A stretch of 41,971 bases of DNA from Acidimicrobiales bacterium. Lineage in GTDB: Bacteria > Actinomycetota > Acidimicrobiia > Acidimicrobiales > DASWMK01. Shown piece by piece: positions 1 through 41,971 of the stretch. The notes below the pieces were generated by a model, which saw nothing but the letters and a program-made list of their open reading frames with translations, made no database searches and was not told the DNA's origin. Positions within the stretch are counted from its first letter, which is position 1. The number at the start of each line of letters is the position of its first letter. A program made the position numbers and the translations under genes. The stretch lies in assembly GCA_036399815.1 (NCBI GenBank), contig DASWMK010000082.1, forward strand, positions 1 to 41,971, written 5' to 3'.

Positions 1-1350
1 CACCAGTCGCGGCGCGAGCGCCTGGATCTCCTTCAGGTACCGGCTGCGCCACCGGGCCATCGTCCCGTGCACGGTCGCCACCTCGGGGTGCACGAACGGC
101 GGCCGGACATCCATGTCGTGCCTCGGCCGCAACCCGAACTCCCGGACGCAGCGCTCGTGCACCTCGGTCCCCGGGTAGATGCGGACGGCGTTGAAGACGG
201 GGTCGGCGGGCAGGTAGCCGAGCAGCTCGGTGGCTCGCAGGAACTCGAGGTTCTCGGCCAGCTCGGCCGTCGTCGTCCACGGGTCGAACATGATGAAGTC
301 GAGGTCAAGGCGGATCCCGTTGGCCCGCAGCAGCTCGATGGCGGCGATGTTGTCGGCCACCGTCGTGCGCTTGCCCATGCGGGCGAGCACCGATTCGCTG
401 CCCGACTCGATGCCGATCTCGAGGAACGTGCACCGGGGCGCGATGGCGGCGATCACGTCGGGGTTCGCCCTGACCTTGTCGGCGGTCGCCGTGGAGGACC
501 ACGTCACGTCCGGGCGCCAGGCCGCGAGCGCGGCGTCGAAGGCCCGGACCCGGCCGGCGTGGACGAAGAAGTTGGCGTCGAGGATGCCGACGTGGCCGAA
601 CGGGGCGGCCCGGTCGAGCGCTCGCAGCTCGTCCATCACGTGGTCGACCGACCGGAACCGCCACCGGGGGTTCATGACGATGATCGAGCAGAACGTGCAC
701 CGCTTCGGGCAGCCGCGGCTCGTCGACACGAACGCGGACGGCGCCGGGCCGGCGGCTCGGCGCCACTCCGTCGTGTCCCTGACGGGCTCGACGACGAAGT
801 CGCGCGCCGGCGCAGGGAGGTCGTCGAGGGCGAGCGGCGGCGACAGCCCCGGGTTGCTGCGGACGCCGAGCACCGAGGTCCCGTGCGCCCGCCACGTGAG
901 CGACGGCACCGACGCCAGGTCCGGCGCGCCCGAGGCCAGCTCCTCGGCCAGCGCCAGCATGGGCGCCTCGCCGTCGTTGCGCACGACGACGTCGACGGCC
1001 GGCTCGGCGGCGAGGAGCTCGGTGGCGCACGGGGTGGCGTGCGGCCCGCCGAGCACGACCGTCGTGCCCGGTCGGCGGGCCTTCACCCAGCGGGCGACCT
1101 CGATCGCGCTCCGGATCGTCTTCGTGTAGGCCGTGATCCCGACGACGTCGTGGTCGAGCAGGCCCGTCGTGGCGACGTCGTCCAGCCGGTCGACGGCGCA
1201 GAGGTCGAACAGGTCACAGCGGACGCCCGCGGCGCGGAGGTAGGCGGCGATCGAGCACAGCCCGAGCGGCGGCGGCCCCTGCTCGGCGGGGTCCGCACCC
1301 CGCACCGGGTCGGGCGGGTTGACCAGCGCGACGGAGACCCGGGCGCTCAC
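1..1350 (-). CDS. B12-binding-type radical SAM protein (3' end outside window)
   Basis: The visible 450 codons start at GTG 1350 and stay open to the left edge. Residues ~1-140 look like a cobalamin-binding Rossmann domain, with NPPDP near the start, PPLGLCSIAAYLR at 27-39 and GGPHAT at 101-106. The radical SAM core follows with the cluster motif C214-x3-C218-x2-C221 (SRGCPKRCTFCS) and later GIESGS, the usual order in this superfamily. Such enzymes use a 4Fe-4S cluster and S-adenosylmethionine, often to methylate or rearrange unactivated carbons. The gene starts 42 bp after the stop of the repeat-bearing peptide gene on the same strand, so the two are probably cotranscribed and the peptide is a candidate substrate. 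I see no clear ribosome site before GTG 1350, so translational coupling or another start is possible. Family assignment is firm; substrate is inferred. Confidence 0.9.
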   Translation of the reverse strand, partial: MSARVSVALVNPPDPVRGADPAEQGPPPLGLCSIAAYLRAAGVRCDLFDLCAVDRLDDVATTGLLDHDVVGITAYTKTIRSAIEVARWVKARRPGTTVVLGGPHATPCATELLAAEPAVDVVVRNDGEAPMLALAEELASGAPDLASVPSLTWRAHGTSVLGVRSNPGLSPPLALDDLPAPARDFVVEPVRDTTEWRRAAGPAPSAFVSTSRGCPKRCTFCSIIVMNPRWRFRSVDHVMDELRALDRAAPFGHVGILDANFFVHAGRVRAFDAALAAWRPDVTWSSTATADKVRANPDVIAAIAPRCTFLEIGIESGSESVLARMGKRTTVADNIAAIELLRANGIRLDLDFIMFDPWTTTAELAENLEFLRATELLGYLPADPVFNAVRIYPGTEVHERCVREFGLRPRHDMDVRPPFVHPEVATVHGTMARWRSRYLKEIQALAPRLV

Positions 1351-1392
1351 GACGTGCGCTCGGCGGCTCGGCGGCCGACGGCCGGTCGGCGG

Positions 1393-1710
1393 CTACGCCT
1401 GGGCGGGCCCGGGTTCGTCGTCGGGCTCGTCGCGGATCGTCTTGCCGGTCGGCACGACGGGGTCGTCCACGATGCCCGGCTCCGGGGTCGTCGTGGGCGA
1501 CGGGTCCACGCTCGGCTGCGGGTCCACGCTCGGCTGCGGGTCGACCGGGTCGGTCGTCGGCGGCGTCGGGTCGACGGGGTCGGTCGTCGGCGGGGTCGAC
1601 GGCGTCGACGGCGTCGGGTCGTCGGGGTCGTCGGGCTCGTCGCGGATCGTCTTGCCGGTGGGGAGTACGGCGAGCTCGTCGAGCCCGGGCTCACCCTGCT
1701 GATCGGACAT
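1393..1710 (-). CDS. Short Pro/Asp/Thr-rich peptide with duplicated PTGKTIRDEPDD motif; candidate RiPP precursor
   Basis: A 105-residue protein starting at ATG 1710, preceded by a good ribosome site (AAGGGGG about 5 nt upstream). It has no Cys, no membrane segment and no signal peptide. The 12-residue motif PTGKTIRDEPDD occurs exactly twice, at residues 17-28 and 87-98. Between them is a low-complexity spacer with smaller repeats (TTDPVDP twice, QPSVDP twice). A short acidic leader (residues 1-16) comes before the first copy. The next gene downstream is a B12-binding-type radical SAM enzyme. A small protein with repeated cores next to a radical SAM gene is the usual look of a multicore RiPP precursor. 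The GC-rich codon use also opens long antisense frames here, but the SD site and exact repeat favour this strand. Function is inferred. Confidence 0.75.
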   Translation of the reverse strand: MSDQQGEPGLDELAVLPTGKTIRDEPDDPDDPTPSTPSTPPTTDPVDPTPPTTDPVDPQPSVDPQPSVDPSPTTTPEPGIVDDPVVPTGKTIRDEPDDEPGPAQA

Positions 1711-1836
1711 GTCCGCCCCCTTCGGTCGTCCCGGGCCGGGAGCGTAGCCGGTGCCTTCCGGGCCCGCAGGGGAGCGCGAGGGGTCGCCGCCCGTATGCTC
1801 TCGGTCAGCAGCGGCGTAACCGGGGGAGGGTGCGCG

Positions 1837-4800
1837 ATGAGGTCCCGCAGCGGGATCGTGGTGCTGGCCGTGCTGGGTCTGGTGGCGGCCACCGCGGGTG
1901 TGATCGGTCCGGCCCCGCCGGTGGCGGCCGCGGCGACGTCGGTGACCGTCGCCGGCAGCCTGCAGTCCGAGCTCGGGTGCGCCGGCGACTGGGACCCGGC
2001 CTGCGCGGCCACCGGGCTCACCCGTGAGGCGGACGACGGCGTCTGGCAGGCCACGTTCGCCGTCCCTGCCGGGAGCTGGGAGTACAAGGCCGCCCTGGAC
2101 GGGTCGTGGGCCGAGAACTACGGCGCGGGCGCCACCCGCGACGGGCCGAACATCCCCCTGGCGCTGTCCTCGGGCGAGTCGGTGAAGTTCTTCTTCGACG
2201 AGGCCACCCACTGGGTGACCGACGACGTCACCTCCGTGATCGCCACGGTCCCCGGCGACTTCCAGTCCGAGCTCGGGTGCGCGTCCGACTGGGACCCCGG
2301 CTGCCTGCGGTCGTGGCTCCAGGACCCCGACGGCGACGGGGTCGGGCGGTTCGCCACGAGCCTGCTCCCGCCCGGCTCGTACCAGGCCAAGGTCACCATC
2401 GGCGAGTCGTGGGCCGAGAACTACGGCGCCGGCGGCGTCCCCGACGGCGCCAACCTCACGTTCGACGTCGCCACGCCCGGCGACCTGGTCGAGTTCGTCT
2501 ACGACCAGGACTCCCACGTGCTCGACGTCGTCGTCACGCCGGCCGAACCGGTGGACGACGCCGCCCTCGTGCGCGAGCCGGTGCGCCACCCGTTCGAGGA
2601 CGAGGTCCTCTACTTCGCCATCCCGGACCGGTTCTTCGACGGCAACGGCGCCAACAACTGCGGTGACTACGCCGGCCCGTGCGTGGCCGGCGACTCGGAG
2701 GAGAACGTCCTCACCCACGGCTACCTGCCGTCGGACAAGGGCTACTACCACGGCGGCGACCTCGCCGGCCTCCGGCGGCGCCTGCCGTACCTCGACGACC
2801 TCGGGATCACCGCCATCTGGGTCGGCCCGATCTACGCCAACAAGCCCGTCCAGTCCGACACCACGAACCTCTACGGGCACTCCTCGGGCTACCACGGCTA
2901 CTGGATCGAGGACTTCCTGCGGGTCGACCCCCACCTCGGCACCAACGAGGAGTTCGCCGGCCTCGTCCGCGCCGCGCACCGGCGCGACATCAAGGTGTTC
3001 ATGGACATCGTCACCAACCACACGGCCGACGTCGTCCAGCTCGAGGGCCACACCGGCTACCGGAACACGTCGGCCTTCCCCTACACCGACGTCGCCGGCA
3101 CCCCCTTCGACGACCGCGACTACGCCTACGCCGGCCCGGGGAGCCCGCCGTTCCCCGCGGTCGACCTGACGTCGTTCCCGTACACGCCCGTCGTGCCGCC
3201 GGGGGAGGAGGACGTCAAGAGCCCGGCGTGGCTGAACGACCCGACGATGTACCACAACCGCGGCAACACCAGCTTCGTGGGCGAGAACTCGCTCTACGGC
3301 GACTTCTTCGGCCTCGACGACCTGTGGACCGAGCGCCGTGAGGTCGTCGAGGGGATGGTCGACATCTACTCCTACTGGATCAGGGAGTTCGGCGTCGACG
3401 GCTTCCGCATCGACACCACCAAGCACGTGAACATGGAGTTCTGGCAGGCGTTCGGCCCCGCCATCCTGGCCGCCGCCGAGGAGCGCGGCATCGGCGACTT
3501 CTTCGCCTTCGGCGAGGTGTACGACCAGGCCTTCGGCCCCCGGTTCACGAGCGAGTTCTCGACCCGCGGCCAGCTCCAGTCGACGATCGACTTCGGCTTC
3601 CAGCTGGCCGCCAGGGGCTTCGCCGCGCAGGGAGCCGGCACGGACCAGCTGCGGGACTTCTTCGCCCTCGACGACTGGTACACCGACACCGACAGCAACG
3701 CCTACGGGATGCCGACGTTCCTCGGCAACCACGACATGGGCCGCATCGGCTACTTCCTCCAGCGGGTCGACCAGGCGGGCGCGTCGGACGCCGAGCTGCT
3801 GGCCCGCTCGCAGCTGGCCCACGCGCTCATGTTCACGGCGCGCGGGTCGCCGGTCATCTACTACGGCGACGAGCAGGGCTTCACGGGCGACGGCGGGGAC
3901 AAGGACGCCCGCGAGGACATGTTCGCCAACGCCGTCCCGACGTACGCCGACAACGACCTGATCGGCACGGACGAGACGACGTCGGACGACAACTTCGACC
4001 GCACCCACCCGCTGTACCGGACGATCCGGGAGTGGTCCGAGCTGTACGCCGCCCACCCCGCCCTGCGGTCCGGCGCCCAGATCCACCGCTCCAGCAGCAC
4101 CGGTCCCGGCGTCTACGCGTTCTCCCGGATCGACCGCGACGAGCGGGTCGAGTACGTCGTCGCCCTGAACAACAGCGAGTCGCCGGCGTCGGCCGTGGTC
4201 GACACCTATTCCGCGCCGGGCGTGCGCTACCGGCTCGTGAACCGCTCGCTCGTCGCCCACTCCGTGGCCACGGTGGTGCCGACCGGCGCCGGCGGCCAGC
4301 TGTCGCTGACCGTGCCGCCCCTGTCGGCGGTCGTGTACCGGGCCGAGCGGGCGGTGGCGCCGAGCGCGGCTGCGCCCGGGGTCGAGATCACCTCGCTCGC
4401 CGACGGGCAGACCGTCCCGCTCGGGACGACGGCGATGGACGGCCACGACGTCGTCGACCGCGTCGAGGTCGCGGCCGAGCTGGACGCCGACGTGCTGGCC
4501 GAGGTCACGTTCGCCGTGAAGGTGGGCGACGGCGAGTTCGTCCCGATCGGCACCGACGACAATGCGCCGTACCGGGTGTTCTACGACGCCTCCGCCCTGC
4601 GCGACGCGCCGGCGCCGGTGACGTTCCGGGCCATCGTCAACGACCTGTCGGGCCACCTCGCCGCCGACCAGGTGGCCAACGTGCACGTCGAGTTCCCCGA
4701 CCCGTCGGGCCCCGACACGCCCTACGCCGTCATCCACTACCAGCGGCCGGCGGGCGACTACGGCGACCACACCGCGGGCAGCGACTTCTGGGGCCTGCAC

Positions 4801-5667
4801 CTGTGGGGCAACGGGATCCCCGCGTCCGAGGCGACGGACTGGACGGCGCCGAAGCCGTTCGTGGGCGAGGACGAGTACGGCCGCTTCGCCTTCGTGGCCC
4901 TGACCGACGACACCGTGCCGCTCAACTTCATCGTGCACGACGGGGACACCAAGGACCCGGCCGGGAGCCCGGACCGCTCGTTCGTCCCTGCGACCACGCC
5001 GGAGATCTGGCTGCGCCAGGGCGACGTCGCCGTGTACACGTCGAGGGCGGCGGCCGAGGGCCACGCCCTCGTCCACTACGGCTGCGGGACGGCCTGTTCC
5101 GGGGTCGCCCTCGACGGGTCGCCGCCGACCGCGGTCGACGACTACGGGGCGGTGTGGCACCGGGCGCTGACCGGCGGCGACCCCGCCGCGCCGCTCACGG
5201 TGACGATCACCGACGGCGCGTCCACCGTCGTGGACGGCGCCACGTTCACGCCCGCCGACGTGCCGTCGGCATGGTTCGAGCCGGGCGACGAGACCGTGCA
5301 CCCGTCCCGGGCCGCCGCCGAGGACGTGGCGATCATCCACTACCGCCGGCCGGCGGGCGACTACGGCGACCCCGGCAGCTCGAACTACAACGACTTCTGG
5401 GGCCTGCACGTGTGGACCGGCGCGGCGTCCGAGCCGCCGTGGACCGACCCGGTCAGGCCGGCAGGGTCGGACACGTTCGGCGCGGTGTTCCGCGTCCCCC
5501 TCGTCGACGGCGCCGACCAGCTGGCGTACCTCCTGCACCGAGGCGACACCAAGGACCCCGGCCCCGACCAGTTCCTCGTGTTCTCCCAGTACGGCCACGA
5601 GGTCTGGCAGCTCCAGGCCGCCGACCCCGAACGCCCCTACGTCGCCCCACCCCGCCCGTCCGGCTGA
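1837..5667 (+). CDS. Secreted GH13 alpha-amylase/pullulanase-like enzyme with X25-like and PUD/CBM41-like modules
   Basis: A 1276-residue protein from ATG 1837, with GGGGGAGGG just upstream; an in-frame extension upstream is non-coding. Residues 1-33 form a signal peptide ending near AAAAT. Two X25/BaPul-like beta modules follow (about 35-130 and 133-235), both with SELGC, DWDP and SWAENYGAG. The GH13 barrel starts near 255 (YFAIPDRFFDGN). It carries the nucleophile D526 (GFRIDTT), acid/base E560 (FGEVYD), third Asp D633 (LGNHD) and DIVTNHT. A C-terminal beta domain is followed by pullulanase-associated/CBM41-like modules, two with HYxRPAGDYGD, WGLHxW and HxGDTKDP, and a degenerate one between. 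The enzyme should cleave alpha-glucans outside the cell. Whether it acts on alpha-1,4 or alpha-1,6 bonds cannot be read from this. It is divergent from the peptide gene, with a 126-bp shared upstream region. Confidence 0.93.
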   Translation: MRSRSGIVVLAVLGLVAATAGVIGPAPPVAAAATSVTVAGSLQSELGCAGDWDPACAATGLTREADDGVWQATFAVPAGSWEYKAALDGSWAENYGAGATRDGPNIPLALSSGESVKFFFDEATHWVTDDVTSVIATVPGDFQSELGCASDWDPGCLRSWLQDPDGDGVGRFATSLLPPGSYQAKVTIGESWAENYGAGGVPDGANLTFDVATPGDLVEFVYDQDSHVLDVVVTPAEPVDDAALVREPVRHPFEDEVLYFAIPDRFFDGNGANNCGDYAGPCVAGDSEENVLTHGYLPSDKGYYHGGDLAGLRRRLPYLDDLGITAIWVGPIYANKPVQSDTTNLYGHSSGYHGYWIEDFLRVDPHLGTNEEFAGLVRAAHRRDIKVFMDIVTNHTADVVQLEGHTGYRNTSAFPYTDVAGTPFDDRDYAYAGPGSPPFPAVDLTSFPYTPVVPPGEEDVKSPAWLNDPTMYHNRGNTSFVGENSLYGDFFGLDDLWTERREVVEGMVDIYSYWIREFGVDGFRIDTTKHVNMEFWQAFGPAILAAAEERGIGDFFAFGEVYDQAFGPRFTSEFSTRGQLQSTIDFGFQLAARGFAAQGAGTDQLRDFFALDDWYTDTDSNAYGMPTFLGNHDMGRIGYFLQRVDQAGASDAELLARSQLAHALMFTARGSPVIYYGDEQGFTGDGGDKDAREDMFANAVPTYADNDLIGTDETTSDDNFDRTHPLYRTIREWSELYAAHPALRSGAQIHRSSSTGPGVYAFSRIDRDERVEYVVALNNSESPASAVVDTYSAPGVRYRLVNRSLVAHSVATVVPTGAGGQLSLTVPPLSAVVYRAERAVAPSAAAPGVEITSLADGQTVPLGTTAMDGHDVVDRVEVAAELDADVLAEVTFAVKVGDGEFVPIGTDDNAPYRVFYDASALRDAPAPVTFRAIVNDLSGHLAADQVANVHVEFPDPSGPDTPYAVIHYQRPAGDYGDHTAGSDFWGLHLWGNGIPASEATDWTAPKPFVGEDEYGRFAFVALTDDTVPLNFIVHDGDTKDPAGSPDRSFVPATTPEIWLRQGDVAVYTSRAAAEGHALVHYGCGTACSGVALDGSPPTAVDDYGAVWHRALTGGDPAAPLTVTITDGASTVVDGATFTPADVPSAWFEPGDETVHPSRAAAEDVAIIHYRRPAGDYGDPGSSNYNDFWGLHVWTGAASEPPWTDPVRPAGSDTFGAVFRVPLVDGADQLAYLLHRGDTKDPGPDQFLVFSQYGHEVWQLQAADPERPYVAPPRPSG

Positions 5668-5821
5668 GGTTGGCCGCCCGCCGGGACCGGCTGTCGGTCC
5701 GGCGTCGTCGCCGTGGATCGAACCGATCGCAGTAGGTGTTGAATCCCTCGTGCTGCGGCGGCCGTAGGACAGGTCGTCGCGGGCGCGCTCCGTGCGGGTC
5801 CTTTGGAGGAGGAGGCGATCC

Positions 5822-6967
5822 ATGCGTTCACCCGCCCGGCGACGGCTGGTGGTGCCGACGTGCGTCCTGGCCGTGGTGGTGCTGGTGGCCACGCCGGCGG
5901 GGGCGGCGACGCCGTGGACGATCGTGCCCAGCCCGAACTCGGGCAGGGACTTCAACCGCCTGAACGCGGTGACGGCGGTGTTCTCGAACGATGCCTGGGC
6001 GGTCGGCCTGGCCCGCCGGTCGGGCCGGTACCGGACGCTGGTGCTGCACGACGACGGCACCGGTTGGCGGCAGGTGAGCAGCCCGTCGGTGGGCTCGTCG
6101 ACGAACGAGCTGCTGGGCGTGCACGGCACGTCGGCCGGCAACGCGTGGGCCGTGGGCCGGGCGTTCACGGGCTCGGTGGACCACACCCTGGCGCTGCACT
6201 TCAACGGGGCCGGGTGGTCGACGACCCCCACGCCCAACGTCGGCTCGGGCGACAACGCGCTGCGGGGGGTGGCGTCGGTGACGCCCTATGACGTGTGGGC
6301 CGTCGGCGCCTCGGCCGGCGACGACACGTTCGCCCCGCTGGCCATGCACTTCGACGGGTCGGCGTGGACGGTGGTGCCGACCCCCGAGCCGCCGGGCGGC
6401 GGGTTCCTCGACGCCGTCGTGGCCCTGGCGCCTGATGACGTGTGGGCCGTGGGCGGCACCGGCGACGACGGCGACGCCGCGCTGGTGGAGCACTGGGACG
6501 GCACCAGGTGGCGGGTCGTGCGCACGCCGGCCCTCGTGGGGGAGGACTCGCTGCACGCGGTGTCGGCCGTGGCGGCCGACGACATCTGGGCCGTCGGCCG
6601 GGTCGGCAGCTCGACCTTGACCGAGCACTGGGACGGTTCGGCGTGGTCGGTGGTCCCGAGCCCGGACCCGTTGGCGACGAGCAGCGGCACCAACTTCCTG
6701 ACCGGCGTGGCCGCCGTGTCGCCCACCGAGGTGTGGGCCGTCGGCGGCGCCCGGGACTTCACCGCCGGCGGCGTGGTCCGCACGGCCACCCTCCGGTTCG
6801 ACGGCACCGGGTGGCGGGTGGTCCACAGCCCGAACGCCGGCTCGGGCGACAACACCCTCCTCGGCGTGGCCACCCCCGGCCCCGGCCACCTCGTCGCCGT
6901 GGGCAGCTACCGCCCCACTCCCAGCGCCTACGACCGCACCCTCGTCCTCTCGGCAGACCGAAGCTGA
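5822..6967 (+). CDS. Secreted WAVG-repeat beta-propeller-like protein
   Basis: A 381-residue protein. I chose ATG 5822 over upstream GTG 5792 because GGAGGAGGA lies 8 nt before it and because a classic signal peptide (RRRLVVPTCVLAVVVLVATP, cut near AGA) then starts the protein. The mature part consists of about six imperfect repeats of roughly 50 residues. Each has a (D/A)(V/A/I)WAVG strand and a W-x3-P(S/T)P-x strand, for example WTIVPSPN, WSTTPTPN and WRVVHSPN, with SGDN between. This pattern suggests a six-bladed propeller of Kelch/BNR type. No catalytic motif is visible. Such proteins are common in exported sets of actinobacteria and have no established function. It lies 154 bp after the amylase gene and may be transcribed separately. 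Confidence 0.88.
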   Translation: MRSPARRRLVVPTCVLAVVVLVATPAGAATPWTIVPSPNSGRDFNRLNAVTAVFSNDAWAVGLARRSGRYRTLVLHDDGTGWRQVSSPSVGSSTNELLGVHGTSAGNAWAVGRAFTGSVDHTLALHFNGAGWSTTPTPNVGSGDNALRGVASVTPYDVWAVGASAGDDTFAPLAMHFDGSAWTVVPTPEPPGGGFLDAVVALAPDDVWAVGGTGDDGDAALVEHWDGTRWRVVRTPALVGEDSLHAVSAVAADDIWAVGRVGSSTLTEHWDGSAWSVVPSPDPLATSSGTNFLTGVAAVSPTEVWAVGGARDFTAGGVVRTATLRFDGTGWRVVHSPNAGSGDNTLLGVATPGPGHLVAVGSYRPTPSAYDRTLVLSADRS

Positions 6968-7200
6968 TCCCGGCGACGCAACGGACGACGAGCGACGAGT
7001 GACGACGGTCGAGGGAGCGTGCGCGGGCTCCGCGGCGGAGCCCGAGATCGGCCCGTCTCCCGTCGGCCGCCGACCACGGAGCGCTACGTGGGCTCGGAGC
7101 TCCGAGTCCCTCATCATCGAGGGCGTCGGCGACACCGGCGTGAGGCGTTCGGCGCCCGCGACGGCGAGGGCCCGCCCGCGGTGTCGGCCACGGCTGCGCC

Positions 7201-8427
7201 CTAGTGGTCGACCACCGTCACTTCGATCTGTCGGGTCGCCGACAGGCCGTCCGCGTCTCGCACCTCGAGGGTCGCGGGCTCGGCGCCCGTGCGCGTGCGC
7301 AGGCCGGAGCTCGCGATCGCCTGTGCGTCCTCGGGAAGGGGTACCTCGATCACGGTGTTCGACCATTTCGGGACGGTGTTCGACGATTCCGCGACGGTGT
7401 TCGACCGTTTCGCGACGGTGTTCGACCACTCCACGCCGGTCGTCAGGTCGCGGCCGTCGAGCAGGACCGCCGCCTTGCTCCCGGGCGCACGCGGACCGTC
7501 GTCGCCGAAGCCGGTGCCGATGATCTTCAGCGACTTGTCAGGCTTGAGCAGCGCGTCCAGCACGACGCGCGTCGGGACGGTGCCCGTGATGGCCGGTGCC
7601 GTGCCGCCCTCGATGGCCTTCTTCGCGACGTAGGTCGTGACGGACACGCCGGAGAGGGCGAGCAGCGTCGCCGGCAGAGCGGGCAGACCTGCCTCGGGGT
7701 GGGTGCCGAATTGCAGGAGGAATTAGGCGACCATCAGGAGGTTGAAGGCGAAGTACTGGAAGTCGACGAGGTCGACCTGCCCGCGGTCGTTGGCCACGAC
7801 CTCGCTCAGCCCGTCGCCCACCCCTCCGGCGCTCGGATCGATCTCCGGTTTCACGAGCCCCTCGCTCGCCACTCTGGAGGTGACCAGCGCCTTGGCCGCC
7901 ACGGCCGCTGCGAGCGGTAGCCCCAGCAACACCACGTACTCCGGTTGCAGCTCGGCGTCGAGCACCCGCGTGAACGCCGTCCGGGCCTCGTCCGGCACCA
8001 CGGGGCACTCGCCGCTCGTGTTGCCGGCTGACGGACAGTTCGGCGTCCGGCCGAGGAACAGGAGGAACAGCAGGGCACCGAGGACGGCGAAGGTCCACAT
8101 GACGGCCTGCACCTTCGATGTCGACGCGCGCCCGTCCACACCGATGACGAGGGCCTTCGCCCCCTGCCGGCGGCGGGCAACCCGACGCTCCACATCAGTG
8201 GCATTGGTCGCCAACGGCGCCGTCGCGGCGCGCACGAGACGGTCGACCGCCATGACGAGCGCGAGGAGGCAGGAGACCGAGGCGACCAGCGCCCACCATT
8301 CGGTGAAGACCACGCCGCGCCGGACGGCGAGCGCCACGAGGAGCGCAGCGAGGCCGCCCGATGGCACCACGGCGAAGACGAACACGGCCAGCCGAATTCG
8401 CAGGGACGGGGGCGTGGGGACCGCCAT
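7201..8427 (-). pseudogene. Membrane protein with C-terminal TIG-like domain, interrupted by an in-frame TAA
   Basis: Starts at ATG 8427, 8 bp after the haem peroxidase stop, so the two form an operon. The frame is open to 7201 except for one TAA at 7723-7725 (codon 235 of 409). Coding character continues unchanged across the stop: a transmembrane segment reads AFNLLMVA-stop-FLLQFG. There are about six hydrophobic segments (near 10-34, 40-60, 90-110, 140-165, 225-245 and 255-275). A soluble beta-rich tail of IPT/TIG type (LKIIGTGFGDDGP) follows. The tail holds a tandem SNTV heptad. A Tyr codon one base away (TAC or TAT) would fit the helix. It may be a true nonsense mutation or a base error. 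If translated, the products would be a truncated 234-residue protein and an orphan tail. The family is unknown to me. Confidence 0.75.
7352..7435 (-). repeat. Four tandem 21-bp units coding for SNTVxxx heptads
   Basis: Units begin at 7352, 7373, 7394 and 7415, each starting ACGGTGTTCGA on the plus strand. On the coding (minus) strand they give four SNTV peptides separated by three variable residues, in frame, inside the TIG-like tail of the interrupted membrane protein. Confidence 0.9.
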
Positions 8428-8435
8428 GGCGCGCC

Positions 8436-9923
8436 TCAGGCGATCCGGTCGAGGCCGTGGCCGGCGACGCGAATGAGGTCCGGCATCGTGAAGTCGCCGT
8501 CCTCGCCGAGGAACGGCCGCCACGACGGGTCGTTGCGGAGGTACGACGACGGGTCCTTCTCGAGAAGACCGAGGAACACCTCTGCGACGATCCGGCCGCC
8601 GACCGGCCCGAGGCTCCGCCCGTCGGCTCGGACCTCGGCCTCCTTCAGCACGTAGTACCAGAGCGGCGCCGGGCCGCCTCCGGGCAGTCCGAGCTCCTCG
8701 TCCGTCAGCACCGAGGCACCCATGTGGGCGGCGACGTCCTGACCCGACGGGAGAGCGAGGCGGGCGCCGCGTGTCAGGTTCCGCAGGATCAGCGAGGGAG
8801 TGGTCCCGCCGATCTCCGGGGGGAGCTCGACGAGCGGCGCCGCGAGCTTGGTATCGATGGACCGGCTCAGCTGCCGCTCGTCCTTGCCCGCTCCATCGAC
8901 CTCGAAGAACCGTGCCCACTCGATCGTCCACCTGGGCGGAAGGATCCGGAATCCGGCGAAGTGCGTCTGTGGCGCCTCGTCGATCGGGTCCTTCGTGAAG
9001 ACCGGCAACGCACCGACGAACGTGTTCAGTCGGTACCGGGCGCGAACCTGGGAGTGCCCGAACCGGTACGCGGCGACGGAGAACTCGACGGGGATGTACG
9101 GGTCGTTGCGCCACACGTAGAACTTCCGGCGGACCTTGGCCCCGTCCGGCGCGGCATCGTCGAGGACACGGCCGAGCGTGTCCTCGCCGACCGTCCTGCG
9201 GAGGAAGTCGTGGACGACGAGCCACTGGTAGTGCCACCGAACGATCCGCTGCGCGGTCTCGAAGACGGTCTCGCTGCCTCGGCGGAGCGTCCGGTCGCTC
9301 TCGACCTTCTCGACGACGGCGTTGTGGAACTTGAGCATCGTCAGGTGGAGCTGGGAGACGAAGATGTTCTCGTCGTTGCGCGGGTCGCCGATGAGCGCCA
9401 CCTGCTGGTGGTTGCGGGGCAGGTCGTCCTCGTCGTCGTGGCGCTGGACGAGCATCCTCTGGCGACCCCTCGTGTCGTCGTAGAGGAAGGGGTCGTCAGC
9501 GGGGCCGCGCCCGTACAGGGAGTCAAGGTCGAATCGCGGGCTCCGGAAGTTGACGAGCGCTTCCGGGTCGTTCTGCCGGTCCAGGCTCGAGACGGGGTCG
9601 AAGGTCACGTCATGGTCGATGAACTGCCCGAGGTAGGTGTATCCGGCAGGGATCGTCGGGTTGTCGGCGGACGGGTTCGGGCCCGCGTCCACCATCAGAT
9701 CGGCGATCTCCCTGATCCGGCCGTCGCTCGGGATGAACGGGGGCAGGCGGAACATCCGGCCGAAGCGGCCCTCGTGCAGCCTGGACAGCGGCACGTGGAC
9801 AAGGCCCCGGAGCTCGGCGCCATGGCCTCGCGCCGGGCGGCCACGGCGCCCGTCGGCCTCGGGCATCGTCGACATCGCCACCAGCATCTCGGTCGTGCGC
9901 GGGGAACGGCTTCCAACGGTCAT
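8436..9923 (-). CDS. Animal-type (peroxidasin/cyclooxygenase superfamily) haem peroxidase
   Basis: A 495-residue protein from ATG 9923, with GGAGGG 9 nt upstream. Hallmarks of the animal haem peroxidase superfamily are present: GQFIDHDVTFD with distal His H104, DLDSLYG, the region DPRNDENIFVSQLHLTMLKF followed by HNAVV, and AYRFGHSQV with H290 in the position of the proximal haem ligand. No signal peptide is visible, so it is probably cytoplasmic or membrane-associated through its partner. These enzymes use peroxide to oxidise halides, phenols or lipids; the substrate cannot be told here. The length is normal for the short bacterial members. The next gene, 8 bp on, codes for the interrupted membrane protein, which may anchor it. 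Family call is firm; role is not. Confidence 0.92.
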   Translation of the reverse strand: MTVGSRSPRTTEMLVAMSTMPEADGRRGRPARGHGAELRGLVHVPLSRLHEGRFGRMFRLPPFIPSDGRIREIADLMVDAGPNPSADNPTIPAGYTYLGQFIDHDVTFDPVSSLDRQNDPEALVNFRSPRFDLDSLYGRGPADDPFLYDDTRGRQRMLVQRHDDEDDLPRNHQQVALIGDPRNDENIFVSQLHLTMLKFHNAVVEKVESDRTLRRGSETVFETAQRIVRWHYQWLVVHDFLRRTVGEDTLGRVLDDAAPDGAKVRRKFYVWRNDPYIPVEFSVAAYRFGHSQVRARYRLNTFVGALPVFTKDPIDEAPQTHFAGFRILPPRWTIEWARFFEVDGAGKDERQLSRSIDTKLAAPLVELPPEIGGTTPSLILRNLTRGARLALPSGQDVAAHMGASVLTDEELGLPGGGPAPLWYYVLKEAEVRADGRSLGPVGGRIVAEVFLGLLEKDPSSYLRNDPSWRPFLGEDGDFTMPDLIRVAGHGLDRIA

Positions 9924-10052
9924 GTCGATCCCTCCGATCGTCGTAGGCCAGACGAGGAGCGATGGAGCCGGTTACACCTCGGCCGCGGGTCGCACGTAAC
10001 TCCGCGCCGCGCCGGCCGTCGTGAACATGACCGACGAACGAGGAGCGAGCGC

Positions 10053-10742
10053 ATGAGTGACATGGACGATGTCGTCCTCGAGGCGGCGCCCACGTTGGCG
10101 CCGTCGATGGCGGGGGCGGCGGCCGACGGCGGGACGCTGGTCGGGATCCGGGTGGGTCAGCACACGACGTTCGACCGGGTGGTGTTCGACTTCGCGGACG
10201 GCGGGCCGTCGTTCCTGGTGTCCCACGTCGCCCGGCTACGGGAGGACGGGTCGGGGAACGTCGTCCCCGTCCAGGGTCGGGCGGTGCTGCGCGTCGTGCT
10301 GTCGCCTGCGACGGCGCACGACGAGAACGGGGCACCGACGGTCGGGCCGCTGCCACCGGTCGCCGGGTTCGCCGCCCTGCGGGACATCGTCCCGGCCGGG
10401 GATGTCGAGGGCGTGGTGACGTACGGGGTCGGCACCGCCGGGCGGTCGCCGTTCACGGCCGGCCAGCTGACCGGCCCGCCGCGCGTCGTCGTCGACGTGG
10501 TGCACATCCCGCCGGGCCGGGGGAACGACGTGCTGCGCCAAGGTGACGAGGGAGCCGCGGTCGCGACCTGGCAGTGGCGGCTCCGGCTGGCGCTCTCGCG
10601 CACGCTCGCGGTGGACGAGCAGTTCGGGCCGGCGACGGACGCCGCGACCCGGGACTTCCAGGGCGCCCATGGCCTGGCCGTCGACGGGCTGGTCGGCCGC
10701 ATGACCCGCGAGGCGATGGAGCGGGTCCTCAAGATCTCGTAG
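10053..10742 (+). CDS. AMIN-like plus peptidoglycan-binding (PG_binding_1) domain protein
   Basis: A 229-residue protein from ATG 10053, with AGGAG 7 nt upstream. The N-terminal ~140 residues contain GIRVGQHTTFDRVVFDF and later beta strands, the pattern of the AMIN-like domain found in actinobacterial envelope proteins. The C-terminal ~70 residues are a peptidoglycan-binding type 1 repeat: VLRQGDEGAAVATWQWRL, then FGPATDAATRDFQGAHGL and DGLVGRMT. No signal peptide or anchor is visible, which is odd for a wall-binding protein; an unseen upstream start or non-classical location is possible. It is divergent from the peroxidase gene (129 bp between starts) and convergent with the immunity-like gene. 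Confidence 0.85.
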   Translation: MSDMDDVVLEAAPTLAPSMAGAAADGGTLVGIRVGQHTTFDRVVFDFADGGPSFLVSHVARLREDGSGNVVPVQGRAVLRVVLSPATAHDENGAPTVGPLPPVAGFAALRDIVPAGDVEGVVTYGVGTAGRSPFTAGQLTGPPRVVVDVVHIPPGRGNDVLRQGDEGAAVATWQWRLRLALSRTLAVDEQFGPATDAATRDFQGAHGLAVDGLVGRMTREAMERVLKIS

Positions 10743-10903
10743 GTGTCCCCAGCGGATCGGCGGGACTACCGGGGTGGCGAGGCCGCTCCTCGAGGACGTT
10801 CCTGCTCGATGAACCGTCGAAGCCGGCGACGGGTGACGGTCGTACGAGCTCGACCATTGGCTCCTGGGTCGGGAGTGCGGCGTTCCATCGCCCGGCTGGG
10901 CGC

Positions 10904-10927
10904 GACGACGCCGGAAGGCGCGTCGTC
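10904..10927. terminator. Possible hairpin between convergent genes
   Basis: GACGACGCC pairs with GG and CGTCGTC across a GGAA loop (one 2-nt bulge). It lies in the 245-bp gap between the peptidoglycan-binding gene (+) and the immunity-like gene (-). No T-run follows, so a terminator role is only suggested by position. I saw nothing else in this gap. Confidence 0.35.
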
Positions 10928-10987
10928 GTCGACGTCAGGGGCTGCTCGATGACCGGCTCGGTGACCTTCGGCTTCGACCTCGCACCG

Positions 10988-11821
10988 TTACCCCCAGTCG
11001 GGTACGACGCCGACGCGTTCGGGCTCGCCTTTGGTGAAGAAGAGCTCGGGGCCGAGGTGGTCGCGCACGGTCTGCTCGACGGCGACCGTGGCCGGGTCGT
11101 CCCAGGCGCGGGGGTCGTGACCGACCGCGATCAGGAAGCCGTCGCCGACGGGCGTCGCGTTCGGTGCGGACCCCAGACGGCGGGCACCGAGGAGCTCGAC
11201 GTAGGGGCGGCCGAAGTAGTTGAGCCAGAACACACCGGGGAGGTGCCGGCCGAAGTCCCGGCCGACGGCGCGTACCGGCGGCTCGTCGCTCATGACCTTC
11301 GACCAGTACTCGTCGACGTGCGAGGCGGCACCCCAGGCAGGGGACAGCCGGCCGGCGAGCGCTTCGAACGCCGCCCGCACCCACTCCGGCCCAGGATCAG
11401 CTTCGACCTTGGCGCGCCGTACCTGTAGGGCGACGTGGTTGCCCAGGTCGTACGACGGGCCGAGCGGGGCGAGCACCAGTTCGTCGACGGAGATCACGAC
11501 GGTGAGCTCTGGGCCGGCGCCACGGAGCTCGGCCGAACCGGCGAAGCGCGCGTGGGGTGGCCGCCCGTGCTTCTCCACCAGTGCCCGGTAGGTGTCCCCG
11601 CGTTCGCCGGCGGCGGCCAGGACGGCGGACCCCAGCGCATGAGGGTCCGACAGGTCGATCGGGACCTGGTCCCGTGGTGCCTTCCACACCCTCAGCTTCC
11701 GGCACCACCGGGGAGCGACCGACGCCAGTACGTCCTGGACGAGGTCGAGGTCATCCATACCGAGGAAGCGATCGAACACCACCTCGACATCCAGGTCGTG
11801 ACCGGCGAAGTCAGGCTTCAC
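10988..11821 (-). CDS. Putative immunity protein paired with a truncated toxin
   Basis: A 277-residue soluble protein starting at GTG 11821; the start overlaps the toxin remnant stop by 4 nt (GTGA). It is acidic overall and has no signal peptide or membrane segment. Notable stretches are EEHFG-free beta regions such as LTVVISVDELVLAPLG, a conserved-looking GVFWLNYFGRPYVELLG in the second half, and PVGDGFLIAVGHDP. That second-half pattern resembles the immunity-type proteins found beside polymorphic toxins, but I cannot name the family. The strongest argument is context: tight coupling downstream of the last 60 or so codons of a nuclease-like toxin. If so, it would bind and neutralise that toxin class in the cytoplasm. 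Confidence 0.6.
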   Translation of the reverse strand: MKPDFAGHDLDVEVVFDRFLGMDDLDLVQDVLASVAPRWCRKLRVWKAPRDQVPIDLSDPHALGSAVLAAAGERGDTYRALVEKHGRPPHARFAGSAELRGAGPELTVVISVDELVLAPLGPSYDLGNHVALQVRRAKVEADPGPEWVRAAFEALAGRLSPAWGAASHVDEYWSKVMSDEPPVRAVGRDFGRHLPGVFWLNYFGRPYVELLGARRLGSAPNATPVGDGFLIAVGHDPRAWDDPATVAVEQTVRDHLGPELFFTKGEPERVGVVPDWG

Positions 11822-12008
11822 AGCGGCGAGATGATGACGTGCCCTCTTCGGATCCAGTCGTGCAACTGGCCGCTCCCGGGGAGTGTCGCGATCGTGAAGA
11901 TCTCCAGTGGCACACCTTCCTCACGCGCGAAGCCCACGAGATCGCGAAGCTGCGCACTGCTCGAGAGGCTACTGACGTCCTCGACCTCGACGACGGTGCC
12001 TCGCGTCG
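11818..12008 (-). pseudogene. C-terminal remnant of a restriction-endonuclease-fold polymorphic toxin
   Basis: About 60 codons, open from the island boundary to TGA 11818-11820. The translation has VVEVEDVSSLSSSAQLRDLV, then FAREEGVPLEIFTIATLP and a RRGHVIISPL end. This matches the tail of REase-fold toxins (Tox-REase type), where a VEVK/VEVE strand is followed by LxxQLRD and a final short strand ending the protein. The upstream N-terminal part is absent: the frame runs into the tRNA-derived repeat at 12009-12060. Before the island inserted, this remnant lay directly downstream of tRNA-Lys, so the toxin was already truncated then. The immunity-like gene next to it is intact. Confidence 0.6.
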
Positions 12009-12060
12009 GGTCGGGAAGTGCGCCCCCTGGGATTCGAACCCAGAACCTGCGGATTAAGAG
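12009..12060. repeat. attL-like 52-bp direct repeat (tRNA-Lys 3' part)
   Basis: Identical over 52 bp to 23289-23340, which covers the 3' half of tRNA-Lys(CTT) up to the anticodon loop plus about 10 bp downstream. Here the 5' half of the tRNA is missing, so this is the displaced end of an element integrated in that tRNA gene. Confidence 0.92.
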
Positions 12061-12193
12061 CCGGCTTCCGTCTGTTCAGCGAGTGCTAGCAAGTTGCGTG
12101 TGTGCTGGTCACGTGCGGTGCGTCGTCCGGCGAGTGCCGCCGTGTAGTGCCTCGTGTCGCCGAGTTGGTGGGACAATCCGTGGGACGCGAGGG

Positions 12194-12397
12194 CTACTTC
12201 AACCGACCTGTGCGACGCGCCCATCGCTCGACGTCCGGCCACGCCCACAGGTGTCCGAGCTTCACGCGCGCGATGGGCTGCGGGAAGTCTGCGTGCCGTC
12301 GGCGCCAGTCGTGGACGACGCTCGGCTGCTTCGCGCCTAGGCGTGCGGCGATCTCGCTCGCGCTGACGATGTCGTCGACGTCGACCTTCCGACCCAC
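12194..12397 (-). CDS. AlpA/excisionase-like small HTH protein
   Basis: 67 residues from GTG 12397. The sequence has IVSASEIAARLG as the first helix pair, KQPSVVHDWRRRHADFP as the recognition part, and LWAWPDVERWARRTGRLK as the wing. This is the AlpA/MerR-like winged helix used by excisionases and element regulators. It sits about 130 bp from the left end of the island and points to that end. This mirrors the integrase at the other end and fits a recombination directionality factor. Confidence 0.8.
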   Translation of the reverse strand: MGRKVDVDDIVSASEIAARLGAKQPSVVHDWRRRHADFPQPIARVKLGHLWAWPDVERWARRTGRLK

Positions 12398-12448
12398 CGG
12401 CGGGCAACGCTAGGCGTCGCACCGTTACCCCCGAGGCGAGTGCGACGA

Positions 12449-12479
12449 CTCTATCGCAACAGTGGTAGAGTGGCGTTGC
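12449..12479. promoter_or_regulatory. Small inverted repeats upstream of the AlpA-like gene
   Basis: CTCTA (12449-12453) pairs with TAGAG (12466-12470), and GCAAC (12456-12460) with GTTGC (12475-12479), interleaved. The site lies in the short gap between the AlpA-like gene (-) and the hypothetical gene at 12584 (+), so it could be an operator. Weak evidence. Confidence 0.3.
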
Positions 12480-12583
12480 CGCTTGCCGGCCAGTTCGCGA
12501 GCCCGCTGCCGACTTCCGCGCCGCCGTCGCGTCGCCCGACCTAAGGGGTCAGCGTTGGCCAAAGAGGCAAGCCGAAGAGAAGG

Positions 12584-12913
12584 GTGGTTCGCGCCGAGCG
12601 GATCGAGGCGGTCGATCGAGCGGGCCGCCGGCGAGTGCGCATCGGTGTGATCGGCCAGGGGCTCGACGGCGACGACCTCGTCGGCATGGACGTCTTCGAT
12701 GGACGCGGCCGCTCGACGCTCACGGTCGCCCTCGACGACACCGGTGTTGCGTGCATCTCGTTCGCCATCAACGGCGACCAGGCGATGGTCCTTGGACGGC
12801 GGACTGTGGCCGGCTCACACGATCAACGGGAGCCGTACGTCGTGCTTCTCAACCAGGACGGCGCTGCGATCGCATCGCTCGGGGGCGGCGGAGCGTGTCA
12901 CGGCTCGACCTGA
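12584..12913 (+). CDS. Beta-rich hypothetical protein of the island
   Basis: 109 residues starting at GTG 12584, with a purine-rich AAGAGAAGG immediately upstream. The protein starts MVRAERIEAVDRAGRRRVRI and continues with alternating strands: GMDVFDGRGRSTLTVALDD, VACISFAINGDQAMVLG and YVVLLNQDGAAIASL. Such repeats of a G-R/N-D turn between short strands suggest a small beta-sandwich or propeller-like fold. I recognise similar orphan proteins from actinobacteria but know no function. It is the only island gene I support on the plus strand apart from the short one near the integrase. Codon use is less extreme than in the chromosome. Confidence 0.6.
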   Translation: MVRAERIEAVDRAGRRRVRIGVIGQGLDGDDLVGMDVFDGRGRSTLTVALDDTGVACISFAINGDQAMVLGRRTVAGSHDQREPYVVLLNQDGAAIASLGGGGACHGST

Positions 12914-13546
12914 GGCATCCCTGGGGCGCTCGTCGTACGAGCCGGGACCTAAGAGGCCTGCGGCGTCAACTCCGCTCGGAAGAGACGCTTCGGGTTCTCA
13001 CGGGGGCGGTCCTCGTCGGCCTCGCGTACTGCCTGCAGGTCCCCCGGAGGGGGACCTGCAAGGGTGTATCGGCGGGATCGGGCCGCTTCGCACACGGCCG
13101 ACGCGTTGATCGCGGCTCAAGCGCGACGCGAGCTGCCCATGCCCGCCGGCGGAGATCGCCATCCGACGCTCGTCGCGAAGGGCGGGCTGGGCCGCATCTC
13201 AGAAGCAGGACGACCGGCGTGGGCTCACCGCTCCCGACCTTGGGTCGTCCGGCCGCCCGCCAGGGCCCAGAGCCGGGGGGACGCCGGGCCGGGGCGGGCG
13301 GATCAACGACGTCGACTTGGGCGAGCCTCGTCGAGCCTGACGCGAGCGCGAGGGATGGCGTAGTGCGCCCTAAGCCACGTGGCGGGGTAGGGCGGAGACA
13401 GTGCGGCGTAGGTTGGACCGGTCCGTGACGGAGTGCCAGCGCGCGAGGTCAAAGGGCCCTAGTCGGTGAAGGGCGCGGACGATCGGAGCGAGCGGCCGCC
13501 GGTCTCCCGTGTGCCGACGCCGAACTGGTGGCCCAGGCCGAATGCT
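12914..13546. other. Gene-poor stretch of the island
   Basis: I see no convincing gene here. The open frames on the plus strand are rich in Arg, Gly and Pro and lack start signals, as expected from GC-rich shadow translation. The only clear structure is the perfect 12-bp hairpin at 13034-13060. The stretch may be remnant sequence from an earlier cargo exchange. Confidence 0.5.
13034..13060. terminator. Perfect 12-bp hairpin with GGA loop
   Basis: TGCAGGTCCCCC (13034-13045) and GGGGGACCTGCA (13049-13060) are perfect inverted repeats around a 3-nt loop. The hairpin is very stable but has no following T-run on either strand. It could end transcription of 12584-12913, or be a structural relic of a mobile element. 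Confidence 0.5.
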
Positions 13547-13690
13547 TCACGCCGTATGGGTGCTATCGCATGGGAGGCGTTCCGGACGGCCAATCCAGAG
13601 TTCGATGTTCGAGGACGCATCGACGACCGCGAGCCTCGCCGAATGCCGGTTCACCCGTAGCACCTCGACCACTTCGGCGTCACCCGCCAC
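13547..13690 (-). CDS. Possible short protein coupled to the JAB-E1 stop (uncertain)
   Basis: 47 codons from GTG 13690, which overlaps the end of the JAB-E1 gene. The translation is fairly protein-like (GDAEVVEVLRVNRHSARLAV, then ASSNIELWIGRPERL) rather than Arg/Pro-rich. It could be a fourth, small member of the ubiquitin-like operon. The frame also extends upstream within the JAB-E1 gene, so the start is uncertain. I recognise no family and the ribosome site is poor. Confidence 0.3.
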   Translation of the reverse strand: MAGDAEVVEVLRVNRHSARLAVVDASSNIELWIGRPERLPCDSTHTA

Positions 13691-15215
13691 GAGCTCTACG
13701 TCCGGCGAACACCCGTCCGGCGTCCGTGAGTCTGTCGGATGCATTCGCGAGGAGACGCCCGAGGCGAACCGTCGGGCGACGAGCAGCCCGTTTGCGGGCG
13801 GCGATCGCCTCACGCGCGTGGTGGTGCACGGCCGTCGGGTCGACGCGTCCGTCGCCTGCGCCGCTGCCCGATCGATAGGCGCAGCCGTTCACACATCCAA
13901 CGCTTATCCGCTCGGCCTGGTGTTGGCGCAGATCGAAGCGCAGCGGGCCTGGGTCACCGAATCCGCTTGGAGCGACGATCAGCGAGAGGAACTGGTTCGT
14001 CATGGCTGATGCCGCAGCGAGGGAGGCGGCGAACACGTTCTGGCGCACGCGTAGAGGGCTGTCCGCCGGCAGATTCGCGATGTAGCTCGAGTCGTCGAGG
14101 CTGCCGTCGCGCTCGAGCTGCACGTCGCTGACGTCGTACTGGCCGACGCATCGAATGCAGGCGCGTCCGGCCGCGGCGACATGGGAGCGCCAGTAGGCGT
14201 TCCGCAGCCCGCCCGGACCCGGCTCGAGGCGGACCCCGCCATCGATGACCGGGATCGCGTCTGCGTAGGCGATCGTGTTGAGCACGTGACGCGGCCAGGG
14301 ACGATCGACGCACGAGAAGATCACGTCCCAGTCGAGCGCGTCGACGAGGGCCTCTCGCTCGCAGACGCTCGCGTCGTAAACCACCGGCTCGAAGTGCTCG
14401 GCTGTCGCTGCGGCGACGATCGTCCGGGCTGCAATGTCGGCCTTCGACCGATGCAACAGAGCGTCGGTCGCCGTTGCGCCGTGGAGGCGGTCGAGGTTCA
14501 CAATCTCGACGGAGTCGAAATCCATCACCCCGATCCGCTGGACGCCGGTCCGGGCGAGCATCTCGAGGATGAGCTGGCCGACGCTGCCTGCACCTACGAC
14601 CAGCACGCGCAGCCTTGCGAGATCCGCTTGGACGGCGTCGCCCCACGAATGGAGCGTGCGTAGCTGCGACTCGGTCGTAGGAGGGGCCGGCCGAAGGCTC
14701 GGGTGGTACGTCATCGCGAGCTTCGTGCCGATCATTCGGATGGTGGCTGCCTCGCGATGGCTGATGGTCGAGCCGGTGCCCTGATCCCAGCGCCGTGCAC
14801 TCCAGGTCTGGTTGCCGGTCCCGAGAGTCATTCCGACCAGCGGCTGCCCGGTGATGCCGCGAACCAGGTTGGCGATCTTCTTCTCGCTGGTCGCGTCTGC
14901 GCTTCCCGCCGGCGCGTTCTGCCACGACGTTGCGCCCGGATGGGAGTGCAAGACGGCGACTCCGGCGCCGGCAGCGGCTGCTGCTTGTGCCGCTCGGTAT
15001 GCGTACTCGCCAGTGAACGACGCTGTCCCATGCACGTCGCGCTCGCCGCGGCCTGGCAAAATAGCGGCGCCGATTACTGCGGTCTCTCGCCTCCGGCCGG
15101 TGGAGGGTCGCCACAGGGCGAAGCAGACGTCCTCCTGGCCATCGTCACGCGTGAGGTGGGCGCTCAGCGCTGTGTGCTCGTCTTTCGCGATGGCGATGGA
15201 GAAGTCGTGCGTCAT
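13680..15215 (-). CDS. Fused JAB isopeptidase and ThiF/E1-like activating enzyme
   Basis: A 511-residue protein from ATG 15215; the start overlaps the E2-like stop (ATGA). Residues ~40-150 are a prokaryotic JAB/JAMM domain: VAVLHSHPGATSWQ gives the metal ligands H90 and H92, and D107 of GSAD is the likely third ligand. Residues ~185-430 are an E1/ThiF domain: VLVVGAGSVGQ (GAGSVG, 208-213), MDFDSVEIVNLDR (ATP/Mg residues D232, N240, R243), then VDRPWPRHVLN and an ACIRC pair that may bind zinc. The C-terminal ~50 residues are basic. A ThiF domain would adenylate the C-terminus of the ubiquitin-like protein, and the JAB domain would trim or remove it. Fused JAB-E1 proteins are known in bacterial ubiquitin-like operons. 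Cytoplasmic. Confidence 0.88.
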   Translation of the reverse strand: MTHDFSIAIAKDEHTALSAHLTRDDGQEDVCFALWRPSTGRRRETAVIGAAILPGRGERDVHGTASFTGEYAYRAAQAAAAAGAGVAVLHSHPGATSWQNAPAGSADATSEKKIANLVRGITGQPLVGMTLGTGNQTWSARRWDQGTGSTISHREAATIRMIGTKLAMTYHPSLRPAPPTTESQLRTLHSWGDAVQADLARLRVLVVGAGSVGQLILEMLARTGVQRIGVMDFDSVEIVNLDRLHGATATDALLHRSKADIAARTIVAAATAEHFEPVVYDASVCEREALVDALDWDVIFSCVDRPWPRHVLNTIAYADAIPVIDGGVRLEPGPGGLRNAYWRSHVAAAGRACIRCVGQYDVSDVQLERDGSLDDSSYIANLPADSPLRVRQNVFAASLAAASAMTNQFLSLIVAPSGFGDPGPLRFDLRQHQAERISVGCVNGCAYRSGSGAGDGRVDPTAVHHHAREAIAARKRAARRPTVRLGRLLANASDRLTDAGRVFAGRRARGG

Positions 15216-15559
15216 CGCACGGCGGCGGCGAGTAGCGCGCGTGCGTGGGCTAGCCACTGTGCCGCTGGGTTCCGTCCGTGCTGCCACTGCTTGTGGGGGC
15301 GGCTCCACTTCGACCAGCCGGAGCCGAGTTCGGACCGCTGTCGCCCTCCATTGGCGAGTTCGATGTGATCGGGCAGATGTACCCAGTGGGGCGGGACCGT
15401 GGGGAAGTCTCCGGGCGGGTCGCCGCCCACCCAGACCTCCGTGCCCGCGTGCGGCCCGACGGGCACGTCGACGAGAACGAGAACGATCCCGCCGCGCTGG
15501 TCGACCCTGTGGCCGCAGGCGACCATCGCGTCGACGAACCCCTGCACTCCGGTGGTCAT
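15212..15559 (-). CDS. E2/UBC-like protein, prokaryotic E2 family E type, without an obvious catalytic Cys
   Basis: 115 residues from ATG 15559. Both ends overlap neighbours by 4 nt (ubiquitin-like gene before, JAB-E1 after). An N-terminal helix is followed by beta strands (GGIVLVLVDVPVG, AGTEVWVGGDPP), FPTVPPHWVHLPDHI, and a Trp/His-rich stretch GWSKWSRPHKQW, then helix AAQWLAHARALL. This order fits the E2/RWD-type proteins of bacterial ubiquitin-like operons. The only cysteine is C15 in the first helix, far from where the E2 active Cys lies. It may therefore be a non-catalytic adaptor, or use another residue. The function, handing the modifier from E1 to targets, is inferred from context. 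Confidence 0.72.
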   Translation of the reverse strand: MTTGVQGFVDAMVACGHRVDQRGGIVLVLVDVPVGPHAGTEVWVGGDPPGDFPTVPPHWVHLPDHIELANGGRQRSELGSGWSKWSRPHKQWQHGRNPAAQWLAHARALLAAAVR

Positions 15560-15816
15560 TCGACGGGCATGGAGCCGGTGAACAGCGACACGTAGCGGCC
15601 CCCGGGGACGAGCTGAACCTCGTCGTTGTCATGGAGGCGCTGGTCGTTGCCCTGCCCGACGACTCGCACGAGGTCGTAGTCGGCGGGGTTGAGGTTTCCG
15701 AACTTCTGCAGCACCTCGCTTGCGGTCAGCCGGCGGTCGGGGCTGGTGTGCTCGACACCGTCGAGCGTGAACGTGACCGGCGGCTGGCCGCCTTTGTCTT
15801 GGTCGGACTTGGACAC
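15556..15816 (-). CDS. Ubiquitin-like modifier (multiubiquitin-domain type)
   Basis: 86 residues from GTG 15816, with AGAGAGG 8 nt upstream. After a polar N-tail (SKSDQDKGGQ) comes one beta-grasp domain: VTFTLDGVEHTSPDRRLTAS, then EVLQKFGNLNPADYDLVRV, then HDNDEVQLVPGGRYVSLFTG. The phrases 'dxxhxxPxxxlta' and 'pGGRYVSLF' are typical of the multiubiquitin family. The C-terminus is G-SMPVE, with no terminal di-glycine. A five-residue tail after Gly81 could be cut by the JAB domain to expose a conjugable glycine; that is inference. Only one domain is present, whereas family members often have several. It leads a three-gene run with E2-like and JAB-E1. Confidence 0.82.
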   Translation of the reverse strand: MSKSDQDKGGQPPVTFTLDGVEHTSPDRRLTASEVLQKFGNLNPADYDLVRVVGQGNDQRLHDNDEVQLVPGGRYVSLFTGSMPVE

Positions 15817-15916
15817 GGCGTACGCCTCTCTGTGCCGGGCTCTGGGGCGGCCCGCTGCTGGACACGTACGGCGGATCGCGTTCGCACGTCCAAGGAAATT
15901 GAGCGGCGCGAATCGG

Positions 15917-15922
15917 GCTAGT
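15917..15922. repeat. 6-bp target duplication GCTAGT, left copy
   Basis: GCTAGT immediately precedes the left IS inverted repeat; the same six bases follow the right one at 16954-16959. Confidence 0.88.
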
Positions 15923-16953
15923 TGTAGTGACCACGGACGTTGTTGACGGGGTCCGCGTGTGAGTGAGCCCCCGGGTGAGTGTGGAGCTGCCAGGCGACAC
16001 ACGAACCCGGAGCGCTCGATGCACGGTAATGCTCGGCTGACGCCGATCGGTCGACTGACGTTGGTGCTGCGGACCGAGGCGGGCCGCCCTGCGGCCGATG
16101 TGGCCGCCGAGATGGGGTGTCGCGGGCAACGGCGTACAAGTGCGGGGCGTTGGCAGGCCGAGGGGGCGGCCGGGCTGGTGGACCGGCCGAGCCGGCCCGG
16201 GTCGCGTCCGCACCGGACCTCGCCGGCGACCGAGGCGGCCATCGTCGAGCTGCGACGGGAGCTGAAGCTCGGCCCGGCCCGCATCGTGCCCGCCTCGGGG
16301 TGCCGGCGTCGACGGTGCACCGGGTGCTGTCCCGGGCCGGGCTGAACCAGCCTCGGTGGTTGGACCGACCCACTGGGCGGGTCATCCGCGGCATCGTCAC
16401 CGACCGGCCAGGCCAGCTCGTCCACGTCGATGTCAAGAAGCTGGTCCGGATTCCCGACGGCGGCGGCTGGCGGGTCCACGGCGGGCCGTGCGGGCCGGCG
16501 AGGAGCCGCGCAGCCGGGGCATGAGCTACGTGCACTCCGCCATCGACGCCCACACCCGGCTCGCCTACAGCGAGATACACGACGACGAACGGGGCCCGAC
16601 CACCGCACGTGTTCTGGCACAGGGCTTCCATGTTCTTGGCCGACCACGGCATCGCCGCCATCGACGCCGTGCTCATCGACAACGCCAAGAACTACACCGG
16701 CCGGGACTTCACCGCCGCCCACGACGGCATCGAACACCGCCGCATCCGGGCCTACACACCACGCACCAACGGCAAGGTCGAACGCTTTAACTGGACCCTG
16801 CTCGAGGATGGGCCTACGTCCGCCCCTACACCTCAGACACCGAACGCACCGCCGCCCTCGACACCTGGCTCCAGGCCTACAACCATCACCGCCACCACGC
16901 CGCCATCGGGGGCCCGCCCATCACCCGCGCCAACAACCCTGCGGGTCACTACA
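15923..16953 (+). mobile_element. IS481-family insertion sequence, 1031 bp
   Basis: Ends are TGTAGTGACC (15923-15932) and GGTCACTACA (16944-16953), perfect 10-bp inverted repeats. Six-base target duplications GCTAGT flank it. The transposase on the plus strand is of IS481 type but frameshifted. It lies between the Rad50-like gene and the ubiquitin-like gene, both on the other strand, and duplicated the ATPase stop codon without changing it. Confidence 0.9.
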
Positions 16954-16958
16954 GCTAG
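16019..16958 (+). pseudogene. IS481-family DDE transposase, multiply frameshifted
   Basis: Fragments in all three frames together rebuild an IS481 transposase: MHGNARLTPIGRLTLVL and the first HTH, then SRATAYK, QLVHVDVKKLVRIPDGGGWR (first catalytic Asp in HVDVKK), SYVHSAIDAHTRLAYSEIHD, AVLIDNAKNYTG (second Asp), YTPRTNGKVERFNWTLLED (catalytic Glu region) and AYNHHRHHAAIGG. I count about five single-base frame breaks, near 16113, 16146, 16300, 16500-16530, 16600 and 16806; at 16806 one missing base turns EDWAYVRPY into EDGPTS. The rebuilt stop TAG (16956-16958) lies in the flanking target duplication. The element is therefore unlikely to move by itself. Confidence 0.85.
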
Positions 16959-16959
16959 T
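16954..16959. repeat. 6-bp target duplication GCTAGT, right copy
   Basis: Matches 15917-15922. On the minus strand it contains the TAG stop of the Rad50-like gene. Confidence 0.88.
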
Positions 16960-18736
16960 CGACGACGTGCGCGGTTCGTAGGAACTCGAGGTGCACGCGG
17001 TCCTTCCCGAACGCGGTCAGTTGGAGCGCCAGCTGCTGTTCGTATGTCGTCACGAAGATCTGTCGGAGCCCGTCGCCCATCCCGAGGTAGGCGAGCGTCC
17101 TTGCGACGTAGCTGCGAGCGTCTGGATCGAGGTGTTCGAGCGGCTCGTCGATGACGCAAAACGGCACCTTCGTCGTCGCGGTGAGCGCCGCAAGACGGAG
17201 CAGGAGCTTCGCGACCACGCGCTCGCCCGTGCTGAAGGCGTCGATGTCGAGGTTCTGTCCGTCGTCGAACGGGCGGCTCAGACGTCCCCTTGCGTCCAGC
17301 CGCAGACCGGGCCGGTCGTGGAAGATCGCTTCCCATCGTCGGTTCACGTCGTCGGCGATAGGGCCGAGCTGCGAGTCGAGGACACCGGTAATCGTGCTCT
17401 CCAGCGCTGTCTTGGCGACGTCGAGCGCAGCGACCTTCGTGTAGAGCGCAACGGTGTCATCTCCGCTGCTCGCCGCCTCGAGTTCCTCCAGCTTGGCGCG
17501 TGCTGCGGCTTCCTTGGCGCGAGCTTCACCTGCTCGTGCGAGCGCCCGCTCCAACTCGACGCGTGCCGTGTCGGCGTCTTCCTCGAGGGGGGTTAGATCG
17601 ACGGCCTCTCCTGACGGTTGCGCCGGCGGGTCGCCGAGTCGTTCGGCGCTGGTGGCCGCCTCCGCGAGTTGCGGCACCAATGCGCGAGGTCCGTTCTGAT
17701 CGACAGCTTCAAGTTCCTCTGCAGAAGCGGCGAGGTCCAACTGATGCTGCTCTTCGGCGTGGCGGCGTGCGTCGTCGTCGAGGGGTCGCCGACAGACCGG
17801 GCACTCTGCGCCGGCGGTGCGTAGCCGGGCCAGTGCCGCCTCGACCGTGGCCACTCTTTCCTCGAGACGAGCATGTCGGGCGTCGAGCTCGGCGACCTGG
17901 ACACGGGCGGCTGCCGCGGCAGCTCGCGCCGTTGGACGGAGGTCGAGTTCCTCCGGCATCGTGCCGAGCAGAGACCGGAGCTTCGCCGCGAGCTTGTCAC
18001 GCTCGTGCCGCCAATTCGCGTAGGCAGCGAAGGCAGCGTTGGTGGCTCTCGCAGCCGCGACATTGGCCTCAGCGCGCCTTGCACTGTCCCTGGCGCTGGA
18101 AACCGCAGCTTTCGTCTCTGCCGTGCGTCCCTCGGCGTCTTCCAGGGCACTTAGCGCGCTGCGGATTTCGGCTTGGTGCACCCCGACGGCCTTTCGGGCG
18201 TTGTCGGCTCGATCGATCGCTGCCTTCAGCCGGATGGTGATTCGATCAACGGCGTCTTGGACGTGGTCGAGGCCGTGGAGTTTCGTGAGGTGGGAGCGAA
18301 GATCGGGATCGTTGCGAGCCTCGGCGAACTGGTCCATGAGGAAGGCTGCACGTGTCGCGAAGCGGTTGTCGGCTGCCCACTCCCGCTCGAGCAGCGCGAA
18401 CACCTCGAGCGGTTGCGCAGGACGGTCGTTGATCCAGGCCTGAGTTTCCAGGGTCGGATTGCGGCCCCGCCCGCTTCGTGGGAACGACAGGATGCGCTTG
18501 ATGCGTACTGGTGCTTCGCCGGCGAGAAGACCCACGTCGACAGACGAGCGTGTCGCGCGGAGCCGCATCGCTCCGGCGGCCGGCTTGGCGTCACAGTCCA
18601 GCACCCACTGGAGGGCTTCGATGAACGAGCTCTTGCCAACGCCGTTCGGCGCGACGAGGAAGGTCGTGCCCGGTGAGACCTCGAGCCGAAAGCTGCGATA
18701 GGCCTTCCAGTTCTCGAGCTCGACGTATCGGATCAT
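16955..18736 (-). CDS. Rad50/SbcC-like SMC-family ATPase with zinc hook
   Basis: 593 residues from ATG 18736, overlapping the previous stop (ATGA). Walker A is APNGVGKSS (29-37). The ABC signature is FSTGERV (501-507). Walker B is FCVIDEPLEHLD, with D530 and E531, followed by a D-loop and TTYEQQ switch. Between them are two long coiled-coil arms (about 150-300 and 325-460), with the hook ECPVCRRPL at the tip (C312, C315). This is the Rad50 layout but short; Rad50/SbcC proteins are usually 850-1300 residues. It would dimerise through zinc and ATP and act on DNA ends or as a sensor. No Mre11-like nuclease is next to it. The neighbours are a sigma-like and a zinc-finger protein, and across the IS a ubiquitin-like module. 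Its stop codon lies in the IS target duplication. Confidence 0.9.
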   Translation of the reverse strand: MIRYVELENWKAYRSFRLEVSPGTTFLVAPNGVGKSSFIEALQWVLDCDAKPAAGAMRLRATRSSVDVGLLAGEAPVRIKRILSFPRSGRGRNPTLETQAWINDRPAQPLEVFALLEREWAADNRFATRAAFLMDQFAEARNDPDLRSHLTKLHGLDHVQDAVDRITIRLKAAIDRADNARKAVGVHQAEIRSALSALEDAEGRTAETKAAVSSARDSARRAEANVAAARATNAAFAAYANWRHERDKLAAKLRSLLGTMPEELDLRPTARAAAAAARVQVAELDARHARLEERVATVEAALARLRTAGAECPVCRRPLDDDARRHAEEQHQLDLAASAEELEAVDQNGPRALVPQLAEAATSAERLGDPPAQPSGEAVDLTPLEEDADTARVELERALARAGEARAKEAAARAKLEELEAASSGDDTVALYTKVAALDVAKTALESTITGVLDSQLGPIADDVNRRWEAIFHDRPGLRLDARGRLSRPFDDGQNLDIDAFSTGERVVAKLLLRLAALTATTKVPFCVIDEPLEHLDPDARSYVARTLAYLGMGDGLRQIFVTTYEQQLALQLTAFGKDRVHLEFLRTAHVVD

Positions 18737-20034
18737 CGCTGGTCCTCCTCGAGCAGGGCCTCGATGACCGCGGGATCGAAGTCGGGCTCCAGCGCGCGGT
18801 GCAGGGTTCCGGCCAGCTTCGCCTTCAATGCGCCTAGCTGCCGATAGCCGGCTCGCTTGTCCTCGCCAAAGCGCGAGGCGCGCGAAATGGCGTCGTTCGC
18901 GGAAGTGTCGACGGCCGAAGCAAGGACGGCGCGCACATCGACGTATGGCGCTAGGTGCGCCGGTCCTGCAATGACGGACAGTGGGAGGCGCTTCTGCTCG
19001 AGGTACTTGTCGAGGGTGTCCACCAAAGAGAATCCCGTCAGCAGCGGGCCGCTCGAACGATCTCCGGCCGGGAGGTAGGTCGCCCCGAACAGGCTCGGCG
19101 CGTCGTACAGGTCGACGCTGTCGCCGGGCGAGATGCAGATGGCGAGCGACGACGCGTTGAGTCGCACGAGGAGCGCTTGGGCGTGATCGACGTCTCTCTG
19201 CGTCGACAGCCGCTCTGGCATCCGGACGACAGCGACTTGCGTCGTGAAATCGGTGACGCGGCACACGCCGATCCACGTCTCCGCGAGTTCGTCGGGAACC
19301 GGGAGTGACGTGAGCCGTTGCACGTCGCACCACGGCCTCCGCCACGACAACTCCGTCCGCACGGTCGCACACAGGCTGTCGGACGTGGACTCGCTGTCGT
19401 CGTCTTCGGGCTCATCGTCGTAGCTGTCAAGTGCCGCGAGCCGGTCGACCAGGTGCTGGCGTACCTCGTGGCGCGGGTCGGTGGGACCTTCGAGCGGTGT
19501 TCCCCTCCAGATGTGCTCGCCATCGGGCTCAATACCCACGAGGTTCACGTCGCTGCTGGTGACGAGTCGCTCGGCTAGGGCGGTGGAAGGGAGGCTGACC
19601 AGGAGCGTGACCCAGATGGCAAGCGGTACCGACAGTGGTGATGCGGTCTCGTCGAGAACGAGCGTGCCCTCGTCGGCGACCTCGATGTCGAATGCGACGG
19701 GGACGACGACGACTCCATCGCCGCTTCGTTGAATGCTGCGGACGAGCACAATCGCCGCTTCCTCGCCCGTTGTGAGCCACAGCTCGCCAGGTTGTGCGTC
19801 GTCAGCGGAGACGGCTTCGGTCGCGAGCGGCGTGAAGTTCGGGACGACCACCGTTGACGGATCGACGAAGTGCATCGGTGGAACACCGGTGAGGCGCTGC
19901 CGCTTGATACGACAGACGACGCAGCCACGCAGGTGTGCCTCGATCGCATCGGCCGAGGCGCGCTCGGCGACGCCCTCGACGTAGTCGAGGAGGTCGGCGT
20001 CGAGGGGATGCGCGGAATCGGGGCGGGTTGTCAC
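18733..20034 (-). CDS. Anti-sigma-like zinc-finger protein of unknown function
   Basis: 433 residues from ATG 20034; 25 bp separate it from the sigma-like gene. The N-terminus has HLRGCVVCRIK with H34-x3-C38-x2-C41, the zf-HC2 pattern of zinc-binding anti-sigma factors. There is no membrane segment after it, unlike many anti-sigmas, so it should be cytoplasmic. The long rest is soluble and mixed alpha/beta, including GELWLTTGEEAAIVLVRSI, an acidic linker (DDEPEDDDSES, about 205-215), LPVPDELAETWIGVCRVTDF and a C-terminal helical part. I recognise no domain there. Its place between a sigma-like gene and the Rad50-like gene suggests it could hold the sigma-like protein or link it to the ATPase. 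That link is inference. Confidence 0.8.
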   Translation of the reverse strand: MTTRPDSAHPLDADLLDYVEGVAERASADAIEAHLRGCVVCRIKRQRLTGVPPMHFVDPSTVVVPNFTPLATEAVSADDAQPGELWLTTGEEAAIVLVRSIQRSGDGVVVVPVAFDIEVADEGTLVLDETASPLSVPLAIWVTLLVSLPSTALAERLVTSSDVNLVGIEPDGEHIWRGTPLEGPTDPRHEVRQHLVDRLAALDSYDDEPEDDDSESTSDSLCATVRTELSWRRPWCDVQRLTSLPVPDELAETWIGVCRVTDFTTQVAVVRMPERLSTQRDVDHAQALLVRLNASSLAICISPGDSVDLYDAPSLFGATYLPAGDRSSGPLLTGFSLVDTLDKYLEQKRLPLSVIAGPAHLAPYVDVRAVLASAVDTSANDAISRASRFGEDKRAGYRQLGALKAKLAGTLHRALEPDFDPAVIEALLEEDQR

Positions 20035-20059
20035 TGGCAGTGGGATACGTCGAACCGGA

Positions 20060-20992
20060 TCAGATCATCCACGATTCGGACCACCTTCGGGCTATAGCGA
20101 GCACCGCTTCGGCGATGAGTTGTCCGTCAGGGTCGTCGACGACCTCGTGCTGGAGGAGTGCGATGGCGCGTCTCCTGATGAGCGACGCCTTCGATCCGCT
20201 GACGCCGAGGAGGCTTCCGAGCGCCTCGACCGAGAGGTTCGCAAGTCCGATTGACAGCCGTTCGGCGTCGTTCAGGCGTTCGAACACCTGCCGTGCTCGC
20301 GTGTCGTTGAGGACGGTCACGCTGGTCGAGTCCACCGTCGCGGTGTACCTCTCGCCGGCCTCGTCGAACGCCGCTGCGTCGATCGACAGCGGCGCGCCGC
20401 CGATGCCAAGTCGACGGGCCAGGGCTTGCGCCATCGCCGAGGCGCGCAGCGCCCCGCCGGCTGACTGCAGCATCGCCGTGGCCGCCCGGACAACGGAGTT
20501 CGAGTCCAGGTCGGGGCTTTGCCGTTCGCCCGCCCACGACGTCGGGACGACGATGTCCAGCCAACGCACCGCGCCAACGAGTGCGTCGAGGTCCACCTGA
20601 GCAGGCTCAAAGGGGCCGGCCGACAGCGTCCAGTACACGCCGTTCCGTTCGAACTGCGGGTCGCCGCGTAGCACGTCGTTGATGCGGATGACCAGCCGAC
20701 CGATCGGCGTACGGCGGCCCTGGTCGGCCAAGAAGTTGCGCACTGTCGTCTCGAGGCGCCGCCTGAGCGCCAGCTCGGTCCTGCACCGTGTCAGGTCTAT
20801 AAGCCTGCGCGAGGTTTGCGGCGACGCGAGGAACTCAGCAACAGCTGTCTGGAGCGCCGGCCCTCCCCAACTGAGGTGACCTTCGGGCGGCGGGAACCCC
20901 CTCGCGATGGCAACGGCTCGGATGGTTCGCTGCAGGAGAGCGAGGAACTGGTCACCTGGTGCGCCAGCTTGCAGCTCGTCCAGGGCGCTCAT
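20060..20992 (-). CDS. Sigma-70-like DNA-binding protein
   Basis: 310 residues from ATG 20992, overlapping the previous gene by 4 nt (ATGA). Residues ~60-125 resemble a sigma region 2: TAVAEFLASPQTSRRLIDLT, then LRRRLETTVRNFLADQGRR and IGRLVIRINDVL. Residues ~235-290 resemble region 4: VFERLNDAERLSIGLANLS, VEALGSLLGVSGSKASL and IRRRAIALLQHEV, a helix-turn-helix. The middle is divergent. I call it sigma-like because the two helical regions occur in that order and the next gene has an anti-sigma zinc finger. It could direct RNA polymerase to its own operon or serve as a sensor domain. Without profile searches the assignment is moderate. Confidence 0.72.
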   Translation of the reverse strand: MSALDELQAGAPGDQFLALLQRTIRAVAIARGFPPPEGHLSWGGPALQTAVAEFLASPQTSRRLIDLTRCRTELALRRRLETTVRNFLADQGRRTPIGRLVIRINDVLRGDPQFERNGVYWTLSAGPFEPAQVDLDALVGAVRWLDIVVPTSWAGERQSPDLDSNSVVRAATAMLQSAGGALRASAMAQALARRLGIGGAPLSIDAAAFDEAGERYTATVDSTSVTVLNDTRARQVFERLNDAERLSIGLANLSVEALGSLLGVSGSKASLIRRRAIALLQHEVVDDPDGQLIAEAVLAIARRWSESWMI

Positions 20993-21339
20993 AGCCCGAA
21001 CTCCTCGCACACCAGCTTGAAGGTGGCGTCGTCGAGTACGAGGTCGAGCGACTTCGCGACCTTCGGCGTCCACAGCAGCGCGGAGACCGACCGAACACGG
21101 CTGAAGCGCCCGTCCTTCGTGAGTCCGCCGGCGGGGGAGTTCGCGTGGAACACGCCTTTCTTCGCCGAAGCCGATCGGGTCACGACCACGATGTCAGCAT
21201 CAGCTCGCACGACCACCGCCGGCCTCGTCGGCTTAGGGTCGTTGGGGTCGAGTAAGGGCGGGTAGAGCCGGTAGAGCCGCTGAACGTCTGGTACGTAAGG
21301 CTCATCGGACGCGAACAGTCCGTCGGGAATCTCGATCAA
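20989..21339 (-). CDS. Small PemK/MazF-like protein leading the operon
   Basis: 116 residues, apparently from TTG 21339, since no ATG or GTG exists between the preceding in-frame stop and this point; the TTG overlaps the TGA of a 22-codon upstream frame. Features are YRLYPPLLDPNDPKPTRPAV, then VVRADADIVVVTRSAS, GVFHANSPAGGL, and KSLDLVLDDATFKLVCEEFG. The order 'KPxRPAVVV ... VVVxTRS' is like the first strands of the PemK/MazF barrel, but key toxin residues cannot be checked by eye. It may be an effector or a regulator for the sigma-like protein it overlaps. It is the first solid gene of a four-gene run. Confidence 0.68.
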   Translation of the reverse strand: MIEIPDGLFASDEPYVPDVQRLYRLYPPLLDPNDPKPTRPAVVVRADADIVVVTRSASAKKGVFHANSPAGGLTKDGRFSRVRSVSALLWTPKVAKSLDLVLDDATFKLVCEEFGL

Positions 21340-21404
21340 GCTGCACCGGCGCGTGCCCGACGGTGCCGCCCGAGATGGTTCACGTCATCGTCGAGCACTT
21401 CCAC
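21336..21404 (-). CDS. Possible 22-residue leader peptide
   Basis: GTG 21404 has a strong AGGGGGA site 5 nt upstream and gives a short peptide (EVLDDDVNHLGRHRRARAGA, stop). Its TGA overlaps the TTG start of the next gene (TTGA). This looks like translational coupling, and would explain how a TTG start without its own ribosome site is used. Confidence 0.35.
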   Translation of the reverse strand: MEVLDDDVNHLGRHRRARAGAA

Positions 21405-21889
21405 TGCCGTCCCCCTACGGCGGATCGCGATCGTTCGTCCACAAGAACTTCGTGAGCCACCGCCGGACTGTGGGCTTGGACCCACCTGCTGCGAAACTAC
21501 AACGATGTAACATACACCAAACGTTGCGAAACGCCCGTTCGCCGCGACAATACAGTTCCGCGGCCCGTCCATTCCAGACAGCAGTCGCTCCACCTCCTCG
21601 CCGGCAAACCCTGAGCTGGCGGGGCTGCTTGTGGTCGGGGCGCGCTCGAGCGACAGCGACTCATGGCGTAGAGCCGCAAGCCTGTTGCGCGGCAGGGGCC
21701 GACACCAGCGGGACGACGATCGGCGGAGAAGTGGGTCTGACCTGGAGGGGCCGATACGGCCCGGCACGAGCCGGCACAGAACCGTCGGACTCAAACACCT
21801 CAGCTGTCGAGCGCACGCCCGATGCCACCGCGTCGCCGAGCCAGCGATAGGTGGCGCGGTCTTGTGCGACCGCGGAGCGCCGGCCGCCG
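21405..21889. other. Upstream region of the minus-strand operon
   Basis: I see no convincing gene. The region holds an unusually AT-rich patch with repeats at 21490-21532, a likely promoter/operator for the operon. Around it, frames on both strands are low quality. Confidence 0.5.
21490..21532 (-). promoter_or_regulatory. AT-rich repeat patch, candidate operator/promoter of the sigma-like/Rad50-like operon
   Basis: TGCGAAAC occurs twice as a direct repeat (21490-21497 and 21525-21532). Inside it, CAACG (21500-21504) and CGTTG (21522-21526) form an inverted repeat around an AT-rich core (ATGTAACATACACCAAA). In the minus direction this core has TATGTTACAT, a possible -10 region. It stands out from the GC-rich surroundings and lies about 90-150 bp before the operon. 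Confidence 0.45.
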
Positions 21890-22015
21890 ATGCATAGGCG
21901 TCAGTTGGCCGAGCCAGCGCTTCTGTGGGCAGCGCGTCGTCGCTACATCGACGTCGAAGTCTTCCCCGAGGACTGGCACGTCCTCGTGCTGCCGCCGCGG
22001 GAGCGGCGAGCGTAG
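21890..22015 (+). CDS. Short hypothetical protein near the integrase
   Basis: 41 residues from ATG 21890: QLAEPALLWAARRRYIDVEV, then FPEDWHVLVLPPRERRA. The mix of Trp, Phe, Ile and acidic residues is protein-like rather than shadow-like. It is convergent with the integrase gene. There is no clear ribosome site and no family recognised. Confidence 0.35.
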   Translation: MHRRQLAEPALLWAARRRYIDVEVFPEDWHVLVLPPRERRA

Positions 22016-22070
22016 GCAGTCCCGGTTTCGTCGACGCCGCGGCCTCGACCTCGCCTGAAGCCGCGCCTCG

Positions 22071-23267
22071 TCACTCTTCGCCGGCTGGAGGGGCCAGGAG
22101 TGCAGCCAGTTGTGTTGCCGCCTCGCGGTCGCGTTCCTTGACGAAGGCGGCGTAGACGTTGAGCGTCGTCGAGGGCTGGGCGTGGCCGAGGCGGCCGACG
22201 ACGGTGACGACGTCCTGGCCGGCGGTGATCATCTGGGTCGCGACGAAGTGGCGGAGGTCGTGGAGCCTGGCCGTCGGGAGGCCGACCTTGTCACGTAGCG
22301 CACGGAACACGATCGTGGCCTTCTCGGGCCGCATCGGCTTCGAGCCGTCGGGCCACTCGGAGACGATGTAGCTGTCGCTCGCCAGGCGCGTGCACGCCTC
22401 CCGCGCTCGGTCTTCCATCAGCGAACGGTGCCGGCGGAGGAGGTCGAGAGTGCCGGCGTCGACGGCGACGACGCGGTCGGCGTGGGTCTTGGTGCTCTTG
22501 ACCGTTACGTGGCCGGCGACGTCGACGACGGAGCGCCTGATCTTGATCGTGCCCGACGCCTCGTCGACGTCGTCCCACCGCAGACCACACACCTCGCCTC
22601 GCCGCGCTCCCAGGAGTGCGGCGAGGCGGATGAACATCCCCATCTCGACGGAGTGCTCCTCAGCGAGGGCGAGCAGCTGTCGCACACTCGCCGCCGACGG
22701 GGGCGCGATGCGCTGGCGTGTCGCTCGCGGCAGTGTGGCGTCGCGCGCCGGGTTCGACGCCAGCCAGCCCCACTTCACCGCTTGGCCGAGCGCGCCACGG
22801 ACGATGGCGTGGATCTGGCGGACCGACGCCGGCGCGAGGCCCTCGTAGCGCTCGAGGCGGAGGTAGTAGGCGTCGAGGTCCACGACGGTCAGCTTGTTGA
22901 GCGGGCGGCGGCCGAGGTCGGGCTTCAGGCGGCGCTCGATCACGCGCCGGTACTCGCGCGCCGTGGTCGGCGAGAGTCGTTCACGCTTCTGCTCCCACCA
23001 GCGGTCGAGCAGCTGTGCGAACGTCACCCGACCGGTCGCTCGGCCGCCCGCATCGGCCTGAGCGACGAGCCGCGCGAGCTGGCGCTGGGCTTCGCGCTTG
23101 GTGCCGTGGAACGTCTCGCTCGCCTGCCGCCGTGTGCGCCGGTGATCAGGTCGGTCGAGAGCCGCACTCCGAGTTCCCACCTGGCGACTCCTCCCGCACG
23201 GAGCCCCGCACGAGCGCGACGGGACGCCGATCGGTGGGATTCTCGGTACTCGCTGCACCCGCCGCAC
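22071..23267 (-). CDS. Tyrosine integrase of the island, N-terminus frame-disturbed
   Basis: The frame from GTG 23267 gives 398 residues. The core-binding (about 80-160) and catalytic domains are intact: ALLGARRGEVCGLRW (first Arg), KSTKTHADR (Lys), RLHDLRHF (H336, R339), VGRLGHAQ and nucleophile Y372 in LNVYAAF. Before residue ~48 the frame reads unnaturally. The expected N-terminal arm-binding strands are present in the other two frames: RGSVREESP in one, then RWELGVRLSTDLITG in the next, then RRQASETFHGTKREA in this one. Two single-base losses, near 23180 and 23140, would explain it. The real protein either starts later and lacks the arm domain or the gene is damaged. It lies 32 bp from tRNA-Lys, its presumed target. 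Confidence 0.85.
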   Translation of the reverse strand: MRRVQRVPRIPPIGVPSRSCGAPCGRSRQVGTRSAALDRPDHRRTRRQASETFHGTKREAQRQLARLVAQADAGGRATGRVTFAQLLDRWWEQKRERLSPTTAREYRRVIERRLKPDLGRRPLNKLTVVDLDAYYLRLERYEGLAPASVRQIHAIVRGALGQAVKWGWLASNPARDATLPRATRQRIAPPSAASVRQLLALAEEHSVEMGMFIRLAALLGARRGEVCGLRWDDVDEASGTIKIRRSVVDVAGHVTVKSTKTHADRVVAVDAGTLDLLRRHRSLMEDRAREACTRLASDSYIVSEWPDGSKPMRPEKATIVFRALRDKVGLPTARLHDLRHFVATQMITAGQDVVTVVGRLGHAQPSTTLNVYAAFVKERDREAATQLAALLAPPAGEE

Positions 23268-23288
23268 GAAGACCGGCCTTGGCGTGCT

Positions 23289-23340
23289 GGTCGGGAAGTG
23301 CGCCCCCTGGGATTCGAACCCAGAACCTGCGGATTAAGAG
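23289..23340. repeat. attR-like 52-bp direct repeat
   Basis: Perfect copy of 12009-12060. It includes tRNA-Lys(CTT) from its 3' end (23299) to the anticodon loop (23340), so integration kept the tRNA gene complete. Confidence 0.92.
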
Positions 23341-23370
23341 TCCGTTGCTCTGCCGTTGAGCTAGAGGCGC
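23299..23370 (-). tRNA. tRNA-Lys(CTT)
   Basis: 72 nt. Acceptor GCGCCTC pairs with GGGGCGC; discriminator A. D-arm GCTC/GAGC, anticodon loop CTCTTAA with CTT, T-arm CTGGG-TTCGAAT-CCCAG. The outermost anticodon-stem pair is A-C. The 3' half is the island attachment site. Confidence 0.95.
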
Positions 23371-23392
23371 GTTCGGTCGAGCCTACCGATGG

Positions 23393-23468
23393 GGTGACCG
23401 AGGGGACTTGAACCCCCGACCTCCAGGGCCACAACCTGGCGCTCTAACCAAGCTGAGCTACGGTCACC
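23393..23468 (-). tRNA. tRNA-His(GTG)
   Basis: 76 nt. Anticodon loop TTGTGGC with GTG; stem CCAGG/CCTGG. Acceptor GTGACCG/CGGTCAC, with an extra G at -1 facing discriminator C, the signature of tRNA-His. T-arm loop TTCAAGT. It is 22 bp upstream of tRNA-Lys on the same strand, so they are probably cotranscribed. Confidence 0.95.
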
Positions 23469-23503
23469 GTGGGAGCGACCAGCATAGGTGACGCTCCGAC
23501 GCC

Positions 23504-24394
23504 TCACGCCAGGGCGACGCAGCGCACCGTCCCGAGGCCGCTGGCGGCGAGCTCCCACGACCGCCCGGCGTCGGTCGACACCCACACGTCCCCGCCGCCG
23601 GTCCCGAACGCCGCCGTCGAGCCCGACGCGGCGAGGCAGTGCGTGTCCACGTTCGACGGGAACCACTCCGGCAGGCCGGCATGCGCCTTCTCGAACGGGC
23701 CGCCGTCGAGCGCCCGGCGGTACACCGCACCACGGGACGTCGACGGCCCGGTCGACGCCGTCAGCAGCACGGTGTCGCCGGCCAGCGCCACCGCCCGGGC
23801 GTACGTGTCGTGCAGGCCGTCGGTCGACCAGTCGAACGTCTCGCCGCCGTCGGTGCTCATCCCGAACCCGACCGCGGCGGCGACGAGGACCACTCCGTCG
23901 GCCGCGACCACCTGGTGGGTGTCGGCGTCGACCTCGACCCGCTCGTCCCATCCGTCGCCCGTCGACCGCCACACGCCCCCGACGTGGACGTTGACGAACG
24001 CCGTCCCGTCGCCGGCGACGGCCAGCGAGCGGGTGTCGGGCGGGGCGCCCCACGGCGTGTACCACTCGTCCCGCGTCGGGATGGCGTCGAACGACGCGTC
24101 GGGCGCCAGGCCACCGCCCGCCGGCAGGCGCAGCACGTGCGCCTCCGACGTACCGACCAGCACCTCCTCACCGCCCGGCGCAGCGGCCAGGCAGTGGGCC
24201 CGGAGCCCGTCGCCGACCGCGGCGATGTCGGCCCACGCCGCGCCGGCCCCGGACGCCTCGGACCGGGCCAGCACGGCCCGCCCGTCGGCCAGCGCCCACC
24301 GGCCGGACAGGCACGTCACCGCCCGGTCCAGCACCCGCCGGGGCTCGCCCCCGTCCACCTCGTACAGCCCGGCAGTGGTCCCGACCAGCAGCAT
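23504..24394 (-). CDS. BNR/sialidase-like beta-propeller protein
   Basis: 296 residues from ATG 24394. It starts MLLVGTTAGLYEVDGGEPRR, typical of proteins related to the photosystem II stability factor-like or exo-sialidase propellers. Asp-box-like turns recur: GVWRSTGDGW, GMSTDGGETFDWS and DVWVSTDAGRSWE, each S-x-D-G-G-x-x-W/F. There are about five to six blades. No signal peptide is seen, so it is likely cytoplasmic. Function is unknown; similar single-propeller proteins are widespread in actinobacteria. It is divergent from the BON gene, with only 17 bp between starts. Confidence 0.85.
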   Translation of the reverse strand: MLLVGTTAGLYEVDGGEPRRVLDRAVTCLSGRWALADGRAVLARSEASGAGAAWADIAAVGDGLRAHCLAAAPGGEEVLVGTSEAHVLRLPAGGGLAPDASFDAIPTRDEWYTPWGAPPDTRSLAVAGDGTAFVNVHVGGVWRSTGDGWDERVEVDADTHQVVAADGVVLVAAAVGFGMSTDGGETFDWSTDGLHDTYARAVALAGDTVLLTASTGPSTSRGAVYRRALDGGPFEKAHAGLPEWFPSNVDTHCLAASGSTAAFGTGGGDVWVSTDAGRSWELAASGLGTVRCVALA

Positions 24395-24411
24395 GCGCCC
24401 AAACTAGGTCC

Positions 24412-24714
24412 GTGCCCGAGCCGACGCGCCGGCCGCCGGCGAACGACGCCGCGCTGTGCCAGGAGGTGCGCACCCGCGTGCTCGGGCAGCGGCGCTTCCG
24501 CCGGTGGACGGTCCTCGTCGACGCCTGCGGCGGCGTCATCGGCCTGCGTGGCGTGGTCGACGACGCCGACGACGCGGCCGCCATCGTCGAGGCGGCACGC
24601 GCCGTCCCCGGCGTCGTCGGCGTGCAGGACTACCTCCACCCCTCCGACGCGCCGCCGCCCAACCTCGCCGCCGGCCGTGGTCGACGGGGAGGGGTGACCG
24701 CCGCCGATCGTTGA
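24412..24714 (+). CDS. BON-domain protein
   Basis: 100 residues from GTG 24412. Residues ~12-80 form a BON domain: LCQEVRTRVLGQRRFRRW, then VLVDACGGVIGLRGVVDDAD and IVEAARAVPGVVGVQDYLH. BON domains bind phospholipid or ligands and usually occur in exported or membrane-linked proteins, but no signal peptide is visible here. The C-terminus is a disordered Gly/Arg tail. The gene is convergent with the putative glycosidase. Confidence 0.85.
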   Translation: MPEPTRRPPANDAALCQEVRTRVLGQRRFRRWTVLVDACGGVIGLRGVVDDADDAAAIVEAARAVPGVVGVQDYLHPSDAPPPNLAAGRGRRGGVTAADR

Positions 24715-24752
24715 TCGCCGCCGGCGCTGCTGCAACCGCGGCCGGCGGCCCG

Positions 24753-25949
24753 TCAGGGCGCGGCGCGCAGGACCGCGCCCCTCGTCCCTCCGAGCGTGAT
24801 CTCGGTGATCACCCGCCCGCCGGCGTCGAGGTAGCGGCCGCCGAGGCGGATCGTGGCCGACCGCTCGCCGGCGTTGACGATCGCCGTCCCGGCGCTGAAG
24901 TCGCGGCGGTAGACGCTCGAGCCGAGCGAGCGGTAGGTGCCACGCGGCGTGCCGAGGCGGTACGAGAACTCCGGGAGCCAGCCGGTGTCGCCCCAGCCCA
25001 CGATCGAGCGGCCCTGGTTGGCGAGGAGGTACGAGGCCAGCCCGTAGAGCCCGGCGGCCCGGTCGCCGTCGACCCCGCCGATCTTCATCATGGCGATCTT
25101 CCCCATGCGCTCGGCGGTCACGATCTCCTCGATGTGGGCCCGCCAGCCGGTCGTCCCCCAGTCCCACACGAACCCGGACCCGGTCGTCGAGCTCCAGTTG
25201 GTGAAGTGCTCCTCGGCGCCGCCGTCGAGGAACTGGATCCAGTCGGCCCACAGTCCGGGGACGGAGTACGCGGCGGGGATGTTGGCGAGGGCGAGGAACC
25301 CCCTCGCCTGGATGGCAGGGCCGACCCTGGCGAGGAACGACCGCATGGCCGCCCGCGCCGTCGCGTCGTCGGCGTACGGGCCGGGGTCGTTGTAGGCGGT
25401 GTTGTCGCTGATGAGGTCGTCCATCAGGACGCCGTCCCACCCGTAGCGACCGAGCTCGTCGGCGACGTTGTCGATCCAGCGGTCCTGGTAGCCCCGGTTC
25501 TCGACCCGCATCTGCCAGAACCCGGGCCACCGGTCCCACTCCATCCGGCGGCCGTCCCGCCCGATGGCGAACCACTCCGGGTGCTCGCTGTCGGCCTCGA
25601 CCCAGCCGACCCCGGTCGGCAGGAACCGGGCGTCCTCGCCGTCCTCCACGAGGTCGCCGGTCGTGCGCGTGGACCCCATCGACTTGTAGACGAGGACGAG
25701 GGCGTCGGGGTTGACGGCCTTGATGTCGTCGATCAGCGGCCAGTCCCAGGCCTGGAGGGAGATGACCCGGCGGCGGGGCGCCTCGGTCCTGACGTCGAGC
25801 GGGGCGAGCGCGAAGTCGTCGAGGAACGGGCCCGGCCGGCCTGGCGACCAGCGTTCGAGCGTGGGTCTGGTCGTCGCCCCGGCAGGCGGCGCGGCGAGGA
25901 GGGCGAGCAGGACGACGAGGAGGGCGACATGGCGCCCGGCAGCAGCCAT
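24753..25949 (-). CDS. Secreted putative glycoside hydrolase (GHL15-like barrel)
   Basis: 398 residues from ATG 25949. A signal peptide (ALLVVLLALLAAPPAGA) is followed by a barrel-type domain. Indicative pieces are VISLQAWDWPLIDDIKAVNP, ALVLVYKSMGS, a WNxx-like WQMRVENRGYQDRWI, GWDGVLMDDLISDNTAY with acidic residues at a strand end, FLALANIPAAY and HFTNWSS. These fit the putative glycosidase family GHL15. The last ~70 residues are a beta domain (TAIVNAGERSATIRLGGRYL), as in many barrels with a C-terminal sandwich. The substrate is unknown; extracellular action on glycans is likely. Short AT-rich sequence at 25965-25998 may hold its promoter. Confidence 0.82.
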   Translation of the reverse strand: MAAAGRHVALLVVLLALLAAPPAGATTRPTLERWSPGRPGPFLDDFALAPLDVRTEAPRRRVISLQAWDWPLIDDIKAVNPDALVLVYKSMGSTRTTGDLVEDGEDARFLPTGVGWVEADSEHPEWFAIGRDGRRMEWDRWPGFWQMRVENRGYQDRWIDNVADELGRYGWDGVLMDDLISDNTAYNDPGPYADDATARAAMRSFLARVGPAIQARGFLALANIPAAYSVPGLWADWIQFLDGGAEEHFTNWSSTTGSGFVWDWGTTGWRAHIEEIVTAERMGKIAMMKIGGVDGDRAAGLYGLASYLLANQGRSIVGWGDTGWLPEFSYRLGTPRGTYRSLGSSVYRRDFSAGTAIVNAGERSATIRLGGRYLDAGGRVITEITLGGTRGAVLRAAP

Positions 25950-25995
25950 GCCATGGAACCGTAACCTCGTCGCAATACTTGACGTGAGTTAAACA

Positions 25996-26424
25996 CTAAA
26001 CCGACTTCCATGGCCCGACGCCGGCCACGCGGTCGACCGAGATCCGGAGGACGACGCCGGGCGGCGGGTCCGGCATCGGCGGGAAACGCACGTCGGGACC
26101 GAGGTACACCCGGGCGAGCCGCTGGAGGAGCTCCGGCGCGCCGCCCTCGGTGACCCGGGCCGTCCCGTACACGACGAGGTAGTGGTCGAGCCCGAACTCG
26201 TTGCGCCCGCCCGTCTCCATGGACACAGCGACGCGCCCGTCGCGGGCGACGTTCCGGAGCTTCTTCTGGCCGGGGTCGAGGTGGGCGCAGACGACCTCGT
26301 CGCCGTCGAGGCCGACCCACACGATCGACACGTGCGGGCCGCCGGCCGCGTCGAGGGTGACGAGGTGGGCCAGGTGACCGGCCTCGAGCGCCTCGCGCAC
26401 CGCGGCGGTGAGCGGCGTCGGCAC
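25996..26424 (-). CDS. PPOX-class (pyridoxamine 5'-phosphate oxidase-like) F420/FMN-binding protein
   Basis: 142 residues from GTG 26424. The split-barrel pattern is clear: HLAHLVTLDAAGGPHVSIVW, then VGLDGDEVVCAHLDPGQKKL, RNVARDGRVAVSMETG, HYLVVYGTARVTEGGAPELL and the final strand VVLRISVDRVAGVGPW. The K-x-x-N-V-x-x-D-x-R-V stretch is typical of the cofactor-binding region in the actinobacterial class of F420-dependent or FMN-binding members. It is likely a small dimeric cytoplasmic oxidoreductase or cofactor-binding protein. Starts of this gene and the HerA-like gene are 43 bp apart and divergent. Confidence 0.9.
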   Translation of the reverse strand: MPTPLTAAVREALEAGHLAHLVTLDAAGGPHVSIVWVGLDGDEVVCAHLDPGQKKLRNVARDGRVAVSMETGGRNEFGLDHYLVVYGTARVTEGGAPELLQRLARVYLGPDVRFPPMPDPPPGVVLRISVDRVAGVGPWKSV

Positions 26425-26467
26425 GGGCCAGAGCGTACGTGACGGCCGACGGGTGGAGACTGGACCC

Positions 26468-28819
26468 GTGGTCGATCTCGGGAAGGGCCAGTGGTACGTC
26501 GGCGAGCGCGTCGATCCGGCCGGGCACGGGCGCACCGGTGAGGCCGTCGTGCTCGACCGCGCCGACCTCACCACCCACGGGCTGCTCGTCGGCATGACGG
26601 GCTCGGGCAAGACGGGGCTCGGCGTCGTCCTCGTCGAGGAGGCGCTGCTCTCGGGCGTGCCCGTCCTCGTCGTCGACCCGAAGGGCGACCTCGCCGGCCT
26701 GGCGCTGACGTTCCCCGGCCTCTCCGCCGACGAGTTCCGGCCCTGGGTGGGCGGCGGCGACGCCGACCAGGTGGCGACCTCGTGGCGCGACGGCCTGGCG
26801 TCGTGGGGCATCGGTCCCGACCGGGTCGCCGCCCTGCGGGCCGCCGCCGACGTCACCGTCTACACGCCCGGTTCGACGGCGGGCGTCCCCCTGAACGTCG
26901 TCGGCTCGCTCGCCGCCCCGGCGTCCACCGATCCCGAGGTGGTCGGCGACGAGATCGAGGGCTTCGTCGCCGGGCTGCTCGGGCTCGTCGGCGTCGACGC
27001 CGACCCGCTGGCGAGCCCGGAGCACGTCCTGCTGTCGACCCTCGTCCAGCACGCGTGGTCCGCCGGGCAGGACCTCGACCTCCCGACCCTGGTCGGCCAG
27101 GTGCTCCGCCCGCCGATCCGCCGCCTCGGCGTGTTCGACCTCGACGAGTTCTTCCCGCCCGACGACCGCTCCGCCCTGGCCCGCCGCCTCAACGGGCTCC
27201 TCGCCTCGCCCTCGTTCGGGCCGTGGGCCGCGGGCGCGCCGCTCGACGTCGACGGCCTGCTGTTCGGGCCGGGCGGACGGCCCCGCTGCGCGGTCGTCTC
27301 CGTCGCTCACCTGTCCGACGAGGAGCGCCAGTTCGCCGTGTCGCTCCTCCTCGGCAAGCTCGTCACCTGGATGCGCCGGCAGGCCGGCACGACCGACCTG
27401 CGGGTGCTCGTGTACTTCGACGAGGTGGCCGGCTACGTGCCGCCGGTGGCGGCGCCGCCGGCCAAGGGCCCGATCCTGACCCTGCTCAAGCAGGCCAGGG
27501 CGTTCGGCGTCGGCGTGGTGCTGGCCACGCAGAACCCGGTGGACGTGGACTACCGGGGCATCGGCAACGCGGGGACGTGGATGATCGGCCGGCTCCAGAC
27601 CGAGCGCGACCGGGACCGCCTCCTCGACGGCCTCGGCGCGGCGAGCGGCGGCGTCGACCTCGCCGCGCTGGCCGGGACCATCGGCGGGCTGGCCAAGCGG
27701 GAGTTCGTGCTGCGCCGACCGGGGTCGTCCGAGCCCGTCGTCATGGGCAGCCGGTGGGCGATGTCCTACCTGGCCGGCCCGCTGACGAGGGAGCAGATCG
27801 CCACCCTCACGCACGGGTCGGCCGGCGGGGCGGCGGTGGCGCCGGCCCCGGCCCCGGCCCCGGCGCCGGCCGAGCCGTCGGCGTCCGACGGGGAGCCGCC
27901 CCCGCCGGTGGCCCAGGGCCTGCCCGTCCGCTGGCTCGACCCGGCGGCGCCGTGGGCCGCGGCGATCGGCGCGGCGCCGGCCGCCACCCGCTTTGCCGCC
28001 GGCCTCGCCGCCAGGGTCGCCCTCCTGTACGACGACGAGCGGGCCGGCGTGCGCCACACCGAGGAGTGGGAGGCCGTGCTGTTCCCGCTCGGCGCCGAGG
28101 TCGACGTCGCCGCGGCCGTCGCCGTCGACTGGGACGACCGGGACCTCCGGCCCGACCCGCCCGCCGGCGCGTCCTACGTCGTGCCCGAGGCGCCCGTCGG
28201 CCGGGCCGCCACGATCACGGCCGTCCGGCGGGACCTGGTCGAGCACCTCCGCCGCCACCGCACCGTCGAGGTGCTCCGCTGCCCTGGCCTCAAGCTGTGG
28301 TCGAGGGTGGGGGAGACCGGCGAGGCGTTCGAGGCCCGTTGCCGCGCCGCGGCCGCCGACGCCGCCGACCGCGAGGCCGCCACCCTGCGCCGGCGGTACG
28401 AGGCCCGCCTCGACCGGGCCAGGGACGCGGCGGCCGCGGCGAGGGACCGCGTCGACGAGGCCGAGGTGGCGTCCCGCAGCCGGCGGAACGAGGAGGTGCT
28501 GTCGACGGTCGGCTCCGTCCTCGGCGACTTCCTCGGCGGCCGCCACCGCGTCGGCACGCTCGCCCGGCGGGCGGGCAGCGTGGCGTCGCGGCGGGGGAGG
28601 GCGGCGTCCGCCGGACGGCGGGCGGCGTCGGCCCGCAACCGGGCCGAGGAGCGCGAGGAGGACGTCGCCGAGCTCGAGGCCGAGCTGGCCGAGGAGCTGG
28701 CCGTCATCGACGAGAAGTGGCAGGCCGCGGCCGGCCAGGTCGAGCCCGTGCAGGTGCCGCTCGAGAAGTCGGACGTCGCCGTCGACGACCTCGTCCTCGT
28801 GTGGGTCCCCGTGCCCTGA
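26468..28819 (+). CDS. HerA-like/DUF853-type ATPase
   Basis: 783 residues from GTG 26468, preceded by GGTGGAG. Walker A is GMTGSGKT (42-49), followed by VLVVDPKGDLAGLAL. Walker B is VLVYFDEVAGY with D318 and E319. Then come LKQARAFGVGVVLATQNPVD and GNAGTWMIGRLQTERDRDRL, the pattern of HerA-family ATPases that pump DNA or act with nucleases. After an Ala/Pro linker (about 455-480), a C-terminal half of ~300 residues contains Ala/Arg/Glu-rich coiled coil (about 610-760), not found in core HerA. No NurA-like partner is visible, so it stands alone. Cytoplasmic. Role in DNA handling is likely, but the exact process is not shown. Confidence 0.9.
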   Translation: MVDLGKGQWYVGERVDPAGHGRTGEAVVLDRADLTTHGLLVGMTGSGKTGLGVVLVEEALLSGVPVLVVDPKGDLAGLALTFPGLSADEFRPWVGGGDADQVATSWRDGLASWGIGPDRVAALRAAADVTVYTPGSTAGVPLNVVGSLAAPASTDPEVVGDEIEGFVAGLLGLVGVDADPLASPEHVLLSTLVQHAWSAGQDLDLPTLVGQVLRPPIRRLGVFDLDEFFPPDDRSALARRLNGLLASPSFGPWAAGAPLDVDGLLFGPGGRPRCAVVSVAHLSDEERQFAVSLLLGKLVTWMRRQAGTTDLRVLVYFDEVAGYVPPVAAPPAKGPILTLLKQARAFGVGVVLATQNPVDVDYRGIGNAGTWMIGRLQTERDRDRLLDGLGAASGGVDLAALAGTIGGLAKREFVLRRPGSSEPVVMGSRWAMSYLAGPLTREQIATLTHGSAGGAAVAPAPAPAPAPAEPSASDGEPPPPVAQGLPVRWLDPAAPWAAAIGAAPAATRFAAGLAARVALLYDDERAGVRHTEEWEAVLFPLGAEVDVAAAVAVDWDDRDLRPDPPAGASYVVPEAPVGRAATITAVRRDLVEHLRRHRTVEVLRCPGLKLWSRVGETGEAFEARCRAAAADAADREAATLRRRYEARLDRARDAAAAARDRVDEAEVASRSRRNEEVLSTVGSVLGDFLGGRHRVGTLARRAGSVASRRGRAASAGRRAASARNRAEEREEDVAELEAELAEELAVIDEKWQAAAGQVEPVQVPLEKSDVAVDDLVLVWVPVP

Positions 28820-28839
28820 CCTACCATCCGTCGCGCCCC

Positions 28840-28913
28840 GCCCCCGTAGCTCAGCTGGACAGAGCGGCTGCCTTCTAAGCAGCGGGTCGCAGGTTCGAGC
28901 CCTGCCGGGGGCG
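28840..28913 (+). tRNA. tRNA-Arg(TCT)
   Basis: 74 nt. Acceptor GCCCCCG pairs with CGGGGGC; discriminator G. Anticodon loop CTTCTAA with TCT, stem GCTGC/GCAGC; T-arm GCAGG-TTCGAGC-CCTGC. The prophage-like region starts right after it. Confidence 0.96.
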
Positions 28914-28941
28914 CCCGCCTGACCTGCGGAAACGCCGGCAC

Positions 28942-28964
28942 GGTCGGTTCTCGGCCGACCTTTT
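28942..28964 (+). terminator. Intrinsic terminator downstream of tRNA-Arg
   Basis: GGTCGG (28942-28947) pairs with CCGACC (28955-28960), followed by TTTT. It lies 29 bp past the tRNA. Confidence 0.75.
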
Positions 28965-28982
28965 CCAGCGATTCTTCCAGCG
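28963..28982. repeat. Short direct repeat TTCCAGCG
   Basis: TTCCAGCG at 28963-28970 and again at 28975-28982, just inside the phage side of the tRNA. It could be an arm-type integrase site, which is only a guess from position. Confidence 0.4.
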
Positions 28983-29055
28983 TGCTCGCTCGATTCGTGC
29001 GAGAATGGGGGCGTCCCGGGAGTGGAGACCCGGACCCCTAGCGACGGAGGAAGCG

Positions 29056-29352
29056 ATGAGTCGGGACAAGAACCCGGACGACCGAAGGCGCAGCGCCTCT
29101 GTTCACGCAGGTCGGTCGTGGACATGCCCGTGCGGCAAGACGGTGTACGGCAACGGCGGCAAGTCCGGACACCAGCGGGCGTGCCGCACATGGAAGGAAC
29201 GCAAGCTGGCTCGGCTCGACGAGAACGTCGCCGACATTGACGCTGGCCGGTGGGGTAGCAGTCTGTCGCCGGTCGTTGTCGAGCATTACCGCCACACATA
29301 CGCGCTGGAGGCAGCGCGGCTGCGCGAGGAGCTAAAGATCGCTTCCCGCTAG
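29056..29352 (+). CDS. Small zinc-binding phage-type protein
   Basis: 98 residues from ATG 29056, with GGAGG 6 nt upstream. The N-terminal part holds SWTCPCGKTVYGNGGKSGH and a later C, giving a C-x-C ... H-x3-C arrangement like a zinc knuckle (the trailing HQRAC). The second half is helical (WKERKLARLDENVADI and YALEAARLREELKI). It is the first gene of the element after the tRNA. Proteins of this type are common in actinophage early regions with unknown function. Confidence 0.75.
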   Translation: MSRDKNPDDRRRSASVHAGRSWTCPCGKTVYGNGGKSGHQRACRTWKERKLARLDENVADIDAGRWGSSLSPVVVEHYRHTYALEAARLREELKIASR

Positions 29353-29360
29353 GGGAGCAA

Positions 29361-29395
29361 GCCCCCGGTCCTTCTCCACCAGTGGGGCCGGGGGC
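29361..29395 (+). terminator. GC-rich hairpin after the first element gene
   Basis: GCCCCCGG (29361-29368) and CCGGGGGC (29388-29395) form a perfect 8-bp stem, extended inward by a few G-C pairs. It begins 8 bp after the stop of the gene ending at 29352. There is no T-run; it could be a terminator or a structured leader for the next gene. Confidence 0.5.
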
Positions 29396-29415
29396 ACCAG
29401 ACGAGAGGGAGAAGT

Positions 29416-29895
29416 GTGGAGAGAATCCTTCCCGACGACGTGAACGACACGGGTCACACGGTCAAGGCGTGCATCTGCGGCCATGGCTGGGACGAGCACC
29501 TCGTCGTCGTCGGCGGCTGCCCGTTCTGCTCGTGCCGTGCGCACCCGCCGAACCAGCCAATGCCTGATCCCACCCGCGGGCAGCAGGCGGAACCATTGAG
29601 CGCCGAGGAACTGGAACGCGTCGCCTGCGCTCTCGCTGACGACCCGGTTCTGCTCCACTGCGAGAGCTACTTCGACCTCCACCGCTGGCTCTCTGGCGCG
29701 CTCGCCACCGTCGACGCGCTCACCGCGGAACGGGACGCGTTGGTGCGGGCCGCTCGGCGCTTCGTGGAGGAGTACTGGCACGGGATGCCTCGCGAGGCTG
29801 ACGACGCCATGAAGGAAGTCGCGGTTCTCGTTGGACTGCGGCTGTTCTCTGGCGACGCCGCCCCCTCCGATGGACCGGAGACAACCAATGGGTGA
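29416..29895 (+). CDS. Zinc-ribbon phage-type protein
   Basis: 159 residues from GTG 29416; GAGGGAG lies shortly upstream. The start could also be the overlapping GTG 29414 in another frame, but only this frame is open. Residues ~19-41 hold CICGHGWDEHLVVVGGCPFC with C-x-C and C-x2-C-x-C groups, likely a zinc ribbon. The rest is helical with an acidic SAEELERVACALAD segment and EEYWHGMP. No family recognised. It overlaps the next gene by 8 nt. Confidence 0.75.
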   Translation: MERILPDDVNDTGHTVKACICGHGWDEHLVVVGGCPFCSCRAHPPNQPMPDPTRGQQAEPLSAEELERVACALADDPVLLHCESYFDLHRWLSGALATVDALTAERDALVRAARRFVEEYWHGMPREADDAMKEVAVLVGLRLFSGDAAPSDGPETTNG

Positions 29896-30169
29896 GATCA
29901 GCCCGGAACTGCGAGCAGCGGGAGGGCGGTTCGCCGTCGAGTACAACGCCAATACCATCCTCGCTCACCAACCCGACGCCGCCGTGATCATCGCCGCGCG
30001 TGTCAACCAGGCGGCCGTCGCAGCAGGGGGAGCACCCCCCGGGATGGAGCAGTGGGGACGCGAATGTGCGGATCACGTCGACGCCACCGGCAGCGACCCG
30101 TGTGCCGTCTGCGGTGGCCCACTCGTGTCCCTGTTCCGTCTGGCTCCTGCTGCCTCAATGGAAGCGTGA
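29888..30169 (+). CDS. Small hypothetical phage-type protein
   Basis: 93 residues from ATG 29888, starting inside the previous gene. It has GEISPELRAAGGRFAVEYNA, IIAARVNQAAVAAG and CADHVDATGSDPCAVCGGPL, with a C-x2-C pair that may bind zinc. The stop overlaps the integrase start (GTGA). It may be coupled to integrase expression. Confidence 0.7.
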   Translation: MGEISPELRAAGGRFAVEYNANTILAHQPDAAVIIAARVNQAAVAAGGAPPGMEQWGRECADHVDATGSDPCAVCGGPLVSLFRLAPAASMEA

Positions 30170-31308
30170 AGGGCACGCTCCGTTTCCGGGCTGGCGCCTG
30201 GCGCCTGGAAGCCTCCTACACCGACGACGGCCGCCGCCGCTACAAGACCCGCACCGTCCACGCCCCCAACAACCGCACCGGCCGCCGCCTCGCCGAAACG
30301 GAACTCGTCCGCCTCGTCGCCGAAACCCAAACCGCCTCCACCCCCACAGTCGCGCCGGATGCCACCGTCGAGCAGCTGCTCCGCCGCTGGCTCGCCGTCC
30401 GCACCCCCGACTGGTCACCGACCACCGCGTCCACGAACCGCCGCTGGGTCGAAACCCGCATCATCCCCGCCGTCGGCCACTATCCCCTGACCCGGCTGAC
30501 CGTCGCTCATGTCGACGCCCTCTACGCCTCCCAACGGGCCGACGGCCTCACCGCGGCGTCCGTCCGCCGCACCCACTCCATCCTCCGCGCCGCCCTCGCC
30601 CAAGCCGAACGGTGGGGACTGGTCGACCGGAACGTCGCCGCCTTGGCCCGCAAACCGGCGCTCGGCCCGCCCCGCGTCCGCCCCCCCGAACCCGACGAGA
30701 TGGCGCGGCTCACCGCCGCCGCCGAACGCGACCCGGACCTCGCCGGCTGGCTCCGGGTCGCCGCCGTCACCGGCGCCCGCCGCGGCACCCTCTGCGCGCT
30801 CCGCTGGTCCGACCTCGACCTCGACAAGGGGACGGTGACGTTCTCCCGGTCCCTGTCGGTCGGCGACGAAGGCCTCGTGGTGAAAGGCACGAAGACGGGT
30901 CGGCCGTACCCGGTGGCGTTGGACCAGGGGACGGTCGGGGTGCTGCGGTCGCATCGGGCGCGGGCCGCGGAGCGGGCGTTGGCGTGCGGGGTGGCGTTGC
31001 CGTCGGACGCTTACGTGTTCGCGAGGCCGGTCCCGCCGGACGGGTCGGTGCCGTGGCATCCGGACGGGGCGACGCAACGCTTCGCCCGCCTACGCCGCGA
31101 AGCCGGGGTGGAAGGGGTCCGGCTGCATGACCTCCGCCATTTCGTGGCGACCCGCCTGTTGGCGGGTGGGGTGGACGCGAGGACCGTGGCCGGAAGGTTG
31201 GGGCATTCGTCGGCGAAGATGGTTCTCGACTTGTACGGCCATTTCGTGCCGGCGGCGGATCGGGTGGCGGCGCAGCGGATCGCCGATGTGGTCGACGGAA
31301 AGGGCTAA
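30166..31308 (+). CDS. Tyrosine integrase of the prophage-like element
   Basis: 380 residues from GTG 30166, overlapping the previous stop. An N-terminal arm-binding part (GTLRFRAGAWRLEASYTDDG) is followed by the core-binding domain (WSPTTASTNRRWVETRIIP) and the catalytic domain: VTGARRGTLCALRW (first Arg), VVKGTKTGRPYP (Lys), RLHDLRHFVA (H321, R324), AGRLGHSSAK and nucleophile Y357 in LDLYGHF. All key residues are present, so it should be active. Tyrosine integrases insert elements at tRNA 3' ends; tRNA-Arg(TCT), 1.25 kb upstream, is the likely target. It is about 30% similar by eye to the island integrase in the same positions, but clearly a separate lineage. Confidence 0.95.
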   Translation: MKGTLRFRAGAWRLEASYTDDGRRRYKTRTVHAPNNRTGRRLAETELVRLVAETQTASTPTVAPDATVEQLLRRWLAVRTPDWSPTTASTNRRWVETRIIPAVGHYPLTRLTVAHVDALYASQRADGLTAASVRRTHSILRAALAQAERWGLVDRNVAALARKPALGPPRVRPPEPDEMARLTAAAERDPDLAGWLRVAAVTGARRGTLCALRWSDLDLDKGTVTFSRSLSVGDEGLVVKGTKTGRPYPVALDQGTVGVLRSHRARAAERALACGVALPSDAYVFARPVPPDGSVPWHPDGATQRFARLRREAGVEGVRLHDLRHFVATRLLAGGVDARTVAGRLGHSSAKMVLDLYGHFVPAADRVAAQRIADVVDGKG

Positions 31309-31519
31309 GAGGGACAAGCGAGGCCCCGGATACCTAAGACTGCGTTACGAACGCGAACGGCTACTTGCACGAGCCATGCAAATGGAGTGGAATCAGCGGC
31401 CCACAGGGGCTAGATGACCACATGGGGCGGGACGGGTCTCACGGGGTCGTGCCCGCCGACCTTCGTCCCCGCCAGCGGCGTGGCAGCGCGTGGGACGCTG
31501 CTCACGTTGGAGGACAGGG

Positions 31520-32002
31520 GTGGGAGACCTGCAAGCCGAGCTGGCCCGGCTCGAAGCGGAGATGCCGCTCGACGAGTTCGAGGCGCTGATCCGCTGGTGG
31601 AAGGAGCATTGGGGTAGGGCCGCCGCCTACCAGGCCGCCGCTCCGCCGGAGTGCATGGACGCGATCCTCCGGAAGACGACCGACCCGGTGGAGGCGCTCA
31701 ACGGGATCGTCGCCGTGCTTTCGACGGTGCACCCTCAGGTGATCGACACGTTCCTGCGGAAGCTCGACGGGTGGCTGGAAGTGGTGCGGCTGCTGCGGGT
31801 CGCGGTGCGGGAGGAGGCGTCGATGCGGTTGACGATGGAGGCGTGCGCCGCGGCGCTGTCAGCCGCGGCGGCGCCGACCTCCGGCGATGTAGGCGTCGTA
31901 GGCGGCGAGCAAGGCGGCTTTGCCTCGGGTGTCGAGCCGGGGGTCGGAGGCGATCGCTTCGCGAACGGACGCAACGGAGCGGCCCGCGGCCTCGGGGGGT
32001 AG
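31520..32002 (+). CDS. Hypothetical helical protein
   Basis: 160 residues from GTG 31520, with GGAGG 8 nt upstream. The first 115 residues are convincing: DLQAELARLEAEMPLDEFEA, then WWKEHWGRAAAYQAAAPPEC, AVLSTVHPQVIDTFLRKLDG and EVVRLLRVAVREE. The last ~45 residues are Gly/Ala-rich and overlap the repressor gene on the other strand (31859-32002), so the tail may be a by-product of reading through. No family recognised. The 211-bp gap before it shows no gene I can support. Confidence 0.6.
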   Translation: MGDLQAELARLEAEMPLDEFEALIRWWKEHWGRAAAYQAAAPPECMDAILRKTTDPVEALNGIVAVLSTVHPQVIDTFLRKLDGWLEVVRLLRVAVREEASMRLTMEACAAALSAAAAPTSGDVGVVGGEQGGFASGVEPGVGGDRFANGRNGAARGLGG

Positions 32003-32284
32003 GTAGCCGAGGAGCAGCGACAGGGAGCCGGGTGTCGCGTCGAGCGCCCGTTCGATGCTGAACACCACCTTCGGCTCCGGCTGGTACTTGCCGGCAACCC
32101 ACGTGGACACCGTGTTCTGAGCGACGCCGACGCGTTCGCCGAGCGCCGCTTGGCTCAGCCCGGCGGCCTCAAGGGCAGCCGCGAGCGCCCGGCCGAAGGC
32201 GACAGGCGTCTCGTCGTCCACTGCGTCCTGATCCGTCACCGCACCGCCTGGGTCTGCCGTCTCGCCTCCATCCGCGCCCGCCAC
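31859..32284 (-). CDS. XRE-family repressor
   Basis: Up to 141 residues. The start may be GTG 32284 or GTG 32239; the second gives 126 residues and starts just before the conserved part. The HTH is FGRALAAALEAAGLSQAALG, then ERVGVAQNTVSTWVAGKYQP, a classical XRE domain. A C-terminal helical part (LLLGYLPPEAAGRSVASVRE) follows, ending in basic residues. It is divergent from the Cro-like gene across the operator region at 32311-32392, which is the arrangement of a phage lysogeny switch. It likely represses the early operon and itself. Confidence 0.85.
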   Translation of the reverse strand: MAGADGGETADPGGAVTDQDAVDDETPVAFGRALAAALEAAGLSQAALGERVGVAQNTVSTWVAGKYQPEPKVVFSIERALDATPGSLSLLLGYLPPEAAGRSVASVREAIASDPRLDTRGKAALLAAYDAYIAGGRRRRG

Positions 32285-32310
32285 GATAAGACGCCGGGAC
32301 AGAGCATATG

Positions 32311-32349
32311 AGGATACCTGTTAGATACGTGACCGGTGTCACGTATCCT
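32311..32349. promoter_or_regulatory. Operator with 10-bp perfect palindrome
   Basis: GATACGTGAC (32324-32333) and GTCACGTATC (32338-32347) are perfect inverted repeats around CGGT. Outside them, AGGATAC (32311-32317) and GTATCCT (32343-32349) repeat the motif. It lies between the divergent repressor and Cro-like genes and is a likely binding site for one of them. Confidence 0.75.
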
Positions 32350-32363
32350 TCGCATCAGCTTGC

Positions 32364-32392
32364 TTGACGACTACTAGGACGGCTAGTAGCAT
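32364..32392 (+). promoter_or_regulatory. Early promoter with embedded second palindrome
   Basis: TTGACG (32364-32369) and TAGCAT (32387-32392) are 17 bp apart and read toward the Cro-like gene. The spacer and -10 hold CTACTAG (32371-32377) and CTAGTAG (32383-32389), a perfect inverted repeat. A protein bound there would block the promoter. Confidence 0.7.
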
Positions 32393-32400
32393 GTCGACTG

Positions 32401-32631
32401 ATGGAGGAAACGTTCGGCCGATGGCTCGCCAGCAAGCGTCAGGCTCTCGGCTACACGCAGGCTCGTCTCGCTGAGCTAGTCGACGTAGGCCAGACCGCCG
32501 TCTCCCACTGGGAGCGAGACGAGTGGCGGCCGACGTTCGCCAACGTGTCCCGCCTTGGTCGGGCACTCGGGGTCGACCCGGGCGAGATTGCCATGCGGCT
32601 CGTCGCCGCCGTCGCTGGGGACGCGGCGTGA
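32401..32631 (+). CDS. Cro-like XRE-family HTH protein
   Basis: 76 residues from ATG 32401, 8 bp after the -10 candidate, so the transcript may be nearly leaderless. The HTH is FGRWLASKRQALGYTQARLA, then ELVDVGQTAVSHWERDEWRP. The remainder is short, without a dimerisation domain, as in Cro-type repressors. It is the first gene of the rightward early operon. Next gene starts with a 4-nt overlap (GTGA). Confidence 0.9.
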   Translation: MEETFGRWLASKRQALGYTQARLAELVDVGQTAVSHWERDEWRPTFANVSRLGRALGVDPGEIAMRLVAAVAGDAA

Positions 32632-32912
32632 CCGCCACTCTCGAAGACCTGTTCGCCGCCGCCGTCGAACGCGGTGTCGCCGCCGGCCTCGCGAAACACG
32701 CGCAGCAGCCAGAGAAGATCGTGTACACGGTCGCCGAGGCGGCGCACGTGTTGCGGATCGGGGAGTCGACGGTGCGCCGCTGGGTGCAGCAGGGCTGGCT
32801 CCCGAAGCTGCCGCACACGGGGGACAAGGTGCTGATCCCGGTGGCGGCGGTGACGGGACTGGTGGAGTCGACGGTGGCGGAGTGGCGCCGCAGCCCGGTG
32901 AGGGCGGCGTGA
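32628..32912 (+). CDS. Excisionase-like HTH (helix_turn_helix_17) protein
   Basis: 94 residues from GTG 32628. After a short helix, the MerR/excisionase-type domain reads YTVAEAAHVLRIGESTVRRW, then VQQGWLPKLPHTGDKVLIPV. This is the HTH_17 pattern with R-W-x-x-x-G-x-L-P. Such proteins act as excisionases or early regulators in actinophages. The position in the early operon, apart from the integrase, suggests regulation of excision on induction. Confidence 0.88.
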   Translation: MTATLEDLFAAAVERGVAAGLAKHAQQPEKIVYTVAEAAHVLRIGESTVRRWVQQGWLPKLPHTGDKVLIPVAAVTGLVESTVAEWRRSPVRAA

Positions 32913-33025
32913 TGGCCGCGGTCGTGTCCCTCCCGGAGCGGAAGGTGATCGTCCTGGACGAGTACCGGGGCCGGCGCCGCGAGCGGCCCGTCCCGCCCAC
33001 CCCGGAACCGGAGGACGCGGCATGA
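32912..33025 (+). CDS. 37-residue early phage peptide
   Basis: Starts at ATG 32912 inside TGATG and ends in an ATGA overlap with the next gene. The sequence is [20 protein letters not shown] followed by a basic/Pro tail ([14 protein letters not shown]). Overlaps at both ends argue that it is real despite its size. Function unknown. Confidence 0.6.
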
Positions 33026-33501
33026 CGCTCGTCGACACCGAGACGGGCGAGGTTGTGGAGGTGCTGTCCTTCGAGGACGCACGCGACATCCTCAACCGGC
33101 TCAAGGTCGTGGCCGAGAACATGTGCTCGCTCGTCGAGCAGTTGTACTTCGGGAGGGCGTGGATTCCGCTCGGCTACGAGTCGTGGGACGACCTGTGCTC
33201 CAAGGAGCTTCGATTCTTGTTGGTCGCTCTGCCGAAGGAGCACACCATCGGGTCGCTCCGTCAGGCAGGCATGAGCAACCGGGCCGTCGCTTCCGCGGTG
33301 GGTGTCAGCGAGGCGACCGTTCCGGCCGAAGGACGCCGCTCCCAGACGCAGCGCAGAAGGCCGGCTGGGCGTTCATCGCCGACGACGACCGGTTCTCCGC
33401 AAACGCGGAACAGGTGGCCGTCCACTGGAACGGCCACCTGTCGTACGCGGTCGAGGGTCTGCCAGGACCTGCTCGACCGCCTCACCCAGGAGAGCAGATG
33501 A
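33022..33501 (+). CDS. Phage DNA-binding-type protein with an out-of-frame middle
   Basis: 159 codons from ATG 33022 to TGA 33499-33501. The first ~97 residues look normal: [20 protein letters not shown], then [17 protein letters not shown] and [19 protein letters not shown], an HTH near the end. From about 33325 to 33455 this frame becomes Arg/Pro/Thr-rich. The natural coding there continues in another frame ([20 protein letters not shown], then [11 protein letters not shown]). It then returns to this frame for [13 protein letters not shown] and the ATGA overlap. Two compensating single-base changes would explain this. It may be a helper regulator of early genes. Confidence 0.65.
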
Positions 33502-34169
33502 GCACGACCATCGTAGCCATACCCCCGTCCACGAACGGTTCGGACTCTGCCTCCGGTGTGACCGCCGAGGTCGTCACGATCACGCCCGAGGCAGCCGCCG
33601 TGATGCTTGCGGGCAACATCGTGAACCGGAAGCTCCGCCGTCAGCGCGTTCTTCTCTACGCGAAGCAGATGGCGGCGGGGAAGTGGCGTCTCACCGGCGA
33701 GACGATCGTGTTCAGCCCGACCGGTCAGCTCCTCCAGGGTCAGCACCGGCTGCACGCGTGCATCGAAGCCGGCGTGTCGTTCCCCACCATCGTCGTCCGC
33801 GGCATCGACCCCGAGGCCATGCGCGTCATGGATTCCGGCCTCGCCCGGACAGCGGCCGACGTCACGCGGGACGAGCTGATTCAGTTCTACGTCGAGCACG
33901 CCTCCCTGCTCGATCAGGCGCACACCATCTCCGGCCCGGCGTACGGCGCCCTGCGCCACTCGCGATGTTGGCGCCGGACCCGAGCGGCGATGCCCGCTGC
34001 GTCGAACTCGGGCACCACACGTTCCTCTCCGCGGACGGGGAGTGCATTGAGGTCGTCTCCGAATCCGAGCGCCGATCCCGGCGACTGGATCATCCGAGGC
34101 GTCAAGGGCGAGTTCTACCCGTGCAAGCCGGACATCTTCGACGCGACCTACGAGGCGGTGGAGAGCTAA
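33498..34169 (+). CDS. ParB-like phage protein fused to a different C-terminus
   Basis: 223 residues from ATG 33498. Residues ~25-125 form a ParB-like/DGQHR-type domain: [59 protein letters not shown] and [20 protein letters not shown]. After 155 the text becomes frame-shadow-like. Then it ends with [25 protein letters not shown], the typical C-terminus of a different small phage family. So a ParB-like gene was probably joined to the end of another gene by a deletion or by indels. Phage ParB-like proteins of this kind bind DNA; the exact job is unknown. Confidence 0.6.
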
Positions 34170-34370
34170 TGCCGCACCGCCCCGAAGACCTGTTCCCGTC
34201 GGCGTTCCCGTCGTCGACTGCTGACCGCGAGCAGGAGGCGGCGGGCAGGGCGTTCCACGCCTACCTGAACCGGCTGCGGCAGGAGAACGAAGGACGCCGC
34301 ATGACGAGCATCGACGCCGCTCTCGCTGCAGCAGGACCAGCCGCTCTACCGGATCGTGGGCGAGCCGTGA
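34169..34370 (+). pseudogene. One or two short phage genes with frame breaks
   Basis: ATG 34169 (overlapping the previous TAA) starts PHRPEDLFPSAFPSSTADRE and QEAAGRAFHAYLNRLR. A shift of frame near 34285 would end it as RRTKDAA at the TGA 34302-34304, overlapping ATG 34301. A second gene would start there (TSIDAAL) and, after a frame shift, end as LQQDQPLYRIVGEP at TGA 34368-34370. Each part is protein-like, but both need one indel. I cannot assign a function. Confidence 0.4.
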
Positions 34371-34544
34371 ACCCGGTCGTCCTCGCCGCCGCCTCCGTTC
34401 TTCGCAGGCTCGTTCTTCACTCTGCTCGCCGTCGCGGCGGGCTGGTCGCTGCGCGGCGTCTACGAGGACGATGCCCGGCACCGGCCGAACCGCGTCTACT
34501 TCGGTCCTCGACCCCTGAACGACCGGCGGAGGTGGCTGTCGTGA
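34367..34544 (+). pseudogene. Short single-span membrane protein with one frame break
   Basis: GTG 34367 starts NPVVLAAAS. With one base removed near 34398, it continues FFAGSFFTLLAVAAGWSLRG and VYEDDARHRPNRVYFGPRPL, ending in NDRRRWLS at TGA 34542-34544, in overlap with the next GTG. This is a typical small phage membrane protein with a cytoplasmic basic tail. Confidence 0.5.
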
Positions 34545-34840
34545 ATGGGATCACTGCTGACCACGTTCGCCGAGTGCGATCTCGGATTGCTGATGAGCAA
34601 CGTTGGACGACGGACTTCTGGGCCCGCAGCAAGTCCGGCGCCGCGGTTCCGCCGTACAGCCACGACGCAACGTGCTGGTGCGTTGAAGGCGCCGCGTTGG
34701 CAGAAGGTCTGCCACTCACTCCCTTCTGCTTCGCTGTTGCTGGCCGCTCCTCGCTGGCGAAGGTGAACGACACCGACGGCCACGCCGCCGTTCTCGGCAT
34801 CCTCGACGCGGCCATCGCCCGGTTGGAGACGGCGTCGTGA
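34541..34840 (+). CDS. DUF6197-like phage protein
   Basis: 99 residues from GTG 34541, with CGGAGG 8 nt upstream. It contains DATCWCVEGAALAEGLPLTP and later KVNDTDGHAAVLGILDAAIA. The pattern C-x-C near GAL followed by N-D-x-x-G-H-x-x-V-L is found in DUF6197-type proteins of phages and bacteria. No function is known. It is in clean frame, unlike its upstream neighbours. Confidence 0.75.
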   Translation: MNGITADHVRRVRSRIADEQRWTTDFWARSKSGAAVPPYSHDATCWCVEGAALAEGLPLTPFCFAVAGRSSLAKVNDTDGHAAVLGILDAAIARLETAS

Positions 34841-34980
34841 TCCCCCCGGATGCCCCTTGGGATGCCCCGGTGTGGACCGACCGCGACGAAGCCGAAGCGG
34901 CCCGCCAGGAACACCACGACCTCCTCGCAACGGAACACGACTTCGAGTACGTGCTGGACGACGAGGGGTGGGACTGGTGA
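34837..34980 (+). CDS. 47-residue acidic early phage protein
   Basis: Starts at GTG 34837 overlapping the previous stop, ends overlapping the next start (GTGA). Very acidic with Trp: PDAPWDAPVWTDRDEAEAAR and FEYVLDDEGWDW. The overlaps on both sides support it. Function unknown. Confidence 0.65.
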   Translation: MIPPDAPWDAPVWTDRDEAEAARQEHHDLLATEHDFEYVLDDEGWDW

Positions 34981-35360
34981 GGACGACGATCGGCGATGTT
35001 GCTCGCCACCCCGCCTGGCTGCCCGACTGGTGGTTGGAACTCCCGCACCGGCGGGTCGCCTTCTGGCGTGACGTGCTGTACGAGCCGGGGCAGGGATGGC
35101 TGCGCTGGCAGTCGGATCGCCGCGAGCGCGTCTACTACGACCCGCCCGATCTGGACACGTGGGTGGTGTGCCCGCCCGCTCATCGGCTGTGGCTGTACCT
35201 CCGATCGTGGCTCGCTGCACCGCAGCTGTTGGTGGTCGGGTTCCGTGACGATGACGGCTGTCGGCATCGCTTGTCGTGGGACGAAGTCCGGCCGTCGTGG
35301 GACGACTGTTGGGACAGCCTCATCGACGGGGACCGGCGCCGCATGTGGGGGGCGTCGTGA
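34977..35360 (+). CDS. Hypothetical Trp-rich phage protein
   Basis: 127 residues from GTG 34977. It is remarkably rich in Trp, about 15: HPAWLPDWWLELPHRRVAFW, VVCPPAHRLWLYLRSWLAAP and SWDEVRPSWDDCWDSL. No membrane span is evident; the fold is unclear. Both ends overlap neighbours by 4 nt. I do not recognise the family. Confidence 0.75.
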   Translation: MRTTIGDVARHPAWLPDWWLELPHRRVAFWRDVLYEPGQGWLRWQSDRRERVYYDPPDLDTWVVCPPAHRLWLYLRSWLAAPQLLVVGFRDDDGCRHRLSWDEVRPSWDDCWDSLIDGDRRRMWGAS

Positions 35361-35866
35361 CCGCGCTCGTCTTCGATTCCAAGGCCGACGTGATCGCCGC
35401 CTGCGACGGCCTCGTCCACGCTCTCTCCGCCATCGCGCAGGACGTGGAAGGCCGCGACGACCCCGACCACCTCGCCCTCCTCCTCGACGCCCTCCGCCGG
35501 GTCAAGGCGGCAGTGGGGGAGGCGTACCAGCAGTGCGAAGCCCAGCTGGTCGCCTGCATGGGCACGAAGAGCCGTGAGGTGCCCGGCCTCGGTGTGATCG
35601 AAGTGAAGTTCAAGGTGGGCCGGAGGAAGTGGGATCACGACGGCCTGTGGCGTGTCGTGGTCGCCCGCGCCCACGACGAACGCCGGGTTGACGGCGATGG
35701 GGTGTACGAGTCGGAGGGGGAGGCGGTCGCCCGGGTGCTGGCCGAATGCTGCCGGCCCGACTGGCGTCTCACCCCGCTCCGTGCCCGGAGCATCGACCCT
35801 GACGAGTTCTCGGAGACGACGCCGGCCGGCTGGTCCGTCGTGCTCCCGCCGAGAGAGGTGGCGTGA
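35357..35866 (+). CDS. Hypothetical phage protein upstream of the RecA-like ATPase
   Basis: 169 residues from GTG 35357. N-terminal helices (KADVIAACDGLVHALSAIAQ, LLLDALRRVKAAVGEAYQQC) precede a beta part: GLGVIEVKFKVGRRKWDHDG, LWRVVVARA and a C-terminal SIDPDEFSETTPAGWSVVLP. Similar proteins with a V-x-R-R-x-x-W-D-H motif occur next to single-strand annealing or recombination genes in actinophages. Their role is not established. It overlaps the ATPase gene start. Confidence 0.75.
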   Translation: MTALVFDSKADVIAACDGLVHALSAIAQDVEGRDDPDHLALLLDALRRVKAAVGEAYQQCEAQLVACMGTKSREVPGLGVIEVKFKVGRRKWDHDGLWRVVVARAHDERRVDGDGVYESEGEAVARVLAECCRPDWRLTPLRARSIDPDEFSETTPAGWSVVLPPREVA

Positions 35867-36807
35867 TGGTCCGCCAACTGACCCCCCGCCCCGCGGTGCG
35901 CAAAGGCCAGCGCGCCCGTGTCGCCCTCGCCGGTCCCGCCGGCGCGGGCAAGACGTGGACGGCGCTGGAGGTCGCCAAGGTGCTCGGTGGCCGGGTCGTG
36001 CAGATCGACACCGAACGCGGGTCAGGCTCCCTCTACTCGGACCGGTTCGACTACGAGACTGTCGACTGGCTGCCGCCGTACGATCCCCGCGAGCTGGGCC
36101 AGGCGGTCGTCGAACTCGGCGGCAGCTACGACGTGGTCCTCGTCGACTCGCTGTCCCACTTCTGGATGGGCGAGGGGGGCACCCTCGACGTGGTCGACGC
36201 CGCAGCCGCCCGCAGCCGGGGGAACTCCTACGCCGGCTGGAAGGAGGGCACCCCCGCCCAGAACGACATGGTCGCCGGGCTGCTCGCCAGCGACGCCCAC
36301 GTGATCGTGACGATGCGGTCGAAGGTCGAGTACATCCTCGAGACCGACGCGAAGGGCAAGCAGGTGCCTCGCCGGATCGGGATGGCGCCGGTGCAGCGCG
36401 ACGGCATCGAGTACGAGTTCACTGTCACCGCCGATCTGGACCACGAGCACACGCTGGTGGTGGCGAAGACCCGCTGCGATCTGATCGAGGGGAAGGCGTA
36501 CAAGCGGGGGCACACCGCTGAAATGGCGGAGACGCTGGCTGCGTGGCTGGGGTCGGCTGAGCCGCTGGTCGACCGGATGACGGTCGAGGCGCTGGTGGCC
36601 CGGATGAACGGCATTCCGGACCCGGACACGCGGAAGCGGGTGAAGGAGATGTTCGTCGCCTGCTTCGGGTCGCCGTCGTCGTTGACCGAGAAGATGGCGG
36701 TCGAGGCGGCGGCGTGGCTGGACGAGCAAGTGCCGACGCCCCCGTCGGCGCGTGACAACGACGGCATGGGCGAGCAGGCGTCGCTCATCGCCGCGGAGGG
36801 CAACTGA
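35866..36807 (+). CDS. Phage RecA-like/AAA_24 ATPase (Sak4-type)
   Basis: 313 residues from ATG 35866; GTG 35863 just before is an alternative. Walker A is GPAGAGKT (23-30). Walker B is YDVVLVDSLSHFW, followed by a Lys/Gln region AGWKEGTPAQNDMV and a sensor strand HVIVTMRSKVEYI. Then PRRIGMAPVQRDGIEYEFTV and VVAKTRCDLIEGKAYKRGH close the core. This is the nucleotide-binding protein family of phages that includes Sak4 recombinases, which promote single-strand annealing with SSB. A C-terminal ~80-residue tail is variable. It likely serves recombination or replication of the element. Confidence 0.88.
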   Translation: MVRQLTPRPAVRKGQRARVALAGPAGAGKTWTALEVAKVLGGRVVQIDTERGSGSLYSDRFDYETVDWLPPYDPRELGQAVVELGGSYDVVLVDSLSHFWMGEGGTLDVVDAAAARSRGNSYAGWKEGTPAQNDMVAGLLASDAHVIVTMRSKVEYILETDAKGKQVPRRIGMAPVQRDGIEYEFTVTADLDHEHTLVVAKTRCDLIEGKAYKRGHTAEMAETLAAWLGSAEPLVDRMTVEALVARMNGIPDPDTRKRVKEMFVACFGSPSSLTEKMAVEAAAWLDEQVPTPPSARDNDGMGEQASLIAAEGN

Positions 36808-37073
36808 TGCGGGACATCGCCTCGTTCTGCGAGCACCGTCCCGGTCGCCCCGAAGCGGACGTGTCCACCGTGGTCTGCGAACCGTGGTCGCTCGCCTGCA
36901 CCACCGACCCGCAGTTGGCCGGCGCGTTCCTGTTGCACTCGCTCGCCGCCGGCCGCGCCCTTCCCCGTCTGGACGACCGTGTCGTCTGCGTGCATCCCCG
37001 TGTGCGGGCGCTGCGCCCCGGTGACCGGACGATGGTGTACCCGGCTGACTGGCCCGGACAGGCGGTGGCGTGA
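36807..37073 (+). CDS. Hypothetical phage protein
   Basis: 88 residues from ATG 36807, overlapping the ATPase stop (TGATG). It has DIASFCEHRPGRPEADVSTV, TTDPQLAGAFLLHSLAAGRA and VHPRVRALRPGDRTMVYPAD. No domain recognised. The next ATG again overlaps its stop. Confidence 0.7.
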   Translation: MRDIASFCEHRPGRPEADVSTVVCEPWSLACTTDPQLAGAFLLHSLAAGRALPRLDDRVVCVHPRVRALRPGDRTMVYPADWPGQAVA

Positions 37074-37369
37074 TGGCCCGCCGTCCCGCCGAAACGCTCC
37101 TCACGGTCGAAGCCCGCGAACGGTGGGCTGGTAGCCGCGCGCTCGTCCCCGTGTCGCGCGACTCGTGCCCGGCGTGCTCGTCGCCGCTGGAAGGCACGAC
37201 GATGACGGAGACGCCGCTGCTGCGGCACGGCGGGTACGGCGCCGCCCGGGAGACGACGACGGTGTTCTGTGATGGGTGCGGCTGGTCGCTCGTCGTCGCC
37301 GTCTCCGAAGTCCACCCCGGCCCGCGGTCGCCCGACCCGGTCGACGTTTCCGTCGGGAGCTTCCTGTGA
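37073..37369 (+). CDS. Zinc-ribbon phage protein
   Basis: 98 residues from ATG 37073. Two C-x2-C pairs, in SCPACSSPLEGTTMTETP and FCDGCGWSLVVAV, make a zinc ribbon of about 45 residues between them. An N-terminal basic helix precedes. Such ribbons occur in phage regulators. Stop overlaps the next GTG. Confidence 0.75.
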   Translation: MARRPAETLLTVEARERWAGSRALVPVSRDSCPACSSPLEGTTMTETPLLRHGGYGAARETTTVFCDGCGWSLVVAVSEVHPGPRSPDPVDVSVGSFL

Positions 37370-37617
37370 TCGGCATCCCGTGGCGCCACCCGCGTCCTCA
37401 GCCGGCCGACGAGGACGAGCGGCCCGTCTACCGGGCCGACTACTCGCAGCACGCGTCAGCCGCCCGCTGCGAACCGTCCGACGACCCGGACTTCGATGGC
37501 TGGGAAAAGGTGATCGCGCGGCATTGCGACCGGTGGCCTAACCACATCGTGTCGTCCCCGGTGTGCCACATCGGCGGCCACCACCAGCGGTGCTACATAC
37601 CGAAGGCCAAGCCGTGA
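37366..37617 (+). CDS. Small hypothetical phage protein
   Basis: 83 residues from GTG 37366. It has PVYRADYSQHASAARCEPSD, EKVIARHCDRWPNHIV and HIGGHHQRCYIPKAK, with several His and Cys that might bind a metal. Both ends overlap neighbours by 4 nt. No family recognised. Confidence 0.7.
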   Translation: MIGIPWRHPRPQPADEDERPVYRADYSQHASAARCEPSDDPDFDGWEKVIARHCDRWPNHIVSSPVCHIGGHHQRCYIPKAKP

Positions 37618-37973
37618 GCAACCTCTACGGCAAGGGCCCGCGCGGCAAGGCGACGATGCTGCACTCGCAACTCGTCCGGCTCCGCGGCGCCTGCGAACGG
37701 TGCGGCCGCTCGGCCGGCGTGAAGCTCGAGTGCGCCCACATCATCAGCCGCCGGTACGCGTCGACCCGCACCGACGAGAGGAACGCCTGGTGTCTCTGCT
37801 CGGCCTGCCATCGCAGGTTGACGGAGTGGCCGTTCGAGCACGTCGCTTTCGCTGTGGCGACCATCGGCCAGGAGACCTACGACGAACTCAAGGCGAAGGC
37901 GTTGACGATCAAGAAGGTCGACTGGGAGGCCGAGGTGGTCCGACTGTCGGCGCTGCTGAGGGAGGCCGCATGA
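37614..37973 (+). CDS. NinG-like/HNH-type phage recombination nuclease
   Basis: 119 residues from GTG 37614. The core is CERCGRSAGVKLECAHIISR, then RYASTRTDERNAWCLCSACH and LTEWPFEHVAF. The two C-x2-C pairs, the C-A-H-I-I-S-R, and the C-x-x-C-H match the treble-clef fold of lambda NinG and HNH-like nucleases. C-terminal helices (YDELKAKALTIKKVDWEAEV) follow. Probably works in phage recombination together with the RecA-like ATPase two genes upstream. Confidence 0.82.
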   Translation: MSNLYGKGPRGKATMLHSQLVRLRGACERCGRSAGVKLECAHIISRRYASTRTDERNAWCLCSACHRRLTEWPFEHVAFAVATIGQETYDELKAKALTIKKVDWEAEVVRLSALLREAA

Positions 37974-38179
37974 GCTACTTCCATCATCTGCTGTCGCTGC
38001 TGTCGAGGAAGGCGGACGGCGCGGTCCACCTGCACTACACGTACGGCACCCCCGAACGGTTCCTCGTCTCCTGGTGGGCTGGCGGCGAGTTCCATCGGGT
38101 GTCGGGTGAGCGTCTGCATCAGACGTTGTCGGAGGCGGTGCGTGAAGCGCGGGCCGACCAGCCGGAGCAGGCCGCATGA
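37970..38179 (+). CDS. Small hypothetical phage protein
   Basis: 69 residues from ATG 37970: SYFHHLLSLLSRKADGAVHL, HYTYGTPERFLVSWWAGGEF and a final helix LHQTLSEAVREARADQPEQ. It looks like a small beta-alpha domain. Start and stop overlap neighbours by 4 nt. No family recognised. Confidence 0.7.
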   Translation: MSYFHHLLSLLSRKADGAVHLHYTYGTPERFLVSWWAGGEFHRVSGERLHQTLSEAVREARADQPEQAA

Positions 38180-38409
38180 GCGACGTCGAACGGCACGCCT
38201 TGGCCATTCGCGACCGAGGACTAGGACACCAGCATCGGTGGGCGCCGGAGTGCGCTTGTGGTTGGGTGGGCCGCTTCAAGCGGCGACGCCAGATGGCCGA
38301 GGTCGAGTACCACGCTCACGTTGGGAAACAACGGCCGTCGTCCTACCGCACCGGCGTTGTTCGACGACGGCCCACGCCAACGCGACGCCTGCCGAAGGAG
38401 TTGCGATGA
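38176..38409 (+). CDS. Small phage protein with possible zinc site
   Basis: 77 residues from ATG 38176. The HQHRWAPECACGWVGRFKRR and later EYHAHVGKQ give an H/C-x-C/H set that could bind zinc. Basic C-terminus. Stop overlaps the next ATG. Confidence 0.65.
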   Translation: MSDVERHALAIRDRGLGHQHRWAPECACGWVGRFKRRRQMAEVEYHAHVGKQRPSSYRTGVVRRRPTPTRRLPKELR

Positions 38410-38831
38410 CCTGCGAGAACGTGGCTGTCGCTCTCTCCTACGACCCGGACCGGCCATCGTGGTCCACGCCTGCCGTCTGCGCCGCGCTGGGCGTGACGAG
38501 GACCGAGATCAACTACTGGGTGCGCGGCATGCCCCTCCCGCTGGCCCGTCCCGGCACCGGCTACCGCCGCCGCTGGTCGCCCCGCGAGGTCGTCGCCATC
38601 GCCATCTGCCGGCACCTCCGCGACTCCGGCCTCTCCATCCTCGTCGCCGCCCCGGCCGCCGTCGTCGGCTGCCACGGCGACCGCGGCGAGGTGCTGTACG
38701 TCCGGCCGGAGGGCGCCGTCGTGCTCCCCGCTGAGGCGACCGCAAGCGTTTCGCAGCCGTTCCACGCGCTCCGCCTCGCTCCCGTCTGGGACGAGGTCGA
38801 AGCCTGGGTCCACGGGGAGGCCGCGGCGTGA
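38406..38831 (+). CDS. MerR-like HTH phage regulator
   Basis: 141 residues from ATG 38406. Residues ~18-65 read WSTPAVCAALGVTRTEINYW, VRGMPLPLARPG and RRRWSPREVVAIAICRHL, a MerR-type winged helix. The rest (LYVRPEGAVVLPAEATASVS, FHALRLAPVWDEVEAWVHG) is a small beta part. Such proteins occur in actinophage early regions, sometimes next to WhiB as here. Likely a transcription regulator. Confidence 0.78.
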   Translation: MTCENVAVALSYDPDRPSWSTPAVCAALGVTRTEINYWVRGMPLPLARPGTGYRRRWSPREVVAIAICRHLRDSGLSILVAAPAAVVGCHGDRGEVLYVRPEGAVVLPAEATASVSQPFHALRLAPVWDEVEAWVHGEAAA

Positions 38832-39196
38832 CCCACGGCAGCGACATTCGTCTCGAGGCGCTGCTACCCGAAACGGAACCGCCGCCGCCCCGCGACCCGA
38901 TCCCCGTCCCCCACACCCGGCCCGACACGTGGGAGCCGGTCATCCCGTGGCCGGACCGCCCCGAATGGATGCGCCGCGGGAACTGCGCTGGCACCGACCC
39001 CGCGATCTTCTTCCCGAAGCCGGGCGACCCCGCGGCGACGAAGAAGGCGAAGGAGGTGTGCTCCGACTGCCCGGTGCGGGGCGAGTGCCTCGAGTTCGTG
39101 TTGTGGAGCCCGGACGGCAGGTGGGGCGTGTGGGGCGGGACGACGCCTTTGGAGCGGCGCCGGCTCCGCAGGCAGCGGGCACGGGAGGCCGCGTGA
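38828..39196 (+). CDS. WhiB-family phage regulator
   Basis: 122 residues from GTG 38828. The four iron-sulfur ligands are C53 (RRGNCAG), C78, C81 and C87 (VCSDCPVRGEC). The family motif GVWGG is at 100-104, followed by a basic RRRLRRQRAREAA tail that contacts DNA. WhiB proteins bind the primary sigma factor and change promoter choice; phage copies are known to alter host expression. The N-terminal ~45 residues are Pro-rich and unusual. It precedes the methyltransferase gene (GTGA overlap). Confidence 0.93.
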   Translation: MTHGSDIRLEALLPETEPPPPRDPIPVPHTRPDTWEPVIPWPDRPEWMRRGNCAGTDPAIFFPKPGDPAATKKAKEVCSDCPVRGECLEFVLWSPDGRWGVWGGTTPLERRRLRRQRAREAA

Positions 39197-40785
39197 GCGC
39201 CCGGCTGATCGTCGCGGACGTGTTCGACGGCCTCCGCTCCCTCCCCGACGGCTCCGTAGATTTCGCCTGCTGGTCGCCGCCGTTCCTCGCCCTGCGCTCG
39301 TATCTTCCGGCGGACCACCCCGACAAGGGGAAGGAGATCGGGTCGGAGGCGACGCCTGCGGCGTGGCTGGACGTGATGCTCGCTGTCACCGCTGAGGTGG
39401 GCCGGGTGCTCGCCCCGCACGGGTCGATCGCCGTGGAGATCGGCGACACGTACGCCGGGTCCGGTGGCGCGGGCGGCGATTACCTCGCTGAGGGGTGGCG
39501 GTCGGGTGAGCCGAAGTTCAACGGCTCGGCCAAGGCGGCGCGCTGGGGTATGGACCCTGAGGCCGAAGGCAAGGGCCGCGGCAAGCAGGCCCGCCCCGAG
39601 GGCACCTCCGGTCCCGGCTGGCCCCTGTCGAAGTCGCTGACCGGCCTCCCCACCCTGTTCGCCTGGTCGCTCGCCTACGGCCGGAACCTCCTCACCGGGG
39701 AGCCGTCTCTCGCCGGCCAGTGGCGCGTGCGGAACCTGCGGCCGTGGGTGCGGCCGAACCCGCCGGTCGGGTCGTTGGGGGACAAGGTGCGGCCGGCTAC
39801 GTCGTATGTGACGGTGGCGTGCCGGTCGGAGCGCCGGTGGCACGACCTCGACGCCGTAAGACGGGCGACGTCGGCGCCGGAGAAGCCAGGCGGTCGGCCG
39901 AGGCGACAGACGTCCCCCCGACCGAACGGCAGCGGTGACGGCGACCCCCGCTACGACGACGTGCCGATCATGTCGAACCCCGCCGGCGCACCTCCGTTGG
40001 ATTGGCAGCACCCGGTGGACGAGGTGCTCCGCGCCCAGCTTGCAACCGACCGGACCACCCCCCGTGACCTCCGCCTCGCCCTCGAGCGCGCCGGGTGGCT
40101 TGCCTCAGCGGACACGTACGACCTGCCGCCCGGCGGGTACACGGGCGCCCACTACGCCGTCTGGCCGCCGGCGCTGGTGGCGCCGATGGTGGAGGAGATG
40201 TGCCCCCGGCGCGTCTGCCGCACCTGTGGGGGGCCGAGCCGACGCCTGACCGGCGGGGCCACCCTCGACGCCTACCGGGCGAGCGACCGGCCGCAGACCC
40301 GTCGGGCGGTCGAGCTGGCCGACGCCGCCGGGCTGACCGACGACCACATCGCCGCCGTCCGCGCCACCGGGCCGAACGACACCGGCAAGGCGCTCGTCGT
40401 CAACAACGGCGCCGGCAAGAACAGCGACGCGGTGAAGTCCCTCGCCGCCGAGGCGAAGGCCGTGCTCGGCGGCTACTTCCGCGAGTTCGTCACGACCGGC
40501 AACGCCACCTCCACCACGACCGGCTGGTCGTCGTGCGGCTGCCCCGGCACCGACGGCATCCGCGTCGACGGGTTCCACACAGGCCCCGCCTGGCGGCCCG
40601 GCGTCGTCCTTGACCCGTTCGCAGGCACCGGCACCACCCTTCGGGTAGCCGTCGACCGAGGACGTGACGCGGTCGGCGTCGACATCGACGCCCGCAACGC
40701 TGACCTCGCCGGCGAGCGGCTCGGCATGTTCCTCGACGTGGAGATCCCTGTTTCTTCTGAGGTCCAGGAAGGCGAGGTGGCCTAA
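39193..40785 (+). CDS. Beta-class amino DNA methyltransferase, likely N4-cytosine type
   Basis: 530 residues from GTG 39193. Motif IV, SPPF, is at 28-31, within LPDGSVDFACWSPP. Motif I, DPFAGTGTT, is near the C-terminus (from D474), followed by VAVDRGRDAVGVDID. Motif IV before motif I defines the beta class, and SPP(Y/F) is typical of m4C enzymes. The long middle has a target-recognition part and possible zinc Cys (CPRRVCRTCGG, then SSCGCPG). No restriction partner is adjacent, so it is probably an orphan that protects or marks phage DNA. It overlaps WhiB. Confidence 0.9.
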   Translation: MSARLIVADVFDGLRSLPDGSVDFACWSPPFLALRSYLPADHPDKGKEIGSEATPAAWLDVMLAVTAEVGRVLAPHGSIAVEIGDTYAGSGGAGGDYLAEGWRSGEPKFNGSAKAARWGMDPEAEGKGRGKQARPEGTSGPGWPLSKSLTGLPTLFAWSLAYGRNLLTGEPSLAGQWRVRNLRPWVRPNPPVGSLGDKVRPATSYVTVACRSERRWHDLDAVRRATSAPEKPGGRPRRQTSPRPNGSGDGDPRYDDVPIMSNPAGAPPLDWQHPVDEVLRAQLATDRTTPRDLRLALERAGWLASADTYDLPPGGYTGAHYAVWPPALVAPMVEEMCPRRVCRTCGGPSRRLTGGATLDAYRASDRPQTRRAVELADAAGLTDDHIAAVRATGPNDTGKALVVNNGAGKNSDAVKSLAAEAKAVLGGYFREFVTTGNATSTTTGWSSCGCPGTDGIRVDGFHTGPAWRPGVVLDPFAGTGTTLRVAVDRGRDAVGVDIDARNADLAGERLGMFLDVEIPVSSEVQEGEVA

Positions 40786-40788
40786 CCG

Positions 40789-41127
40789 GTGGAGTACCGA
40801 CGCTCAGGAGTCACCGCGGGTACCGATCTACGGGTTCGGCTAAGCGAGAGAGACGGCTGGCGCTGCACGTACTGCCATGTGTTCCTCGTGCGGGACGGCT
40901 ACGAAGCGGAGGCATGCGTCTGGTCGTCTGATGGGTGGGTCCTCGACAGGAGCGACCCAGATGCCGCGCCGTTTGACTGGCCCCACATCGACCATGTGAT
41001 CCCCCGGTGCCGGGGCGGGTCGGACGACATCGACAATCTCGTACTCGCGTGCGCGTGGTGCAACCTACGCAAGGGCGCCATGACCGGCGACGAGTGGCGC
41101 TCGTCGTCAACAACGGGGCGCGTCTAG
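40789..41127 (+). CDS. HNH endonuclease
   Basis: 112 residues from GTG 40789, 3 bp after the methyltransferase stop. HNH features are [24 protein letters not shown] and [14 protein letters not shown], with two C-x2-C pairs holding zinc and catalytic H in HIDH. An insertion of ~30 residues lies between the first C-x2-C and HIDH. Phage HNH enzymes serve in packaging or homing; here it lies next to replication genes. Confidence 0.88.
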
Positions 41128-41942
41128 TGCCGCGCATCCGCTCCGTCCACCCGGACCTCTGCACCTCCGAGACGATGGCGACGCTGTCGGCGTCGGCGGA
41201 GCGGACCTTCGTCCGGCTGTGGACGCACTGCGATGACGACGGCCGCTGCGTCGACAACGTGCGCCTCATCAAGGCCGCCGTGTATCCGCTGAACGACGAG
41301 ATGACGCTCGACGCCGTCGAGGTGGACCTGGCCGCTCTTGCTGCGAAGGGGCTGATCATCCGGTACGAAGTCGACGGCCGGCGGTATTTGGCGGTGAGGT
41401 CGTGGTGCGAGTTCCAACACCCGCAGAAGAGGCGTCCCAGCAAGCTCCCCGCCCCCTCCGCGACTACCCCCGTACTAGTACGCGAACAGTCCAGCCCTGT
41501 AGTTGAAGTAGGAGATGGAGATGGAGAGGGGGAGGGAGTTACCCCCCTACCCCCCCCGTCGGTGAACGAACGAGCGTCACGAGCGGCGTCGCCTCCGGCG
41601 ACCGTGACCGCCGTCTTCGACGCCTGGCGCGATGCAACCGGGCATCACCGCGCCGTTCTCGACTCGAAACGCACGGCGACCATCCTCAAGGCGCTGCGCC
41701 TGTACCCGCTTGAGGACGTGCTCGACGCGGTGAAGGGGTGGCGGCACGACCCCCACAACCGCGGCGAGAACGACCGGGGCCGACCGTACAACGACATCAC
41801 GCTCCTACTCCGAGACGCCGAGCACATCGAACGGTTCCGCGACCTCGAACGCGGCCACCCCCGACTCAACGGCAGCACCGTCGTGCCCCCGGCGATGCGC
41901 GCCTTGGAACGGTTCGTCGGCCGGCAAGGGGGTGCGGCGTGA
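41127..41942 (+). CDS. Phage replication initiation-type protein (HTH/DnaD-like)
   Basis: 271 residues from GTG 41127. The N-terminal part (RIRSVHPDLCTSETMATLSA, RTFVRLWTHCDDDGRCVDNV and a following LAALAAKGLIIRYEVDGRRY) is the winged-helix domain of actinophage replication proteins. A Pro/Glu linker follows (residues ~120-150). The C-terminal part, VFDAWRDATGHHRAVLDSKR, PLEDVLDAVKGWRHDPHN and YNDITLLLRDAEHIERF, matches the DnaD-like or helicase-loader region. It likely opens the replication module. Confidence 0.82.
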   Translation: MPRIRSVHPDLCTSETMATLSASAERTFVRLWTHCDDDGRCVDNVRLIKAAVYPLNDEMTLDAVEVDLAALAAKGLIIRYEVDGRRYLAVRSWCEFQHPQKRRPSKLPAPSATTPVLVREQSSPVVEVGDGDGEGEGVTPLPPPSVNERASRAASPPATVTAVFDAWRDATGHHRAVLDSKRTATILKALRLYPLEDVLDAVKGWRHDPHNRGENDRGRPYNDITLLLRDAEHIERFRDLERGHPRLNGSTVVPPAMRALERFVGRQGGAA

Positions 41943-41971
41943 CCCCGGACGAGACGACCGCCGTGCTCGCT
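41939..41971 (+). CDS. Start of a further phage gene (cut by window edge)
   Basis: GTG 41939 overlaps the previous stop (GTGA) and reads TPDETTAVLA to the edge. Only eleven codons are visible. A T-P-D/E-E-T/V-x start is common in phage helicase-loader-like proteins. Confidence 0.6.
   Translation, partial: MTPDETTAVLA

Follow-up and report, generated by a model that had tools for sequence, protein, structure and literature searches.

Results

The left end of the window, by which we mean the whole 41,971-nucleotide stretch analyzed, probably carries the 5' part of the gene cluster of an undescribed RiPP family, in which a 105-residue peptide would be the precursor and its T-x-R-D motif the core modified by a PqqD-guided enzyme set. 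The window is an entire contig (C82) of an Acidimicrobiales genome assembled in 287 contigs, and the remainder of the cluster would lie on a second contig, C3. The genes, their order and domains, their co-occurrence in three genomes and the recurrence of the motif were observed directly.

Peptide and radical SAM gene of the window

The features identified at the left end of the window are summarized in Table 1. The GC content of the peptide frame at codon positions 1, 2 and 3 (0.74/0.56/0.96) resembles that of the neighboring radical SAM gene (0.71/0.52/0.98), and AAGGGGG stands immediately 5' of the ATG, so that the frame is a real coding sequence. We recovered the two exact copies of PTGKTIRDEPDD and the low-complexity linker between them that had been reported from a sequence-only reading, as well as the adjoining B12-type radical SAM gene, which begins 42 bp past the stop codon of the peptide, matches both B12-binding and radical SAM domain models, and is cut off by the contig end at base 1. 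In DNA the two motif copies are identical at 35 of 36 positions; the duplication could thus be a DNA-level event and is alone no proof of selection. Given near-identical copies and a linker built of tandem repeats, the duplication by itself is weak evidence of function.

Table 1. Candidate precursor gene and radical SAM gene at the left end of the window.
Feature	Position	Strand	Details
Candidate precursor peptide, 105 aa	1393..1710	-	ATG start, TAG stop; no Pfam or NCBIfam match
Motif copy 1, PTGKTIRDEPDD, residues 17-28	1627..1662	-	sequence
Motif copy 2, PTGKTIRDEPDD, residues 87-98	1417..1452	-	sequence
Low-complexity Pro/Asp/Thr linker between motif copies; tandem repeats of 18 and 30 bp	1453..1626	-	
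AAGGGGG, probable ribosome binding site of peptide gene	1716..1722	-	read from sequence
B12-binding radical SAM enzyme 1, 450 aa in window, C-terminus lost at contig end	1..1350	-	
B12-binding domain, residues 26-134	949..1275	-	PF02310, E 5.5e-21
Radical SAM domain, residues 208-370	241..729	-	PF04055, E 7.5e-19
CPKRCTFC motif within radical SAM domain	688-711	-	

Probable remainder of the cluster on a second contig

The radical SAM family has exactly two members in this genome, one on C82 and one on C3, which are 44% identical. The first 74 codons of contig C3 belong to an interrupted gene and encode an orphan radical SAM C-terminal tail that matches the C-terminal region of radical SAM 2 (QRGRSLSVRLRHLPYRLVEELL compared with QRASVLAVRLRHLPYRLLDAAL). 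The tail is followed by a PqqD-type RiPP recognition element (PF05402, E 1.7e-8), the B12-dependent radical SAM 2, a JmjC protein (JmjC_2, PF08007, E 8.4e-11) and a GNAT acetyltransferase (E 1.8e-11), closely packed with three of the four junctions overlapping by 4 bp. Since the two contig ends break in complementary parts of a two-member family, and since the gene order in a Polyangiaceae genome (see below) agrees, we infer that the left ends of C82 and C3 join within the radical SAM 1 gene. Fusing the two ends directly would break the reading frame, so that some bases must be missing between the contigs.

Related clusters in other genomes

Both radical SAM proteins were scanned against 84,980 species genomes in a single scan, which returned two close loci, one in a Polyangiaceae metagenome-assembled genome and one in Caenimonas koreensis. 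The Polyangiaceae cluster consists of the peptide, a radical SAM 1-PqqD fusion, radical SAM 2 and JmjC, followed by GNAT on the opposite strand; it spans two contigs, connected through an exact overlap of 87 bp, with JmjC and GNAT on the second. In C. koreensis the order is PqqD, a single radical SAM, GNAT, a reverse-strand gene, the peptide at L015:10864-11118 and JmjC, so two B12-dependent radical SAM enzymes are found in two of the three genomes. A small tree places the Caenimonas enzyme together with both radical SAM 2 proteins (support 91/99), its deeper forks not being settled. Across the three genomes, identities are 41-54% for the radical SAM proteins, 36-41% for JmjC, about 30% for GNAT and 25-35% for PqqD. 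A PqqD domain (PF05402) is present in all three clusters with E values of 1.7e-8, 2.2e-6 and 1e-8, the window genome's copy being the one on C3, with inferred linkage, and a peptide reading frame adjoins the enzymes in each genome.

About 1900 further genomes, representing the class and phylum of the window's genome, Burkholderiales, Myxococcota, Polyangiaceae, Pseudomonadota and the genus Caenimonas, many of them near relatives of one of the three, added no family member except one distant enzyme of about 33% identity, in searches whose first look was confined, for most of these genomes, to a few scored candidates each. No relatives were found in viral contigs. With close members in three genomes only, the cluster is rare and scattered, and its rarity and spread across three distant lineages suggest horizontal transfer. 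Most RiPPs need a leader protease and an exporter, although not every RiPP cluster encodes them; the neighboring genes that we examined include neither, and both may be encoded elsewhere.

Several other candidates were set aside. The radical SAM enzymes of two plasmid clusters are about 31% identical: in Burkholderia the accompanying peptide lacks the motif, and in Solidesulfovibrio the annotation shows no RiPP-like peptide next to the enzyme. Cupin matches in Sphingobium had no adjoining radical SAM gene, and the radical SAM protein of locus L017 was only distantly related. As separate observations, the Burkholderia stagnalis plasmid (L013:7723-11479) encodes a 55-residue peptide, MAINLMAPKGNDQNVKLSTEIWKKLNEVKTAKLQETAQHAQADQAGDVEVRKDGE, without the TxRD motif amid three radical SAM genes, and the Solidesulfovibrio carbinolicus plasmid (L012:4890-9398) carries three radical SAM genes in a row after a sugar-nucleotide operon. 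Another uncharacterized RiPP-like cluster was observed in Polyangiaceae genome G1537 (L039:5139-10994), where a distant relative of the radical SAM enzyme is accompanied by a 59-residue peptide (L039:7770-7949, minus strand) as well as by a multinuclear iron oxidase (PF05114, E 7e-17), a cupin/JmjC protein and a GNAT.

Recurrence of the T-x-R-D motif

The three peptides share the pattern T-x-R-D-x-x-(P)D, as PTGKTIRDEPDD, IPGSTYRDNPDD and ALSKTNRDQQPD, of which the third forms the extreme C-terminus of its peptide, and have otherwise little similarity; their leaders are not recognizably similar. The segment shared across genomes is the same one that is duplicated in the window peptide. Outside the three peptides, the expression [GS]-x-T-x-R-D-x-x-(P)D, written after the motif had been seen, had no match in six frames of about 30 loci. 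In shuffle tests, the window/Polyangiaceae match was equaled in 4 of 1000 shuffles, Polyangiaceae/Caenimonas in 18 of 1000 and the three-way match in 7 of 300; window/Caenimonas (101 of 1000) was not significant alone. Conservation of the T-x-R-D motif in all three clusters thus appears moderately supported by the shuffles, and this support is strengthened by the position of the peptides beside homologous enzymes and by the coincidence with the duplicated segment.

It had been suggested from the sequence that the duplicated motif, with its Lys, Thr, Arg and Asp, could be the modified core of a RiPP-like precursor. In favor of a core, the key residues T, R and D are constant and recur in peptides of two unrelated genomes with the same enzyme set, and the PqqD-type recognition element within that set speaks for a RiPP-like precursor. 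The limits are that the lysine varies, that the motif is duplicated in the window peptide only, with one copy in each of the other two genomes, and that the shuffle support is moderate. Taken together, the same enzyme set and a similar motif in two very distantly related bacteria make it appear that the cluster encodes a small protein and chemically alters a short repeated motif within it.

None of the three peptides is covered by a Pfam or NCBIfam model, and the papers searched described neither this motif nor this combination of genes. Among 59 related genomes the motif was found in the window only, and searches of relatives for peptide homologues gave weak low-complexity matches alone. The sole IMG/VR motif match (L006) was an unrelated endonuclease-like repeat protein.

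Radical SAM and JmjC enzymes

The radical SAM proteins of the clusters combine a B12-binding domain with a radical SAM domain containing CxxxCxxC. A structure model of radical SAM 1 (mean pLDDT 65) resembles OxsB, TsrM, MgmA, TokK and CysS; methyltransferases make up most of the matches, with OxsB and AprD4 besides. None of the cluster enzymes scanned reached the cut-off of a named radical SAM family model. Scores were 91.7, 96.9, 75.7 and 104.7 bits for ApyD (NF050148, cut-off 750 bits), 105-128 bits for BchE (TIGR02026, cut-off 481 bits) and 96-114 bits for the CUAEP-tail proteins (NF040546, cut-off 500 bits). The oxidative cyclase BchE was the top-scoring named family for three of the four enzymes.

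JmjC matched PF08007 above cut-off in all three clusters, with the HxD...H residues H139, D141 and H208 invariant, as in 2-oxoglutarate oxygenases. The best structure matches of its profile include the ribosomal protein L16 arginine hydroxylase (E about 2e-18); a structure predicted from the single sequence (pLDDT 34) was set aside. Because of this match and the invariant metal-binding residues, hydroxylation of the conserved Arg is our first guess, with hydroxylation of Asp as an alternative.

Proposed pathway and alternatives

From the observed features we infer that the peptide is the substrate, and the chemical steps that follow are proposed on the same basis. The PqqD domain is the usual leader-binding module of RiPP pathways, and here it would bring the precursor to the two B12-dependent radical SAM enzymes, the T-x-R-D motif being the core that receives the modification. 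These enzymes would most likely methylate unactivated carbons of the core; carbon methylation is favored and biaryl coupling unlikely because the core has no conserved aromatic residue. The JmjC oxygenase would most likely hydroxylate the core arginine, and the GNAT may acetylate the product or its free amine, or confer self-protection. A more far-reaching version, which we consider doubtful, is a new RiPP class whose minimal, non-aromatic T-x-R-D core is carbon-methylated twice, hydroxylated at Arg and acetylated, giving a small Arg- or Asp-centered product kept in the cell as a cofactor or metal ligand, like PQQ or mycofactocin. An intracellular product, if true, would explain the absent exporter and protease.

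Three other explanations were weighed. The cluster could be real and conserved while its RiPP core is cross-linked or rearranged, through C-C or C-O bonds or a BchE-like oxidation via Thr, Asp or Arg. We regard this as unlikely: known B12-dependent radical SAM enzymes do include cross-linkers (BipD/PbsB), and BchE gave the best named-family score for most of the enzymes, but those scores lie far under the cut-off, the structure matches point mainly to methyltransferases, and the lack of a conserved aromatic residue makes biphenomycin-like biaryl coupling improbable on sequence. It seems quite improbable that the peptide is an unrelated low-complexity protein in which DNA repeat expansion doubled the motif, the true substrate of the enzymes being a small molecule or some larger protein. 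The near-identical DNA of the copies, the tandem repeats of the linker and the weakness of two pairwise motif matches would agree with such an origin, whereas the PqqD domain of all three clusters, the short peptides found in corresponding places in two of these, and the recurrence of T-x-R-D at the right place in all three argue against it.

Finally, C82 and C3 may not be neighbors, in which case the window would hold a peptide and one radical SAM gene, and C3 a separate cluster. In favor of this, the two contig ends share no sequence overlap; yet both cut complementary parts of a radical SAM gene in a genome with only two members of the family, and the Polyangiaceae gene order predicts the join, which makes separate clusters very improbable.

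Comparison with known pathways

We regard the cluster as a candidate new RiPP family, with the biphenomycin and aminopyruvatide pathways as its closest relatives, and not as a new principle. The biphenomycin pathway (bip/pbs) likewise pairs a B12-dependent radical SAM enzyme, BipD/PbsB, with a JmjC/cupin hydroxylase, BipG/PbsQ (PMC12707348; PMC12257519), BipG being a JmjC hydroxylase alongside a B12-dependent radical SAM enzyme in a RiPP pathway (PMC12707348). Its JmjC oxygenase hydroxylates ornithine made from a core arginine (PMC12707348; PMC12257519). It differs in using a multinuclear iron oxidase, an arginase and an F-R-F core; we found no F-x-R-F core in the three peptides, and no multinuclear iron oxidase or arginase among the genes identified in the subset of reading frames scanned. 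The present clusters have instead two B12-dependent radical SAM enzymes in two of the three genomes, a PqqD domain, a GNAT and a T-x-R-D core.

ApyD of the aminopyruvatide pathway is an RRE-containing B12-dependent radical SAM enzyme that methylates an sp3 carbon of a RiPP precursor (PMC10635010). The cluster enzymes are similar to it in sequence (E about 1e-21 to 1e-30), and a fusion of this kind to a recognition element also occurs in the Polyangiaceae enzyme, but scores of 76-105 bits against a cut-off of 750 separate them from ApyD proper. In contrast to that pathway, no P450 or multinuclear iron oxidase is seen, and the core has no tyrosines except at one variable position. The solved structures most closely related to the JmjC protein include the YcfD/RoxA arginine hydroxylases of ribosomal protein L16 (4ccl, 4lit and 4csw), and HxD...H is common to all three copies of the JmjC protein; it is shorter (about 300 residues), and its gene adjoins that of a RiPP-like peptide, whereas those hydroxylases act on the ribosome. 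A 2025 survey of recognition elements notes RiPP-like contexts for bacterial homologues of JmjC (PMC12710340).

Few RiPP pathways unite a B12-dependent radical SAM enzyme with a JmjC oxygenase, and the examples that the literature search gave modify aromatic cores. Without a conserved aromatic residue in the shared motif, the present enzymes would need to functionalize carbons of Thr, Arg, Asp or Pro. The cluster is compact and present in a cultured strain, C. koreensis DSM 17982, and is open to direct testing by co-expression.

Neighboring genes

At the end of the Caenimonas cluster, a TonB-dependent receptor gene lies tail-to-tail with it (L015:12017-14077); if the receptor is part of the cluster, a metal-binding product is worth considering. 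In the window, a secreted pullulanase-like alpha-amylase with X25 and PUD domains (1837-5667) is encoded upstream of and divergent from the peptide gene, outside the cluster, and positions 8436-9923 encode a protein with an animal-type haem peroxidase domain (PF03098, E 1.9e-19).
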